A stretch of 64,000 nucleotides of DNA from Saccharothrix sp. S26 (GTDB lineage: Bacteria > Actinomycetota > Actinomycetes > Mycobacteriales > Pseudonocardiaceae). Below, one piece after another: positions 1 through 64,000 of the stretch; position 1 is the first letter of the stretch, and each line of letters begins with the position of its first letter. The notes under the pieces are model-generated. The model did no database searches. It had not been told where the DNA came from and saw only the letters and a program-made list of their open reading frames with translations. The translations under genes and the position numbers were made by a program. The DNA lies in NCBI RefSeq assembly GCF_021390395.1, contig NZ_JAJUWT010000004.1, positions 310,001 through 374,000 on the forward strand, read 5' to 3'.

Positions 1-603
1 CGCTTCCTGGGCAACCGCTCGTCCGGCCGGCAGGGCTACGCGCTGGCCCGGGTCGCCGCCCAGCGCGGCGCGCGGGTGACGCTGGTCGCCGCGCACACCG
101 CGGACCTGGTCGCGCCCGCCGGGGTGGACGTGGTGCGCGTCGGCTCCGCGCTGGAGCTGCGTGACGCGATGCACACCGTCGCCGCCACGGCGCAGGTCGT
201 GGTGATGGCCGCCGCCGTGGCCGACTTCCGGCCGGTGGACCTGGCCGAGCACAAGATCAAGAAGACCGACCGCGACCCCGACCCGGTCGCGCTCACCCGC
301 AACCCGGACATCCTGGCCGAGCTGGTCGCCGCCCGGCGCCCGGGCCAGGTCGTGGTGGGTTTCGCCGCCGAGACCGGCGACCCCGCGACGAGCGTGCTGG
401 AGTACGGTCGCGCGAAGCTCAAGCGCAAGGGTTGTGACTGGCTCGTCGTCAACGCCGTCGGCGACGGCCGCGCGTTCGAGGTCGAGGACAACGCGGGCTG
501 GCTGTTGTCCGCCGACGGCGCCGAGACCCCGATCCCGCTGGGCTCGAAGGCCCGGTTGGCGTCCGCGATGTGGGACGCCGTAGCTCCGACGGTCGAACGT
601 TGA
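1..603 (+). CDS. coaBC: CoaBC, C-terminal part (phosphopantothenate-cysteine ligase domain)
   Basis: The open frame runs in from the window edge, so the start and the N-terminal decarboxylase (CoaC) domain lie outside. The visible 200 codons are the CoaB ligase domain, which joins cysteine to 4'-phosphopantothenate in coenzyme A synthesis. The first residues, RFLGNRSSGRQGYALA, match the family's nucleotide-binding NRSSG-xxG-ALA signature. VVMAAAVADFRP, KIKK and the late VVGFAAET are also typical of CoaB. The stop is about 60 bases before metK, an order common in actinobacteria. It is partial only because of the window edge; no damage is seen. Confidence 0.95.
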   Translation, partial: RFLGNRSSGRQGYALARVAAQRGARVTLVAAHTADLVAPAGVDVVRVGSALELRDAMHTVAATAQVVVMAAAVADFRPVDLAEHKIKKTDRDPDPVALTRNPDILAELVAARRPGQVVVGFAAETGDPATSVLEYGRAKLKRKGCDWLVVNAVGDGRAFEVEDNAGWLLSADGAETPIPLGSKARLASAMWDAVAPTVER

Positions 604-624
604 CGCTCGCGCCCGGCCCCTCAG

Positions 625-630
625 TAAGCT
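625..630 (+). promoter_or_regulatory. candidate -10 box (TAAGCT) for metK
   Basis: TAAGCT lies 36 bases before the metK GTG, in the short gap after coaBC. It fits the actinobacterial TANNNT -10 pattern. With AGGGAG just before the start this gives a leadered transcript. The 63-base gap is too short for a SAM riboswitch and none is visible. Confidence 0.45.
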
Positions 631-666
631 CTAAGTCATTCGCAGATCGGACAGTTAGGGAGTGTC

Positions 667-1869
667 GTGAGCCAGCACAGCAGCAGGCTGTTCACCAGTG
701 AGTCGGTGACCGAAGGGCACCCGGACAAGATCTGCGACGCCATCAGCGACTCGATCCTCGACGCTCTGCTGGCGAAGGATCCGCGCTCGCGCGTCGCGGT
801 GGAGACGATGGTCACCACTGGTCAGGTGCACGTGGCCGGTGAGGTGACCACCGAGGCGTACGCCGACATCCCGTCCATCGTGCGGGACAAGATCGTGGAG
901 ATCGGCTACGACTCCTCGGCCAAGGGCTTCGACGGCTACTCGTGCGGCGTGAACGTCGCCATCGGTTCCCAGTCGCCCGACATCGCGCAGGGCGTGGACA
1001 CGGCGTTCGAGAAGCGGGTCGAGGGCACCGAGGACGAGATCGCCAAGCAGGGCGCGGGCGACCAGGGCCTGATGTTCGGCTACGCCTGCACCGACACCCC
1101 CGAACTCATGCCGTTGCCGATCGCGTTGGCGCACCGCCTGTCCCGGCGGCTGACCGCGGTCCGCAAGGACGGCACGGTGCCGTACCTGCGCCCCGACGGC
1201 AAGACCCAGGTGACCATCGAGTACGCGGGTGACCAGCCGGTGCGCCTGGACACCGTCGTGGTGTCGACGCAGCACGCGGACGGCATCGACCTGGAGAAGC
1301 TGCTCGGCGTCGACATCCGCCAGCACGTGGTGGCCCCCGAGATCGAGGCGCTCGGCCTGGACGCCACCGACGTGCGGCTGCTGGTCAACCCGACCGGCCG
1401 GTTCGTCATCGGCGGCCCGATGGGTGACGCGGGCCTGACCGGCCGCAAGATCATCGTCGACACCTACGGCGGCATGGCCCGCCACGGCGGCGGCGCGTTC
1501 TCGGGCAAGGACCCGTCGAAGGTGGACCGCTCCGCCGCGTACGCGATGCGCTGGGTGGCGAAGAACGCCGTGGCCGCCGGCCTGGCCACGCGCATCGAGG
1601 TCCAGGTGGCGTACGCGATCGGCAAGGCCGCCCCGGTGGGTCTGTTCGTGGAGACCTTCGGCACCGAGACCGTCGACCCGACCAAGATCCAGCAGGCGAT
1701 CAGCGAGGTCTTCGACCTGCGCCCGGCCGCGATCATCCGCGACCTGGACCTGCTGCGCCCGATCTACTCCCCGACCGCCGCGTACGGCCACTTCGGCCGC
1801 ACGGACATCGACCTGCCGTGGGAGAACACCGACCGCGCCGACGCCCTGCGCGCGGCCGCCGGCGCCTGA
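667..1869 (+). CDS. metK: S-adenosylmethionine synthase
   Basis: MetK makes S-adenosylmethionine from ATP and methionine in the cytoplasm. The 400-residue length is standard. Hallmarks are [12 protein letters not shown] near residue 17, [12 protein letters not shown] near 119 and the glycine-rich [19 protein letters not shown] loop. The GTG start at 667 is preceded by AGGGAG and gives the usual [13 protein letters not shown] opening. A perfect 14-bp hairpin about 30 bases after the stop suggests the transcript ends there, separating it from priA. The family assignment is secure. Confidence 0.98.
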
Positions 1870-1898
1870 CCGCCGCGCAGTTCCGCTGGACGAACGCG

Positions 1899-1934
1899 AA
1901 GCAGGGGTCCCCGCCCGGGGACCCCTGCTTTTCC
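1899..1934 (+). terminator. metK terminator hairpin
   Basis: A perfect 14-bp stem (1899-1912 with 1917-1930) and a four-base loop GCCC, followed by TTCCCTT. It lies 30 bases after the metK stop. The stem is GC-rich with a short T run, close to a standard intrinsic terminator. Confidence 0.85.
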
Positions 1935-1982
1935 CTTCTGTCGTCGACCCGAGCCCTGGTGAGCCGGTCGCTCGGTCCGGGC

Positions 1983-2033
1983 TCAGACGAGCGCCGGCCC
2001 CAGGGCGGTGAGCAGGCTTCGGGTTCGGTTCAT
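1983..2033 (-). CDS. possible 16-residue peptide ORF
   Basis: On the minus strand an ATG at 2033 is preceded by GGAGGAGAG at ideal distance and opens a 16-codon frame, MNRTRSLLTALGPALV, ending TGA. No homologue is known to me and short frames occur by chance. The strong ribosome site is the only positive sign. It lies head-to-head with the decayed TPR fragment at 2115-2561. Confidence 0.25.
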   Translation of the reverse strand: MNRTRSLLTALGPALV

Positions 2034-2114
2034 CGGTCTCTCCTCCGTGGTCGTTCGACCTGGGGCGGACGTCGTCGACCGCACGGAGGGCAGCGTCGGG
2101 GTCCGTTCGTGTGA

Positions 2115-2561
2115 ACGGCCGGCGAAGTTCCTGCGCTGCCCTGGTCAGGGCGCCATCCCTGGACCGCGCTCGCCTGGGCCTGGAGCAACGCAAAAGACCA
2201 CCACCAGGCCCTCGACCACGCCACCCGGGGCCTGGGCCACCTCGACAATCCCCGTCGAGGAAGCCCTGTCGCGCTGCCTCGCCGCCTGCTACGCCGCCCT
2301 GGCCGGCGACTGCGCGCCGGCGTCCACGCACGGCGAGGTCGGGCTCGCCCAGTGCGCCGAGCTCGGCCTCCGCGAAGGCGGGGCCGCGTTGCTGAACGCG
2401 ATGGGCTACCTCAGCCACCACCACCGGGCGATCCGCCACTACGGCGCGGTGATCGCCGCGCACCGCGCTATGGGCGACACCGGGAACAGGGGCGCGACGC
2501 CGACCGGGTCCGCCGGCAGCTCGACGCGCTGGTCGAGGAGGCGGCGATCACCCGGACGTGA
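2115..2561 (+). pseudogene. decayed fragment of a TPR-repeat regulator (AfsR/NB-ARC type)
   Basis: No single intact frame covers this stretch, but three pieces read as one TPR tail. Frame 3 from about 2160 gives WTALAWAWSNAKDHHQALDH. Frame 1 from about 2253 gives VEEALSRCLAACYAALAGD and later YLSHHHRAIRHYGAVIAAHR. Frame 3 from about 2490 gives GRDADRVRRQLDALVEEA, ending TGA at 2559-2561. Alternating Ala/Leu helices with AIRHYGAAI-type turns are characteristic of the TPR tails of actinomycete AfsR/SARP or NB-ARC regulators. The N-terminus is gone, one frameshift lies near 2252, and repeats seem deleted near 2490. It is inferred to be a nonfunctional relic. Confidence 0.6.
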
Positions 2562-2655
2562 TCTTGCTCGGGTCGAACGGTTGTTCGATACTGGGGTCAT
2601 GACTGCACGGTGCGCGGTACGGGGCCGGGGTGCGGGTGGCCGTCCCGGTCTCTGG

Positions 2656-2661
2656 TAGACC
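2656..2661 (+). promoter_or_regulatory. leaderless -10 box for priA
   Basis: TAGACC ends seven bases before the GTG at 2669, with no Shine-Dalgarno sequence between. The same layout recurs before rpe, uvrC, the FKBP gene and others here, so a leaderless mRNA is likely. Confidence 0.55.
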
Positions 2662-2668
2662 TCCACCC

Positions 2669-4654
2669 GTGGCGGGCAAGGCGACTACCAGGCGCGGCGA
2701 GCGGGTTCCCGCCGCCGGGCTGCCGGTTGCCCGCGTGTGCGTCGACGTGCCGCTGGCGCACCTCGACCGGCCGTTCGACTACCAGGTCTCCACCGAGCAG
2801 GACGCCGACGCCGTGCCCGGCTGTCGGGTGCGGGTGCGGTTCGCGGGGCAGTTGGTGGACGGCTACCTGCTGGAACGCGCCGAGTCGTCGGAGTACGGGC
2901 GGAAGCTGACGTTCCTGGACCGGGTGATCTCGCCGGAGCCGGTGCTGTCGCCGGAGGTGGCGGAGCTGGCGCGGGCGGTGGCCGACCGGTACGCGGGGTC
3001 GTTGATCGACGTGCTGCGGATGGCGATCCCGCCCCGGCACGCGCGGGTGGAGGCGAAGCCGTCGCCGGAGCCCGTGCCGCCGCCCGAGCCGCCGTCGGAC
3101 GAGGGCTGGGCGCGGTACCCGTTCGGGCCGAACCTGCTGGACGCGCTGCGGTCCGGTCGGGCCGCGCGGGCGGTGTGGCAGGCGCTGCCCGCCGAGGACT
3201 GGCCCGCCCGGCTGGCCGAGGCGGCGGCGTCGATGGCGAGCACGGGCCGGGGCGCGCTGGTGGTCGTGCCCGACCACCGCGACCTGGCCCGGTTGCAGCG
3301 GGCGTGCGCGGCGCTGGTGGGGGAGGCGGGCGTGGTGACGCTGTCGGCCGACCTCGGGCCGTCCGAGCGGTACAAGCGGTGGCTGGCCGTGCGGCGCGGG
3401 TCGGTGCGGGTGGTGCTGGGCACGCGCGGCGCGGCCTTCGCGCCGGTGCGCGACCTCGGGCTGGTCGCGGTCTGGGACGACGGCGACGACCTGCACGCCG
3501 AGCCGCGCATGCCGTACCCGAACGTGCGGGACGTGCTGGTGCAGCGCGCGCACCTGACCGGCGCGTCGTTGCTGGTCGGCGGCTTCGCCCGGACCGCCGA
3601 GGCGCAGCTGCTGGTGGACAGCGGGTGGGCGCACGAGGTGGTCGCGGCCCGCGACGTGCTGCGGGCCGTGGCGCCGCGGGTGGCGGCCGTGGGCGAGAGC
3701 GAGTGGCAGGAGGTCAAGGATCCGGCGGCGAGGTCGGCCCGGCTGCCGTCGATCGCGTTCGACGCGGCGCGGGCCGCGCTGGCGGCGGACACGCCGGTGC
3801 TCATCCAGGTGCCGCGGCGCGGCTACGTGCCCGCGCTGGCGTGCGGCCAGTGCCGGTCACCGGCCCGTTGCCGCCGGTGTGCCGGTCCGCTGGCCCTGCC
3901 GGGCGGCACGCAGGACGGCGTGCCGCGACCCGCGTACTGCCGGTGGTGCGGTGCGACGGAGGCCGCGTACCGCTGCCCGAACTGCGGTTCGCGTCGGCTG
4001 CGCGGCCAGGTGATCGGCGCGCGCCGCACGGCCGAGGAGCTGGGGCGCGCGTTCAGCGGGGTGCCGGTGCGCACGTCCGGCGGTGACGAGGTGCTGGCCG
4101 ACGTGCCGGGCGGTCGGTCGCTGGTGGTGGCCACGCCGGGCGCGGAGCCGCTCGCGCGGGGCGGGTACGGCGCGGCCCTGCTGCTGGACGGCTGGGCGCT
4201 GTTGGGCCGGGCCGACCTGCGGGCGGCGGAGGAGACGCTGCGCCGGTGGATGACGGCGGCCGCCCTGGTGCACGAGGCCGGGCGGGTGGTCGTGGTCGCG
4301 GACTCGTCGTTGGCGCCGGTGCAGGCGCTGGTCCGGTGGGACCCGGTGTGGCACGCGCGGCAGGAGTTGGCCGCGCGGGCCGAGCTGGGGTTCCCGCCCG
4401 CGGTGCGGATGGCGACCGTGGACGGCGCGCCGGACGCGCTGGCCGGCGTGCTGGAGGAGCTGCACCTGCCGCCGACGGGGGAGGTGCTGGGCCCGGTGCC
4501 GTTGTCGGAGGACAAGGAACGCGCGCTGGTCCGGGTGTCCCGGGCGGAGGGCCGCGCGCTGGCCACGGTGCTGGCCGAGGTGCTGGCCGTGCGCAGCGCC
4601 CGCAAGGAGCCGGACGTGGTGCGGGTCAAGCTCGACCCCCTCGAAGTCCTCTGA
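2669..4654 (+). CDS. priA: PriA-like primosomal protein N' lacking helicase motifs
   Basis: This is a 661-residue homologue of the replication restart protein PriA. The N-terminal 3'-DNA-binding domain (PVARVCVDVPLAHLDRPFDYQV) and the paired zinc cysteines (CGQCRSPARCRRC, then YCRWCGATEAAYRCPNCG) are kept. The Walker A loop expected before the GALVVVPDHRDL strand is missing, and the DEAH position reads VWDDGDD. As in other actinobacteria it probably binds DNA without ATP-driven unwinding. The GTG at 2669 is chosen over an in-frame start at 2630 because a -10 box lies seven bases before it. Confidence 0.9.
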   Translation: MAGKATTRRGERVPAAGLPVARVCVDVPLAHLDRPFDYQVSTEQDADAVPGCRVRVRFAGQLVDGYLLERAESSEYGRKLTFLDRVISPEPVLSPEVAELARAVADRYAGSLIDVLRMAIPPRHARVEAKPSPEPVPPPEPPSDEGWARYPFGPNLLDALRSGRAARAVWQALPAEDWPARLAEAAASMASTGRGALVVVPDHRDLARLQRACAALVGEAGVVTLSADLGPSERYKRWLAVRRGSVRVVLGTRGAAFAPVRDLGLVAVWDDGDDLHAEPRMPYPNVRDVLVQRAHLTGASLLVGGFARTAEAQLLVDSGWAHEVVAARDVLRAVAPRVAAVGESEWQEVKDPAARSARLPSIAFDAARAALAADTPVLIQVPRRGYVPALACGQCRSPARCRRCAGPLALPGGTQDGVPRPAYCRWCGATEAAYRCPNCGSRRLRGQVIGARRTAEELGRAFSGVPVRTSGGDEVLADVPGGRSLVVATPGAEPLARGGYGAALLLDGWALLGRADLRAAEETLRRWMTAAALVHEAGRVVVVADSSLAPVQALVRWDPVWHARQELAARAELGFPPAVRMATVDGAPDALAGVLEELHLPPTGEVLGPVPLSEDKERALVRVSRAEGRALATVLAEVLAVRSARKEPDVVRVKLDPLEVL

Positions 4655-4719
4655 CGCCGACCCGACACGGCGACTCCCGGGTGGTTCTGCTTTCCGCCGG
4701 GGTGGAGTAGAAGGGAACG

Positions 4720-6501
4720 ATGCTCCGGTCGACTGTCACCAGCGTCCTCGCATCACTCCTCGTCGCACCACTCCTGCCCGCCGCCGCTTCCGCCGCCGAG
4801 GCGCCGCCGCGCGTGCCCGAAGCCGTCGGGTTCGGCGGCGTGGTCTCCAGCATCGACCCCGACGCCTCGCAGATCGGCGTCGACGTGCTGCGCCGCGGCG
4901 GCAACGCGGTGGACGCGGCGGTCGCCGTGGCGGCCGCGCTGGGCGTCACCGACCCGTTCTCGGCCGGCATCGGCGGCGGCGGGTTCTTCGTGCACTACGA
5001 CGCCCGCACGCACCGCGTGTCCACTGTGGACGGCCGGGAGACCGCGCCCGCCTCGGCGAAGCCGGACCGGTTCGTGGAGGACGGCGTCGCGATCCCGTTC
5101 GCCGAAGCCGTGACCAGCGGGTTGTCGGTGGGCGTGCCCGGCACCCCGCGCACGTGGCAGCAGGCGCTGCGCCAGTGGGGCACCTGGTCGCTGGACCAGG
5201 CCGTGCGGCCCGCCGAGGAGCTGGCCCGGCGCGGCTTCACCGTCGACGCCACCTTCCACCGGCAGGTCGGCGACAACGCCGCCCGGTTCGCCGACTTCAG
5301 CTCGACCAGCGCGCTGTACCTGCCCGGCGGCGCGCCGCCCGCGGTCGGCAGCACGTTCCGCAACCCCGACCTCGCCGACACCTACCGCGAGCTGCGGCGG
5401 CACGGCGTGTCGGCGTTCTACCGGGGCGAGGTGGGCCGCGACCTGGTGGCCGCGGTCCGGCAGCCGCCGGTGGTGGCCGGCACGACCCGCAAGGTCCGGC
5501 CCGGTGACCTGACCGAGGCCGACCTGGCCCGGTACGAGGCGCCGTTGCGGGAGCCCACGCGGGTGCGGTACCGCGACTACGACGTGGTCGGCATGGCCCC
5601 GCCGTCCTCCGGCGGCACGACCGCCGGCGAGGCGTTGAACATCCTGGAGACCACCGACCTGGGCGCCGAGACCCCGGTCCAGTACCTGCACCGGTTCCTG
5701 GAGGCGAGCCGGCTGTCGTTCGCCGACCGCAACCGCTGGGTGGGCGACCCGGCGTTCGTCGACGTCCCGACCCGGGAACTGCTCTCGCAGCGGTTCGCCG
5801 ACAGCCGCGCCTGCCTGATCTCCCCGACCGCCGCGATGACGGGCCCGGTCGCGCCGGGCGACCCGCGCGACCCGAAGCCGTGCGCGGCCACCGGGGAACC
5901 GGCCGCCACGCCGTACGAGGGCACCGACACCACGCACCTCACGGTGGCCGACCGCTGGGGCAACGTGGTCGCCTACACGCTGACCATCGAGCAGGAGGGC
6001 GGCAGCGGGATCGTGGTGCCCGGCCGCGGGTTCCTGCTCAACAACGAGCTGACCGACTTCTCGTTCACCCCGGTCACGCCGGGCGTGCCCGACCCGAACC
6101 TGCCCGGCCCCGGCAAGCGGCCCCGCTCGTCCATGACGCCGACGATCGTGCTCCAGCACGGCAAGCCGGTGCTGGCGCTGGGCTCGCCCGGCGGCGCGAG
6201 CATCATCACCACCGTCCTCCAGGTGCTGACGCAGCGGCTGGACCGCGGCACGCCGCTGGTGCAGGCCATCGCCGCACCGCGGGCGTCCCAGCGCAACGCC
6301 GCCACGACCCAGGCCGAGGCCGCGTTCCTGGCGAGCCCGGAAGCCGAGCCGCTGCGCGCGTTGGGGCACCGGTTCACCTCGACCGCCGAGATCGGCGCGG
6401 TCACCGCGGTCGAACGCCTGCCCGACGGCCGGTGGCGCGCGGCGGCGGAGACGTCCCGGCGCGGTGGCGGCGCGGCCCGGGCGGTGTGGCCCACCCGGTG
6501 A
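4720..6501 (+). CDS. ggt: secreted gamma-glutamyltransferase
   Basis: Ggt is an N-terminal nucleophile hydrolase that moves the gamma-glutamyl group of glutathione and related compounds; it matures by self-cleavage. The 593-residue precursor opens with a Sec signal peptide (about residues 1-26, ending AAASAA). NAVDAAVAVAAALGV and FSAGIGGGGFFVHY are family signatures. The cleavage site is DTTHLTVAD, with nucleophile Thr404, and LLNNELTDFSF and PRSSMTPTIV follow. AGAAGGGA precedes the ATG. A hairpin at 6513-6544 separates it from the convergent downstream gene. Confidence 0.95.
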   Translation: MLRSTVTSVLASLLVAPLLPAAASAAEAPPRVPEAVGFGGVVSSIDPDASQIGVDVLRRGGNAVDAAVAVAAALGVTDPFSAGIGGGGFFVHYDARTHRVSTVDGRETAPASAKPDRFVEDGVAIPFAEAVTSGLSVGVPGTPRTWQQALRQWGTWSLDQAVRPAEELARRGFTVDATFHRQVGDNAARFADFSSTSALYLPGGAPPAVGSTFRNPDLADTYRELRRHGVSAFYRGEVGRDLVAAVRQPPVVAGTTRKVRPGDLTEADLARYEAPLREPTRVRYRDYDVVGMAPPSSGGTTAGEALNILETTDLGAETPVQYLHRFLEASRLSFADRNRWVGDPAFVDVPTRELLSQRFADSRACLISPTAAMTGPVAPGDPRDPKPCAATGEPAATPYEGTDTTHLTVADRWGNVVAYTLTIEQEGGSGIVVPGRGFLLNNELTDFSFTPVTPGVPDPNLPGPGKRPRSSMTPTIVLQHGKPVLALGSPGGASIITTVLQVLTQRLDRGTPLVQAIAAPRASQRNAATTQAEAAFLASPEAEPLRALGHRFTSTAEIGAVTAVERLPDGRWRAAAETSRRGGGAARAVWPTR

Positions 6502-6512
6502 CGTGGGGGTGC

Positions 6513-6544
6513 GGTCCCACCCGCCCCCTCGGTCGGGTGGGACC
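6513..6544. terminator. hairpin between ggt and the convergent membrane gene
   Basis: An 11-bp perfect stem (6513-6523 with 6534-6544) and a 10-base C-rich loop, placed between two convergent genes. It can serve either strand. There is no strong T tract. Confidence 0.6.
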
Positions 6545-6554
6545 ACACCGGTCC

Positions 6555-7751
6555 TCAGCCCAGCGCCACGGTCTCGACCAGCCGGCCCTCGCGGTCGAAC
6601 GCGCTCAGCTGGAAGCCCTGGTCGAGGGGGTTCGAGCGCAGCGGGGGCTGGTGGTCCAGGCGGACGGCGAACGTGCCGTCGCGCACGGCGGCCGGGACCG
6701 TCCGGCCCTGCGGGTCGGTGACCTCGACGCCGCCCACCCGCGCCGCGTCGACCGTGCCGGCCAGCAGCACGTGGGCGCCGTCCGGTTCCGCCTCGCTGCC
6801 GGTCACGAGGTGGACCTCGAACGACGAGCCGCGCCGCGGCGACGCGTCCCGCTCGTAGGCCCGGAACGCCAAGCCGTCGCGGAACTGGCAGTACGCCGTC
6901 GTCCCGGCCTGGTCGTGGATCGCCAGCAAGGCGTCGGCCGCGGGCCCCGAGAACGCGCCGGGGCGCCACCTCAGCGGGTCACCCACCCACGTCGCGCCGT
7001 CGCGCAGGACCCGGTCCAGGCACCGGGCCACGTCCGGGTCGCCCGGGGGCAGCTCCTCCCACGACGTCGACCACTCCGGGCCGGGCAGCCCGTCCGGCTC
7101 CAGCCCCGCCGTGACCGGTCCGGCCGGCGTGGCGAACACCACCGACATCCCCGGGTCGGTGTACGGCGTCACGAACAGGTCGCCGACCAGCGAGACCGGC
7201 ATGGGCTCCCGGCCGGTCCGCTCGCCGGAGGTCGACCGCACCTGGCGGGTCCCGGCCGGCACCCGGCCGATGAGCACACCGCTGCCGGAACGCCACAGCA
7301 CCGACGCCGCGCCGCCCGCGAACCCGACCGGGCCCACCTCGGGGTTGTTCCGGGAGACGGTCGTGTGGGTGAGCTCGCAGAACCGGTCGTCGGTGGCCAC
7401 GAGCACCCGGCGGCCGGCCAGGCCGAGCGTGAACCGCACGTCCGCCGCGCCGAACCCGCACCGCGCCGCGTCGTCCGGGGTCGCGCCGGGCGAGACGGCG
7501 GTCACCGGCGAGCCGTCGGCGTTCGGCCGGGTCGTGGTCGACGCGGGGGGCGCGACGGCGTCCCTGCCGCCCCCGGTCGACTGCACGACGACCGCCCCTC
7601 CGGCGACGAGCAGGGCGACGGCCGCGGCGGCGGCCAGCGGCACGCGCGCCGCCTCACCGCCCAGCACCCGGCGGCGCAACCGTTCCCGCACGTCAGGCGG
7701 CATCGGTCGCCGAGGCGGCAGGCCCGGCGTGATCATCTCCGGCTGGTTCAT
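6555..7751 (-). CDS. single-pass membrane protein coupled to an ECF sigma factor
   Basis: The 398-residue product has a short cytoplasmic N-terminus with a basic DVRERLRRRVL helix, one membrane segment (about residues 37-58) and a large outer domain of unrecognised fold. Its start overlaps the stop of the upstream sigma-factor gene by four bases, so the two are translationally coupled. By position it could be the sigma factor's partner, but the N-terminus lacks the HxxxCxxC zinc motif of ZAS anti-sigma factors. That role is therefore only inferred. Confidence 0.75.
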   Translation of the reverse strand: MNQPEMITPGLPPRRPMPPDVRERLRRRVLGGEAARVPLAAAAAVALLVAGGAVVVQSTGGGRDAVAPPASTTTRPNADGSPVTAVSPGATPDDAARCGFGAADVRFTLGLAGRRVLVATDDRFCELTHTTVSRNNPEVGPVGFAGGAASVLWRSGSGVLIGRVPAGTRQVRSTSGERTGREPMPVSLVGDLFVTPYTDPGMSVVFATPAGPVTAGLEPDGLPGPEWSTSWEELPPGDPDVARCLDRVLRDGATWVGDPLRWRPGAFSGPAADALLAIHDQAGTTAYCQFRDGLAFRAYERDASPRRGSSFEVHLVTGSEAEPDGAHVLLAGTVDAARVGGVEVTDPQGRTVPAAVRDGTFAVRLDHQPPLRSNPLDQGFQLSAFDREGRLVETVALG

Positions 7752-8323
7752 CGCTCCTCCGCGGCACGCAGTCGGGCGCGGGCCCGCGAGATCCGCGAGC
7801 GCACGCTCACCTCGGCGACACCGAGCACCTCGGCCGCCTCGGCGGTGGACAGCTCACCCAGCAGCACCAGTTCCACGGCCTCCCGCTCGGCCCTCGGCAA
7901 CGACGCCACCACCTTCAGGACCCGGCGCAACGCGCGGTCGTCGTCCACCGAGGCGATGACGCTCTCGGCGTGGTCGGGTACCACGTCGTCGTCGGGCACC
8001 CGGCGCAGCGCCCGCCGGAACCGGCCGAGCCGGCGGAACTCGGTGCGCGCGAGGTTGCCCGCCACGGTGTAGAGCCACGGCAGGGCGCTGTCGCGCACCA
8101 GGGTGATGTCGGACCGGCGTCGCCACGCGGCGAGGAACGTGGCGGAGGTGAGGTCCTCGGCGAGCGACCACGACGCCGTCAGCCGGTAGGCGTGGTTCCA
8201 CACCGCCTCGGCGTGCCGGTCGAACAGCGCGGCGAACGCCTGCTTGTCGCCGCGCGCCCACAGCTCCGCGTCGGTGCCCCGCACCTGTGCCGCCCCCTGC
8301 CGACCCGATGTCGCAGCAGTCAT
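7748..8323 (-). CDS. ECF RNA polymerase sigma factor
   Basis: This 191-residue protein directs RNA polymerase to a dedicated promoter set. Region 2 is LFDRHAEAVWNHAYRLT through DLTSATFLAAWRR. Region 4 is LPRAEREAVELVLLGELSTA with the HTH EAAEVLGVAEVSVRSRISRA. The ATG at 8323 (MTAATSGRQG) is chosen; a longer in-frame reading upstream would run antisense through the 50-residue divergent gene. It overlaps the following membrane-protein gene by four bases. The regulon cannot be read from the sequence. Confidence 0.93.
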   Translation of the reverse strand: MTAATSGRQGAAQVRGTDAELWARGDKQAFAALFDRHAEAVWNHAYRLTASWSLAEDLTSATFLAAWRRRSDITLVRDSALPWLYTVAGNLARTEFRRLGRFRRALRRVPDDDVVPDHAESVIASVDDDRALRRVLKVVASLPRAEREAVELVLLGELSTAEAAEVLGVAEVSVRSRISRARARLRAAEER

Positions 8324-8363
8324 GCCAGTAGGTAGCCGCGGCTGCCCCCGCGTTGCAGTCGAC

Positions 8364-8381
8364 CTCATCCCGCGGGATGAG
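8364..8381. promoter_or_regulatory. perfect 18-bp palindrome, candidate operator
   Basis: CTCATCCCGCGGGATGAG is a perfect palindrome in the gap between the sigma-factor gene and the divergent 50-residue gene. The TCATCC/GGATGA half-sites resemble the dyads bound by NarL/LuxR-type response regulators such as DesR. No response-regulator gene is adjacent. It lies 83 bases before the small gene's ATG. Confidence 0.5.
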
Positions 8382-8462
8382 ACCGGTCCGCTACCACGAG
8401 CGGACGCCCGCCGACGTCCTCCCGGCGCACGCTGGAGGCACGCGACGAGCTGAGGAGCGGAC

Positions 8463-8615
8463 ATGACCACGATCACCATGACAGCCACGACCGGCGCGGT
8501 CACCAGGCCGGTGGCCGGCGCGGCGGTCCCCGTGCTGACGGCGGCCCGCTTCCTGGGGCACTTCCTGGCCGCGCTGGTCGGCGTCACCTTCCTCGGCCGT
8601 GACCTGGAGCACTGA
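8463..8615 (+). CDS. small hydrophobic protein, 50 residues
   Basis: An ATG at 8463 follows GAGGAG at good spacing and opens a 50-codon frame. The product has a Thr-rich start (MTTITMTATTGAV) and a likely membrane segment in its second half (about residues 24-44, AARFLGHFLAALVGVTFLG). It is divergent from the ECF sigma gene and has an 18-bp palindrome upstream. No family is recognised. The strong ribosome site, the upstream palindrome and the clean stop before the def promoter support a real gene. Confidence 0.6.
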   Translation: MTTITMTATTGAVTRPVAGAAVPVLTAARFLGHFLAALVGVTFLGRDLEH

Positions 8616-8626
8616 CCGCTCTTTCG

Positions 8627-8632
8627 TAGACT
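8627..8632 (+). promoter_or_regulatory. -10 box (TAGACT) for def
   Basis: TAGACT begins 12 bases after the small upstream gene ends and 35 bases before the def GTG. A GAGGAG ribosome site lies between, so this transcript has a short leader. Confidence 0.5.
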
Positions 8633-8661
8633 GGAACCTCCCCAGGCTTCGAGGAGTGCGC

Positions 8662-9204
8662 GTGACCGTCCAACCGATCCGGCTGTTCGGCGACCCGGTG
8701 CTGCGGACGCCCGCCGTCGAGGTCACCGACTTCGACGCGGAGCTGCGCAAGCTGGTCAAGGACCTGTGGGACACCATGAGCGACGCGGGCGGCGCCGGCT
8801 TGGCCGCGCCGCAGCTGGGCGTCGGTCTGCGGGTGTTCACCTACCACTGCGACGGCTTCGCCGGTCACCTGGTCAACCCGACGTTCGACGTGGTCGGGGA
8901 GGAGGAGCAGGACGGCCCGGAGGGCTGCCTGTCCATCCCGGGCCTGTCGTGGGACTGCCGCCGGCACCGGCACGTGGTGGCCAGGGGCTGGAACATGCAC
9001 GGCGAGCCGATCGAGGTCGAGGGCACGGACCTGCTGGCGCGCTGCATCCAGCACGAGACCGACCACCTCGACGGCGTGCTGTTCCTCGACCGGCTGGACG
9101 AGCGGACCCGCAAGGAGGCCATGCGGGCGATCCGGCAGCAGTCGTGGTTCGACGGCGGCGTGCCGACGATCAAGCAGTCACCGCACCCCCTGTTCGGTGT
9201 CTGA
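8662..9204 (+). CDS. def: peptide deformylase
   Basis: Def removes the formyl group from the first methionine of new proteins, using a bound metal. All three motifs are intact in the 180-residue product: GAGLAAPQ (residues 44-51), EGCLS (87-91, metal ligand Cys89) and HETDH (131-135, ligands His131 and His135, catalytic Glu132). The GTG at 8662 is chosen because GAGGAG lies just before it and it gives the normal length. fmt, which adds the formyl group, follows, so both halves of the cycle are adjacent. Confidence 0.97.
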   Translation: MTVQPIRLFGDPVLRTPAVEVTDFDAELRKLVKDLWDTMSDAGGAGLAAPQLGVGLRVFTYHCDGFAGHLVNPTFDVVGEEEQDGPEGCLSIPGLSWDCRRHRHVVARGWNMHGEPIEVEGTDLLARCIQHETDHLDGVLFLDRLDERTRKEAMRAIRQQSWFDGGVPTIKQSPHPLFGV

Positions 9205-9207
9205 TCG

Positions 9208-9228
9208 CCGCCGCCACGCGGGCGGCGG
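9208..9228 (+). terminator. weak hairpin after def
   Basis: An 8-bp perfect GC stem (9208-9215 with 9221-9228) and a five-base loop, just after the def stop. There is no T tract; it could be a weak terminator or a transcript end. Confidence 0.35.
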
Positions 9229-9264
9229 TGAGGTCGCCCGCGAGCTGGGGTGAAGGCGCTCTTC

Positions 9265-9270
9265 TAGACT
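9265..9270 (+). promoter_or_regulatory. -10 box (TAGACT) for fmt
   Basis: TAGACT lies 108 bases before the fmt ATG, leaving a leader of about 95 bases. That is unusually long for this window and contains a possible 20-codon leader ORF. Confidence 0.5.
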
Positions 9271-9308
9271 TGCGCCCTGCGGTCGCGCGGCAGATGCGAG
9301 GAGAGTGC

Positions 9309-9371
9309 GTGTTCGTCCAGGAAACCAGGCCGTCCCGGTGGAGTCCCGACGTGCGTTGCGGGGGGATCTGA
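9309..9371 (+). CDS. possible 20-residue leader peptide before fmt
   Basis: A GTG at 9309 lies five bases after GAGGAG (9298-9303). The 20-codon frame ([20 protein letters not shown]) stops at 9369-9371, one base before the fmt ATG. That spacing suits translational coupling. The peptide matches nothing I know, and a chance frame is possible. Confidence 0.3.
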
Positions 9372-9372
9372 C

Positions 9373-10302
9373 ATGCGGCTGGTCTTCGCGGGCACGCCCG
9401 AGGTCGCGCTGCCGTCGTTGCGGGCGTTGGTGGAGTCCGACCGGCACGAGGTCGTGGCCGTGGTGACCCGGCCCGACGCGCCGGCCGGGCGTGGCCGCCG
9501 GGTGGAGCGCTCACCGGTCGCGGCGCTGGCCGACGAGCGCGGCATCGAGGTGCTGACGCCCGCCAAGGCGTCCGACCCGGTGTTCCAGGCGCGGCTCAAG
9601 GAGCTGGAGCCCGACCTGTGCCCGGTGGTGGCCTACGGCGCGCTGCTGCCCGAGTCCGCGCTGGCGATCCCGCGCCACGGCTGGGTGAACCTGCACTTCT
9701 CGGTGCTGCCGGCGTGGCGCGGCGCGGCACCGGTGCAGGCGTCGGTGCGGCACGGCGACGACATCACCGGCGCGACCACGTTCCGCATCGTCAAGGAGCT
9801 GGACGCCGGACCGGTGTACGGCGTGGTGACCGAACGGGTGCGTGAGCGGGACACGGCCGGTGAGCTGCTCGGCAGGCTCGCCGAGTCCGGCGCGCGGCTG
9901 CTGTTGTCCACTGTGGACGGCATCGCGGACGGCTCGCTGCGGGCCGTGGAGCAGCCCGAGGAGGGCGTGAGCTACGCGCCGAAGGTGACCGTGGACGACG
10001 CCCGGCTGGACTTCGGCACGCCCGCCGTCGCGATCGACCGGGTGGCCCGCGCGGTGACGCCGGAGCCCGGCGCGTGGGCGGAGTTCCGCGGCGAACGGCT
10101 CAAGCTCGGCCCGGTGACGCCGGTCGAGGCGCAGGAGCCGCTCGCGCCCGGCGAGATCCGGGTGGAGCGCAAGCGCGTGCTCGTCGGCACGGCCACCGAC
10201 CCGGTGGCGCTGGGCGACGTGCAGGCACAGGGCAAGAAGCGGATGGCGGCGACCGACTGGGCGCGCGGCGCCCGGATCGAGGCGGGGGAACGGATTTCAT
10301 GA
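9373..10302 (+). CDS. fmt: methionyl-tRNA formyltransferase
   Basis: Fmt formylates initiator Met-tRNA with 10-formyltetrahydrofolate. The 309-residue product opens [16 protein letters not shown], typical of the family. The catalytic [17 protein letters not shown] block (near residue 103) has the Asn/His pair and the RGAAP loop. [17 protein letters not shown] continues the catalytic core, and a C-terminal OB-like domain follows. The stop overlaps the rsmB ATG by four bases (ATGA), so the two are coupled. Its leader may carry a short coupled ORF. Confidence 0.97.
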
Positions 10303-11726
10303 CCCAGAGGTCTTCGCGTCCATCCCGCCCGCAGCGCGCGCACCCGCCGCGCGGGCGCACCGGCCCGGCCCGGCCGCCGGTGGAGGACCCGGCGCGGCAG
10401 GCCGCGTTGGACACCCTGCGCGCCGTGCGGCAGCGCGACGCCTACGCCAACCTGGTGCTGCCGGGGATCCTGCGCGAACGTCGGATCACCGGACGTGACG
10501 CGGCGCTGGCGACCGAGCTGACCTACGGGTCGCTGCGGGCGCAGGGACTGCTGGACGCGGTGCTGGCCGCGTGCACCGACCGGCCGTTGTCCGAAGTGGA
10601 CGGCGCGGTGCTCGACGCGCTGCGGCTGGGCGCCTACCAGCTGCTGCGCACGCGCATCCCGGCGCACGCGGCGGTCGCCTCGACGGTGGACCTGGTGCGC
10701 GCCGACCGCGGGTCGGGCGCGGCGGGCTTCGCCAACGCGGTGCTGCGCCGCGTCACGGGCCAGGACGAGGCCGCCTGGGTCGAGGAGGTCGCGCCGGACG
10801 AGGACACCGACCCGATCGGGTACGTGGCCATGGCCAACGCGCACCCGCGGTGGATCGCGCAGGCGTTCGCGGAGGCGCTGGGCAGCCGGGGCGAGCCGTT
10901 GCGGGACGCGCTGGCGGCCGACGACACGCGGCCGGCCGTGCACCTGGCGGCCCGGCCCGGCGAGTGCAGCGCCGACGAGCTGGCCGCGATGACCGGCGGC
11001 GAAGTGGCCCCGTACTCGCCGTACGGGGTGCACCTGGACGCCGGCGCGGGCGACCCGGGCGACCTCGACGCGGTGCGCGAGCGGCTGGCGGCGGTGCAGG
11101 ACGAGGGCAGCCAGTTGTGCGCGGTGGCGTTGACGCGGGTGCCGGTCGAGGGCCGGGACGAGCGGTGGCTGGACCTGTGCGCGGGGCCCGGTGGCAAGGC
11201 CGTGCTGCTGGGGTCGCTGGCCCGGCTGTCCGGCGCGTCGATGGACGCGGTCGAGAAGGCGCCGCACCGCGCCGACCTGATCCGCAAGGCCGCCGGTGAC
11301 CTGCCGATCACCGTGCACGTGGCCGACGGGCGCGAGTCCGGGCTGGAGGAAGGCGGGTTCGACCGGGTGCTGGTCGACGCGCCGTGCACCGGGCTGGGCG
11401 CGTTGCGGCGGCGGCCGGAGGCGCGGTGGCGGCGGCAGCCGTCGGACGTGGCCCCGCTGGCGCGGTTGCAGCGCGAGCTGCTGACGGCGGCGTTGACGCT
11501 GGTCCGGCCCGGTGGCGTGGTGGCGTACGTGGTGTGCTCGCCGCACCTGTCGGAGACCGTGGGCGTGGTGGCGGACGTGGCGCGGCGGACCGGGGCCGAG
11601 TGGGTGGACGCGCGCGAGTTCTTCCCCGGCGTGCCCGACCTGGGCGACGGTCCGCAGGTGCAGTTGTGGCCGCACAAGCACGGGACGGACGCGATGTTCT
11701 GCGCGGTGCTGCGGCGGCCCGCGTGA
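10299..11726 (+). CDS. rsmB: 16S rRNA m5C967 methyltransferase RsmB (Sun)
   Basis: RsmB methylates a cytosine of 16S rRNA. The 475-residue product has a basic disordered start, a NusB-like domain (about 30-165, [20 protein letters not shown]) and a methyltransferase domain. SAM-binding [19 protein letters not shown] and the [13 protein letters not shown] motif with a catalytic cysteine are visible. The second cysteine lies in [10 protein letters not shown], where TC is the usual pair. The ATG at 10299 overlaps the fmt stop. It continues into the flavoprotein gene through a GTGA overlap. Confidence 0.94.
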
Positions 11727-12274
11727 GCGGTGCGGTCGAGGGCGGCGCGCGGGTGCTGGGTGTCGTCGCGGCTGCCGCCGGCGGGGTCGAGCGGTGGTTC
11801 GTGGACGGGCTCGCCCGACCCCTGGCCGAGCGGGGGTGGCGGTTGGCGATCACGTTCACCCCCTCGGCGGCCCGGTGGTTGGAACCGCAGGTGCCCGCCC
11901 TGGCGGCCCTGACGGACCTGCCGGTGCGGTGGACGTCCCGGCTGCCGACCGAGCCCAAGCCCCATCCCGTGCCGGACGCGTTCGTGTTCGCGCCGGCCAC
12001 GGCGAACTCGCTGGCCAAGCTCGCGCTGGGGATGGCCGACAACCAGGCGCTCACCGTGTTGTGCGAGGCGTTGGGCCGCCGCACGCCGATGGTGGTGGTG
12101 CCGCAGCTGTCCGCCGACCAGGCGGCGCACCCCGCGTTCGACGGCCACTTGGCGGTGTTGCGTTCCGCCGGAGTGGTGCTCGCGGCCGATCACGAGTCGG
12201 TGATGCGTGAACTGGATCGGGTGGCACCACTCGTCGCATTAGGTGAAAATCGCGGTAACGGCGCAACCGGCTGA
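11723..12274 (+). CDS. flavoprotein (CoaC/EpiD-like decarboxylase fold)
   Basis: The 183-residue product belongs to the flavoprotein family that includes CoaC and the lantibiotic decarboxylase EpiD. The best evidence is FAPATANSLAKLALGMADN (near residue 92), the family's FMN-binding PASANT-xxK-xxG-xxDN signature, followed by MVVVPQLSADQAAHPAF in place of the usual PAMN segment. The substrate is unknown. The GTG overlaps the rsmB stop, so it is expressed with rsmB. It is distinct from coaBC at the window start and lacks a ligase domain. Confidence 0.75.
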   Translation: MSGAVEGGARVLGVVAAAAGGVERWFVDGLARPLAERGWRLAITFTPSAARWLEPQVPALAALTDLPVRWTSRLPTEPKPHPVPDAFVFAPATANSLAKLALGMADNQALTVLCEALGRRTPMVVVPQLSADQAAHPAFDGHLAVLRSAGVVLAADHESVMRELDRVAPLVALGENRGNGATG

Positions 12275-12275
12275 A

Positions 12276-12302
12276 TTGACAGCCAGTCGAGACGCGTAGC
12301 AG
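12276..12302 (+). promoter_or_regulatory. promoter for the LuxR-type regulator
   Basis: TTGACA (12276-12281) and TAGCAG (12297-12302) are separated by 15 bases. The -10 box ends eight bases before the GTG at 12311, matching the leaderless layout of other genes here. The spacing is a little short. Confidence 0.4.
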
Positions 12303-12310
12303 TCTTGATT

Positions 12311-14947
12311 GTGTCGAAATTGTACGGCCGGGATCGTGAATGGGCTTCGGTTCTCCGCTTCCTGTCCACGCCCGGTGGCCTGCTGGCCATCGACGGCCCG
12401 CCGTGCTCCGGAAAGACCTCCCTGCTGCGCGAGGCGGTCGTCGCCGCCCGCGACCGCGGCCATGCCGTCCTGGTCGTGCCCGGTGGGGAGCTGGCCGCCT
12501 CGCCCGCGGTGGCGCAGGCACTCGATCGGGTGGAGGGCGATCGGGTGCCGCGGCTCGTCGCCGTCGACCAGGCGCACCAGGACCCGGCGGCGCTGGTGGA
12601 GCTGCTGCGGTGGGCGGAGGCGACGGGTGATCCGCTCGTCTCGGTCGTGGTGGCGTTGTGCGGCGACCTCGCCGGCGCCGAGGCGCGGCAGGCGTTGGCG
12701 CGAGGTGAGGTGCTCGCGCTCGGCCCCCTCGACGACGACGCGGTCGCGCGGATGGTCACCGACCTGGTGGACGCGACACCGCACCCGGACCTGCTGGCGT
12801 TCACGGCGGGCGCGGGCGGCAACCCCCGGCTGGTCGTGGAACTCGTCGCCGGGTTGCGCGAAGAAGGACGGCTCGACGTCGTCGACGGCGTGGCCCGGCC
12901 GCGTGGCGGGTGGCTGCCGCGCCGCGTCGGGGTCGTGGTGCGCGGTCAGGTCGAGGCGATGTCGGCCAAGGCGACGCAGGTGCTGCGGGTCGCGGCGGTG
13001 ATCGGCCGGTCGTTCCTGCTGCGGGACGTGGCCGCGATGATGAACGAGACCACCGGCGCGTTGCTGCTCGCCGTGGACGAGGTGCTGGCCTCCGGGCTGG
13101 TGGGGTGCGGCGGCGAGCGGCTGGAGTTCGGGTCGGACCTCGTGTGGCGGGCGGTGGTGGACTCGATGCCCGGTTCGGTGCGGCACGCCCTGCGGCACGA
13201 CGCCGACGTGCTGCGGGCGAGGTCCGCCGAGGTGCGTGGAGCGCCGGCGAGGTCGGTGGAGCGGGTGGAGGAGAGCGGGCAGGAGCCGGGTGCGGTCGGC
13301 GGGCAGGCGCGGGGTGCGGTCGCGGTCGACGGGCAGGAGCAGGGCGCGGTCGCGGTCGGCGCGCAGGAGCAGGGCGCGGTAGCGGTCGGTCGGGTGCGGG
13401 CGTTGGCGGCGAACGGGAAGCTCGGTTCCGCCATCGCGTCGGCCCGGCAGAGCCTGGCGGTCGGCGTGCCCGCCGGCGCGGCCGCGGAGCTGCACGTGGT
13501 GCTGGCCGGGATCCTGCTGGCGGACGGTCGGCCCGCCGACGCGGCGTCCGAGCTGGACCACGTGCTGACCTCGCCGGGCGTGCCCGGGCCGCTGCGCCGG
13601 CTGGCCGGGGCGGGGCGGCTGCTGTCGCTGTACTTCGCCACCGGCAGCCGGGCGGGCGCGCACGCGTTGTCGGTCCTGACGACCCGGGACCGCGAGCCCG
13701 CGGACGCGGACGTGGTGATGGCGGCGACCGTCCATTCCTGCCTGGAATGGAGCGCGGGACGGATCGCCGAGGGCATGTACTGGGGCCGTCAGTCGACCCG
13801 CTGGGAGCTGGACCGGCCGACGGCGTGGTGGCAGTCGCAGTCGGCGGTGTCGTACGCGTTGAAGCTCGCGGCGCTGGGCGAGTTCGAGGCGGCCGAGCGG
13901 TGCGTGCGCGACGGCGTGGAGTGCGACGACGAGGCCGTGCGGGCCGGTGCGCCGACGGCGCGCACGATCGCCCGGGCCAGGGTGCTGGTGCAGGCCGGGA
14001 AGTTGGCGCAGGCGCTGGCGGCCGCGCGGCGCGGGCTGTCGACCGCGCGGGACCGGGGGCTGCGGATCCTGGTGCCGCTCGCGTCGACCGTGGTGGCGAC
14101 GGTGGCGTTGCACCGCGGCGAGGTCGCGGCGGCGGCCGAGCACGTGCGGCGGTACCGGGCCGACCTGGCGGCGGGCGAGGCGGTGCTGCACTCCGGGCAG
14201 TACGACTGGGTGGAGCTGCTGCTCGCGCACGCCCGGGGTGGGGCGGAGCGGGCGGTGGAGCTGGCACGGGACCGGGTGGGCGACGCGGGCGCGGTGCTGC
14301 GGATCCTGATCGAGGAGCCGGGCGCGGCGGCGTGGCTGGTGCGGCAGGCGTTGGCGGCGGGGGACGGCGGGCTGGCGCGGGACGCGGTCGGCGCGGCGGA
14401 GCGGTTGGCCGCGGAGAACCCCGGGTTCGAGGTGGTGTCGGTGGCGGCCGGGCACGCGCGGGCGTTGCTGGACCGGGACGCGCAGCGGTTGCTGGAGGTG
14501 GCGCGGCGGCACCGGCACCCGTGGGCGCAGGCGAACGCGAACGAGGACCTCGCCGCGGTGCTGGCCGAGGCCGGTCACGTGGAGCGGGCTTCGGCGCACA
14601 CGGCGGTGGCGTCGCGGATCTTCGAGCGGATGGGGGCGGAGGGGGAGCTGGCGCGGTTACAGGGGGGTGATGGCGGGGACGGTGGGGGTGAGGCGGGGGT
14701 TGAGGGGTGGCGGGTGTTGTCGCGGGCGGAGCGGGACATCGCCCGGTTGGTGGGGGCGGGGTTGACGAACCGGCAGGTGGCGAAGCAGTTGTTCCTGTCG
14801 CCGCACACGGTGAACTACCACCTGCGCGGGATCTTCCGGAAGCTCGGGATCAGCTCGCGGGTGGAGCTGGCGCGGGTGGCGCACGAGCAAGAGGGGACGC
14901 ACGAGCAGGAGGGGGCGCAGGAAGGCGCCGGCGTGTCCCCCACCTGA
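12311..14947 (+). CDS. large ATP-binding LuxR-type transcriptional regulator
   Basis: This 878-residue regulator has LAL-like layout. An N-terminal ATPase carries Walker A IDGPPCSGKTSLL (near residue 25) and a Walker B-like RLVAVDQ. A long alpha-helical middle follows, and a C-terminal LuxR HTH (LSRAERDIARLVGAGLTNRQ through SPHTVNYHLRGIFRKLGI). Between ATPase and helical part, 13277-13390 is a tandem repeat coding near-identical 10-residue units (GQEQGAVAVG). The tail is Glu/Gln-rich (HEQEG). GTG 12311 is chosen over TTG 12305 because it lies eight bases after a -10 box. The target genes are unknown. Confidence 0.88.
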   Translation: MSKLYGRDREWASVLRFLSTPGGLLAIDGPPCSGKTSLLREAVVAARDRGHAVLVVPGGELAASPAVAQALDRVEGDRVPRLVAVDQAHQDPAALVELLRWAEATGDPLVSVVVALCGDLAGAEARQALARGEVLALGPLDDDAVARMVTDLVDATPHPDLLAFTAGAGGNPRLVVELVAGLREEGRLDVVDGVARPRGGWLPRRVGVVVRGQVEAMSAKATQVLRVAAVIGRSFLLRDVAAMMNETTGALLLAVDEVLASGLVGCGGERLEFGSDLVWRAVVDSMPGSVRHALRHDADVLRARSAEVRGAPARSVERVEESGQEPGAVGGQARGAVAVDGQEQGAVAVGAQEQGAVAVGRVRALAANGKLGSAIASARQSLAVGVPAGAAAELHVVLAGILLADGRPADAASELDHVLTSPGVPGPLRRLAGAGRLLSLYFATGSRAGAHALSVLTTRDREPADADVVMAATVHSCLEWSAGRIAEGMYWGRQSTRWELDRPTAWWQSQSAVSYALKLAALGEFEAAERCVRDGVECDDEAVRAGAPTARTIARARVLVQAGKLAQALAAARRGLSTARDRGLRILVPLASTVVATVALHRGEVAAAAEHVRRYRADLAAGEAVLHSGQYDWVELLLAHARGGAERAVELARDRVGDAGAVLRILIEEPGAAAWLVRQALAAGDGGLARDAVGAAERLAAENPGFEVVSVAAGHARALLDRDAQRLLEVARRHRHPWAQANANEDLAAVLAEAGHVERASAHTAVASRIFERMGAEGELARLQGGDGGDGGGEAGVEGWRVLSRAERDIARLVGAGLTNRQVAKQLFLSPHTVNYHLRGIFRKLGISSRVELARVAHEQEGTHEQEGAQEGAGVSPT
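13277..13390 (+). repeat. in-frame tandem repeat inside the LuxR-type gene
   Basis: One 24-base and three 30-base units, each beginning GGGCAGG or GCGCAGG, encode GQEPGAVG, GQARGAVAVD, GQEQGAVAVG and AQEQGAVAVG. Since every unit length is a multiple of three, copy change would only lengthen a flexible linker. Confidence 0.85.
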
Positions 14948-14960
14948 CCCCCACCTCCCG

Positions 14961-15045
14961 CGCGTGTCCTACCTCCAGAACGCGAGAGTCCTACGTTCAG
15001 AACGCGAGAGTCCTACGTTCGGGACCCCCGAGTTGAACGCTCAGG
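14961..15045 (+). repeat. 22-bp intergenic tandem repeat, locus A
   Basis: Four units follow the LuxR-type gene's stop by 13 bases: 14961-14980, 14981-15002, 15003-15024 and 15025-15045. The core is CGCGAGAGTCCTACGTTCAGAA. Junctions carry GTTCAGAAC, a small palindrome. The last unit differs (CCCCCGAGTTGAACGCTCAGG) and is nearly repeated at locus C. The remaining bases to 15139 are G-rich with no gene seen. Confidence 0.85.
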
Positions 15046-15139
15046 TGCGGTGGGTGCGGGTCCGGGGGGTGTAGGTCCGGGGGAGAGTCCGGCTCGGTGG
15101 GCTGGTTCCCGGTCCGTTGTGGGTGGTGGGTGGCTGTGG

Positions 15140-15778
15140 TCAAGCGCTGACGGCGTTGGGGTGGGGTGTGGGGTCGGTGAGGAGGAACTTGACCTCGTCG
15201 GTGACGCGGTGGGGGTCGGTGGGGGCGACGACGGCGCAGTGGACGCCGTGGGGGGAGACTTCGACGGCCAGGCACTCGGTGTAGGTGATGGCGGCGGCTC
15301 GTGACGCTGCGTAGGCGGCCATTCCCGATCTCGGGACGGCGACCGCGTGGGCCGGGACCATGATGATCGTGCCCCGGGACCGGTCGACCATCCTGGTGGC
15401 GACGGCTCGGGAGATGTTGAACACGCCGTTGACGTTGACGGCGAAGCTGTGCGTCCAGTCGGCGTCGGTGATCGACAGGACCGGGCCCGGGCGCAGGGCG
15501 CTCGCGGTGGCGACCAGGGCGTCGATCGGGCCGAACTCGCGTTCCACCTGGTCCACGAGGGCGTCCACGGCGGCGCTGGACGTGACGTCGATCTGCCTGC
15601 CCGCGATCCGCAGTCCTCGGGCGTGGAGGCGTTCGACCAGGTCGGCGAGTCTCGCGCCGTCGCTGTCGACGGCCACGACCAGCGCCCCCTGCCCGGCCAG
15701 CGACTCGACCACCTCGGCCCCGAGCGGTGAGCACGCCCCGGTGATCAGTGCGATCTTGTGACGGAATTCGGCATTCAT
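15140..15778 (-). CDS. short-chain dehydrogenase homologue, probably catalytically inactive
   Basis: The 212-residue product has the SDR Rossmann fold and resembles 2,3-dihydro-2,3-dihydroxybenzoate dehydrogenases (EntA type), as in FAVNVNGVFNISRAVATRM and MAAYAASRAAA. Key residues are changed: the glycine motif reads TGACSPLG (Pro18 for Gly), the catalytic Ser position is Ala143 (VPAHA), and the lysine of YxxxK is Arg160, though Tyr156 remains. The NNAG motif reads ATAS. It may bind a nucleotide without redox activity. The ATG at 15778 follows GGGGAGC and gives standard domain length. No siderophore genes are adjacent. Confidence 0.8.
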   Translation of the reverse strand: MNAEFRHKIALITGACSPLGAEVVESLAGQGALVVAVDSDGARLADLVERLHARGLRIAGRQIDVTSSAAVDALVDQVEREFGPIDALVATASALRPGPVLSITDADWTHSFAVNVNGVFNISRAVATRMVDRSRGTIIMVPAHAVAVPRSGMAAYAASRAAAITYTECLAVEVSPHGVHCAVVAPTDPHRVTDEVKFLLTDPTPHPNAVSA

Positions 15779-15916
15779 CCCCAGTGCTCCCCAGTTGCTG
15801 CTCCCCCGGTGTGAACGTAATGGCCGGCACACGGCTAGGGAACTACCCGCGTGAGTAGTCGGAAAAGCAGGGGGCGAAATGGGCCGCCCGGGCAGGTCCG
15901 GGCAATCGCCGAAGCC

Positions 15917-15922
15917 TAGACT
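15917..15922 (+). promoter_or_regulatory. leaderless -10 box for the rpe-rib operon
   Basis: TAGACT ends eight bases before the rpe GTG, with no ribosome site between. The whole rpe-ribD-ribE-ribBA-ribH transcript would then start at or near the initiation codon, leaving no room for an FMN riboswitch. Confidence 0.6.
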
Positions 15923-15930
15923 CGGCACCC

Positions 15931-16596
15931 GTGGTCCACCAGCCGATGATCGCCCCGAGCATCCTGTCCGCCGATTTCGCCCGACTCGCCGACGAGGCCG
16001 CCGCCGTGGCGTCGGCCGACTGGCTGCACGTGGACGTCATGGACGCGCACTTCGTGCCCAACCTGACCATCGGCTTGCCGGTGGTGAAGTCACTGCGCAA
16101 GGCGACCGACCTGCCGCTGGACTGCCACCTGATGATCGACGACCCCGACCGCTGGGCCATCGGGTACGCGGAGGCCGGCGCGTACAACGTCACGGTGCAC
16201 GTGGAGGCGGCGCGGGATCCGGTGGCGTTGGCGAAGGACCTGCGCGCGGCGGGGGCGAAGGCGGGGTTGTCGTTGAAGCCGGGCACGCCGCTGGAGCCCT
16301 ACGTGGACGTGCTGAAGCACTACGACACGTTGCTGGTCATGTCGGTGGAGCCGGGGTTCGGAGGGCAGTCGTTCATGGCCGAGGTGCTGGACAAGGTGCG
16401 TGCGGCGCGGCGGTTGGTCGACACCGGGCACCTGCGGTTGGTGGTCGAGATCGACGGTGGCATCAACGAGGACACGATCGAGCAGGCGGCGCGGGCGGGG
16501 GTCGACTGCTTCGTGGCCGGGTCCGCCGTGTACGACGCGGCCGATCCCGGTGCCGCGCTGGAGCGGTTGCGCGAGCAGGCGGCGCGGGCCCGGTGA
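15931..16596 (+). CDS. rpe: ribulose-phosphate 3-epimerase
   Basis: Rpe interconverts ribulose-5-phosphate and xylulose-5-phosphate. The 221-residue TIM barrel shows [33 protein letters not shown] (metal His and Asp), [22 protein letters not shown] and [12 protein letters not shown]. It heads the riboflavin operon: ribulose-5-phosphate is also the substrate of the DHBP synthase half of RibBA downstream. Its stop overlaps the ribD GTG by three bases. The GTG start follows the -10 box directly. Confidence 0.97.
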
Positions 16597-17606
16597 ACGT
16601 CGACGAGGCGATGGCGCTGGCCGTCGCGGCGAGTGAGCGGGTGCGCGGCACGACCAGCCCGAACCCGCCGGTCGGGTGCGTGATCCTGGACGCGGGCGGT
16701 GAGCTGGTCGGTGAGGGTGCCACCCGGCCGCCCGGTGGGGCGCACGCCGAGGTCGTGGCGTTGGGGCGGGCGGGGGAGCGGGCTCGCGGCGGGACGGCCG
16801 TGGTGACGTTGGAGCCCTGCGCCCACCACGGGCGGACGCCGCCGTGCACCGGGGCGTTGCTCGACGCGGGCGTGGCGCGGGTGGTGTACGCGGTGGCGGA
16901 CCCGAACCCCAAGGCGGCCGGTGGGGCCGAGGTGCTCAGGGCGGCCGGGGTGCGGGTCGAGGGCGGTTTGTCGGGCGAGGAGGTGCGGCGGGGGCCGTTG
17001 CGGGCGTGGTTGCACTTCGCGCGGACCGGGCGACCCCACGTGACCTGGAAGTACGCCGCCAGCCTCGACGGGCGGGTGGCGGCGGGCGACGGCACGAGCC
17101 GGTGGATCAGCTCGCCGCAGTCGCGGGCGGAGGTGCACGAGTTCCGGGCCAGGGTGGACGCGATCGTGGTCGGCACGGGAACGGTTCGCACCGATGATCC
17201 CCGATTGACCGCGCGGGCGGCGCGTCCGGGGCAGGATGGGGTCAGGCAGCCGTTGCGGGTCGTGGTCGGGAAGAGCGACCTGCCGCCGGGTGCCCGTGTG
17301 CTGGACGACGAGGCGGAGACGATGCACCTGCGGACGCACGACCCGGACGTGGTGCTCGGCGCGCTGGCCGCGCGGGGCGTGGTCGACGTGCTGCTGGAGG
17401 GCGGGCCCACCCTGGCGGGCGCGTTCACCGCGGCCGGCCGCGTGGACCGCGTGCTCGCCTACCTCGCCCCGAAGTTCCTGGGTGACGGTCCGCAGGCCCT
17501 GCGGGACGCGGGGGTGTCGACCGTCACCGACGCTGTGGGATTGGTCGTGGAGCAGGTCAGTATGTGCGGGCCGGACGTGCGGGTCTCCGCAGTCCCCGCG
17601 CGTTGA
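16593..17606 (+). CDS. ribD: bifunctional riboflavin deaminase/reductase RibD
   Basis: RibD performs the second and third steps of the pyrimidine branch: deamination, then side-chain reduction with NADPH. In the 337-residue product the deaminase domain binds zinc through His51, Cys76 and Cys85 with catalytic Glu53 (HAE, then [12 protein letters not shown]). The reductase domain begins near 145 ([20 protein letters not shown]) and contains [18 protein letters not shown]. The GTG at 16593 overlaps the rpe stop. ribE follows nine bases later. Confidence 0.96.
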
Positions 17607-17615
17607 GGAGGAACG

Positions 17616-20420
<2,805 letters not shown>

Positions 20421-20421
20421 C

Positions 20422-20506
20422 CGCGTGTCCTACCTCCAGAACGCGCGTGTCCTACGTCCAGAACGCGTGAGTCCTACATTCGCGACGCATGACTTCGTCG
20501 TTCGCG
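20422..20506 (+). repeat. 22-bp intergenic tandem repeat, locus B
   Basis: Three clear units (20422-20441, 20442-20463, 20464-20485) and one decayed unit (20486-20506) start one base after the rib operon's last stop. The first unit, CGCGTGTCCTACCTCCAGAA, is identical to the first unit of locus A. The third ends CATTCGCGA. Confidence 0.82.
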
Positions 20507-20524
20507 TAAGCGCTGATCGTCGTG

Positions 20525-20558
20525 GTGCCGTTGGGGGAGATGTGTCCTCCAACGGCAC
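20525..20558 (+). terminator. terminator hairpin after the rib operon
   Basis: GTGCCGTTGG (20525-20534) pairs with CCAACGGCAC (20549-20558), and GGGA/TCCT extends the stem inward to 14 pairs with one G-T, leaving a six-base loop. TCTTGT follows. It lies beyond the repeat block and before the peptidase promoter. Confidence 0.7.
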
Positions 20559-20583
20559 TCTTGTAGGGGGTCGGACCCCTGCC

Positions 20584-20589
20584 TAGGTT
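20584..20589 (+). promoter_or_regulatory. candidate -10 box (TAGGTT) for the M28 peptidase
   Basis: TAGGTT lies 31 bases before the ATG at 20621 and just after the hairpin that ends the rib transcript. A GGGGGT ribosome site lies between. Confidence 0.4.
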
Positions 20590-20620
20590 CGGGTGATCGA
20601 CGAGCCTTGGGGGTCCGCAC

Positions 20621-21958
20621 ATGCGCAGACGTTCACTCCTGACCGGTGCCGCGGCCGTGGCGGGTGCGGTGGCGCTCGGCTTGAACCCGGTGGCACGGGC
20701 ACAGCGCCCCGGCGCGTCCGACCTGCCCGACCTGGCCCTCGGCGACTACCCGGTGGTGGGCCGGGTGCGGGCGCGCAAGGCGATGGAGCACCTGCGGGTG
20801 CTCAGCGAGCGGATCGGCCAGCGCATCGGCGGCACGGAGTCCGAGCACCGGGCGCGCGACTACCTCGCCTCCGTGCTGCGCGACCTGCGCTACCAGGTGA
20901 CGTTGCAGCCGTTCACCGTGCCGGACAAGTACCTGTCGACGCTCACCGTCGGCCCGGACACCTGGAACGCGGGCGCCTCCCGCTTCGGCGCCCTCGGCGT
21001 CACGGCCACCGGCCCCGTCGTGGACCTGGACACCGGCGCGTCCCTGCCCGCCGACCTGACCGGCAAGGTCGCGCTGCTGGTGAACGTGCCCTCCGGCTCC
21101 ACGGCGGTGCTGGACGCGGCACGGCTGGGCGCGGTGGCGGTGCTCGTCGGCCGGGTGTCGACGCCGCCCGCGGGCAAGACCGGCGCGTTCTCGCCGACGC
21201 TGACCGCGAACGTCGCCGTGCCGGTGCTGGGCATCGCCCAGGTGCACGTGGAGCGGCTGCGGGCCGCGGGCCCCGTCACGGTCACCGTGTCCACCACCCA
21301 CCTGGCGGGCCTGACCTCGTACAACGTCCTCGCCGAACGCCCCGCGACGTTCCCCGGCCGTGACGACGGCGTGGTCATGGTGACCGCGCACTACGACAGC
21401 GTGCCCGGCTCGCCCGGCGCGAACGACGACGGCAGCGGCACGGTCCTGACCCTCGAACTGGCCCGCGTGCTGCGCCACCTGCCGACGCACAAGGCGCTGC
21501 GGTTCGCGCTGTGGGGCTCGGAGGAGCAGGGCCTGCTCGGCTCCCGGCACTACGTGAACCAGTTGACCGACGCCGAGGCGGCCCGCATCGCGGGCGTGTT
21601 CCAGAACGACATGGTGGCCACCAGCCACGGCCCCGCGACCGCGTACTGGCTGCTGTCGGTGGACGGCGGGAACAACGCCACGACCGCCGAGGTCGCCGCC
21701 GCGGCCGCCCGCCTGGGTTACGGCGCGCAGGTGCACGGCCCGGTGCCGCGCGGCAGCAGCGACCACGTGCCGTTCCACGAGCGCAAGATCGCCGCGGCGA
21801 ACTTCAGCTGGCGCGGCGAGGGCGGCCCGCACGAGCTGGAACCGCTCTACCACACGCCCGAGGACACGATCGCGCAGAACGTGAGCCCCGACCGGCTGCA
21901 GATCTCGCTGGAGCTGATCGGCGCCGCCGCCTACCGGCTGGCCCGCACGCGGGGCTGA
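20621..21958 (+). CDS. Tat-exported M28-family metallopeptidase
   Basis: This 445-residue predicted secreted aminopeptidase opens MRRRSLLTGAAAVAGAVALG, a twin-arginine signal ending near residue 27 (ARA). A PA-like insert (GKVALLVNVPSGSTAVLDAA) precedes the catalytic domain. Two-zinc ligands and the catalytic Glu are in TAHYDSVPGSPGANDDGSGT, ALWGSEEQGLLGS, QNDMV and LYHTPEDT, all intact. The next gene converges and abuts it at 21958/21959. Confidence 0.9.
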   Translation: MRRRSLLTGAAAVAGAVALGLNPVARAQRPGASDLPDLALGDYPVVGRVRARKAMEHLRVLSERIGQRIGGTESEHRARDYLASVLRDLRYQVTLQPFTVPDKYLSTLTVGPDTWNAGASRFGALGVTATGPVVDLDTGASLPADLTGKVALLVNVPSGSTAVLDAARLGAVAVLVGRVSTPPAGKTGAFSPTLTANVAVPVLGIAQVHVERLRAAGPVTVTVSTTHLAGLTSYNVLAERPATFPGRDDGVVMVTAHYDSVPGSPGANDDGSGTVLTLELARVLRHLPTHKALRFALWGSEEQGLLGSRHYVNQLTDAEAARIAGVFQNDMVATSHGPATAYWLLSVDGGNNATTAEVAAAAARLGYGAQVHGPVPRGSSDHVPFHERKIAAANFSWRGEGGPHELEPLYHTPEDTIAQNVSPDRLQISLELIGAAAYRLARTRG

Positions 21959-22912
21959 TCAGGACCCGGCGGCGCGCAGCAGGCGTTCCGCGGTGGCCCG
22001 GAGGTGCCGCTTGAGCTCCTCCGGGCCCTCCACCTCGAAGTCGACGCCGATCATCGAGATCCACGACCCGACTTCCTCCAACGACGGCGTGCCGACCGTG
22101 AGCCGAGTCCGCTCGTCGTCGATCCGCTCCAGGTGCACCGACGTGGAAGACGTGCGGGCCGCGACCACGTCGTACGGCGCGTGCATGATCAGCCGGGCCT
22201 GGTGCTGGTACGGCGCCACGGACAACTGCCGCGACACGTACGACGCCAGGTCGTCCGCCGGCGGCTCGCGCGGCGTGAACCGGGCGCCCGCGGTCGGCTC
22301 CTCCTCGATCCGGTCCACCCGGAACGTGCGCCAGTCCGCCTTGTCCACGTCCCACGCCACCAGGTACCACCGCCGCCCGGTGTGGGCCAGGCCCAGCGGC
22401 TCCACGTGGCGGCGGGTGCCGCCGTCGCGCCCGGCGTAGGGGAACCGCAGCCGCTGGTGGTCGCGGCACGCGATGGCGATCGCGGTCAACGTGCCCGCGT
22501 CCACCTGCGTGCCGCGCGTCGGCAGCGCCACGGTGTGCGCCTGCAACGCGTTCACCCGCCGCCGCAGCCGCGACGGCAGCACCTGTTCCAGCTTGGCCAG
22601 GGCCCGCACGGACGTCTCCTCGATGCCCGCCACGCCACCGCCCGCCGCCGTGCGCAGCCCGACGGCGACCGCCACGGCCTCGTCGTCGTCCAGCAACAAC
22701 GGCGGCAGCTCGGCCCCCGCGCCGAGCTGGTAGCCGCCCGACACGCCCGGCGCGGCGTTGACCGGGTAGCCGAGGCTGCGCAGCTTGTCCACGTCACGCC
22801 GCACGGTCCGCACGTCCACGTCGAGCCGACGCGCGAGGTCCGCGCCGGTCCAGTCGCGGCGCACCTGCAACAACGACAGCAGCTTGAGCAGACGGGCCGA
22901 GGTTTCCAGCAT
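21959..22912 (-). CDS. WYL-domain transcriptional regulator
   Basis: The 317-residue product has an N-terminal winged HTH (RLLKLLSLLQVRRDWTGADL then RRLDVDVRTVRRDVDKLRSL), a bridging region and a WYL domain (RRWYLVAWDVDKADWRTFRVDR), with a C-terminal extension. WYL domains sense nucleic-acid or nucleotide ligands and control DNA-damage or defence genes in many actinobacteria. The ATG at 22912 (MLETSARLL) is the usual family start; an in-frame ATG at 22933 is possible. It follows the SLOG-like gene on the same strand. Confidence 0.9.
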   Translation of the reverse strand: MLETSARLLKLLSLLQVRRDWTGADLARRLDVDVRTVRRDVDKLRSLGYPVNAAPGVSGGYQLGAGAELPPLLLDDDEAVAVAVGLRTAAGGGVAGIEETSVRALAKLEQVLPSRLRRRVNALQAHTVALPTRGTQVDAGTLTAIAIACRDHQRLRFPYAGRDGGTRRHVEPLGLAHTGRRWYLVAWDVDKADWRTFRVDRIEEEPTAGARFTPREPPADDLASYVSRQLSVAPYQHQARLIMHAPYDVVAARTSSTSVHLERIDDERTRLTVGTPSLEEVGSWISMIGVDFEVEGPEELKRHLRATAERLLRAAGS

Positions 22913-22955
22913 GAGCCGCAGTCTGCCGGCCATCGCGGACGACTTCCGTCCTCGT

Positions 22956-23438
22956 TCAGCCGCGTCGTGCGCCGTCCGGCCACACGACCACCACCGGCAC
23001 ACCGGACGCGCGCGCCGTCTCGACCACGTCCGCCGTGCCGCCACGCCCGTCGGGAGGCTGCCCGTCCCACACGGCGATCAGCAGCTCCACCGACGCGAGC
23101 ATCCGCTCGTTCGCCATCACGTACGCGTGCCGCCCGGACAGCTCGTTGGGCAGCACGCTGACCACGTGCGCCCGCGCCAGCAGCTCGTCGTAGTCGGCCC
23201 GCTTCTCCGGTTTCAGCCGGTCCCGGTAGTCCATCGCGGGCAGCACGACCTCGACCCGCCCGCCCAGCTCCAGCACGACCCGCGCGAACAGCTGGTCCGC
23301 GCCCGGCGCCAGGCAGGTCACCCCGACCAGGGATGACCCGCCCGCCGCCTCGGCCTCCAACGCCGTGCGGATCCCCGCCCGCACGGCGTCGACGCAGTCG
23401 GGCGCCAGCTTGCTGTGCCCGGTGATACCCACCCGCAT
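22956..23438 (-). CDS. SLOG/LOG-like Rossmann protein
   Basis: The 160-residue product opens MRVGITGHSKLAPDC, a nucleotide-binding glycine turn. It continues with GVTCLAPGADQLFARVVLELG and VVLPAMDYRDRL, a pattern of the SLOG superfamily (LOG, DprA and relatives), proteins that bind or cleave nucleotide-like ligands. SVELLIAVWDGQPPDGRGGTADVV is the conserved C-terminal part. It starts two bases after the XRE-TPR gene stops and is followed by the WYL regulator. The ligand and activity are unknown. Confidence 0.75.
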   Translation of the reverse strand: MRVGITGHSKLAPDCVDAVRAGIRTALEAEAAGGSSLVGVTCLAPGADQLFARVVLELGGRVEVVLPAMDYRDRLKPEKRADYDELLARAHVVSVLPNELSGRHAYVMANERMLASVELLIAVWDGQPPDGRGGTADVVETARASGVPVVVVWPDGARRG

Positions 23439-23440
23439 CG

Positions 23441-24997
23441 CTAGGCCGTCCGCACCCCGCGGATCGCGTCACGGGTGTCGCGCACGACGGCCAGGTCGCG
23501 GTGCCGCTCGGCCTCCTTGGCGAAGTCCTGCAGCTTGCGCACCACCCGCCCGGACGCCAGGCCCGCCGCCGTCGGCAGCACCTGCTGGATCAGCCCGCAC
23601 GCCTCCTCGGGCTCGCCCGCCACCATCTTCGTGCGGGCCAGCCCGATCACGTCGAACGCCCGGTTGCGCACCCTGGCCGGGTCGCGCAGGTCCAGCGCCC
23701 GCCGGATGTGCTGCTCGGCCATCGGCGCCTGCTTCGGGTCGTGCCCGGCCAAGTCGCGCATCCGGGCCCCGATGACCCCCTCCAACTCCGCCTCGTCGAA
23801 CGAGTCCAGCCACCACGGGTCCGAGCCCGGCCGCCGCTGCGCGAAGCTGTCCTGCGCCTGCCCGACCGCCCGGTGGAACTCCCGCACCCGACCCATCTGG
23901 GCGTAGGCCCAGGCCTCACGGGTCAGCAGGAGCGCCTGCAACGTCGGGGTGGCGTTGCGCCTCGTGCCGTACTGGCCGAGCTGGACCAGTTCTAAACCGT
24001 CCTCGGGCCGGCCCAGGTCGAACATCTGCCGGGCCATCGCCGCCAGGCACAGGGCGGCGAACGGGTCGTTGCGCCCGGCCTTCGCCATCCGCACGCCGAG
24101 CACGTAGTAGCGCTGCGCGGCGTCGTGCATGCCCGCGTCCCACGACATGCTGGCCGCGACCTTGGACAGTTCGGCCCCGATGAAGAAGGCCCGTTCCGTG
24201 GTCGGGCCCGCCGGTGCGCGCGACAACCGCTCGGCCAGTTCCTCCAACTGCCCGAGCACCGCCTTGCGCGCCAGCCCGTACCCGCCTCGTCCGCCCCACC
24301 CGCGCAGCCCGTCGGCGACGCGCTGCAACGCCGCCAGCTCCTCTTCGCTGATGGCCGCGCTGGACGACCACTTCGACAGGGGCTGCAAGGGGTGCAGCCA
24401 TCGCTGCAACGGTTCGACCAGTGCGGGACCCATCGCCACCGCGGCGGCTCCCGTGAGCGCCGCTCGTCTGCTGATCGCCAAGTCGTTCCTCGCCGTCTCC
24501 TCGACCGATCTGGCAATGCTCGACGCGTCCCACGCCGCGGCGAGCACATCGGGCGGGGCGCCGCGATCGGCGTCCGCCTGGCTTGGGATTCCGACGCGGT
24601 CGAACCACAGCCGGTCGGCCGGGACGCCGAGCACCCGCGCGAAGTGCCGCAGGCGGTCGATCCGGTCGATCGGGTTCTCACCGGTCTCGTACCGCGACAG
24701 CTGGGCCTGGGAAACGCCCAGCCAGGACGCCATGCGGTCCTGCGTGACGCGGCTGACGTGCTGGGGGTGGTGCCGGTAGGCGGCGAGGAGGGCGCCCATG
24801 TTCCGGTCGGTGAACGCGGCAGCCATCGTCTCGTGGTCCCAGAAATCCCCCGGGACCTCGGGTGGTCCGTAGAGCTCGGTCCGCGCGTTGCGGCGACAAC
24901 GCTGGCAGAGCCGGTCGGTGTTGTCGGCGGCGATCAACGCCCCGCACGCCGGGCATGCGCGCCTGGTACTGGGTGCTCTTCGAGCTTTCCGTTCCAT
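23441..24997 (-). CDS. XRE-family regulator with zinc ribbon and TPR domain
   Basis: The 518-residue product has an N-terminal zinc ribbon (CPACGALIAADNTDRLCQRC, residues about 15-34). An XRE HTH follows (VTQDRMASWLGVSQAQLSRYETGENPIDRIDRL, near 84-117), then a long TPR-like helical region that may bind a peptide or partner. A hydrophobic SRRAALTGAAAVAMGPAL segment near 177 marks the linker; its RR pair is internal and not a signal peptide. It probably controls itself and the following SLOG and WYL genes. The divergent gap holds an inverted repeat. Confidence 0.88.
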   Translation of the reverse strand: MERKARRAPSTRRACPACGALIAADNTDRLCQRCRRNARTELYGPPEVPGDFWDHETMAAAFTDRNMGALLAAYRHHPQHVSRVTQDRMASWLGVSQAQLSRYETGENPIDRIDRLRHFARVLGVPADRLWFDRVGIPSQADADRGAPPDVLAAAWDASSIARSVEETARNDLAISRRAALTGAAAVAMGPALVEPLQRWLHPLQPLSKWSSSAAISEEELAALQRVADGLRGWGGRGGYGLARKAVLGQLEELAERLSRAPAGPTTERAFFIGAELSKVAASMSWDAGMHDAAQRYYVLGVRMAKAGRNDPFAALCLAAMARQMFDLGRPEDGLELVQLGQYGTRRNATPTLQALLLTREAWAYAQMGRVREFHRAVGQAQDSFAQRRPGSDPWWLDSFDEAELEGVIGARMRDLAGHDPKQAPMAEQHIRRALDLRDPARVRNRAFDVIGLARTKMVAGEPEEACGLIQQVLPTAAGLASGRVVRKLQDFAKEAERHRDLAVVRDTRDAIRGVRTA

Positions 24998-25271
24998 GGC
25001 TCGCTCCCGTCACTGAGCGTGCTCACGAGTGTATAGACATGTGATCAGGAGTCCATGCATTTCGTGCATAAGGCGGGGTGGGCCCCTGGTCGGACACCCC
25101 GTGACGCCGAGTGGTGGATGAGGGGCATCCGTCCGGTGCATGGTTCCCACCCGATAACGGTGTGGTGGAACGACCCGTTCGGCCGGAGGCTGCGTGGTGT
25201 GCCAGTGCCGGGTCGACCCCGCGGCCCGCGCGCACCGCCCACTCCACCCGACCGGGGAGGGACTCCCGCCG
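24998..25271. promoter_or_regulatory. divergent promoter region with ATGCA/TGCAT inverted repeat
   Basis: This 274-base gap separates the XRE-TPR gene (minus) from the gene at 25272 (plus). ATGCA at 25055-25059 and TGCAT at 25065-25069 form an inverted repeat with a 5-base spacer. On the minus strand CTATAC (plus 25031-25036) is a plausible -10, which would put the repeat near -35. An in-frame opening at 25055 exists on the plus strand, but its codon pattern looks non-coding after about 30 codons. Confidence 0.45.
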
Positions 25272-25763
25272 ATGAGCATCACCGCCGCCACCACCGCAGA
25301 CAACGGCCCGCGGTTCGGGCCACGCGACCGCGCGCACCAGCAGGCGCTCGGTGAGGCGATCGCGGGCTACCGGCTGCTGGGCTGGAAGGTGTCCGTGACC
25401 GAGCAGGGCGTCTTCCTGCCGCTCGGCCCCGCCACCACCGCCCTGGCCATGCCGGCCCGCATCGGCTCGCGCGTCCTGGCCGACCTCAAGGCCCGGATGC
25501 TCGCCGGCCCCGTCACCGTGATCCCCGGCCCGCGGGAGCACTGGATCTTCCTCGCCGAGCTGGTCGCCCTGCTGCCCACGCACCTGAAGGCGCCCGCCGA
25601 GGTCCAGTTCGTCCGCTCGCCGCAGCGCATCGCGCTCCCACCGACGATGACCCGCTACGGGTCGCTGAGGTGGGCGAACCCGCCGTCGCACTCGCGGCAC
25701 TGGTTCCCGCCGTTCACGGCGGTGCTGGCGCTGGCCCGCACGGCGGTGGCCAAGGACCGGTAG
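25272..25763 (+). CDS. hypothetical protein, 163 residues
   Basis: No family is recognised with confidence. The product has an AIAGYRLLGWKVSVTEQGVF stretch, a ligand-loop-like VTVIPGPREHWIFLAELVALLP and a C-terminal Arg/Trp/His-rich segment. The first half faintly recalls the N-terminus of actinobacterial primase/polymerase-like proteins; that is weak. The ATG at 25272 is chosen because the coding pattern is good from there, while an earlier GTG (25194) adds a Pro-rich stretch. It is divergent from the XRE-TPR gene and may be its target. The Rieske genes follow. Confidence 0.6.
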   Translation: MSITAATTADNGPRFGPRDRAHQQALGEAIAGYRLLGWKVSVTEQGVFLPLGPATTALAMPARIGSRVLADLKARMLAGPVTVIPGPREHWIFLAELVALLPTHLKAPAEVQFVRSPQRIALPPTMTRYGSLRWANPPSHSRHWFPPFTAVLALARTAVAKDR

Positions 25764-25777
25764 GCGAAGATGGGCGG

Positions 25778-26191
25778 GTGGACCGACGGACGCTGCTGTG
25801 CGGACTGCTCGCCCTGACGGCCGGGGCAACCGTGACCGCGTGCGGCACGGGTGCCGGGCCGACCCGCCGGCCGGGTGTCGGTTCCGCCCGACCGGGTGAC
25901 CGCGTGGCCGGCCTCGCGGACGTCCCGGTGGGCTCCGGCGCGCTGGTCGACATCGGCGGCGACGGCCAGTTGTTGCTGGTCAGGCCGTCGGAGTCGGAGG
26001 TGCGGGCGTTCAACCCGGCCTGTCCGCACCAGGGCACGACAGTGAACCCGCCCGCGGGCGGCACGATCAGCTGTCCCACGCACCGCTCCGCGTTCGACCC
26101 GGCGACCGGGGCGGTGCTGTCCGGCCCGTCACCGCGGGGGCTGGCGGAAGTCGCGGTGACGGTGTCCGGGCCGGACGTGGTGCTTTCCTGA
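25778..26191 (+). CDS. Rieske [2Fe-2S] lipoprotein 1
   Basis: This 137-residue protein has a twin-arginine start (MDRRTLLCGLLALTAG) ending in a lipobox (TVTAC), so it is probably exported folded and lipid-anchored. The cluster ligands are intact: CPHQG and CPTHRSAFD, the Rieske C-x-H...C-x-x-H arrangement. The GTG at 25778 sits 14 bases after the previous stop. It is about 100 bases from a paralogue. Electron partners are not encoded nearby, so its redox role is unknown. Confidence 0.85.
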   Translation: MDRRTLLCGLLALTAGATVTACGTGAGPTRRPGVGSARPGDRVAGLADVPVGSGALVDIGGDGQLLLVRPSESEVRAFNPACPHQGTTVNPPAGGTISCPTHRSAFDPATGAVLSGPSPRGLAEVAVTVSGPDVVLS

Positions 26192-26291
26192 AAAACCCGT
26201 CCCAAGGGCTGGTGTGTTGAACCTCGCTTCACGTGGTGTCGTATTGCCTGTGTGGCCGAACGACCACCCACCACGTAGCGGAGGACCTGCG

Positions 26292-26759
26292 TTGAGTTCA
26301 ACGGAGAAGACAGGGCTGTCCCGTCGCTCGGTGCTGTGCGGCGTGCTCGTCGCGCTGGCGGTGCCGGGCGGCCTGGCCGCGTGCAGCAGCGGGTCGACCC
26401 CGAGCGGCACCGGCACCACCGGCGGCGGCACGACCGCGGCCGGCGGCACCACCCCCGCCGGCCCGCCGATCATCGCGGCCCTGGCCGACGTGCCCGACGG
26501 CGGCGGCCTGATCGCGGGCAACCCGGCCGACAGCAGGCCGCTGGTGCTCGTGCGGACCGGCGAGACGGTCAAGGCCTACGACGCCACGTGCCCCCACCAG
26601 GGGACGGCGGTGTCGCCGCCGCAGAACGGCGTGATCACGTGCCCGAACCACGGCAGCACGTTCAACGCCGCGGACGGCGCGGTGACCAAGGGCCCGGCCA
26701 CCACGGGGTTGAAGGAGGTCCCGGTGAAGGTGGAGGCCGGCCAGGTCGTGCCCGCCTGA
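26292..26759 (+). CDS. Rieske [2Fe-2S] lipoprotein 2
   Basis: The 155-residue paralogue of the preceding gene has a Tat-type signal ([19 protein letters not shown]) with lipobox LAAC and a Gly/Thr-rich linker of about 35 residues. The Rieske ligands are CPHQG and CPNHGSTFN. The TTG at 26292 follows GGAGGA at good spacing. The two copies differ mainly in the linker, which suggests tandem duplication. Both end in the same GL-xEVxVxV strand. Confidence 0.87.
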
Positions 26760-26834
26760 CCGTCGGAGCGAGGTCGCCCGGTCGGGCCGCCCCCCGGCCG
26801 GGACCACGTCGACAGGGCTGTCGGTGCCCGCACG

Positions 26835-26840
26835 TAGGCT
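26835..26840 (+). promoter_or_regulatory. leaderless -10 box for uvrC
   Basis: TAGGCT ends seven bases before the uvrC GTG. No ribosome site is present between them. Confidence 0.55.
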
Positions 26841-26847
26841 TGGCGGC

Positions 26848-28791
26848 GTGGCCGATCCGTCGACCTATCGCCCTGCGACAGGCACCATCCCCGAAGCCCC
26901 CGGCGTGTACAAGTTCCGCGACGCCGGCGGCCGCGTGGTGTACGTCGGCAAGGCCAAGAGCCTGCGCCAACGCCTCAACTCCTACTTCGCCGACATCGCC
27001 GGCCTGCACCCGCGCACCCGGCAGATGGTGACCACCGCCGCGAGCGTCGAGTGGACCGTCGTCGGCACCGAGGTCGAGGCGCTCCAGCTCGAGTACAACT
27101 GGATCAAGGAGTTCGACCCGCGGTTCAACGTCCGCTACCGCGACGACAAGTCCTACCCGGTCCTCGCGGTGACGTTGCACGAGGAGTTCCCCCGCCTGCA
27201 CGTCTACCGCGGCCCGCGCCGCAAGGGCGTGCGCTACTTCGGCCCGTACGCCCACGCGTGGGCGATCCGCGAGACGCTGGACCTGCTGCTGCGGGTCTTC
27301 CCGGCGCGCACCTGCTCGGCGGGGGTGTTCAAGCGCCACGGCCAGATCGGCCGCCCCTGCCTGCTGGGCTACATCGACAAGTGCTCCGCGCCGTGCGTCG
27401 GCCGGGTCAGCGCGGACGAGCACCGCGACATCGTGGAGGACTTCTGCGACTTCCTCGCGGGCCGGACCGACTCCATGGTGCGCCGGCTGGAACGCGAGAT
27501 GACCGCCGCCGCGCAGGAGCTGGAGTTCGAGAAGGCCGCGCGCCTGCGGGACGACCAGGCCGCGCTCAAGCGCGCGTTGGAGAAGCAGGCCGTCGTCCTC
27601 GGTGACGGCACGGACGCCGACGTGGTCGCGTTCGCGCAGGACGACCTGGAGGTGTCGGTCCAGGTCTTCCACGTGCGCGGCGGCCGGGTCCGCGGCCAGC
27701 GCGGCTGGGTGGTCGACAAGGTCGACGAGACCGGCGTGACGGGCCTGGTGGACCAGTTCGTCACCCAGTTCTACGGCGAGCAGGTCGAGTCGGCCCGGGC
27801 CAGCGGGGTGGAGTCGGCCCCGGTGCCGCGCGAGGTGCTGGTGCCGGAGCTGCCCGACGACGCCGAGGCGGTCGAGAAGTGGCTGTCGGACCTGCGCGGC
27901 GGCAAGGTGGCGCTGCGGGTGCCCCAGCGGGGTGACAAGCGGGCGTTGATGGAGACCGTGGAGCGCAACGCCAAGGAGGCGTTCCAGCAGCACAAGCTGC
28001 GGCGCGCGGGCGACCTGACGGCCCGGTCGGCGGCGTTGCAGGAGCTGCAGGAGGCGTTGGGGCTGGACACCGCGCCGCTGCGCATCGAGTGCACGGACAT
28101 CAGCCACGTGCAGGGCACGGACGTGGTGGCGTCGCTGGTGGTGTTCGAGGACGGCCTGGCCCGCAAGTCCGAGTACCGCCGGTTCGCCGTGCGCGAGGGC
28201 GCGGAGCAGGGCGACGTCGGCTCGATCGCCGAGGTGGTCCGCCGCCGGTTCCAGGCCTACCTGCGCGACACCAAGGCCGACGGCGGCGCGACCCCGGGCA
28301 TCGACCCGGAGACGGGCAAGCCGCGCAAGTTCGCCTACGCGCCGAACCTGCTGGTCGTGGACGGCGGAGCGGCCCAGGCGCAGGTAGCCTCCGACGTCTT
28401 GGCGGAACTCGGCATCACCGACGTGGCGGTGGTCGGCCTGGCGAAGCGGCTGGAGGAGGTGTGGGTGCCCGGCGAACCCGACCCGGTGATCCTGCCCCGC
28501 ACCAGTGAGGCCCTCTACCTGCTGCAACGCGTGCGCGACGAGGCGCACCGGTTCGCCATCGCCTACCACCGGCAGAAGCGGTCCAAGCGGATGACGACCT
28601 CGGCGCTGGACGAGGTGCCGGGCCTGGGGCAGACGCGCAAGGCCGCGCTGCTGAAGCACTTCGGCTCGCTGAAGAAGCTGCGCGAGGCGAGCGTCGAGGA
28701 GATCAGCGTGGTGCCCGGAGTGGGCCGGCGCACCGCGGAGGCCGTGCACGCGACGTTGAGCACGGCCGGTACCGAAGGGGAGCGAACGTGA
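26848..28791 (+). CDS. uvrC: excinuclease ABC subunit C
   Basis: UvrC makes both incisions in nucleotide excision repair. The 647-residue product shows the GIY-YIG nuclease ([20 protein letters not shown], residues about 18-37), a cysteine-rich stretch ([20 protein letters not shown]), the UVR motif ([16 protein letters not shown]), the RNase H-like nuclease ([15 protein letters not shown]) and a C-terminal helix-hairpin-helix pair ([20 protein letters not shown]). The GTG at 26848 is chosen for its -10 box; upstream in-frame codons are not conserved. It overlaps rapZ by four bases. Confidence 0.96.
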
Positions 28792-29675
28792 GCGCACCGG
28801 CCGGCGAGAAGTCCGGCATCGAAGTCGCGGTGGTGACGGGCCTGTCCGGGGCTGGCCGCAGCACGGCCGCGAAGTGCCTGGAGGACCTGGGCTGGTTCGT
28901 GGTGGACAACCTGCCGCCCGAGCTGATCGCGACCATGGTGGAGCTGGGCGCCCAGGCCAGGGGGGCGATCACCAGGGTCGCGGTGGTGATGGACGTGCGC
29001 AGCCGCGCGTTCACCGAGGACCTGGCGGCGGTCATCAAGGACCTGGACGCGCGCGGCTACAAGCCGAAGGTGCTGTTCCTGGAGGCCACCGACGACGTGC
29101 TGATCCGGCGGTTCGAGTCGGTGCGGCGCGGCCACCCGTTGCAGGCCGACGGACGGCTGGCCGACGGCATCGAGGCCGAGCGGATCCTGCTCACGCCGTT
29201 GCGCGAGGAGGCCGACCTGGTGCTGGACACCTCGGCGCTGTCGGTGCACCAGCTGCGGGCCAAGATCGAGGACACGTTCGGCACCGAGTCGGCCACCCGC
29301 ACCCGCGTCACGGTGCTGTCGTTCGGCTACAAGTACGGCCTGCCGATGGACGCCGACCTGGTGATGGACGTGCGGTTCCTGCCGAACCCGTTCTGGATCC
29401 CGGAGCTGCGCGAGCAGACCGGCCTGGACGGCGACGTGCGCAACTACGTGCTCACGCAGGAGGGCGCGGAGGAGTTCCTGGACCGCTACCACGAGCTGCT
29501 GCGGCTGATCGGCGCGGGCTACCGGCGCGAGGGCAAGCGGTACCTGACGCTGGCGGTCGGCTGCACCGGCGGCAAGCACCGCAGCGTGGCCATCTCCGAG
29601 GAGCTGGCGGGCCGGCTGGCCAGCGAGGACGGCATGGCCGTCAAGGTCGTGCACCGGGACCTGGGACGCGAGTGA
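28788..29675 (+). CDS. rapZ: RapZ/YvcJ-type nucleotide-binding protein
   Basis: The 295-residue P-loop protein has Walker [18 protein letters not shown] (near residue 16), VVDNLPPEL and the C-terminal RapZ signature ([19 protein letters not shown]). In E. coli RapZ controls glmS through an RNA; in actinobacteria the role is less clear, though the uvrC-rapZ-yvcK-whiA order is strongly conserved. The GTG overlaps the uvrC stop, and its stop overlaps the next GTG. Confidence 0.94.
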
Positions 29676-30703
29676 GCTTCACAGCGGTAGCGCTGGGCGG
29701 TGGGCACGGGCTGCACGCCACGCTCACCGCCCTGCGCGGGGTGACCGACGACGTGACGGCCGTGGTGACGGTCGCGGACGACGGCGGCTCGTCGGGGCGG
29801 TTGCGCCGCGAGCTGGGCCTGCTGCCGCCCGGTGACCTGCGCAAGGCGATGGTGGCGCTGGCCGGGTCCGACCCCTCCAGCGCGTTGTGGTCGACGCTGT
29901 TCCAGCACCGGTTCGGCGGCACGGGCGCGCTGGCCGGGCACGCGGTGGGCAACCTCGTGCTGGCGGGCCTGCTGGAGCAGCTGGGCGACCCGGTCGCCGT
30001 GCTGCGGGAGGCGGGCAGGCTGCTGGGCGTGCGCGGGCGCGTGCTGCCGATGTGCACCGAGCCGCTGTCCATCGAGGCCGACGTGACGGGGCTGGACGAC
30101 GACGCCGACGTGGTGCGCCGCATCCGCGGCCAGGTCGCGATCGCCACCACGCCGGGGCGCGTGCAGCGGATCCGGCTCTACGGGCCCGGCGGTCCGGGGG
30201 AGGCGCCGCGCGGCTGCGCGCAGGCCGTCGAGGCGGTGCTGGCGGCGGACGTGGTGGTGCTCGGGCCCGGCTCGTGGTTCACCAGCGTGCTGCCGCACCT
30301 GCTCGTGCCCGAGCTGCACGACGCCCTGGTGCGCACGTCGGCGCGGAAGGTCGTGGTGCTCAACCTCGTCCCCCAACCGGGGGAAACCGACGGCTTCTCG
30401 CCGGAGCTGCACCTGGACGTGCTGTGCGAGCACGCGCCCGCGCTGCGGGTCGACGCGGTGATCGCGGACGTCGACGCGGTGCCCGTGCCGGACCGGCTGC
30501 GCAGGGCCGCCGCAGCTCTCGGCGCTGCGGCGCACCTCGCGCCGATCGCCGTGGCCGGCGCGCCGGACCGGCACGACCCGGCCGCGCTCGCGTCGAGCAT
30601 CACCCGGGCGTTGGCCGGCCCTGGTGACGGGACCGGCGGGGCGTCGAGTACAACCCTCCAGGAAGACCGGACGAGCAGGGGAGGCGAGGCGCCGTGGCGA
30701 TGA
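29672..30703 (+). CDS. yvcK: YvcK/GlmR-type gluconeogenesis factor (CofD-like)
   Basis: The 343-residue CofD-like protein binds UDP-sugar in related species and helps cell-wall precursor balance. Hallmarks are [35 protein letters not shown] and [13 protein letters not shown] near the start, then [20 protein letters not shown]. The C-terminus (about 25 residues) is Gly/Ser/Thr-rich. It overlaps rapZ by four bases at the front and whiA by ten bases at the end, so the three are coupled. Confidence 0.93.
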
Positions 30704-31680
30704 CGTCGGCGGTGAAGGACGAGCTGAGCAGGCTGGCCGTCTCCAAGACCTGCTGCCGCCGCGCGGAGGTGGCCTCGCTCCTGCGGTTCGCGGGCGGCCT
30801 GCACATCGTCGGCGGCCGGGTGGTCGTGGAGGCGGAGCTGGACCTGGGCTCCACGGCCCGGCGGCTGCGGCGGGAGATCCACGAGCTGTACGGCCACCAG
30901 TCGGACGTGTTCACCATCACCTCGAGCGGCCTGCGCAAGGGCACCCGGTTCGTGGTGCGCGTGGTGAAGGACGGCGAGGGCCTTGCCCGGCAGACGGGCC
31001 TGCTGGACCCGCGCGGCCGCCCGGTGCGCGGCCTGCCCGCCCCGGTTGTGTCGGGCGGGGTGTGCGACGCCGAAGCGGCGTGGCGCGGCGCGTTCCTGGC
31101 GCACGGCTCGCTGACCGAGCCGGGCCGGTCGTCGTCGATGGAGGTGACCTGCCCGGGCCCGGAGGCGGCGCTGGCGCTGGTCGGCGCGGCGCGGCGGATG
31201 GGCATCGGCTCCAAGTCGCGCGAGGTGCGCGGCGCGGAGCGCGTGGTGATAAGGGACGGCGACGCGATCGGCGCGATGCTGACCAGGCTCGGCGCGCACG
31301 ACAGCGTGTTGGCCTGGGAGGAGCGCCGGATGCGCCGCGAGGTGCGCGCCACGGCCAACCGCCTGGCCAACTTCGACGACGCCAACCTGCGCCGCTCGGC
31401 CCGCGCCGCCGTCGCCGCCGCCGCCCGGGTCCAGCGCGCGCTGGAGATCCTGGGCGCCGAGGCCCCGGACCACCTGGCCGCCGCGGGCGCGCTGCGCCTG
31501 GCCCACCGCCAGGCGTCCCTGGAGGAACTGGGCCAGCTCTCCGACCCGCAGATGACCAAGGACGCCGTCGCGGGCCGCATCCGCCGCCTGCTGGCGATGG
31601 CGGACAAGCGGGCGAAGGAGCTGGGCATGCCCGACACCGAGTCCGCCGTGACGGCGGACATGCTCGACGCCGAGGTCTGA
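30694..31680 (+). CDS. whiA: sporulation regulator WhiA
   Basis: WhiA is a DNA-binding protein needed for sporulation septation in Streptomyces and conserved in Gram-positive bacteria. The 328-residue product has the degenerate LAGLIDADG-like domain and a C-terminal [34 protein letters not shown] opens it in two family-typical blocks. [20 protein letters not shown] precedes the HTH ([20 protein letters not shown]). The GTG at 30694 lies inside the end of yvcK. The convergent acyltransferase gene ends eight bases beyond it. Confidence 0.96.
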
Positions 31681-31687
31681 TCCCCGG

Positions 31688-33739
31688 TCAGCGCAGCCCG
31701 AGGGCGACGACGAGCGGGTCGACCAACGACCTGACGTAGGTGGCGGTGAGGTGGTTGTCCCGGAAGACCACCACGTTGCCGACCACCGCCGGGCAGGTGT
31801 CGGCGCGGCAGATCCAGTCGGTCAGGTCGACCACCCGCACGCCCGGCAGCCCGGTCGCGGCGACGGCCAGCGGGTCGGCCGACGAGCCGACGGCCGTCGA
31901 TCGGGGCGTGTCGCACTCGCTCGGCCGGTCGGGGTGCCGTTCCAGGCAGGGCAGGACCGGGCGTCCCGGCCGGGGCAGTGCGCGGATCACCGCGACCGGG
32001 ATGGCCGCGTCGGCCAACGCGCCGAGCACGGTCCGGTAGCCGTCGACCATGCGGGCCGTCGACTCCCACGTCCACTCGAGGTCCTTCAGGTAGGACTGCC
32101 GCGACATCGCGGCGGTGAGCACCAGGTCGGGTTTCAGGTCGCGGATGTGGTCCAGCTTCTTGAGGTTCTCCTCGGAGCACTCCGTCAGCGGCGTGCCCGC
32201 CTCCGACGGCGGCACGGCCGAGAACGGGCAGCCGTTGCGCACCATCAGGTGCACCTGCCACTGGTCGCCGTCGCGGCGGGCGAACTCGGCCAGCGCGGTG
32301 CTGAACTGCGCGGCGTGCGAGTCGCCGACGACGACCAGGGTCTTGGCGGCGTCCGGGTTGCCGATCACGCACGACGCGAGCCCGTCGCCCAGGTCACGGG
32401 TGGTGCAGTCGTCGTGCGGCCAGTCCTCCGCGGCCACGGCGGGCACGGGCGCGAGCGGGACGCCGGCGGGCACGGGCAGCGGGCGGTTCGGGTCGAGGGC
32501 CAGCGCGCCGGGGTGGTCGGCGTCGATCACCGACCGGCCGCGCAACGCCGCCAACGTCGACTCGGCCGCCGCCCAGCCGCCCGCCGCGACCGCGACGCTC
32601 ACCGCGACCATCGCCACGCCCAGCCCGTAGGTCGTGCGCCTGCGGTCGGGCTTGCGGCGTCGGAACGGGTCCTCCACGAAGTGCTTGGACAACGCCGCCA
32701 GCACCAGGCTCGCCGCGGCGGCGGCCAGCGCCTCGGGTCGGGCCAGGGAGTCGCGCCCGGTCACCTCCAGCACGAACACGATGACCGGCCAGTGCCACAG
32801 GTACAGGCTGTAGGAGATGTCGCCGACGTAGGTCAGCGGCCGCAGGCCGAGCACGCGGGCCAGCGACTCCTCCCCAGCGAGGAGCATCGCGGCGGCCCCG
32901 GCGGTCGGCAGCGCCGCGACCCAGCCCGGGAACGCCATGCCGGTGGTGAACCGGAACGCGCTCACCAGCACCGCGGCCAGCCCGCCCCAGCCCAGCAGCA
33001 GGCGTGCCACCCGGCCGGGCCGCAGCCGGTGCAGTGCCATCGCGGCCAGGCCGCCGACGCCCAACTGCCACATCCGCGTCGGCGTCACGAAGTAGGCCGC
33101 GCCCGGGTCCACCGGCGTGTACCAGACCGAGAACGCGAACGACGCGACCGTGATCACGCCGACCGCCACCGCCGCGTACCGCACCGGACCGCCACCCCGC
33201 CGGGCCGCCGGCACGGCCGAGGCGAGCAGCACCACCGGGATGACCAGGTAGAACTGCTCCTCGACGGCCAGCGACCAGAAGTGCTGCACGGGCGACGCGC
33301 CGACGCCCGCGTGCGCGTAGTCGTTCGACAGCACGGCCAGCAGCCAGTTCTGCGCGTTGGCGGCCGAGAACACCACCTCCCGCAGCACACCCGGCCGGCG
33401 GGACTGCGGCAGCACCGCGAACACCGCCGCCGTGACCGCCAGCAGCACGACCGTGGCCGCCGGCAGGAGCCTGCGGATCCGCCGCGCGTAGAAGTCGAGC
33501 AGCCCGACCCGCCCGGTGCGCCGGATCTCGCCGGTGAGCGTGCCGATGATCAGGAAGCCGGAGATCACGAAGAACACGTCGACGCCGACGAACCCGCCGG
33601 GCAGCCACCCGGGGCGCAGGTGGTAGACGACCACCAGCCCCACGGCCAGCGCGCGCAACCCCTGGATGTCGGCCCGGACGGCGGGCCTGCTCGCGACCCG
33701 GGCGGGCGCGAGCGGCGGTTCGTCGGTCACCAGCGCCAC
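31688..33739 (-). CDS. OafA-type membrane acyltransferase with SGNH domain
   Basis: The 683-residue protein has about ten membrane segments of the acyltransferase-3 family (IQGLRALAVGLVVVYHLRPG, GGFVGVDVFFVISGFLI, HFWSLAVEEQFYLVIPVVLL). One further segment leads to an outer C-terminal SGNH hydrolase-like domain (VVVGDSHAAQFS near 463, and FRDNHLTATYV near the end, giving the Asp-His pair). Such enzymes O-acetylate cell-surface sugars or peptidoglycan; the acceptor is unknown. It is convergent with whiA. Its upstream region contains repeat locus C. Confidence 0.9.
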   Translation of the reverse strand: MALVTDEPPLAPARVASRPAVRADIQGLRALAVGLVVVYHLRPGWLPGGFVGVDVFFVISGFLIIGTLTGEIRRTGRVGLLDFYARRIRRLLPAATVVLLAVTAAVFAVLPQSRRPGVLREVVFSAANAQNWLLAVLSNDYAHAGVGASPVQHFWSLAVEEQFYLVIPVVLLASAVPAARRGGGPVRYAAVAVGVITVASFAFSVWYTPVDPGAAYFVTPTRMWQLGVGGLAAMALHRLRPGRVARLLLGWGGLAAVLVSAFRFTTGMAFPGWVAALPTAGAAAMLLAGEESLARVLGLRPLTYVGDISYSLYLWHWPVIVFVLEVTGRDSLARPEALAAAAASLVLAALSKHFVEDPFRRRKPDRRRTTYGLGVAMVAVSVAVAAGGWAAAESTLAALRGRSVIDADHPGALALDPNRPLPVPAGVPLAPVPAVAAEDWPHDDCTTRDLGDGLASCVIGNPDAAKTLVVVGDSHAAQFSTALAEFARRDGDQWQVHLMVRNGCPFSAVPPSEAGTPLTECSEENLKKLDHIRDLKPDLVLTAAMSRQSYLKDLEWTWESTARMVDGYRTVLGALADAAIPVAVIRALPRPGRPVLPCLERHPDRPSECDTPRSTAVGSSADPLAVAATGLPGVRVVDLTDWICRADTCPAVVGNVVVFRDNHLTATYVRSLVDPLVVALGLR

Positions 33740-33790
33740 TGCCCACCACCCACGGCTCGAGGGAAAAAGCGGCGCAGCTTAACCCGTCCG

Positions 33791-33868
33791 TGCGCGAGTC
33801 CTACGTTCAGAACGCGAGAGTCCTACGCTCAGAACCCCCGAGTTCAACGCTCAGAACGTCACGCTGAG
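33791..33868 (+). repeat. 22-bp intergenic tandem repeat, locus C
   Basis: Units at 33791-33812, 33813-33834 and 33835-33856 are each exactly 22 bases; a decayed one follows to 33868. The first two match CGCGAGAGTCCTACGTTCAGAA closely. The third (CCCCCGAGTTCAACGCTCAGAA) matches the odd last unit of locus A with few changes. The block starts 51 bases upstream of the acyltransferase start. Confidence 0.85.
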
Positions 33869-33960
33869 TAACACCCCACGCGCCCTGCACCCCGGTACGC
33901 GGCGTCATACGCTGGCGGTGGGCGGGCTCGGCGTCGAGGTGGCATGCGGCCGCACTCCGG

Positions 33961-33998
33961 GGTCACGAAGCCGCGTGACCGAGTTACCGCCAAGTAAC
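33961..33998. promoter_or_regulatory. two adjacent inverted repeats upstream of gap
   Basis: GGTCAC-8-GTGACC and GTTAC-6-GTAAC lie end to end, about 80-115 bases before the candidate gap -10 box. The second dyad resembles TetR-type operators. No dedicated regulator gene is adjacent. Confidence 0.4.
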
Positions 33999-34083
33999 AA
34001 GCCGGTCAAGCTGGATTTTCTTGTTCGATAAAGAGATGCTGGTGGTCCACGTGACCAGGGACGCAGGCCGGAGGCTAGGCTGA

Positions 34084-35163
<1,080 letters not shown>

Positions 35164-35185
35164 CCGAACAGGCGGATCACTCGCT

Positions 35186-36348
<1,163 letters not shown>

Positions 36349-36349
<1 letters not shown>

Positions 36350-37137
36350 TGGCTCAGCGTCAGCCCCTCATCGCGGGCAACTGGAAGATGAACCTCAACC
36401 ACCTCGAGGCCATCGCCCTGGTGCAGAAGATCGCCTTCTCCCTGCCGGAGAAGTACTTCGCCAAGGTCGAGGTGGCGGTGCTGCCGCCGTTCGTCGACAT
36501 CCGGTCCATCCAGACCCTCGTCGACGGCGACAAGCTGCTGCTCAAGTACGGCGCGCAGGACCTGTCGCCGCACGACTCGGGCGCCTACACCGGTGACGTG
36601 TCCGGCCCGATGCTGGCCAAGCTCGGCTGCTCCTACGTCACCGTGGGCCACTCCGAGCGGCGCGAGTACCACAACGAGGACGACGCGGTCGTCAACAAGA
36701 AGGTCAAGGCAGCCCTCAAGCACGGCATCACGCCCATCTTCTGCCTCGGCGAGCAGGTGGACGTGCGCGAGGCGGGCGGGCACGTCGAGCACTGCACCGA
36801 CCAGCTCGTGGCGGGGCTGAAGGGCCTCACCGCCGAGCAGGTGCGCGACGTCGTCGTGGCCTACGAGCCGGTGTGGGCGATCGGCACCGGCAAGGTCGCC
36901 TCGTCGGCGGACGCGCAGGAGGTGTGCGCGGCCATCCGGGTGAAGCTCGCCGAGCTGTACGGCGAGGACGTCGCTTCGGCCGTTCGGGTGCTTTACGGCG
37001 GCTCGGTCAAGTCCGGCAACATCGCCGAGCTGATCGCCCAGAAGGACGTCGACGGTGCTCTGGTGGGTGGAGCGAGCCTGGACGCGGACGAGTTCGCGAA
37101 GCTGTGCGCGCTCGCCGCGGGCGGACCTCTACCCTGA
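36349..37137 (+). CDS. tpiA: triosephosphate isomerase
   Basis: TpiA interconverts dihydroxyacetone phosphate and glyceraldehyde-3-phosphate. The 262-residue barrel shows IAGNWKMNL (catalytic Asn and Lys), VTVGHSERR (catalytic His) and [14 protein letters not shown] (catalytic Glu), then [12 protein letters not shown]. The ATG at 36349 is preferred; a GTG one codon earlier is also in frame. It closes the three-gene glycolytic unit. Confidence 0.97.
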
Positions 37138-37142
37138 TGTGA

Positions 37143-37196
37143 TTGACACGCACCTTACCCGCGGTGGTCCACGGTCGGCAGTCGACCGGGTACTCT
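37143..37196 (+). promoter_or_regulatory. candidate promoter elements before secG
   Basis: TTGACA at 37143-37148 is six bases after the tpiA stop, and TACTCT at 37191-37196 is a possible -10 before secG. They are too far apart to be one promoter, so each may belong to a different weak one. Only TACTCT is well placed for secG. Confidence 0.3.
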
Positions 37197-37227
37197 GTGG
37201 CGTCACCTGCCTGACAGCGAGGAAGAA

Positions 37228-37461
37228 ATGATCCTGTTCCTGCAGATCCTGTTGATCGTCTCCAGCCTGCTGCTGATCCTGCTCGTGCTGTTGCACCGCG
37301 GGCGCGGCGGCGGTCTGTCCTCGTTGTTCGGCGGCGGCATGCAGTCCAGCCTGTCCGGTTCCAGCGTGGTCGAGAAGAACCTCGACCGGCTGACGTTGTT
37401 CGTCGGTGCGGTCTGGGTGATCGCCATCGTGGGCATCGGGCTGCTGATGAAGGTCAGCTGA
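37228..37461 (+). CDS. secG: preprotein translocase subunit SecG
   Basis: SecG is the small third subunit of the SecYEG export channel. The 77-residue product has two membrane helices (LFLQILLIVSSLLLILLVLL and LTLFVGAVWVIAIVGIGLLM). The conserved cytoplasmic loop between them is Gly-rich with LSSLFGGGMQSSLSGSSVVEKNLDRLT. The position after tpiA and before rbpA is the normal actinobacterial order. AGGAAGA precedes the ATG. Confidence 0.94.
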   Translation: MILFLQILLIVSSLLLILLVLLHRGRGGGLSSLFGGGMQSSLSGSSVVEKNLDRLTLFVGAVWVIAIVGIGLLMKVS

Positions 37462-37497
37462 CACAGGGAAAACCACGTGGTGGGGGTGTGAGGGTCG

Positions 37498-37842
37498 ATG
37501 GCTGGTGGTAACGCGATTCGCGGTACCCGCGTCGGCGCAGGCCCGATGGGCGAATCGGAGCGCGGCGAGTCCGCGCCCCGACGTCGGGTGTCGTACTGGT
37601 GCGCGAACGCGCACGAGTCTCGGCCGTCGTTCGCGGTCGAAGCCGAGATCCCGGAGAACTGGGACTGCCCCCGGTGTGGTCTGCCGGCCGGGCGCGACGA
37701 GCAGGCTCCCCCTGCTCCGCCGCGCAACGAGCCGTACAAGACGCACCTGGCGTACGTGAAGGAGCGCCGCTCCGACGCGGACGGTGAGGCGATCCTCGAA
37801 GAGGCGCTCACCAAGTTGCGCAAGCAGCGCGAAGAGCCCTGA
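37498..37842 (+). CDS. rbpA: RNA polymerase-binding protein RbpA
   Basis: RbpA is an actinobacterial activator that binds sigma factors of the HrdB/SigA group and RNA polymerase and steadies the open promoter. The 114-residue product has the N-terminal tail (GNAIRGTRVGAGPMGE), a core with VSYWCANAHESRPSFAVEAE and a CPRCG pair, and the C-terminal sigma-interacting domain (PYKTHLAYVKERRSDADGEA). It follows secG by 36 bases. A strong hairpin follows its stop. Confidence 0.95.
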   Translation: MAGGNAIRGTRVGAGPMGESERGESAPRRRVSYWCANAHESRPSFAVEAEIPENWDCPRCGLPAGRDEQAPPAPPRNEPYKTHLAYVKERRSDADGEAILEEALTKLRKQREEP

Positions 37843-37862
37843 CCGGCTCGGGAACCAACGGC

Positions 37863-37899
37863 ACGACGGCCCTCGCGGGATCACCGCGGGGGCCGTCGT
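37863..37899. terminator. terminator hairpin after rbpA
   Basis: ACGACGGCCC (37863-37872) pairs with GGGCCGTCGT (37890-37899), and an inner CGCGG/CCGCG stem strengthens it. It sits between rbpA and a convergent gene, ending five bases before the latter's stop, so it may serve both. Confidence 0.75.
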
Positions 37900-37903
37900 C
37901 GTC

Positions 37904-38824
37904 TCACGCGCGCTTGGCGAACAGGCCGCTGAACTGGCGTCGCACCAGGATCGCGCCGACCAGCAGGAAGAACACCAGGATCACCAGGGTGGACGTCGTG
38001 CCGCCGGTGGAGCTGGTCAGCGCCACGTCCACGCTGCCGACCAGCACCACGCCGCAGTCGGCGCGGATCACGTGGCGGCCCGGGTGGATCGTAGTGAACT
38101 CGACCCGGGTGCTGAACGTGCCCGAATCGTCCGCCTTGGCCGTGCCGACGTTCTCGCCCAGCGAGCTGAGCCGCACCGGCGAACCGGGGTCGCAGCCCGT
38201 GCCCGTGGCGGTCAGCGGGTCGCCCGGCTGGATGTTGTCCTTGTCCAGCGTCAGGGCCCCGTCACCGTCGAACGGCGTCGTGGTGGTGGGTGCGGTCGGT
38301 GCGGAGCTGTCGGTCGTGGTCGTCGTCGTGGTTGTCGTGGTGGTGGTCGTTGACGACGTCGTGGTGGTGGTGAGCGGCGGGCGCGTGGTGGTCGTCGTGG
38401 TCACTAGGGGAGCGGTGGTCGTGGTGACCGGGGCAGCGGTGGTGGTCGTGGTCGGCCTCGGCGTGACCGTGAAGCCGTCCGTGGGGTTCGACGTCGCCGC
38501 GCACACCGGCCGTGCCGTGACCCGGTGCGCGCCCACGCCCGCGTCCGACGGCACGGTCGCCGTGCCCGACCCCGCGCCACGACCCGCGTGCCGCCCGCTG
38601 CCGATCACCTTGCCGCCGTCCCAGATGATCCGGACGGTGTAGTCGGAGCAGTCCGGGTCGAGGTACACGCCGGTCCAGCTCAACGTGAACGTGCTCCCCG
38701 GCGGACCGGTGTCCGGGTTCGCGGTCGCGACGCCCTGCTGCTGCGCCGATACCGGTGCCGCTACGAGCGCCGTAACGGCATAGGTCAGGGCACCGAGTAG
38801 AGCTAATGTTCCTGCCGATCGCAT
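37904..38824 (-). CDS. secreted, membrane-anchored Thr-rich surface protein
   Basis: The 306-residue product has a Sec signal (MRSAGTLALLGALTYAVTAL, cleavage near AQQQ). An Ig-like domain with DPDCSDYTVRIIWDGGKVIG follows, then a Thr/Pro-rich stalk of about 60 residues. A second domain (LTATGTGCDPGSPVRLSSLG) precedes a C-terminal membrane helix (TLVILVFFLLVGAILVRRQF) and a short basic tail. It is probably displayed outside the membrane on the stalk. The start at 38824 is chosen because it opens the signal peptide. It is divergent from the membrane protein and kinase genes. Confidence 0.8.
   Translation of the reverse strand: MRSAGTLALLGALTYAVTALVAAPVSAQQQGVATANPDTGPPGSTFTLSWTGVYLDPDCSDYTVRIIWDGGKVIGSGRHAGRGAGSGTATVPSDAGVGAHRVTARPVCAATSNPTDGFTVTPRPTTTTTAAPVTTTTAPLVTTTTTTRPPLTTTTTSSTTTTTTTTTTTTTDSSAPTAPTTTTPFDGDGALTLDKDNIQPGDPLTATGTGCDPGSPVRLSSLGENVGTAKADDSGTFSTRVEFTTIHPGRHVIRADCGVVLVGSVDVALTSSTGGTTSTLVILVFFLLVGAILVRRQFSGLFAKRA
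38281..38460 (-). repeat. low-complexity Thr-codon repeat
   Basis: A run of ACC/ACG/ACA codons (seen on the plus strand as GTGGT/CGTGGT repeats) encodes the Thr-rich stalk of the surface protein. Such DNA is prone to slippage; changes in steps of three would alter stalk length only. Confidence 0.7.
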
Positions 38825-38869
38825 ACCCGACTCCCGGACCAGTCCGCCACCCACCGATGAGGTGCCCTT

Positions 38870-39691
38870 GTGAGACGCATTATGAGCAGCGTCGGTTTAC
38901 TGCTCCTGTGCGGGATCTTCCTCGGCGTCGCCCCGGCCGGCGCGGCCGGGGACGCGGTCACCATCGACGCCGCGGTGGACGGAACCCAGGTCGGCGAGGG
39001 CGAGCTGCTGCTCGACCCGACCCGCGCCTCCCGGATCTCCGTGACCGTCCACAACGGAACGGACACGGTGCGGCACATCAAGACCGTCCGGCTGTCCGGC
39101 ACCGCGCTCGCGCTGACGTTCTTCTCCTACGACACCACCGTGCCGTTCGACGTGCCGGCCAAGCAGAGCGTCACCCGCGGGTTCGTGCTCGACCTCGGGC
39201 AGCTCGGCGCGCAGGCGACCGGCCTGCTGCCCACCGAGATCGAGGTGCTCGACACCAACCGGGACGTGATCGCGTCGATCGGCGTGACCGGGGACGTGCG
39301 CGGGTCGGTGTGGTCGGTGTACGGGGTGTTCGGGCTGGCCGTGTTCGGGCTGACGCTGCTGGCGTGGGCGGGCGCGTTGATCGCGCTGGCCCGCCGCCGG
39401 CTGCCCGCCAACCGGTGGCAGCGGGCGATGCGGTTCCTGCCCGCCGGCGTCGGCACCGGGCTCGTCGCGGTCATCTCGCTGTCGGTGCTGCGGGTCGTGG
39501 CGCCGTCACCGGCCGCGGAGGTCCCGTTCCTGCTGGGCGCGGCCGCGGCGGCGTTCGCCCTCGGCTACCTCACGCCGCACCCGGACGCGGACGACTTCCC
39601 GGGCGACCCGATGGGACCCGGTCCGGTCGACCCGGCCGACCCCGAGAGCACGCAGCGCATCACGCGGCCGTTGCCCGGCGGTGTGGCGTGA
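38870..39691 (+). CDS. membrane protein with an outer beta-rich domain
   Basis: The 273-residue product has a signal peptide (IMSSVGLLLLCGIFLGVAPAG) and an outer domain of about 110 residues (beta-rich, ISVTVHNGTDTVRHIKTV). Membrane segments follow near residues 145-167, 186-205 and 210-228, and the tail is Pro/Asp-rich. The outer part recalls DUF916-like adhesion domains, only weakly. GAGGTG precedes the GTG. The stop overlaps the kinase start by four bases, so both are made together and may work together. Confidence 0.7.
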   Translation: MRRIMSSVGLLLLCGIFLGVAPAGAAGDAVTIDAAVDGTQVGEGELLLDPTRASRISVTVHNGTDTVRHIKTVRLSGTALALTFFSYDTTVPFDVPAKQSVTRGFVLDLGQLGAQATGLLPTEIEVLDTNRDVIASIGVTGDVRGSVWSVYGVFGLAVFGLTLLAWAGALIALARRRLPANRWQRAMRFLPAGVGTGLVAVISLSVLRVVAPSPAAEVPFLLGAAAAAFALGYLTPHPDADDFPGDPMGPGPVDPADPESTQRITRPLPGGVA

Positions 39692-41418
39692 CGGTGTCGG
39701 CGAACGTCGTCGCGGCCTTGCCGCAGTACGACATCGGCGCCGAGGTGGGGCGCGGCGGCATGGGCGTCGTGTACGCGGCCGTGCACCGGCCGTTGGGGCG
39801 GGCGGTGGCGGTGAAGCGGCTGCCCGGCGTGCTGGCGTCGGACGAGCGGATGAGCGCGCGGTTCGCGCACGAGGCGCGGCTGCTGGCTCGGCTGGACCAC
39901 CCGCACATCGTGCCCGTGTACGACTACGTCCAGGACCGCGGCGAGCACCTGCTGGTGATGGAGAAGCTCGACGGTGGCACGGTGTGGTCGAAGTTCACCG
40001 GTTCAGGTGTCACGCCGGCGCTGTCGTGTGCTTTCGGCCTGGCGATGCTGTCCGGTCTGCACGCCGCGCACGAGGCCGGGGTGCTGCACCTGGACGTGAA
40101 GCCGAAGAACCTGCTGTTCACCGCCGGCGGGGTGCTCAAGGTCGCCGATTTCGGGATCTCGCAGGTGGTGAGCGAGGGCGCGACGCTGGTGACGCACGGC
40201 GGGCAGGTGCTCGGGACGCCCGCGTACCTCGCGCCGGAGCAGGCGTTGGGCAACCCGCTCAGCCCGGCGGCCGACGTGTACGGGGCGGCGACGGTGCTGT
40301 ACGAGCTGCTGAGCGGCCGGTTGCCGTTCGACAGCGGCGGTGGGGCGTTGGCGATGATTCAGCGTCACGTCTACCAGCAGCCGCGTCCCCTGACCGAGGT
40401 ACCGGATCCACTCGCCCGAGTGATCATGCGGGGGATCGAACGCGACCCTCAGTCCCGGTACCGCAACGCGGAGACGTTCGCGGTGGACCTGGCCGGCGCG
40501 GCGGCCGAGGTGTTCGGCAGGGACTGGCTGCTGCGCCTGGGCACCCCCGTCCACCTGACCCCGCAGGTCGCCGCCGCGAGCACTCGCCCCGCCGCCGGCC
40601 CCGCTGCCTTCGCGGCACGCGAAACCCTCGCTCTCCCGGTCCGCGCGACGCTCGCGGACACCCCGCCGACGCCCGTGCGGCTGGGCGCGGACACCCTCGT
40701 CCCGGCCGCCCAGGTGCTGACCGCCCAGGTTCCGGCCGCCCAGGTTCCGGCCGCCCAGGTTCCGGCCGCCCAGGTGCCGGCCGCGCCGAAGCCCACCACC
40801 CGGTGGTTCGCGCCGGCGGCCGCCCTGGCCGCGGCGCTGATGATCGCCACCCCGTTCGCCGTGCCGGGCCGCGCCCTGCCGGTCCTGGCCGCCGACCTGA
40901 GCAAGCCGGTCCCGGTCGGCGAGGGCGACCCGACCACCGCGCGCCTCACCGTGACCGCCGCCGGCATCACGCTGGCCGACGTCCCCGCCCTGTCCCCCGA
41001 CCCACCGACCACGTCCCCGTTGACCTTCGAACTCCCGGGCGCGAGCCGCTGGGTCGTGGGCGGCGCGGCGGTGGCCACGGTGACGGCCGACGGCAAGTCC
41101 ACCGACTACTCCCTCCAGCCGCCCACCCACCCGCTGATCAGCATCATGGGCGCGGGGAGCGCGGTGCTGCTGCTGTTCGCGCTCGCGTACCTCGAGTCGA
41201 TCCTGCGGTCGCTGCGACGGCGTCCGACGGGCACCGGGGCCGGCGCGTTCGCCATGGCCGCACCGCTGGGGTTCGGGCTGGGGGTCGCGGTGTGGCTGCT
41301 GCTGTCCGTGCTGCTGCGCCACACGCCCGACCTGTGGCCGGCGCTCGTGTGCGGCGGGCTGGGTGCGGTGGCGGCGGTGTGCACGGCCGTGGCTGCCCGG
41401 CGTTCCGCTGCGCGTTGA
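39688..41418 (+). CDS. multi-pass Ser/Thr protein kinase
   Basis: The 576-residue PknB-type kinase has the glycine loop EVGRGGMGVVYAAV, Lys43, catalytic Asp136 in HLDVKPKN and Asp154 of DFG. The usual HRD arginine is Leu135, so it is a non-RD kinase. After the kinase domain come six five-residue VPAAQ-type repeats (40699-40788), a membrane segment, an outer domain of about 95 residues, and three more membrane segments. That differs from the single-pass PASTA kinases. It overlaps the preceding membrane protein by four bases. Confidence 0.93.
   Translation: MTVSANVVAALPQYDIGAEVGRGGMGVVYAAVHRPLGRAVAVKRLPGVLASDERMSARFAHEARLLARLDHPHIVPVYDYVQDRGEHLLVMEKLDGGTVWSKFTGSGVTPALSCAFGLAMLSGLHAAHEAGVLHLDVKPKNLLFTAGGVLKVADFGISQVVSEGATLVTHGGQVLGTPAYLAPEQALGNPLSPAADVYGAATVLYELLSGRLPFDSGGGALAMIQRHVYQQPRPLTEVPDPLARVIMRGIERDPQSRYRNAETFAVDLAGAAAEVFGRDWLLRLGTPVHLTPQVAAASTRPAAGPAAFAARETLALPVRATLADTPPTPVRLGADTLVPAAQVLTAQVPAAQVPAAQVPAAQVPAAPKPTTRWFAPAAALAAALMIATPFAVPGRALPVLAADLSKPVPVGEGDPTTARLTVTAAGITLADVPALSPDPPTTSPLTFELPGASRWVVGGAAVATVTADGKSTDYSLQPPTHPLISIMGAGSAVLLLFALAYLESILRSLRRRPTGTGAGAFAMAAPLGFGLGVAVWLLLSVLLRHTPDLWPALVCGGLGAVAAVCTAVAARRSAAR
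40699..40788 (+). repeat. 15-bp in-frame tandem repeat in the kinase gene
   Basis: Six 15-base units, three of them identical (GTTCCGGCCGCCCAG), encode VPAAQ, VLTAQ, three VPAAQ and VPAAP. They form a Pro/Ala-rich linker before the first membrane segment. Confidence 0.85.
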
Positions 41419-41717
41419 TCGCGTTCGGCTCGCGCCGGGGGCGTTCCACTCGCGCTCACGGCTGTCGGCTCCGGTCTGTCGGCTCCGGTCTGGCGGGAGG
41501 GTTGGCGGCTCCTGGGGTTGGCGGGCTCCGAGTCGGCGGCTCCTCGGGTTCGGAGTCGGCGGGGTTCGCGGTTGGCGGGCTCCCGCGGGTTCGGGGGGTT
41601 GGCGGGGTTCGGGGGTTGGTCGGCGGTCCTCGTTGTTTCAACCGACGTTCGAGGTCCAGGATAACGGCGTTTTGGTTGATGGGAGTTCGACAATCACCCG
41701 ATAGTGGTCCTGGTTGG
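41419..41717. other. 299-base convergent gap with GTTGGCGG repeats and a G4 motif
   Basis: No gene is seen. The plus strand is G-rich with imperfect repeats of GTTGGCGG and GGCTCC. A canonical four-tract G-quadruplex motif lies at 41587-41615 (tracts of 3, 6, 4 and 5 G with loops of 3, 5 and 3). The genes on both sides converge on it. Confidence 0.6.
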
Positions 41718-43049
41718 TCAGTGTTCCAGGGTTCTGACCAGCGGGAACGTTACCTTGACCGCGAAGCCGCCGCTGTCCGTCGGGCCGGCTTCCAGCTCGC
41801 CGTCCAGCAACGCCGCCCGCTCCCGCAGCCCCACCAGGCCGTGCCCCCCGCTGGGCAGCGTCACGCCATCCACCGACCCACCGTCCACCGCCCCCACCGG
41901 GGCCTCGTTGCGCACCTCCACCCGCAGCTGGTCGGCGTCGGCCACCACCAGCACCGCCGTCGGCGCGCCGCCCGCGTGCTTGCGCACGTTCGTCAACGCC
42001 TCCTGCACCGCCCGGTACGCCGCGCCCGACACCGGGGCGGGCAGGTCGGACACCGGACCCCGCACGGTCAGCGTCGCCGGGATCCCCGCGCTGCTCACCA
42101 GTTGCGCCAGGTCCTCGACGCGAGGCTGGGGCGAGTCGTCGCCGTTGGTCGTCCGCAGCACGCTCACGAGCTGCCGCAGCTCGTCCAACGTCCTGGTGCT
42201 CAACATCCGGATCGTCCCGGCGACCTGCTTGGCGTCCGGGTCGGCCGCCGCCATCCGCAGGGCACCCGCCTGCATCGCGATCAAGCTCACCTGGTGCGAC
42301 ACGACGTCGTGCATCTCCCGCGCCAACCTGGCCCGCTCGTCGGCCCGCACCGCGTGCGCGTGCAGCATCCGCTCCCGCTCCCGGCTCGCGGCCAGCTCGG
42401 CGATCCGCGCCGACAACTCCTCCCGCGCGTGCGCGAGCAACCCGATCGCGATCGGCATCCCGGCCACGATGCACCCGTAGATCGCGTTGTGCACGTGGGT
42501 CTTCCAGCCCAACGCCACGAACTCGTCCGGCGGCCACACGAAGAACCGGCTCAACCACACCAGCGCGGCCCCGGTGTAGGTCGGCGCCGACAGCAGCTTC
42601 TGCCGCGCCAGCACACCGAGCGCGATCATCGCCGCCAACTGCGCCCACCCGGCCAGGAACCCGGGCACGGTGACCAGCACGACCAGGAACGGGAACCGGC
42701 GGCACCACGCCACGGCCGCCACCGAGATGACCGACAGCACGTAGTTGTACGGCTCGGCCTCGGGCACGACCCGCAGCCACACGTCCAGCGCCGAGACCCC
42801 GACGGCCGCCACGTCGAACGCCAGCCGCCGGTGCCGCGAGGAGAACCGCCCCGACAGCCACCCGACCACCCGCCCGAGCGCCCCGAGCCCGAGCGCCCCG
42901 AGAGGGGCAGCACGACGCACCCGCTCGGTCGGAACGCCGTTGACCCGACCGCTCGGCAGCCTTTCGACAGCGTCGCCGGTCAGGGTCCGACCTCCCGTGT
43001 CAGCCATCCGCCGGTCCTCACCGTACTGCGCTGCCATCACGCTTGGCAT
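41718..43049 (-). CDS. NarL-type sensor histidine kinase (orphan)
   Basis: The 443-residue product has about five to six membrane helices (for example LAAMIALGVLARQ and HNAIYGCIVAGMPIAIGLLA) and a HisKA_3 dimerisation helix (ARLAREMHDVVSHQVSLIAM, with the phospho-His). An HATPase domain follows (YRAVQEALTNVRKHAGG as N-box, GHGLVGLRERAALLDGELEA as G-box). Partners of this class are LuxR-HTH response regulators, but none is adjacent. The ATG at 43049 follows GGAAAGG and is preferred over earlier in-frame starts. Confidence 0.9.
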   Translation of the reverse strand: MPSVMAAQYGEDRRMADTGGRTLTGDAVERLPSGRVNGVPTERVRRAAPLGALGLGALGRVVGWLSGRFSSRHRRLAFDVAAVGVSALDVWLRVVPEAEPYNYVLSVISVAAVAWCRRFPFLVVLVTVPGFLAGWAQLAAMIALGVLARQKLLSAPTYTGAALVWLSRFFVWPPDEFVALGWKTHVHNAIYGCIVAGMPIAIGLLAHAREELSARIAELAASRERERMLHAHAVRADERARLAREMHDVVSHQVSLIAMQAGALRMAAADPDAKQVAGTIRMLSTRTLDELRQLVSVLRTTNGDDSPQPRVEDLAQLVSSAGIPATLTVRGPVSDLPAPVSGAAYRAVQEALTNVRKHAGGAPTAVLVVADADQLRVEVRNEAPVGAVDGGSVDGVTLPSGGHGLVGLRERAALLDGELEAGPTDSGGFAVKVTFPLVRTLEH

Positions 43050-43224
43050 GACCCGCCTTTCCGCCCCGACGTGCGCCGCTCCCACCCGATCACCCTTCGA
43101 GATGCTCTGATTACCCGAAAGGGACGGCCGGCGGCAGACAAAATTGCGAGCGCGAACGTCCGGTGAGCGGACAACGTGCGTGTCAGGCGGTCGGGAGTGC
43201 GCCACATCACCCCCGGAACGCCGA

Positions 43225-43257
43225 CTGCCGCCGTCCCGGACGACGGGACGGCGGCAG
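43225..43257 (-). terminator. terminator hairpin after the pgl operon
   Basis: A perfect 14-bp stem (43225-43238 with 43244-43257) with a five-base loop, located 18 bases beyond the pgl stop on the minus strand. There is no T run. It likely ends the tkt-tal-pgi-zwf-opcA-pgl transcript. Confidence 0.75.
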
Positions 43258-43274
43258 CGGGAGCCGGGTGGCGG

Positions 43275-44054
43275 TCAGGCCAACGGCGGGGTGAACAGGT
43301 CGGGCACCTTCGCCGCGGCGGTCGAGTCGAGCAGCCACAGCGTGCGCCGGCGACCGCGAGCGCCCGCGGCGGGCAGTTGTGCCTCGCCCGCGCCGGTCAG
43401 GGCCATGGCGACGGCGGCGGCCTTCGCCGCACCCGTCGTCATCAGCCACACCTCCTGCGCCGCGCGGATCGCGGGCAGGGTGAGGCTCACCCTGGTCGGC
43501 GGCGGCTTGGGGCAGTTGCGCACCGCGACCACGCGGCGCTCCTGCTCCCGCACGGCCGGCGACTCGGGGAAGATCGAGGCGACGTGCCCCTCCTCCCCGA
43601 CCCCGAGCAGGCACACGTCGAACGACGGCACGGAGCCGTGGTCCTCGGGGCGCGCGGCGGCGGCGAGGACGTCGGCGTACGCCTCGGCGGCGGCCTCCGG
43701 GTCGTCACCGAACCGCCCGTCCGACGGCTCCATCACGTGCACGCGCGACGCCGGCACCGGCACGTGGTCGAGCAGGGCCTCCCGCGCCTGGGTCTCGTTG
43801 CGCTCCGGGTGCCCGGCGGGCAGGAACCGCTCGTCGCCCCAGTACAGGTCGACCCGGGTCCAGTCCACCGCGTCCCGGGCGGGCGTGGCGCGCAGGTGCT
43901 CCAGCACGGCGATGCCGGTGCGCCCGCCGGTCAACACCAGCGACGCCGACCCGCGCGCGGTCTGCGCGTCCACCAGCCTGGTCACCAGGCGGGCGGCCGT
44001 GGCGGCGGCCAGCAGGTCGCCGTCACGGTGCACCACCACTTCGGGACGGCTCAC
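43275..44054 (-). CDS. pgl: 6-phosphogluconolactonase
   Basis: Pgl hydrolyses 6-phosphogluconolactone in the oxidative pentose phosphate pathway. The 259-residue product shows ASLVLTGGRTGIAVLEHL, VDLYWGDERFLPAGHPERN and DVCLLGVGEEGHVASIFPES, the DevB-family blocks. Its GTG overlaps the opcA stop by four bases. It is the last gene of the minus-strand operon. Confidence 0.95.
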   Translation of the reverse strand: MSRPEVVVHRDGDLLAAATAARLVTRLVDAQTARGSASLVLTGGRTGIAVLEHLRATPARDAVDWTRVDLYWGDERFLPAGHPERNETQAREALLDHVPVPASRVHVMEPSDGRFGDDPEAAAEAYADVLAAAARPEDHGSVPSFDVCLLGVGEEGHVASIFPESPAVREQERRVVAVRNCPKPPPTRVSLTLPAIRAAQEVWLMTTGAAKAAAVAMALTGAGEAQLPAAGARGRRRTLWLLDSTAAAKVPDLFTPPLA

Positions 44055-45286
44055 GAGCCGGCCTTCGCCTTCGCGGCCTTCGAAGCGGCCCGGGGAGCCT
44101 TCGGGGACGCCTTGGCGGCGGCCTTCGCACCGGACGCCTTGGCCGCGGCGGCAGCCTTGGCCGGAGTCTTGGCCGGGGCCTTCGCGGGCTTGCCGTCCCC
44201 CTTGCCGTCGGTCGACGCCTTGGCCTCCACCGCGGCGTCGGCCTCGACCTTCGCCTCGACCTTCGCCGCGGGCTCGCCGTCCGACTTCGCCTTGGCCGCA
44301 CCGGACGCGGCACCCGACGCGGCCCGCGCGGGCTTGCGCGTCGCGGGGGCGGGCTTCGCCGGGGTCCGGCCGCGCACGACCTTGCCCAGCGACCGCAACG
44401 CCGCCTCGTACACCTCGTCCGGGTCGAGCCGGCGCAGCTCCTCGGCCAGGCAGTCGCGCACCTGGCGGCGCTGCAACGCCACCCGCCGCTCCGGCTGGCC
44501 CGGCTGGGTCAGCGCGCCGACCTTGCCGTCCGGGCGCGACAGCTCCACCGGGCCGGACCGGCGCTCCAGCCGCACGTCCACGATGCCCTCACCGCTGGTG
44601 GCCTTCAGCCGCTTCACCGGCACCCGCAGGCACCCGGCGAGCCACGCGGCCAGCAGGTCGGTCGACGGCGAGTCGCTCTCCCCGCTCACCTCGGCCTCGG
44701 TGACCTTCTCGTACGGCGGCAGGTCGAACGCCGACGCGAGCATCGCCCGCCACAGCGTCAGCCGCGTCCACGCCAGGTCCGTGTCGCCGGGCCGGTAGCC
44801 GGACCGGCGCTGCTCCAACGCCCTGATCGGGTTCTTCTCCGCCGCCGTGTCGGTGATCCGGCGCTGCGCGAGCTGACCGATCGGGTCCTCCGCGGGCACG
44901 GGGGGCGCCTCGTTGGGCCACCACGCCACCACCGGGGTGTCCGGCAGCAGCAGCGGCACGACGCACGAAGCGCCTTCGTTGGCCAGCTCGCCGTACAGCC
45001 GCAGCACGACGACCTCGGACGCGCCCGCGTCGCCGCCGACGCGGATCTGCGCGTCGAGCCGGGGAGCGGCCTTGCGCGCGCCGCGCGCCACCACGATCAC
45101 CCGGCAGGGGTGCTCGCGACTGGCGTCGTTGGCCGCGTCGATGGCCTCCTCGGTCTTGGTGCCGTCGTCGGTCACGATGACCAGCGTCAGCACCCGGCCG
45201 AGGGTGACCGCGCCGCCCTCCTCGCGCAGCCGCACGAGCTTGCTGTTGACCTGCGACGTGGTGGTCGAGGGCAGGTCGATGATCAC
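44051..45286 (-). CDS. opcA: G6PDH assembly protein OpcA with a long Lys/Ala tail
   Basis: OpcA activates or assembles glucose-6-phosphate dehydrogenase in actinobacteria and cyanobacteria. The first 300 residues look normal: MIIDLPSTTTSQVNSKLVRL, VPLLLPDTPVVAWWPNEAPP, and DTDLAWTRLTLWRAML. From about residue 303 to 411 the protein becomes a low-complexity Ala/Lys/Pro tail (KPAKAPAKTPAKAAAAAK is typical), like histone-H1-type tails of actinobacterial nucleoid proteins. The GTG at 45286 overlaps the zwf stop, and its stop overlaps pgl. Confidence 0.93.
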   Translation of the reverse strand: MIIDLPSTTTSQVNSKLVRLREEGGAVTLGRVLTLVIVTDDGTKTEEAIDAANDASREHPCRVIVVARGARKAAPRLDAQIRVGGDAGASEVVVLRLYGELANEGASCVVPLLLPDTPVVAWWPNEAPPVPAEDPIGQLAQRRITDTAAEKNPIRALEQRRSGYRPGDTDLAWTRLTLWRAMLASAFDLPPYEKVTEAEVSGESDSPSTDLLAAWLAGCLRVPVKRLKATSGEGIVDVRLERRSGPVELSRPDGKVGALTQPGQPERRVALQRRQVRDCLAEELRRLDPDEVYEAALRSLGKVVRGRTPAKPAPATRKPARAASGAASGAAKAKSDGEPAAKVEAKVEADAAVEAKASTDGKGDGKPAKAPAKTPAKAAAAAKASGAKAAAKASPKAPRAASKAAKAKAGS

Positions 45287-46824
45287 GGACGCCTCCAGTG
45301 CCTGCCGGTGCGGGCCAGCATCTCGTCCGCCGACGCCGGTCCCCAGGTGCCTGCCTTGTACTTCTCCGGCGCGCCGGTGGCGCTCCAGTGCCTGATCACG
45401 GGGTCGAGGATCTCCCAGGACAGCTCGACCTCGTCGTTCTTCGGGAACAGCGACGGCTCGCCGAGCAGCACGTCCAGCAGCAGCCGCTCGTAGGCCTCGG
45501 GCGAGGACTCGGTGAACGCGTGGCCGTAGCCGAAGTCCATCGTGACGTCCCGCACCTCCATCGAGTTGCCGGGCACCTTGGACCCGAACCGGATGGTCAC
45601 GCCCTCGTCCGGCTGCACCCGCACCACCAGGGCGTTCTGCCCCAGCTCCTCGGTGGCGGTGTCGTCGAACGGCAGGTGCGGCGCGCGCTTGAACACCACG
45701 GCCACCTCGGTGACGCGGCGGCCCAGGCGCTTGCCGGTGCGCAGGTAGAACGGCACGCCCGCCCAGCGGCGCGTGTTCACCTCGCACGTGATGGCCGCGT
45801 AGGTCTCGGTGACCGAGTCCTTGGCGAACCCGCCCTCCTCCAGCAGGCCGGGCACCTTCTGCCCGCCCTGCCAGCCGCCGGCGTACTGGCCGCGCGCGGT
45901 GGTCTCGTCGAACGGCCCGATCGCCCGGGTCGCGGAGAGCACCTTGACCTTCTCCGCGCGCAGGTCGCTCGGCCGGAACGACACCGGCTCCTCCATCGCG
46001 GTCAGCGCGAGGAGCTGGAGCAGGTGGTTCTGGATCACGTCACGCGCCGCGCCGATGCCGTCGTAGTAGCCCGCGCGACCGCCCAGGCCGATGTCCTCGG
46101 CCATGGTGATCTGCACGTGGTCGACGTAGTTGGCGTTCCAGATGGGCTCGTAGAGCTGGTTGGCGAAGCGCAGCGCCAGGATGTTCTGCACCGTCTCCTT
46201 GCCGAGGTAGTGGTCGATGCGGAACACCGCCTCCTCGGGGAAGACCTCGTTCACGATCCGGTTGAGCTGCCTGGCGCTGGCCAGGTCGTGGCCGAACGGC
46301 TTCTCGATGACCACCCGCCGCCACTGGTCGGGCTGGTCGGTGGGCGGCGTGGCCAGGCCCGCGCGCTTGAGCTGGTTGACCACCGTGGTGAACGCGCTGG
46401 GCGGCACCGACAGGTAGAACGCGTGGTTGCCGCCGGTGCCGCGGACGCGGTCCAGGTCGGACAGGGTCGCGGCGAGCGTGTCGAACGCGGCGTCGTCGTC
46501 GAAGGTGCCCTGCACGAACCGGATGCCCTCGGAGAGCTGGTTCCAGACCTCCTGCCGGAACGGCGTGCGCGCGTGCTCCTTGACGGCGTCGTGCACGACC
46601 TGCATGAAGTCCTGGTCGGCCCAGTCGCGGCGGGCGAAGCCGACGAGCGCGAAGCCCGGCGGCAGCAGGCCGCGGTTGGCCAGGTCGTAGATGGCGGGCA
46701 TGAGCTTCTTGCGCGACAGGTCACCCGTCACGCCGAAGATCACCAGGCCCGAGGGGCCGGCGATGCGCGGGAGCCGCTTGTCCCGCGGGTCCCGCAACGG
46801 GTTGCGCTTCGTAGGCGCGCTCAC
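45283..46824 (-). CDS. zwf: glucose-6-phosphate dehydrogenase
   Basis: Zwf oxidises glucose-6-phosphate to the lactone and makes NADPH. The 513-residue product shows IFGVTGDLSRKKLMPAIYDL (nucleotide loop), VIEKPFGHDLASARQLN and the catalytic RIDHYLGKETVQNILALRFA. The GTG at 46824 overlaps the pgi stop by four bases, and its own stop overlaps opcA. zwf, opcA and pgl are co-encoded in pathway order. Confidence 0.98.
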   Translation of the reverse strand: MSAPTKRNPLRDPRDKRLPRIAGPSGLVIFGVTGDLSRKKLMPAIYDLANRGLLPPGFALVGFARRDWADQDFMQVVHDAVKEHARTPFRQEVWNQLSEGIRFVQGTFDDDAAFDTLAATLSDLDRVRGTGGNHAFYLSVPPSAFTTVVNQLKRAGLATPPTDQPDQWRRVVIEKPFGHDLASARQLNRIVNEVFPEEAVFRIDHYLGKETVQNILALRFANQLYEPIWNANYVDHVQITMAEDIGLGGRAGYYDGIGAARDVIQNHLLQLLALTAMEEPVSFRPSDLRAEKVKVLSATRAIGPFDETTARGQYAGGWQGGQKVPGLLEEGGFAKDSVTETYAAITCEVNTRRWAGVPFYLRTGKRLGRRVTEVAVVFKRAPHLPFDDTATEELGQNALVVRVQPDEGVTIRFGSKVPGNSMEVRDVTMDFGYGHAFTESSPEAYERLLLDVLLGEPSLFPKNDEVELSWEILDPVIRHWSATGAPEKYKAGTWGPASADEMLARTGRHWRRP

Positions 46825-48437
46825 GAACCGTCCTCCTGGATGGCCTCGACGAGCTGCGCGAGCCCGGCGACGCGGTCGGTCAGGTGCAGCCGCAGCACCG
46901 GGCGGCCGCGCTCGGCGAGCACCTGGCCGTCACCCAGCGCCTGGGCCAACTGCAACGTGCTGAGGTCGTAGGGCCTGCCCGGCACGTCCAAGTCCTGCTC
47001 GGACGCCCCGGTCAGCTGGAGGAACACGCCGTTCTGGTGACCGCCCTTGTGGTACTGGCCGGTCGAGTGCAGGAACCGCGGTCCCCACCCGAACGTGGTC
47101 TGCAGGTGTGAACGCTGCGCCAACTCCGGGCGAACGAGGGCGAACGAGGCGTCGTCGACACGGTCGAGGTACGCCTGCACGGACAGGTAGCCGTGCTCGG
47201 GCGCGGCGGCGACGAGCGCCCGCAACGCCTCGGCGACCGTCTTCACGTCCGCCGGCAGCCAGCCCTCGCTCGGGTAGGCCTCGATCGGACCGTCCACGAA
47301 GGCCGGTTCGACCGACGCGGCGGTGGGCGCGTCCAGCAGCGACCGGGCCGCCTTCTTCGCCGCCTCGACGTCGGGCTGGTCGAACGGGTTGATCTCCAGC
47401 ACGCGGCCCACCAGCGCCGTCGCGTACTCCCAGACCAGGAACTGCGCGCCGAGCGTGCCCTCGACCGACAGCGTGGACGAGCCGGTGGCCGGTCCGATCG
47501 CGACGGTCGTGGCGTCCGTGCGGGCGTCGACGAAACCGGGCGCGCCCGGACCCTCGACGACCACCGGCAGCAGGCCGGTGCCGTTCTTGCCGGTCGACTC
47601 GGCGATGAGCTGCTCGGCCCAGTCGCCGAACCCGGCGATGCCGGACCCGGTGTCGGCGAACACCACCTTCTCCGCGCCGTGCGCGTGCGCCACCGCGAAC
47701 GTGGCCGCCAGCACGACCGCCGGGTTGTCCGGCGAGTCGGCCGACACCAGCGGCGCGGCCGCGGCCGCCTCGTCCAGCAGCGCGCCGATGTCCGCGCCCG
47801 CCAGCCCCGACGGCACCAGGCCGAACGCGGTCAGCGCCGAGTAGCGGCCGCCGACGTGCGGGTCGGCCAGGAACACCTTGCGGTAGCCGGCTTCCCGTGA
47901 CGCGGCCTCCAGCGGCGAGCCCGGGTCGGTCACCACGACGATGCGCGACGCCGCGTCGATGCCCGCCGCGGTGAACGCCGCCTCGAAGATCCGCCGGTGG
48001 CTGTCGGTTTCGACGGTGCCGCCCGACTTGGACGACACCACCACCACCGTGCGCTTCAGGTCGCCCGCCAGCGCCTCGGCCACCTGGCCGGGGTCGGTGG
48101 TGTCGAGCACCACCAGCGGCACGCCCGCGGTGCCCGTGATCACCTCGGGCGCGAGCGACGAGCCGCCCATGCCGGCGAGGACCACGCGGTCCACGCCCTC
48201 GGCGAGCAGCTCGTCGCGCAGCGCGGTGATCTCCGCGACCAGCGGGCGGGACGTCTCGTGCAGCGTTGTCCACGCCAGGCGGATCGACGCCTCCGGCTCC
48301 GCGTCAGGGCCCCACAGGGTGGCGTCCCCGGCGGTGAGCCTGCTCGGCGCCGAATCCCGGACCAGGTCGCCGATCACGGTGTCGACCTGGTTCTGGTTGG
48401 GTGTGCGGACGATCTCCACGGAGATCACCTCGGTCAT
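46821..48437 (-). CDS. pgi: glucose-6-phosphate isomerase
   Basis: Pgi interconverts glucose- and fructose-6-phosphate. The 538-residue product has SIS-type sugar-phosphate sites: VVLAGMGGSSLAPEVITGTA, VVVVSSKSGGTVETDSHRR and a C-terminal STGQYHKGGHQNGVFLQLTG. The sequence is the variant found in actinobacterial transketolase operons and not the E. coli type, so it could also be the bifunctional transaldolase/isomerase relative; the separate tal gene argues against that. It lies between tal and zwf. Confidence 0.92.
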   Translation of the reverse strand: MTEVISVEIVRTPNQNQVDTVIGDLVRDSAPSRLTAGDATLWGPDAEPEASIRLAWTTLHETSRPLVAEITALRDELLAEGVDRVVLAGMGGSSLAPEVITGTAGVPLVVLDTTDPGQVAEALAGDLKRTVVVVSSKSGGTVETDSHRRIFEAAFTAAGIDAASRIVVVTDPGSPLEAASREAGYRKVFLADPHVGGRYSALTAFGLVPSGLAGADIGALLDEAAAAAPLVSADSPDNPAVVLAATFAVAHAHGAEKVVFADTGSGIAGFGDWAEQLIAESTGKNGTGLLPVVVEGPGAPGFVDARTDATTVAIGPATGSSTLSVEGTLGAQFLVWEYATALVGRVLEINPFDQPDVEAAKKAARSLLDAPTAASVEPAFVDGPIEAYPSEGWLPADVKTVAEALRALVAAAPEHGYLSVQAYLDRVDDASFALVRPELAQRSHLQTTFGWGPRFLHSTGQYHKGGHQNGVFLQLTGASEQDLDVPGRPYDLSTLQLAQALGDGQVLAERGRPVLRLHLTDRVAGLAQLVEAIQEDGS

Positions 48438-48462
48438 GTCAGTCCTGTCCCGTTCTCGGCTG

Positions 48463-49575
48463 TCAGCCCTTGGCCTGGTTCAGCTGTCCGGTCACCGTGT
48501 CGAGCAGTTCGGCCCACGACTTCTCGAACTTGTCGACGCCTTCGGTCTCCAGCGCGACGAACACGTCGTCGAGGTCGATGCCGACCCCGACCAGCCCGTC
48601 GAAGACCTCCTGCGCCTCGGCCGCGCGACCGGTGACCTTGTCACCCTCGATCTTGCCGTGATCGGCGACCGCGTGCAGGGTCTTCTCCGGCATCGTGTTG
48701 ACCGTGTCGGCCACCACGAGCTGGTCGACGTAGCGGGTGTCGGAGTACTGAGGATCCTTCACGCCGGTGGACGCCCACAGTGGACGCTGCGCGCGGGCCC
48801 CCTCGGCGGCCAGCGCCTCCCACCGCTCACCGGTGAACGTCTCCTCGTAGGCGGCGTAGGCCAGCACCGCGTTCGCGATGGCCGCCTTGCCGCGCAGCGC
48901 GGCCGCCTCGGGGGTGCCCAGCGCGTCGAGCCGCTTGTCGATCTCGGTGTCCACCCGGGACACGAAGAACGACGCCACGGAGTGGATGCCGCGCAGGTCG
49001 TGGCCTCCTGCCTTGGCCTGCTCCAGGCCCGCGATGAACGCCTCCATCACGAGCCGGTAGCGCTCGACGGAGAAGATCAGCGTCACGTTCACGCTGATGC
49101 CCTCGGCGAGCACCCGGGTGATCGCGGGCAGGCCCTCGACCGTGGCGGGGATCTTCACCAGCAGGTTCGGCCGGTCCACGGCCTTGGCCAGGTCCAGCGC
49201 CTCGGCGACGGTGGCCTCGGTGTCGTTGGCCAGCCGCGGGTCGACCTCGATCGACACGCGGCCGTCGACGCCGTCGGTGGCGGTGTAGAGGTCGCGGAAC
49301 AGGTCGCACGCGTTGCGCACGTCCGTGGTGGTGATCTCCCGCACGGCGGCGTCGGTGTCCGCGCCGCGCGCGGCCAGCTCGCGCACCTGCTCGTCGTAGA
49401 CCGAGCCGTTGGACAGGGCCGTGGCGAAGATCGTCGGGTTGGTGGTGACGCCGACCACGTGCTGGTCGGCGATCAACCCGGCGAGGTTGCCGGTGTTGAG
49501 CCGCTCGCGGGACAGGTCGTCCAGCCAGATCGACACGCCCGCGTCGCTGAGCGCGGCCAGCGGATTGGTGCTCAT
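48463..49575 (-). CDS. tal: transaldolase
   Basis: Tal transfers a three-carbon unit between sugar phosphates in the non-oxidative pentose pathway. The 370-residue product shows [45 protein letters not shown] and the Schiff-base lysine in [19 protein letters not shown] precedes the ATG. It follows tkt by 21 bases on the minus strand. Confidence 0.97.
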
Positions 49576-49596
49576 CTCGTCAACTCCCTGAAGTCT

Positions 49597-51690
<2,094 letters not shown>

Positions 51691-51945
51691 TGACTTCCAG
51701 CTCCAAACTCACTAGGCGGCGGTTGTGACGGCCGGCGTGAACTTAATCGATCCCGTCAGGCCCGATCCGCGGCTACCAAGGTCCGCCGGCCAGCCTAGTC
51801 CGACTCGCGGACCCTCGTAGCACTCACGCTCTGTGGGTGTACGCACAGGCGTGGTTGGTGCGTTCAGGGAGTACCCGAACGGGCTGCTCGAACCACCCGC
51901 GGTTACGATCGGCACCATCCCCGACCTGTTGAGGAGCGCGACGCG
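51691..51945. promoter_or_regulatory. divergent promoter region tkt / ctaB
   Basis: This 255-base gap carries no gene. On the minus strand TAGGCT (plus-strand 51792-51797 reads AGCCTA) is a likely tkt -10 with a leader of about 95 bases. On the plus strand TACGAT at 51904-51909 is a likely ctaB -10, and GAGGAG at 51933-51938 is its ribosome site. Confidence 0.5.
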
Positions 51946-52869
51946 ATGAGTGCCGTCACCGAGGCTCCGGCGCGGTCGCCCCGGCAGGTCGTCGGCGCGT
52001 ACGTGGCGCTGACCAAGCCCCGGGTGATCGAGCTGCTGCTGATCACCACCATCCCGGCGATGCTCCTGGCCGCCCGCGGCCTGCCGCCGCTGTGGCTGAT
52101 CGCGTGCACCCTGGCGGGCGGCACCCTGGCCGCGGGCTCGGCGAACGCGCTCAACTGCTACGTCGACGCCGACATCGACTCGGTCATGAAGCGCACCAGC
52201 GCCCGACCGCTGGCCAAGGACGCCATCCCGCCGCGCAACGCGCTGATCTTCGGCATCGTGCTCGGCGTGGTGTCGTTCGGGTTCCTGTGGCTGACCACGA
52301 ACCTCATCTCGGCCGTGTTCGCGGTGGCGACGATCCTGTTCTACATCTTCGTCTACACCCTGGTGCTCAAGCGTCGGACCTCCCAGAACATCATCTGGGG
52401 CGGCATGGCCGGCTGCATGCCGGTGATCATCGGCTGGTCCTCGGCGACCGGCACGGTGGCGTGGCCCGCGCTGGTGATGTTCGGCGTGATCTTCTTCTGG
52501 ACGCCGCCGCACACGTGGGCGCTCGCGATGAAGTTCAAGGAGGACTACGCGCGGGCCGGCGTGCCGATGCTGCCGGTGGTGGCCACGGCGCAGCAGGTCA
52601 CGCGCCAGATCGTCATCTACTCGTGGATCACGGTCGCCTGCACGCTGCTGCTCGCGCCGGTGACGTCGTGGATCTACGTCGTGGTGGCGGCCGTGTCGGG
52701 CGTGTGGTTCGCGGTGTTCGCGCACCGGCTGCACGGCGTCGTGCGGCGGGGCGGGTCGACCAACACGATGAAGTTCTTCCACCTGTCGAACCTGTACCTG
52801 ATGCTCGTGTTCTGCGGCCTGGCCGTGGACGCGGTGATCGGGCTGCCGGTGCTCGGCTGGCCGTTCTGA
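51946..52869 (+). CDS. ctaB: protoheme IX farnesyltransferase
   Basis: CtaB adds farnesyl to heme b to give heme O for the terminal oxidase. The 307-residue UbiA-family membrane protein has about nine helices. It carries the Asp-rich site [20 protein letters not shown] and a second acidic loop near [17 protein letters not shown]. It opens [20 protein letters not shown], standard for the family. It is divergent from tkt, the usual actinobacterial arrangement. Confidence 0.97.
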
Positions 52870-52882
52870 GCTTGATGCGCTT

Positions 52883-52898
52883 TCCGCATATTTGCGGA
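52883..52898. promoter_or_regulatory. perfect inverted repeat TCCGCA-4-TGCGGA, candidate operator
   Basis: The dyad TCCGCATATTTGCGGA lies between ctaB and the Thr-rich membrane gene. The TAGCCT -10 box starts five bases after its end, so the dyad covers the spacer and part of the -35 region. It could be a repressor site. A hairpin terminator for ctaB is less likely because the stem is only six pairs. Confidence 0.5.
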
Positions 52899-52902
52899 TA
52901 GC

Positions 52903-52908
52903 TAGCCT
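52903..52908 (+). promoter_or_regulatory. leaderless -10 box for the Thr-rich membrane protein
   Basis: TAGCCT ends seven bases before the ATG at 52916, the same layout as uvrC and priA. Confidence 0.5.
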
Positions 52909-52915
52909 GATCGAC

Positions 52916-53743
52916 ATGGCTGTGCAGGGGGATGGACCGCCACCCGATCGGGGGTCGTTCGACAAGGCGACAGTGGACCGCTGGCAGGTCTTCGGAGGCA
53001 TGGCCGGCGTCGCCGGGCTGGTGCTCTCCGTGCTCGGCGGCATCAAGGACCAGGTGCCGCTGTCACTGCTCGCGGCCGGTGCCGTCACCCTGGTGGGCGT
53101 CTGGCTCCTCTACCGGTGGGGTCGCCGACCGGACCAGCAGCTGACCAAGCACTTCGTGGTGCCGGTGCTGCTGACCGTGGTGGGCGCGGTCACGGGCGGC
53201 GTGCTCGTCGGCCTCGAACTGCGTCCGACCGATGGCTCCGCCCAGCCTGCCACCACCGGCACCACGACCACCACGACCGCAGGGGACCGCGAGTCCTCCC
53301 CGGCCGCGACCACGACCGCAGCGGCTGCCCGGACGACCACAACCACCACTACCACTGCGGCTCCGGTCCCCGAGGGGCAGCTCCGCCGCGGCCAGGTGAC
53401 GATGAACTACGACTACTCCATCGAGCTGGACTCGACCACCGAGCAGAACGGCGGGGTCACCGCCAAGGCGACGCAGCGGACCGACCTGAAGTACGAAGGC
53501 GGCTTCCGGGCCGCGCAAGTCGTCCTCGTGGCGGAGAAGCTCGCCGAGGCGCCGCCCACCTACCAGGAGTGCGTGGCAGCCACGGCCGTGGACGACTACA
53601 TCGACAGCGACTTCGTCCGGCAGGGCGCGTCCTTCTGCGTGAAGACGACAGAGGGCCGCTGGGCCGGTCTGGTGGTGGTCGACGTCGACTCGTACCGCTG
53701 GGTCAAGTTCGACCTCGCCGTGTGGAACACGCCCGGGCAGTGA
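52916..53743 (+). CDS. membrane protein with Thr-rich linker, unknown function
   Basis: The 275-residue product has a short N-terminus, three membrane segments (about 25-42, 48-66, 79-100) and a Thr/Ala-rich linker (TTTTTTAGDRE to ATTTAAAARTTTTTT). A C-terminal outer domain of about 110 residues follows, with two cysteines (YQECVAATAV and ASFCVKTTEG) that may pair. No family is recognised. The start at 52916 is chosen for the -10 box seven bases before it. The next gene is convergent, its stop four bases away. Confidence 0.72.
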   Translation: MAVQGDGPPPDRGSFDKATVDRWQVFGGMAGVAGLVLSVLGGIKDQVPLSLLAAGAVTLVGVWLLYRWGRRPDQQLTKHFVVPVLLTVVGAVTGGVLVGLELRPTDGSAQPATTGTTTTTTAGDRESSPAATTTAAAARTTTTTTTTAAPVPEGQLRRGQVTMNYDYSIELDSTTEQNGGVTAKATQRTDLKYEGGFRAAQVVLVAEKLAEAPPTYQECVAATAVDDYIDSDFVRQGASFCVKTTEGRWAGLVVVDVDSYRWVKFDLAVWNTPGQ

Positions 53744-53747
53744 CGCG

Positions 53748-54398
53748 TCAGGACACCGCGGACAGCAGCTCGTTGACCGTCGGGTCGTCCAGCGACTCCA
53801 CGATGCACGACCACAGCTCCAGGTTCGCCGTGGCCCACCGCGAGTAGGTGGCCGCCGCCTCCGGGTCGTAGAAGTAGTAGCCGTCGTCGTGCTTGTCCCG
53901 CTGCTCGCCGACGATCTTGTGCGCCAGCTCCCTGAGCGTGATCCCGTTCTCCTCCAGGTAACGGGGCGCGAGCACCACCGGCGTCACCGGCAGGGCCTTG
54001 AACAGCGTGTCCGCGTCGGACAGCGCCTGCGCCTCCGGGGAGATGTCGCGGTGGCGGGTGCGCATCTCGGCCTCCTCGACGATCGCGTCCACCCGCGCCG
54101 CGACCTCGTCCGGCACGCCCGCGCGGGCCAGGATGTCCAGCCGCAGCCACCGGCCGTCCACCGGCAGCGAGTTGCGCCGGACCATGTAGTTGACGTCGTG
54201 GACCAGGGCCGCCACCTCGACCAGCGCGGCGTCCGAGCCGTTGCGCCGGGCGAAGTGGACGGCCTTGTCGCGCACGAAGCTGACGTGGTGCCAGCCGTGG
54301 AACTGCAGTTTCGCGGCCAGGTCGCGGCACAGCCGCCACACCTCGGCCTCGACCTCGGAGATCGCCTGCGCCGTGACTGTCCTGGTGACAGTACTCAT
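53748..54398 (-). CDS. HD-domain hydrolase
   Basis: The 216-residue product has a metal-dependent phosphohydrolase core: His34/His37 region (FHGWHHVSFV), His67-Asp68 (AALVHDVNYM) and a later SDADTLFKALP. HD proteins of this size hydrolyse nucleotides or phosphate esters. GGGAGG precedes the ATG at 54398. It is the last gene of a three-gene minus-strand operon with the cupin and the two-TM protein. The substrate is unknown. Confidence 0.85.
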   Translation of the reverse strand: MSTVTRTVTAQAISEVEAEVWRLCRDLAAKLQFHGWHHVSFVRDKAVHFARRNGSDAALVEVAALVHDVNYMVRRNSLPVDGRWLRLDILARAGVPDEVAARVDAIVEEAEMRTRHRDISPEAQALSDADTLFKALPVTPVVLAPRYLEENGITLRELAHKIVGEQRDKHDDGYYFYDPEAAATYSRWATANLELWSCIVESLDDPTVNELLSAVS

Positions 54399-54457
54399 TG
54401 GACCCTCCCGTGCCGGGTGGGCCGATGGTAGGCGCGCGCGAAGATCCTTGGCGCGGG

Positions 54458-55105
54458 TCACAAGTTCTTCGTCAGGTCCTCCAACCTCGCCTCGACCGGC
54501 ACGTGCCGGTGGCTGGTCCGGGTGTCGGGGTCGAAGCTGAGGCTCCACGGGCTGACCGCCCGCGACTTGACAAGGAACGTCATGGTGTCGTCGGCGGCCT
54601 TGGGGATGCGGTGGAACTCGTGGGCGAGCATCGTGCCCGAGGCGCCCTCGTGGGCCTCGGCGCTGCGCAGCAGGGTGGTGGACACGATCTGCGTGCCGCC
54701 GTCGGCCACGTCCGCGGTGAAGCGCTCGTGCAGGTAGGAGCCCGACAGGATGGTGGTGCAGAAGTGGTAGCGGTGGTTGTGGATGGAGTCGGCGTAGCCC
54801 GGTCGCCAGTCCCGCTGCGGCTTGTACTCGTGCAGCCAGAACGTGAACGGCTCGGCCGGCTCGTCCCGCAGGCACCACGCGAAGTGGGTCGTCGTCTCGC
54901 GGGACTTGGCGACCACGCGCATCTCGTCCTGCGGTGAGAGGGCGCGCAGGTGCCCGCGCAGCCTCTCCCGCAGGCCGGGTCGGCCCGCCCACTCGCGGAA
55001 ACGCCTCTCGACGTGTCCCCAGTGGTCGACGACAGGGGGGTCGGCCACGGTGATGAGCGTGGCGAGCTCCGCGAGGGCGGAGAACCCGGTGAACTCGGTG
55101 AGCAC
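54458..55105 (-). CDS. cupin-like metalloprotein
   Basis: The 215-residue product has a helical N-terminus and a beta-barrel with probable metal ligands His109 and His111 (DSIHNHRYHFCTTILSGSYL) and a third in MLAHEFHRIPKAADD. The HxH and later His pattern recalls cysteine-dioxygenase-type cupins, without a match I can name. It begins seven bases after the membrane protein's stop, so the two are co-transcribed. The reaction is unknown. Confidence 0.65.
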   Translation of the reverse strand: MLTEFTGFSALAELATLITVADPPVVDHWGHVERRFREWAGRPGLRERLRGHLRALSPQDEMRVVAKSRETTTHFAWCLRDEPAEPFTFWLHEYKPQRDWRPGYADSIHNHRYHFCTTILSGSYLHERFTADVADGGTQIVSTTLLRSAEAHEGASGTMLAHEFHRIPKAADDTMTFLVKSRAVSPWSLSFDPDTRTSHRHVPVEARLEDLTKNL

Positions 55106-55111
55106 GGCTTA

Positions 55112-56119
55112 TCAGCTCCCCAGCTGAGCGGAGGCGGAGAATTCTTTGCGGAATCGGTGGAACTTCTCCTCGAGTGCGCGGAACCCGTCCTCGGTGAGCG
55201 GGTTGCCGGTGATCTTCTCGAACAGGGCGAGGAAGTCCGCCCGACTGGTGCCCGGGGTGATGACGACGTGGAGCCCCGCCTTGGAATTGCTGATGCGCAG
55301 GAACTCGGCGCGTTCCATCCCGTAGATGAACGAGCCCTCCGCGAACCGCACCGTGCGCGGGTAGAGCCGGATGACGCCCGCGCTGGTGTTGCTGTAGAGG
55401 GTGAGCCACACGCTGTCGTCGAACAGCTCCAGCCGGTCCAGCGGCGGGTCCGACACCATCGTCAGGTCGATCCGCGAGCACCGGCCGCGGGCCAGGAACA
55501 GGCCGACCAGGCCGATCGAGATCTGCTCGCGCAGCCTCGCCGCGATCGCGTCGTAGTCGCCGTCCGCGCCTTCGTTGCGCAACAGGTAGCGGGCCCGCCC
55601 GCTGATCGCGTCGTCGTCGCGCGGGTCGGCCAGCACGGCCCTGAGCTCGCACTCCGACTGCGACAGCAGCAGCCTGCCCGCCGCGTAACGGCCCGCGAAG
55701 CCGCGGAACACGTACAGCCGGGTCCGTTCCAGGTCCTGCATCATGACCTGGTTGAACGCCGGGTCGGGTCGTGCGGTCGGCTCGAACACGTGAGTGGGGA
55801 AGAACTCGCGGTCCAGCGCCCGGTACTCGGCGGTGAGCTCGCGCAGCGCCCTGCGGCTCTCCTCCACGACCGGGGTGACCAGCGCCCGTTGCGCGGCCGA
55901 ACTGGTGATCAACGTCTGCCCGAAACCGACCACGGCCGAGATCAACGTGCCGGTGCCGACCGACGTCAGGAACGTGCGCAGCGCTCCTTGATCCATTGTG
56001 CTGGAAATGGCCAGGCTGCCGCCGGCAGTGACGACCAGGATGAGCAGGAGCAAACCTGTTCTGGTCCAGAACAATTCCTGCAACAGGTTGCTGCGGACGC
56101 CCTCGGGCTCCGCGGACAC
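55112..56119 (-). CDS. two-TM membrane protein with PLD-like (DUF5919-like) domain
   Basis: The 335-residue product has two N-terminal membrane helices (TGLLLLILVVTAGGSLAISS and TLISAVVGFGQTLI) and a cytoplasmic region (about 105-335). LRAVLADPRDDDAISGRARY, a later IRLYPRTVRFAEGSFIYGM and TSRADFLALFEKITG recall the DUF5919/phospholipase-D-like fold common behind HTH domains in actinobacteria. No HKD motif is visible. AAGGAGGTGACATC precedes the GTG, a near-perfect ribosome site. It leads the three-gene operon with the cupin and HD genes. Confidence 0.65.
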   Translation of the reverse strand: MSAEPEGVRSNLLQELFWTRTGLLLLILVVTAGGSLAISSTMDQGALRTFLTSVGTGTLISAVVGFGQTLITSSAAQRALVTPVVEESRRALRELTAEYRALDREFFPTHVFEPTARPDPAFNQVMMQDLERTRLYVFRGFAGRYAAGRLLLSQSECELRAVLADPRDDDAISGRARYLLRNEGADGDYDAIAARLREQISIGLVGLFLARGRCSRIDLTMVSDPPLDRLELFDDSVWLTLYSNTSAGVIRLYPRTVRFAEGSFIYGMERAEFLRISNSKAGLHVVITPGTSRADFLALFEKITGNPLTEDGFRALEEKFHRFRKEFSASAQLGS

Positions 56120-56339
56120 GATGTCACCTCCTTGGTGGGCACTCGATCGGCCGAATGCTCTCGGTATACGATCAAGTGCGCGCAGTTACTGTACGCGCGA
56201 GTACGCAACGGCGGTAGCGGTAATTAGTGGCACATTTGCGGATTGTTTCGTAGATCGACAGCAGCGCACCGTGATCGGCGTTGGGCTGCTGGTGGGGCCG
56301 TGGCGCGGCGCGCGGGCGTGAACCCTAAGCTCGGCAACC
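56120..56339. promoter_or_regulatory. divergent region upstream of the two-TM operon and FKBP gene
   Basis: The stretch 56150-56260 is AT-richer than its surroundings. On the minus strand TATACC (plus 56164-56169) is a plausible -10 for the operon. GTAC-6-GTAC (56191-56204) is a small dyad. On the plus strand TAAGCT at 56326-56331 is eight bases before the FKBP ATG, giving a leaderless start. Confidence 0.45.
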
Positions 56340-56930
56340 ATGCGTACTGTCGGCCGTACGGCCCTGGCTCTCGTCTCCTTGTTGTCCGCCGGTCTGGCGC
56401 TGACCGCGTGCACCGCTAGCGACCGGCCGTCCACCCTCACCAACACCCCGCCCACCACCGCCGCCCAGCCCGAGGCGCAGGAGCCCACCGCGGCCGACCT
56501 GCCCGAGCCGAGCGGTCCGCCGTGCGAGGTGTCGCAGTACCAGGTGACGGGCGCGGCGGGGGAGAAGCCCACGATCACCGTCCCGACCGGCTGCACGCCG
56601 CAGGACGGCCTCGTGGTCAAGGACCTGACGGAGGGCACGGGCCCGGAGATCAAGCCCGGCTCCACCGCCGAGCTGCACTACGTGCTGGCCACGTTCCGCG
56701 ACCAGAAGACCCGTGAGGCGTCGTGGGACAGCGGCCGGGCGTTCCCGCTGGAGAACATCGGCCAGGCCCAGGTCATCAAGGGCTGGAACGAGGGCCTGAT
56801 CGGGCTCAAGGAGGGCGGCCGCCGGCTGCTCGTCGTGCCGTCGGACAAGGGTTACCCCAACGGCAAGGGCGACATCCAGCCGGGCGAGACGCTGATCTTC
56901 GTCGTGGACGCGGTCAAGGTCCAGGGCTGA
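56340..56930 (+). CDS. FKBP-type peptidyl-prolyl isomerase lipoprotein
   Basis: The 196-residue product has a lipoprotein signal (MRTVGRTALALVSLLSAGLA, lipobox LTAC), a Thr/Pro-rich linker and an FKBP domain (DLTEGTGPEIKPGSTAELHY, FPLENIGQAQVIKGWNEGL, GGRRLLVVPSDKGY). It probably helps fold exported proteins at the outer face of the membrane. The ATG at 56340 lies eight bases after a -10 box. A strong hairpin follows. Confidence 0.93.
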   Translation: MRTVGRTALALVSLLSAGLALTACTASDRPSTLTNTPPTTAAQPEAQEPTAADLPEPSGPPCEVSQYQVTGAAGEKPTITVPTGCTPQDGLVVKDLTEGTGPEIKPGSTAELHYVLATFRDQKTREASWDSGRAFPLENIGQAQVIKGWNEGLIGLKEGGRRLLVVPSDKGYPNGKGDIQPGETLIFVVDAVKVQG

Positions 56931-56948
56931 GCCGACCCCGGACGTGAA

Positions 56949-56979
56949 CGAGGGCGGTCCCGCGCCGGGACCGCCCTCG
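56949..56979. terminator. bidirectional terminator FKBP / quinone oxidoreductase
   Basis: A perfect 14-bp stem (56949-56962 with 56966-56979) and a three-base loop between two convergent genes. Confidence 0.8.
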
Positions 56980-56992
56980 CGCACGTCGGGGC

Positions 56993-57964
56993 TCAGGGCA
57001 CGAGCAGCAGCTTGCCGGTGGTGCGGCGGCCCTCCAGGTCCTCGTGCGCCCGCCGCGCCTCGGCCAACGGGTAGCGCCCGCCGACCCGCACGGCCAGCGC
57101 ACCGTCCACGACGGCCTCGAACAGCTCGCGGGTCCGCCACTCCAGCTCCTCGCGGGTGGCCACGTGCGCGCCCAGCGACGGCCGGGTCAGGAACACCGAC
57201 CCCGCCTGGTTGAGCCGCTGCGGGTCGACCGGCGGCACCGCGCCGCTGGACGCGCCGAACAACGCCAGCACGCCGCGCGGCTTGAGGCTGGCCAGGCTCC
57301 CGTCGAACGTCGTCCGGCCCACGCCGTCGTACGCGGCCGCGACGCCCGCGCCGTCGGTCAGCTCGCGCACCACGGGCGCGAAGTCCACCTGGTCGTACCT
57401 GATCACCTCGTCCGCGCCGGCCTCGCGCGCCAACGCCTCCTTGGCCTCCGTGGACACCGTGCCGATCACCCGCGCGCCCCGCGCCTTGGCCAACTGCACC
57501 AGCAGCAGCCCCACGCCACCGGCCGCCGCGTGCACGAGGACCGTGTCGCCCTTCTGCACCGGGTACGTCGACGCGACCAGGTAGTGCGCGGTCAAACCCT
57601 GGAGCAGCAGCGCGCCCGCCGTGTCGTCGTCCACGCCCTCCGGCACCGGCACCGCGTCCTTCACGGGCACCACGGCCTGCTCCGCGTAGCTGCCGAGGGC
57701 CTGCGCCCACGCCACCCGGTCGCCCACCGCGAACCCGGTGACGTCCGGGCCGACCGCGCTCACCCGGCCCGCGCCCTCCAGCCCCGGCCCGAACGGCAGG
57801 TCCAGCGGGTAGCGGCCTTCGCGGTGGTAGCAGTCGATGAAGTTCACCCCGGCGGCGGCCACGTCCACCAGCAGCTCGCCCGGACCGGGCGACTTCGCCT
57901 CCACGTCGGTGAACTCCAGCGCGTCCGGCCCACCGGTCGCGCGCACCACCACTGCCTTGGGCAT
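56993..57964 (-). CDS. qor: quinone oxidoreductase (zinc-free MDR family)
   Basis: The 323-residue NADPH-dependent oxidoreductase shows AAGVNFIDCYHREGRYPLDL, FGPGLEGAGRVSAVGPDVTG, and the Rossmann loop VLVHAAAGGVGLLLVQLAKA. The zinc-binding cysteines of alcohol dehydrogenases are absent, as in QOR enzymes. The true substrate may be another alpha,beta-unsaturated carbonyl. The ATG at 57964 opens MPKAVVVRATGGPDALEF. Its upstream gap contains a decayed repeat unit. Confidence 0.88.
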   Translation of the reverse strand: MPKAVVVRATGGPDALEFTDVEAKSPGPGELLVDVAAAGVNFIDCYHREGRYPLDLPFGPGLEGAGRVSAVGPDVTGFAVGDRVAWAQALGSYAEQAVVPVKDAVPVPEGVDDDTAGALLLQGLTAHYLVASTYPVQKGDTVLVHAAAGGVGLLLVQLAKARGARVIGTVSTEAKEALAREAGADEVIRYDQVDFAPVVRELTDGAGVAAAYDGVGRTTFDGSLASLKPRGVLALFGASSGAVPPVDPQRLNQAGSVFLTRPSLGAHVATREELEWRTRELFEAVVDGALAVRVGGRYPLAEARRAHEDLEGRRTTGKLLLVP

Positions 57965-57980
57965 GTGTCCGTCCTCCTGT

Positions 57981-58000
57981 CGCGATGTCCTACGTCAGCA
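57981..58000 (+). repeat. decayed single copy of the 22-bp repeat
   Basis: CGCGATGTCCTACGTCAGCA matches the core unit of the intergenic repeat family (CGCG-GTCCTACGT-CAG) with a few changes. It lies 17 bases upstream of the qor start, in a 71-base gap. A chance match cannot be excluded. Confidence 0.4.
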
Positions 58001-58035
58001 CACCAACCGCCGTGACGGCCGGCCTGTTCCGCGTC

Positions 58036-59658
58036 TCACCCACCGAGAGCGACCCTGCGGGCCAGCCCGAGCGGCAGCGCGCCCGCGCCCGCGATCGTGT
58101 CGTGGAACTCGCGCGGCGACCCGGTGAACTCCGACCGGATGCGCTCGATCTCCAACGCGCCGGTCAGGTACGACGGGGCCTGCGTCGGCCACGCGCAGTA
58201 CCGGCTCACCTCGCCGGCGGCCGTGCCCGGCGTGAGCGACGCCTTCGTGCTCATGAACTCCTCGGCCTCCTCGACACCCATGTCGCCGCAGTGCAGCGCA
58301 GTGTCCACGATCATCCGCGCCGCCCGGAACAACCGCGCCTCGACGTGCGCCAGCTCCTGCGCGCGTGCCTTGGCCGCGTCACCGACCACCTCGGCGGTGA
58401 AGTAGCCGTGCTCGCGCAGCAGCTTCTCCGCGTACAGCGCCCAGCCCTCGGAGAAGTACGGGGTGCGGAACACCTTGCGCACCGGCCGGTCCTGCGCGGC
58501 CAGCCACGACAGGTGCCAGTGGTGGCCGGGGTAGGCCTCGTGCACGGCGATCGTGGCCAGCTGGGCGCGCGAGTTCGTGCGCAGCCGCTGGGTCGTCTGC
58601 TCGGCGGTGAACCCGTCCGGCGGGAACGGCACGAAGAAGTGCCCCGTCCGCTGGTCGGTCAGCGGCGGCGGCGACATGTACGACGCCACCGCCAGCACCG
58701 GCCGCTGGAACGTCGGCGACGGCACCACCCGGCACTGCTCACCCTCGGCGAACGTCACCAGGCCGTGCTCGACCAGGAACTCCCGCGCCCGCCGGGTCTC
58801 CGCCTCGTACTCGGCGCGCATCGCCTCCGGCGTCGGCGGGTGGTCGTCCTGGAACGACGCCATCACCGCGTGCCAGTCGTCGGTCCCGGCCAGCTCGCGC
58901 ATCTCGGCGTCCAGCTCGGCGTACGCGGCCTTGCCCCGCTCGTGCAGCTCGGTCGCGCCGTACCCCAGCACCTCCTGCTCGCGCAGCAGCGTCGAGTACA
59001 GCGCCTCGCCCATCCGCCAGTCGCCACCGGCGCGCTCGGCGAACCCGTCCAGGAACGAGGCCAGCTCGTCGAACGCCCGGGCGGCCGGTTCGGCGGCCTC
59101 GGCCAGCTCCGCGCGCAGCGCCGGGTCGGACACCTCGGCGGGCAGCGTCACGGTCAGGAACGCCCGGCCCGTGCGCGCCTGGTCGGCGGCCCGCCTGACG
59201 ATCCTCGCCGAGGCCAGCCCGGCGTCCAGGTTCGCCCGGCACGCGGCCAGCACGGCGGGCACCTCGGCCAGCCGCCGCACCACGCTCGCCACCAGCTCCG
59301 GCTCCGGCCGCAGCCGGTTGAGGAACGCGCTGAACAACGGGTACAGCACCGCGGTCGTGTAGGTCGACGGGTCACGCCGCCACGCCGGCCACGTCGCCTT
59401 CGCCCGCACGCCGCGCAGCACCGAGACGACGAGGTCGCGGTCCACCGAGCCCTGGAGGTCGTCCGCCTCGACGGCGGCGAACCGTTCCAGCCACGCGTCC
59501 GCGCCGCGCTCGTATTCGGTGAACGCGCTCGCGCTGAAATCGCCGAGGGTGTGGTCGTGGGCCAGTGAGCCGAGCATCGCGGCACTGCCCGGGTTGCGGT
59601 CGAAGTGCCAGGCGAGGAACTGTTCGACCAGGTGGGTGAGGTGTGGGGTATCGGTCAC
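58036..59658 (-). CDS. DUF885 family protein, probable metallopeptidase
   Basis: The 540-residue product is a DUF885 protein: LVEQFLAWHFDRNPGSAAML at the start, and HEAYPGHHWHLSWLAAQ near residue 365, the metal-binding signature, with a following SEGWALYAEKLLREHGYF. Members are annotated as oligoendopeptidase-like or hypothetical; the substrate is unknown. No signal peptide is seen, so it is cytoplasmic. GTG and ATG options upstream are close; the ATG at 59658 is used. Confidence 0.88.
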   Translation of the reverse strand: MTDTPHLTHLVEQFLAWHFDRNPGSAAMLGSLAHDHTLGDFSASAFTEYERGADAWLERFAAVEADDLQGSVDRDLVVSVLRGVRAKATWPAWRRDPSTYTTAVLYPLFSAFLNRLRPEPELVASVVRRLAEVPAVLAACRANLDAGLASARIVRRAADQARTGRAFLTVTLPAEVSDPALRAELAEAAEPAARAFDELASFLDGFAERAGGDWRMGEALYSTLLREQEVLGYGATELHERGKAAYAELDAEMRELAGTDDWHAVMASFQDDHPPTPEAMRAEYEAETRRAREFLVEHGLVTFAEGEQCRVVPSPTFQRPVLAVASYMSPPPLTDQRTGHFFVPFPPDGFTAEQTTQRLRTNSRAQLATIAVHEAYPGHHWHLSWLAAQDRPVRKVFRTPYFSEGWALYAEKLLREHGYFTAEVVGDAAKARAQELAHVEARLFRAARMIVDTALHCGDMGVEEAEEFMSTKASLTPGTAAGEVSRYCAWPTQAPSYLTGALEIERIRSEFTGSPREFHDTIAGAGALPLGLARRVALGG

Positions 59659-59760
59659 GCCCGCAAGCTACCTCGCGACCGGGCGGACCGGGAGGCGGCG
59701 CGAATTCCGTTGGAGTTTGCCTGTTGACGCTTTAAGTTCGTCCGCGTCATCAGAGGGGGA

Positions 59761-60567
59761 ATGGCCGTGCAGCACAACAACCCGGAATTCGCCGAGATCG
59801 CCCGGCGCGCCACGATCCTGCGCACGCAGGTGGGCTCGGGCGTGCACGGGACCGCCATCGAGGGCACCGACGACCGCGATGAGATGGGCATGTGCGTCGA
59901 GCCGCCGGAGTTCGTCATCGGGCTGCGCCGCTTCGAGCAGTACATCCACCGCAGCGCCGAGGAGCGCACCGGCGTGGTCAACACCCCGTCCGGTCCCGGT
60001 GATCTCGACCTGGTCACCTACTCGTTGCGCAAGTGGCTGCGGCTGGCGTTGCAGGGCAACCCGACCGTGCTGCTGCCGCTGTTCGCGCCCGAGCACGAGA
60101 TCGTCACCGTCACCGAGCTGGGCCGCGACCTGCGCGCCAACGCCGACATGGTCGTGTCGCGGCTGGCCGGGAGGCGGTTCATCGGCTACCTGAACAGCCA
60201 GCGCCGGCGCATGGTGGACGGCACGGTGGCCCGGCGCGTCAACCGGCCCGAGCTGGTGGCGCGGCACGGCTACGACACGAAGTACGCCGCCCACATGGTG
60301 CGGTTGGGCGTGCAGGGCGTCGAGCTGCTGGAGACCGGCCGCATCACGCTGCCGATGCCCGAGCCGTGGCTGACCTGGATCCGCGACCTGCGGCAGGGGC
60401 GGCACACGCGGGAGGAGGCGATGGACGCCGCCGCGTCGCTGGAGGCCAGGCTGGAGGAGCTGCTCCTGGACTCGTCGCTGCCCGAGCGGCCCGACTACGC
60501 CCGAGCCGACAAGTGGCTGGTCGAGGCCTACGAGTCGACGTGGTCGACGGTGTGGTCGACGTCCTGA
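59761..60567 (+). CDS. RlaP-like nucleotidyltransferase
   Basis: The 268-residue product resembles the predicted nucleotidyltransferase family of YcgL/RlaP (polymerase-beta fold). The core is RTQVGSGVHGTAIEGTDDRD (G-S motif and acidic pair), then GDLDLVTYSLRKWLRLALQG with another conserved acidic residue. The rest is helical. Members may modify RNA ends or small nucleotides. GAGGGGGA precedes the ATG. A TTGACG lies about 38 bases upstream as a possible -35 element. Confidence 0.82.
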   Translation: MAVQHNNPEFAEIARRATILRTQVGSGVHGTAIEGTDDRDEMGMCVEPPEFVIGLRRFEQYIHRSAEERTGVVNTPSGPGDLDLVTYSLRKWLRLALQGNPTVLLPLFAPEHEIVTVTELGRDLRANADMVVSRLAGRRFIGYLNSQRRRMVDGTVARRVNRPELVARHGYDTKYAAHMVRLGVQGVELLETGRITLPMPEPWLTWIRDLRQGRHTREEAMDAAASLEARLEELLLDSSLPERPDYARADKWLVEAYESTWSTVWSTS

Positions 60568-60615
60568 CGCGGTGTCGTGAGTGCGGTCACGTGCGCGGAA
60601 GTTACCGACAGGTTC

Positions 60616-60621
60616 TAGTCT
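60616..60621 (+). promoter_or_regulatory. leaderless -10 box for the 95-residue protein
   Basis: TAGTCT ends seven bases before the GTG at 60629, so this small gene and the coupled ATP-grasp gene likely have their own transcript. Confidence 0.5.
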
Positions 60622-60628
60622 GGCCGAC

Positions 60629-60916
60629 GTGGCAGAGGACAAGAGGATCGGGCGCGCGGTGAAGACGGCGACGGCGTTCGTGGCCGCGCACGGCAAGCCC
60701 GCCCGGGCGGTCGTGGAGAACGTCGGGCGGGCCGGTGCGCGGGTCGTGCTGGTCGGCGACGACGGGGCCATGGGCGACGTGGTGCTGCCGGACGTGGCGT
60801 CGGCGGAGGCCGTGGTCGAGGCGGTGGCGGACCTGGAGCGGCACGAGTGGGACCGCGAGACGACGGCCGCGGTGAAGATCGGACCGGCGCACCGGCGCAA
60901 GATGGCCGGTCGATGA
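60629..60916 (+). CDS. small conserved-looking hypothetical protein, 95 residues
   Basis: The product opens MAEDKRIGRAVKTATAFVAA and contains VVENVGRAGARVVLVGDDGA, then an acidic helix (ASAEAVVEAVADLERHEWDR) and a basic end. No family is recognised. The GTG at 60629 sits seven bases after a -10 box; an earlier in-frame GTG adds a non-coding-looking stretch. It overlaps the ATP-grasp gene by four bases (ATGA), which suggests a shared job. Confidence 0.7.
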   Translation: MAEDKRIGRAVKTATAFVAAHGKPARAVVENVGRAGARVVLVGDDGAMGDVVLPDVASAEAVVEAVADLERHEWDRETTAAVKIGPAHRRKMAGR

Positions 60917-61764
60917 AGGTCGTCTTCGCCACCTGCGACTCGCTGCCCACCGGTGACGGCGACGACGACGCGCTGCTCGACGCGCTGGCCGACGTCGGCG
61001 TGCAGGCGTCGTGGACGACGTGGGGCACGCCGGTGCAGGCCGACCTGGTCGTGCTGCGGTCCACCTGGGACTACACCGAGCGGCTGCCGGAGTTCCTGGC
61101 GTGGTGCGACGCCGAGCCCGCGCTGGTGAACCCGGCGTCGGTGGTGCGGTGGAACACCGACAAGACCTACCTGGTCGACCTCGCGCGCCACGGCGTGCCG
61201 GTCGTGCCCACGGCGGTGGCCGGGCCGGGCTTCGCCGACTGGCCGGACGGCGAGTTCGTGGTGAAGCCGACCGTCGGCGCCGGGTCGCGGGGCGCGCTGC
61301 GCGTCGCCGCCGGCGACCACGGGACGGCCGCCGCGCACCTGGCCGCCCTCGGTGCGCCCGCGCTCGTGCAGCCGTACCAGTCGCACGTGGACTCGGTCGG
61401 TGAGACCGCGATGGTGTTCCTGGGCGGCCAGTACTCGCACGCGTTCACCAAGGGCGCGATGCTCACGCCGGACGCCGAGTACGACGAGTCCGGCCTGTAC
61501 ATCGTGGAACGCCTGTCCGGCGCGACGCCGTCACCGGCGCAGCGCCGCGTCGCCGAGGACGTGCTGGACGCCGCCGCCGAGCTGACCGGCCTGCGCCGCG
61601 ACGAGTTCCTGTACGCCCGCGTCGACTTGATCCCGGGCCCCGACACCGCGCCGCTGCTGCTGGAACTGGAGCTGGTCGAGCCCTCCCTGGGCTTCCGCCA
61701 GACCGACGCCACCGCACCGCTCCGGTTCGCCTCGGCGGTCCGCGCGGCGCTGGCCCGGCGCTAG
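60913..61764 (+). CDS. ATP-grasp enzyme
   Basis: The 283-residue product has ATP-grasp layout: N-terminal Rossmann-like part (MKVVFATCDSLPTGDGDDDA), LRSTWDYTERLPEFLAW, the ATP lysine region (EFVVKPTVGAGSRGALRVAA), and acidic metal ligands near the end (LLLELELVEPSLGFRQTDA). It ligates a carboxylate to an amine or thiol; relatives include RimK and glutathione-synthetase-like proteins. The substrate is unknown. It is coupled to the preceding small gene. A 17-bp hairpin follows. Confidence 0.85.
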   Translation: MKVVFATCDSLPTGDGDDDALLDALADVGVQASWTTWGTPVQADLVVLRSTWDYTERLPEFLAWCDAEPALVNPASVVRWNTDKTYLVDLARHGVPVVPTAVAGPGFADWPDGEFVVKPTVGAGSRGALRVAAGDHGTAAAHLAALGAPALVQPYQSHVDSVGETAMVFLGGQYSHAFTKGAMLTPDAEYDESGLYIVERLSGATPSPAQRRVAEDVLDAAAELTGLRRDEFLYARVDLIPGPDTAPLLLELELVEPSLGFRQTDATAPLRFASAVRAALARR

Positions 61765-61777
61765 GACCACCCGAAAC

Positions 61778-61816
61778 GCCGAACGCCGCAGCCCACGTGG
61801 GGCTGCGGCGTTCGGC
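61778..61816. terminator. bidirectional terminator ATP-grasp / actP
   Basis: A perfect 17-bp stem (61778-61794 with 61800-61816) and a five-base loop between two convergent genes. This is the longest stem in the window. Confidence 0.85.
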
Positions 61817-61822
61817 ACCGCG

Positions 61823-63397
61823 TCACCTCAGGCCGGAGCCGATCCCGGTCAGCGACCGGACCTCCATCTCGGCCTGCTTGGCCGGGTCGGCCTTCTCCTT
61901 GCTCAGGATCGTGCCGAGGTAGCCGCACAGGAACGAGAACGGGATCGACACCAGGCCCGGGTTGCTCAGCGGGAACCAGGCGAAGTCGACGTCGGGGAAG
62001 ATCGAGGACTTCGCGCCGGACACGGCGGGGGAGAAGGCGAGCAGCACGATGCACGACCCGAGGCCGCCGTACACCGCCCACAGCGTCCCCGGCGTGTTGA
62101 ACCGCTTCCAGAACATCGAGTAGATGATCGTCGACAGGTTCGCCGACGCCGCCAGCGCGAACGCCAGCGCCACCAGGAACGCCACGTTCTGCCCGTTCGC
62201 CGCGATGCCGCCGACGATCGCCAGCAGGCCGACCACGATCGCGGTCAACCGGGCGACCCGGACCTCCGAGCGGGGGTCGGCCTGGCCCTGCTTGATCACG
62301 TTCGCGTACACGTCGTGCGCGAACGACGCCGACGCGGTCAACGTCAGACCGGCCACCACCGCGAGGATCGTCGCGAACGCCACCGCGCTCACCACGCCCA
62401 GCAGCACCGCGCCGCCGATCTCGTAGGCCAGCAGCGGCGCGGCCGAGTTCTCGCCGCCCGGGGCCGCGGCGATCTCCTTCGACCCGACCAGCGCCAGCGC
62501 GCCGAACCCGATGACCAGCGTGCACAGGTAGAAGGTGGCCATCATCCACGTCGCCCACACCACCGAACGGCGCGCCTCGCGGGCGTTCGGCACGGTGTAG
62601 AACCGCATCAGCACGTGCGGCAGCGACGCCGTGCCGAGCACGAGGGCCAGCGCCAGCGAGATGAAGTCCAACTGGCTGGTGGGCGTGCCGCCGTACCGCA
62701 CGCCCGGTTGCAGCACCTCCGGCCCGAGCGGGGTGTTGCGCGACGCCGTCTCCAGGATCGCCGACAGGCTGAACCCGAACTTGCCGAGCAGGAACACCGA
62801 CATCAGGGTCACGCACATGATCAGGAAGACGGCCTTGATGATCTGCACCCACGTGGTGCCCTTCATGCCGCCCACCAGCACGTACAGCACCATGACGATG
62901 CCGACCACGGCGATGATCACCGACTGGCCGACCTTGCTGTGCACGTCCAGCAGCAGCGCCATCAGCGCGCCCGCGCCCGCCATCTGCGCGATCATGTAGA
63001 ACAGCGAGATCACCAGGGTCACGTTCGCCGCCGCGGCGCGCACCGGGCGCTGCCGCATCCGGAACGCCAGCACGTCGCCGAGGGTGAACCGGCCGGTGTT
63101 GCGCAGCCGCTCCGAGATGATCATCAGGCCGAGCAGCCAGGACACCACCCAGCCGATCGAGTACAGGAACCCGTCGTAGCCGTTGACCGCGATGCTGCCG
63201 GAGATGCCGAGGAACGACGCGGCGGACAGGAAGTCGCCCGACAGCGCGATGCCGTTCTGCGGCCCGGTGAAGCTGCTGCCCGCGGCGTAGTAGTCCGACG
63301 CGGTGGCGTTGCGGGTGCCCGCCCGGTACACGATGTAGAGGGTGATCAACACGAAGACGCCGAAGACGCCGAGGTTGATCGCCGTGTTGCCGCCCAT
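61823..63397 (-). CDS. actP: cation/acetate symporter (SSS family)
   Basis: ActP takes up acetate and related short acids with a cation. The 524-residue product is a 13-helix sodium:solute symporter-type permease. It shows TASDYYAAGSSFTGPQNGIA, LSGDFLSAASFLGISGSIAV, ISERLRNTGRFTLGDVLAFR and GGMKGTTWVQIIKAVFLI. The ATG at 63397 gives the family-typical MGGNTAINLGVFGVF start; it overlaps the DUF485 stop by one base. The pair is the usual actP-yjcH arrangement. Confidence 0.94.
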   Translation of the reverse strand: MGGNTAINLGVFGVFVLITLYIVYRAGTRNATASDYYAAGSSFTGPQNGIALSGDFLSAASFLGISGSIAVNGYDGFLYSIGWVVSWLLGLMIISERLRNTGRFTLGDVLAFRMRQRPVRAAAANVTLVISLFYMIAQMAGAGALMALLLDVHSKVGQSVIIAVVGIVMVLYVLVGGMKGTTWVQIIKAVFLIMCVTLMSVFLLGKFGFSLSAILETASRNTPLGPEVLQPGVRYGGTPTSQLDFISLALALVLGTASLPHVLMRFYTVPNAREARRSVVWATWMMATFYLCTLVIGFGALALVGSKEIAAAPGGENSAAPLLAYEIGGAVLLGVVSAVAFATILAVVAGLTLTASASFAHDVYANVIKQGQADPRSEVRVARLTAIVVGLLAIVGGIAANGQNVAFLVALAFALAASANLSTIIYSMFWKRFNTPGTLWAVYGGLGSCIVLLAFSPAVSGAKSSIFPDVDFAWFPLSNPGLVSIPFSFLCGYLGTILSKEKADPAKQAEMEVRSLTGIGSGLR

Positions 63398-63813
63398 CAG
63401 CCCTGGTCCTCCGCGGTGAGCGAGCGGACCGCGTCGACCTGCGGGTCGAGCTTGCGCCGCGCGTAGCGCGCGTACCCCAGCGTCAGCGCGATCGTCGTGA
63501 CGAACTGGAGCAGCCCGAACAGCAGGCCCAGGTTGATCACGCCCCACACGGGCGTGCCCATCAGGTCCGGCGCGTACGCCGACAGCGCCACGTAGCCCAG
63601 GTACCACAGCAGGAACCCGCACGTGGCGGGCACCACGAAGACCGTGATCCGCCGGCGCAGCTCGCGGAAATCACCGCTCGCCTGGAGCGCGACGAAGTCC
63701 GGGTCGCCCGCTTCGTCGACCAACAGGGGCGTGCCCGGGTCGTCGAAAGTGGCGAAGCCGCGCCCGCCGCGGGCGGGTCTCGAATCCGTCGGAGGCAGGA
63801 TCGCCTTCGTCAT
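63397..63813 (-). CDS. DUF485 membrane protein (YjcH-like)
   Basis: The 138-residue product has a disordered N-terminus of about 50 residues, a conserved cytoplasmic stretch (DFVALQASGDFRELRRRITV) and two membrane helices (FVVPATCGFLLWYLGYVALS and LLFGLLQFVTTIALTLGYAR). It is the standard partner of ActP, and its role is probably assembly or regulation. GGAGGATTG precedes the ATG at 63813. The 187 bases upstream to the window end show no gene. Confidence 0.9.
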   Translation of the reverse strand: MTKAILPPTDSRPARGGRGFATFDDPGTPLLVDEAGDPDFVALQASGDFRELRRRITVFVVPATCGFLLWYLGYVALSAYAPDLMGTPVWGVINLGLLFGLLQFVTTIALTLGYARYARRKLDPQVDAVRSLTAEDQG

Positions 63814-64000
63814 CAATCCTCCACGGGGATTTGCCTCGCCGCGCACGCGGATGCGCGGGCCGGCGGCGAGCGCTCAGCGTAACCGCGTTGGGCCGTCAGT
63901 CAACGACGTGACGCCAACGGCCGCGCCATCGCTGCCTGGTTGACGCCGGACCGTTGCCTCGATCGGCCTCCGATGCACCCACCGTCGTCACGCTGCGCCG

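What the first reader, a model, noticed from the sequence alone, without database searches (positions are those of the whole stretch)
14961..15045. A dispersed family of 22-bp tandem repeats in intergenic DNA
Four units here share a core (CGCGAGAGTCCTACGTTCAGAA) with blocks at 20422-20506 and 33791-33868, and a decayed single unit at 57981-58000. Period is 22 bp, close to two DNA helical turns, and GTTCAGAAC, a near-palindrome, recurs at the junctions, so a protein could bind on one face of the DNA. A variant unit (CCCCCGAGTTSAACGCTCAG) ends the clear units at two loci, so the blocks have order and direction. The units are always outside genes and on the same strand. It is not a CRISPR array: no spacers. 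A role as a protein-binding array, a 3'-UTR element or a mobile relic is inference.
Basis: partly seen in the sequence, partly recalled or inferred. Interest (0 to 1): 0.75.

Follow-up and report, generated by a model that had tools for sequence, protein, structure and literature searches.

The report
Helix-phased repeat arrays at gene ends
Hundreds of short DNA repeats, lined up every two turns of the double helix, sit right behind genes in a group of soil actinomycetes; they look like landing strips for an unknown DNA-binding protein, and their spelling differs even between sister species.

Summary
The three blocks in the window are real. They belong to a genome-wide family: 424 unit matches in 9.08 Mb, 0 for the reversed control. 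Each block is an ordered 'arm': usually 2-5 units of 22 bp, then a distinct cap unit, last in 190 of 191 arms. Arms mostly begin at stop codons, favour convergent gene pairs, and occur alone or as two inverted arms. The gap between two caps varies in sequence and length, yet centre spacings lie near 10, 21, 31, 42, 53 or 64 bp, multiples of a helical turn. An arm alone has no RNA fold on its sense strand and arms do not co-vary in the home clade. This favours protein on duplex DNA over an RNA hairpin. The same grammar, pitch 21 or 22 bp, recurs patchily in 37 of 390 genomes of the family and 0 of 391 sampled outside it. Sister species use different unit 'dialects' genome-wide. No RAYT, Rfam, phage or plasmid match was found. 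Best reading: a dispersed, mobile-like protein-binding array at gene ends. The protein and its task (insulation or termination) are inferred.

The parts
14945..14947 (+). TGA stop codon of the LuxR-family gene 12311-14947, followed by CCC: the TRACCC boundary that precedes most arms
14962..14983 (+). unit 1, 'first unit' variant (CTACCTCC)
14984..15005 (+). unit 2, exact type-1 core
15006..15027 (+). unit 3, type 1
15028..15049 (+). cap (terminal) unit, core GAGTTGAACGCTCAG
20423..20444 (+). unit 1, 'first unit' variant, 2 nt behind the stop codon of the bPH_6 gene 19971-20420
20445..20466 (+). unit 2, type 1
20467..20488 (+). unit 3, type 1 (CATTCGCGAC variant)
20489..20510 (+). decayed cap unit (ATGACTTCGTCGTTCGCG); orthologous G008 reads ATGAGTTCAACGTTCGCG here
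   Evidence: by eye
33794..33815 (+). unit 1, exact type-1 core; this arm lies between divergent genes (acyltransferase/SGNH - and GAPDH +)
33816..33837 (+). unit 2, type 1
33838..33859 (+). cap unit, core GAGTTCAACGCTCAG

Best explanation
A dispersed extragenic element whose working part is a double-stranded DNA array for an unidentified sequence-specific protein. Shown: each arm is usually 2-5 units of two helical turns (22 bp here, 21 bp in some other genera) plus one cap unit; arms mostly start at a stop codon and run with the gene; two arms meet cap to cap with their spacing locked to whole helical turns, although the gap sequence varies. Inferred: one protein subunit or dimer binds each unit on the same DNA face, the cap ends or anchors the filament, and caps of facing arms touch. 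A row of bound protein directly behind the stop codon would then act as a roadblock or insulator between converging transcription units. Also inferred: whole elements have been copied to new loci, and their units are homogenised across a genome, so that related species differ in dialect.
For: Genome-wide abundance with reversed-pattern controls of 0 in the home genome; over 61 genomes the control gave 5 single matches. Cap last in 190 of 191 arms. Pitch of only 21 or 22 bp in all 473 neighbouring core pairs at 15-30 bp tallied. Cap-cap spacings of 58 two-arm elements: 40 at 29-33 bp, the other 18 at 10, 21, 40-43, 53-54 and 64; 0 of 20000 random sets as phased. After counting related loops once and adding four elements of another genus, all 20 off-mode spacings lie within 2.5 bp of a whole number of turns from the main mode, and 0 of 50000 random sets reach the observed phasing. 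An arm folded alone shows no RNA structure on the sense strand (mean z -0.42 for 52 arms, 5 below -2). No arm-arm co-variation in the home clade (0.799 against 0.792, sd 0.005, 59 cap-to-cap elements; 0.685 against 0.705 for 19 back-to-back ones). 32 of 44 sense arms start -6 to +15 nt from the stop codon, 10.4 expected. Intergenic regions occupied: convergent 19 of 270, codirectional 16 of 994, divergent 4 of 268.
Against: No binding protein found and none tested. The 22-bp pitch and the main 31-bp spacing could be inherited from one founder, so most of the phasing weight rests on about 20 off-mode cases. The unfiltered list also holds spacings of 3 (7), 18 (14) and 25 (1) bp, which I read as artefacts of near-palindromic cores without checking each. 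The antisense strand of arms is mildly structured (mean z -1.60). In genus g37 three of four elements compared have arms that are perfect inverted repeats over 43-64 bp, which a hairpin model or a recent hairpin-templated copy also explains. Four of 39 occupied intergenic regions, one of them in the window, lie between divergent genes, where a gene-end insulator makes less sense. 17 of 61 arms are not sense to the gene on their start side. Insulation itself is untested.
Confidence: 0.5

Rival explanations
1. Miniature mobile element: the arrays are the binding sites of its own mobilising enzyme, as the 22-bp MuA and TnsB sites are in phage Mu and Tn7 (recalled), and the stop-codon position reflects target choice or survival of harmless insertions. 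No host function.
For: Whole two-arm elements recur at unrelated loci with the same loop: C3:260 kb and C3:277 kb share an identical 19-nt gap, L035 and L075 a gap with one difference. Perfect inverted repeats in three of four g37 elements. Patchy family distribution, 37 of 390 genomes in 10 of 46 genera. TRACCC boundary at the stop codon.
Against: No enzyme found, but the search was partial: of three facing arm pairs within 9 kb in the 1.65-Mb sample, the one with a single gene between them holds a DEAD/Helicase_C_2 helicase, and the genes of the other two were scanned only in part. No Y1 transposase in the genome. No target duplication seen at two informative sites, by eye. Four of ten compared regions are occupied in nearly all bearing species while unit types change.
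Confidence: 0.28
2. Bidirectional transcription terminator or mRNA-stabilising hairpin, working as RNA.
For: Two-arm elements fold strongly (z -5.5 to -23.9 for 13 elements). Some array-free relatives carry plain GC-rich hairpins at the same sites (by eye). Hairpins in the 70 nt after single arms are fewer (6 of 20) than after stops in array-free convergent regions (33 of 60), as if replaced.
Against: An arm folded alone has no structure on the sense strand, and 20 of 52 arms with three or more units were classed as single. No co-variation between arms in the home clade. Gap lengths are locked to helical turns, which a hairpin loop does not need.
Confidence: 0.12
3. Self-recognition tags for DNA exchange, like the DNA uptake sequences of Neisseria, whose dialects also differ between species and which often double as terminators (terminator role recalled).
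For: Genome-wide dialect shift between sister species G000 (424 type 1, 12 type 2) and G022 (44 and 353). Dialects of DUS are described in PMC3630211 (abstract and outline read).
Against: Hundreds of copies, not thousands; long phased arrays rather than single short words; no uptake or transfer receptor examined; both dialects coexist in several species, e.g. G005 192 and 202.
Confidence: 0.06
4. Ordinary tandem-repeat slippage products decaying in free intergenic DNA.
For: Other intergenic tandem repeats with many periods occur in the same genomes.
Against: In the home sample the 22-bp period belongs to this family: 43 of 49 family arrays against 3 of 95 other intergenic repeats. Adjacent middle units are hardly more alike (0.836) than random middle units of the genome (0.820). 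The cap order is fixed and a like grammar is seen in other genera.
Confidence: 0.02

Closest known systems
REP / BIME / REPIN elements with RAYT transposases (PMC3733652: abstract and 12 found passages read)
   Same: Short dispersed extragenic repeats, often inverted pairs with a short gap, mainly between convergent or unidirectional genes, behind coding regions, high copy number.
   Different: The unit is not itself a hairpin; tandem array plus cap; helix-phased gaps; no Y1/RAYT gene in the genome. That paper's main text does not contain the words Saccharothrix, Actinosynnema, Streptomyces or Actinobacteria.
MITEs and transposon ends with tandem 22-bp transposase sites (Mu, Tn7; recalled)
   Same: 22-bp binding-site pitch; inverted arms; insertion next to a stop codon (Tn7 behind glmS).
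   Different: No cargo in the two-arm elements; gap of about 10-60 bp or less; no target duplication seen; arms point cap to cap.
DNA uptake sequences and their dialects (PMC3630211: abstract and outline read)
   Same: High copy number with genome-wide dialects that differ between related species.
   Different: 22-bp multi-unit arrays, hundreds rather than thousands of copies, no known competence receptor link.
MIRU repeats of mycobacteria (recalled)
   Same: Tandem intergenic repeats that meet or overlap the stop codons of neighbours.
   Different: Longer unit (recalled); no cap, inverted arms or helical phasing known to me.
Intrinsic bidirectional terminators
   Same: Position between convergent genes; two-arm forms can fold.
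   Different: An arm alone does not fold; some arms sit beside a separate hairpin (by eye).

Membership tests
REP/REPIN | each repeat is a 20-40 bp palindrome (hairpin) with a GTAG or CGTC tag | tested here: not met
   arms folded alone have mean z -0.42 on the sense strand; the unit is directional. The tag itself was not tested separately
REP/REPIN | RAYT (Y1_Tnp) gene in the genome | tested here: not met
   PF01797: 0 matches in G000; present in 5 of 25 genus genomes, three of them array-bearing and two not
REP/REPIN | inverted pairs, extragenic, mostly behind genes | tested here: met
MITE / Tn7- or Mu-type miniature element | copies of the whole element at unrelated loci | tested here: met
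   two pairs
MITE / Tn7- or Mu-type miniature element | target-site duplication | tested here: inconclusive
   two presence/absence sites read by eye, none seen, flanks diverged
MITE / Tn7- or Mu-type miniature element | related autonomous element with a transposase | tested here: inconclusive
   three facing arm pairs within 9 kb in 1.65 of 9.08 Mb; genes between them scanned only in part, no transposase among those scanned
Intrinsic terminator | stable hairpin in the transcript of each copy | tested here: not met
   two-arm copies fold, arms alone do not
DNA uptake sequence | preferred uptake or transfer of DNA that carries it | not testable with these tools
   needs experiment
CRISPR array | unique spacers between repeats | tested here: not met
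   units abut at 22 bp
Known RNA family | match to an Rfam model | tested here: not met
   0 matches in the window at gathering scores and 0 in 8 array loci at E<=0.1
dsDNA protein-binding array (as a mode of action) | helical phasing of sites | tested here: met
dsDNA protein-binding array (as a mode of action) | a protein that binds it | not testable with these tools
   no candidate identified

The most novel reading that the evidence does not exclude
An undescribed bacterial gene-end insulator: a clade-specific protein forms helix-phased filaments on capped repeat arrays behind stop codons, bridges two filaments across convergent gene ends, and co-evolves with its sites so fast that sister species carry different genome-wide dialects, possibly also serving as self-recognition tags.
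Probability: 0.2. Interest if true: 0.87.

Novelty: new variant of a known kind. Interest (0 to 1): 0.64.

Why it matters
Dispersed repeats in bacteria are usually read as hairpins or transposon remnants. Here the geometry argues for a protein on duplex DNA at hundreds of gene ends. The patchy distribution over related genomes, the fixed grammar and the dialect shifts give a natural experiment: a protein, an enzyme or a gene set whose presence tracks the arrays can be looked for in genomes that already exist, and the insulator idea can be tested with simple reporters. It also offers a tractable bacterial case of genome-wide concerted evolution of hundreds of dispersed repeat arrays.

Tried and rejected
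REPIN/RAYT: rejected as membership, no Y1 transposase. RNA element: Rfam empty, arms alone unfolded on the sense strand. Arm-arm mirror pairing in the home clade: I expected it from the type strings (for example G001, 2-1-1-cap / cap-1-1-2), but at base level it equals within-species shuffles; it is strong only in genus g37 (three of four elements). A master element with a transposase between facing arms: not found, partial search. Phage or plasmid origin: three exact patterns against viral contigs and one 85-base query against the plasmid and phage collections, no match. A functional theme of the neighbours: 36 of the 79 genes next to arrays in the sample (list) were scanned with Pfam, hits of many kinds, 3 without a hit, no theme seen (6, 10 each; the other 3 proteins lay by the rejected 57981 site). 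An outgroup 19-bp repeat in G011 as a relative: only one locus. Empty-site comparison in genus g37: the nearest relative G080 is occupied at the same site, others too diverged. Literature: searches for the unit letters, Saccharothrix with repeats, Actinosynnema, Pseudonocardia and Amycolatopsis gave no paper on it; one search listed three papers that by title concern other subjects. The library lacks most subscription journals.

Limits. Genes were called by my own codon-model script, not by a published caller. Only 1.65 Mb of 9.08 Mb of the home genome was read base by base. Of 73 arrays called, 11 with a best unit score under 24 were dropped; 7 of these lie inside genes, and the reversed control gives 3 hits at score 12, so a few of the dropped ones may be real (one belongs to a back-to-back element). 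One 'gene end' counted as array-bearing (B,26) is a conserved false hit. One search looked only at spacings of 15-74 bp and listed 63: two at 18 bp are artefacts of the type-2 core, and six rows come from three elements with overlapping caps, entered as 10 bp; 58 were tested. In one search an element of L283, whose inner units escaped the core pattern, was left out. The type-1 and type-2 searches used different cut-offs (3 and 2 mismatches). The tree lacks G012 and G019. Many readings of orthologous sites are by eye.

Full report
Observation. The blocks at 14961, 20422 and 33791 are present as described. In the window the core occurs seven times at up to 3 mismatches, and never in 100 shuffles. 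The end variant occurs twice. The proposed single unit at 57981-58000 is not supported. In the whole genome, unnamed, 9.08 Mb in 54 contigs, the core has 233 forward and 191 reverse matches at <=3 mismatches, with 0 for the reversed control; the end variant has 152 at <=2 mismatches, control 0. An exact scan of one genome per species for a two-unit pattern returned 52 stretches, all from four Saccharothrix genomes (the window's own genome may be left out there).

Anatomy. I read 1.65 Mb of the genome (contigs 1-3, the first 140 kb of contig 4, and the window), called genes with a codon model and scanned with a weight matrix whose reversed control gives 0 hits at score 14 against 209. 73 arrays were called, 62 strong. 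Each array ('arm') is a run of units of 22 bp: 638 of 649 same-strand neighbours. The consensus is GAGAGTCCTACGTTCAGAACGC; the first unit has CTAC followed by C rather than G in 18 of 52; the last is a cap, CCGAGTTCAACGCTCAG. The cap is last in 190 of 191 arms that contain one, pooled over the loci then in use. Arms occur singly, as two arms cap to cap (form A), or back to back with starts inside (form B, the same 2-bp junction in 17 of 19).

Place. 61 of 62 strong arrays lie between genes: 19 of 270 convergent, 16 of 994 codirectional and 4 of 268 divergent intergenic regions are occupied. 44 of 61 run with the gene whose stop codon lies on their start side, and 32 of these 44 start within -6 to +15 nt of the stop, 10.4 expected under uniform placing. 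At -4 the stop codon TGA is part of the unit (CGTGAGTCC). For arms 2-16 nt behind a stop the codon is TGA 16, TAA 10, TAG 0 of 26, against 686, 46 and 182 of 914 for stops without an arm; CC follows in 25 of 26 against 0.25. In relatives CC follows in 0.69 of 54 stops with an arm, in 0.43 of 56 at the same sites without, in 0.42 of 80 in the non-bearing species and in 0.10-0.17 elsewhere. So the element reaches to the stop codon, with a bias of the sites as well. Neighbouring genes are ordinary and varied, such as FtsZ, GAPDH, a DHH phosphoesterase and a histidine kinase (36 of 79 scanned).

Duplex DNA or RNA. In form A the gap between caps varies in sequence and length. The distance between cap centres in 58 elements is 10, 21, 29-33 (40 elements), 40-43, 53-54 or 64 bp, none in between (how the 58 were reached is told under limits, and the unfiltered list has 22 further values at 3, 18 and 25 bp that I take for artefacts). 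The 18 values outside the main mode are phased with a period near 10.7 bp; none of 20000 random sets reaches this. With related loops counted once and four elements of genus g37 added, all 20 stay within 2.5 bp of a whole number of turns and 0 of 50000 random sets reach the observed phasing. A hairpin loop needs no such lock; proteins on one face of a helix do. An arm folded alone has no RNA structure beyond shuffles on its sense strand (mean z -0.42, 52 arms; antisense -1.60), while two-arm elements fold trivially (z -5.5 to -23.9, 13 elements). Base-level mirror identity of the two arms is 0.799 against 0.792 (sd 0.005) for arms exchanged within a species (59 elements), so pairing of the two arms is not maintained in this clade. 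Against this, in genus g37 the arms are perfect inverted repeats over 43, 52 and 64 bp in three of four elements, which suggests young copies or copying through a hairpin.

Evolution. Of 25 genomes of the genus a group of 11 species (branch support 1.000 in a tree of 23 genomes) bears the arrays in high number; G021 bears them in its own dialects and G007/G024 in low number; the other 11 have none to two matches per pattern. In two regions compared with 20 relatives each, ten orthologous intergenic regions carry an array in at least one species: four are occupied in nearly all bearing species compared (10-11 of 11-12), one in 6 of 9, the other five in one to four; unit number, unit type, orientation and form differ between species at the same place. 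Array-free species have short gaps there, plain GC-rich hairpins or unrelated sequence (by eye). Genome-wide the unit type shifts: home genome 424 type 1 and 12 type 2, its sister G022 (94% and 91% DNA identity over two 5-kb stretches) 44 and 353, G008 456 and 4, G015 362 and 116, G005 192 and 202 (cut-offs of 3 and 2 mismatches). Adjacent middle units of an arm are hardly more alike than random middle units of the genome, 0.836 against 0.820, so local duplication does not explain the likeness. Where an arm mixes types, all type 2 lie nearer the stop in 12 of 17 arms and all type 1 in 4. Whole two-arm elements have been copied: C3:260 kb and C3:277 kb share an identical 19-nt gap in opposite orientation, and the likeness ends at the stop codons; L035 and L075 share their gap but for one base.

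Beyond the genus. Other genera of the family carry a like grammar. G027 has GTGTCCGACGTTCAGGACGCT units of 21 bp; G033 has 21-bp units with a GAGTTCG unit last; G065/G080 have GAGTCCAACGTTC and GAGTTCCACGTTC units (partly by eye). A family-wide search allowing pitches of 19-24 bp found 37 of 390 genomes in 10 of 46 genera, control 0; among 394 genomes drawn from the class, of which 3 belong to the family, only the home genome matched. Over the loci tallied, neighbouring cores at 15-30 bp stand 21 or 22 bp apart in all 473 pairs. The search sees one dialect only, so true spread is underestimated.

What it is. The fixed pitch of two turns, the phased gaps, the directional order with a cap and the lack of RNA fold in arms alone make a protein-binding array on duplex DNA the best reading. 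Position behind stop codons, between convergent genes, suggests a barrier or insulator, but this step is inference. Copying of whole elements, patchy spread and dialects show that it is also, or has been, mobile-like; whether by an enzyme of its own, through recombination, or by exchange of DNA between cells is open. On checking I found that the search for an enzyme between facing arms was only partial and that fewer orthologous regions are held than I first wrote, so the mobile rival was raised from 0.25 to 0.28. No Y1/RAYT gene is present, nothing was found in Rfam, viral contigs, plasmids or phages, and I found no paper on it. The closest described kind is the BIME/REPIN class, which shares placement and inverted pairing (PMC3733652, abstract and passages) but fails on the palindromic unit and the RAYT. 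The genome-wide dialects resemble those of DNA uptake sequences (PMC3630211, abstract and outline); the 22-bp transposase sites of Mu and Tn7 are recalled, not looked up.

Noticed in passing
L173 (G001), about 14200-15200: An insertion sequence with a DDE_Tnp_4 transposase sits inside an array at the orthologue of window 20423, apparently between two CTA triplets of a unit.
   Followed up: partly
L184 to L190 and L207 to L213 (array-free relatives): Several array-free sister species carry unrelated intergenic tandem repeats of many periods (10-49 bp), some long, e.g. in G010, G011 and G016. G009 has a 22/44-bp repeat of unrelated sequence.
   Followed up: no
L204 (G015), 162-343 of the piece oriented as: A 22/44-bp tandem repeat (CCGACCCCACACCGGAGCCGCGCGAACATCGCGCTGGGGCCGGG) unlike the unit of this family.
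   Followed up: no
window 25843-25895: A 24-bp tandem repeat of 2.1 copies between genes, unrelated to the family.
   Followed up: no
G000:C3:336043 and C3:161679: The gap between caps holds its own GC-rich inverted repeat, so the two arms flank what looks like a shared bidirectional terminator (by eye).
   Followed up: partly
L276-L281 (G145): Long, degenerate 21-bp arrays with many diverged units around a few good ones, a different style from the short capped arms.
   Followed up: no
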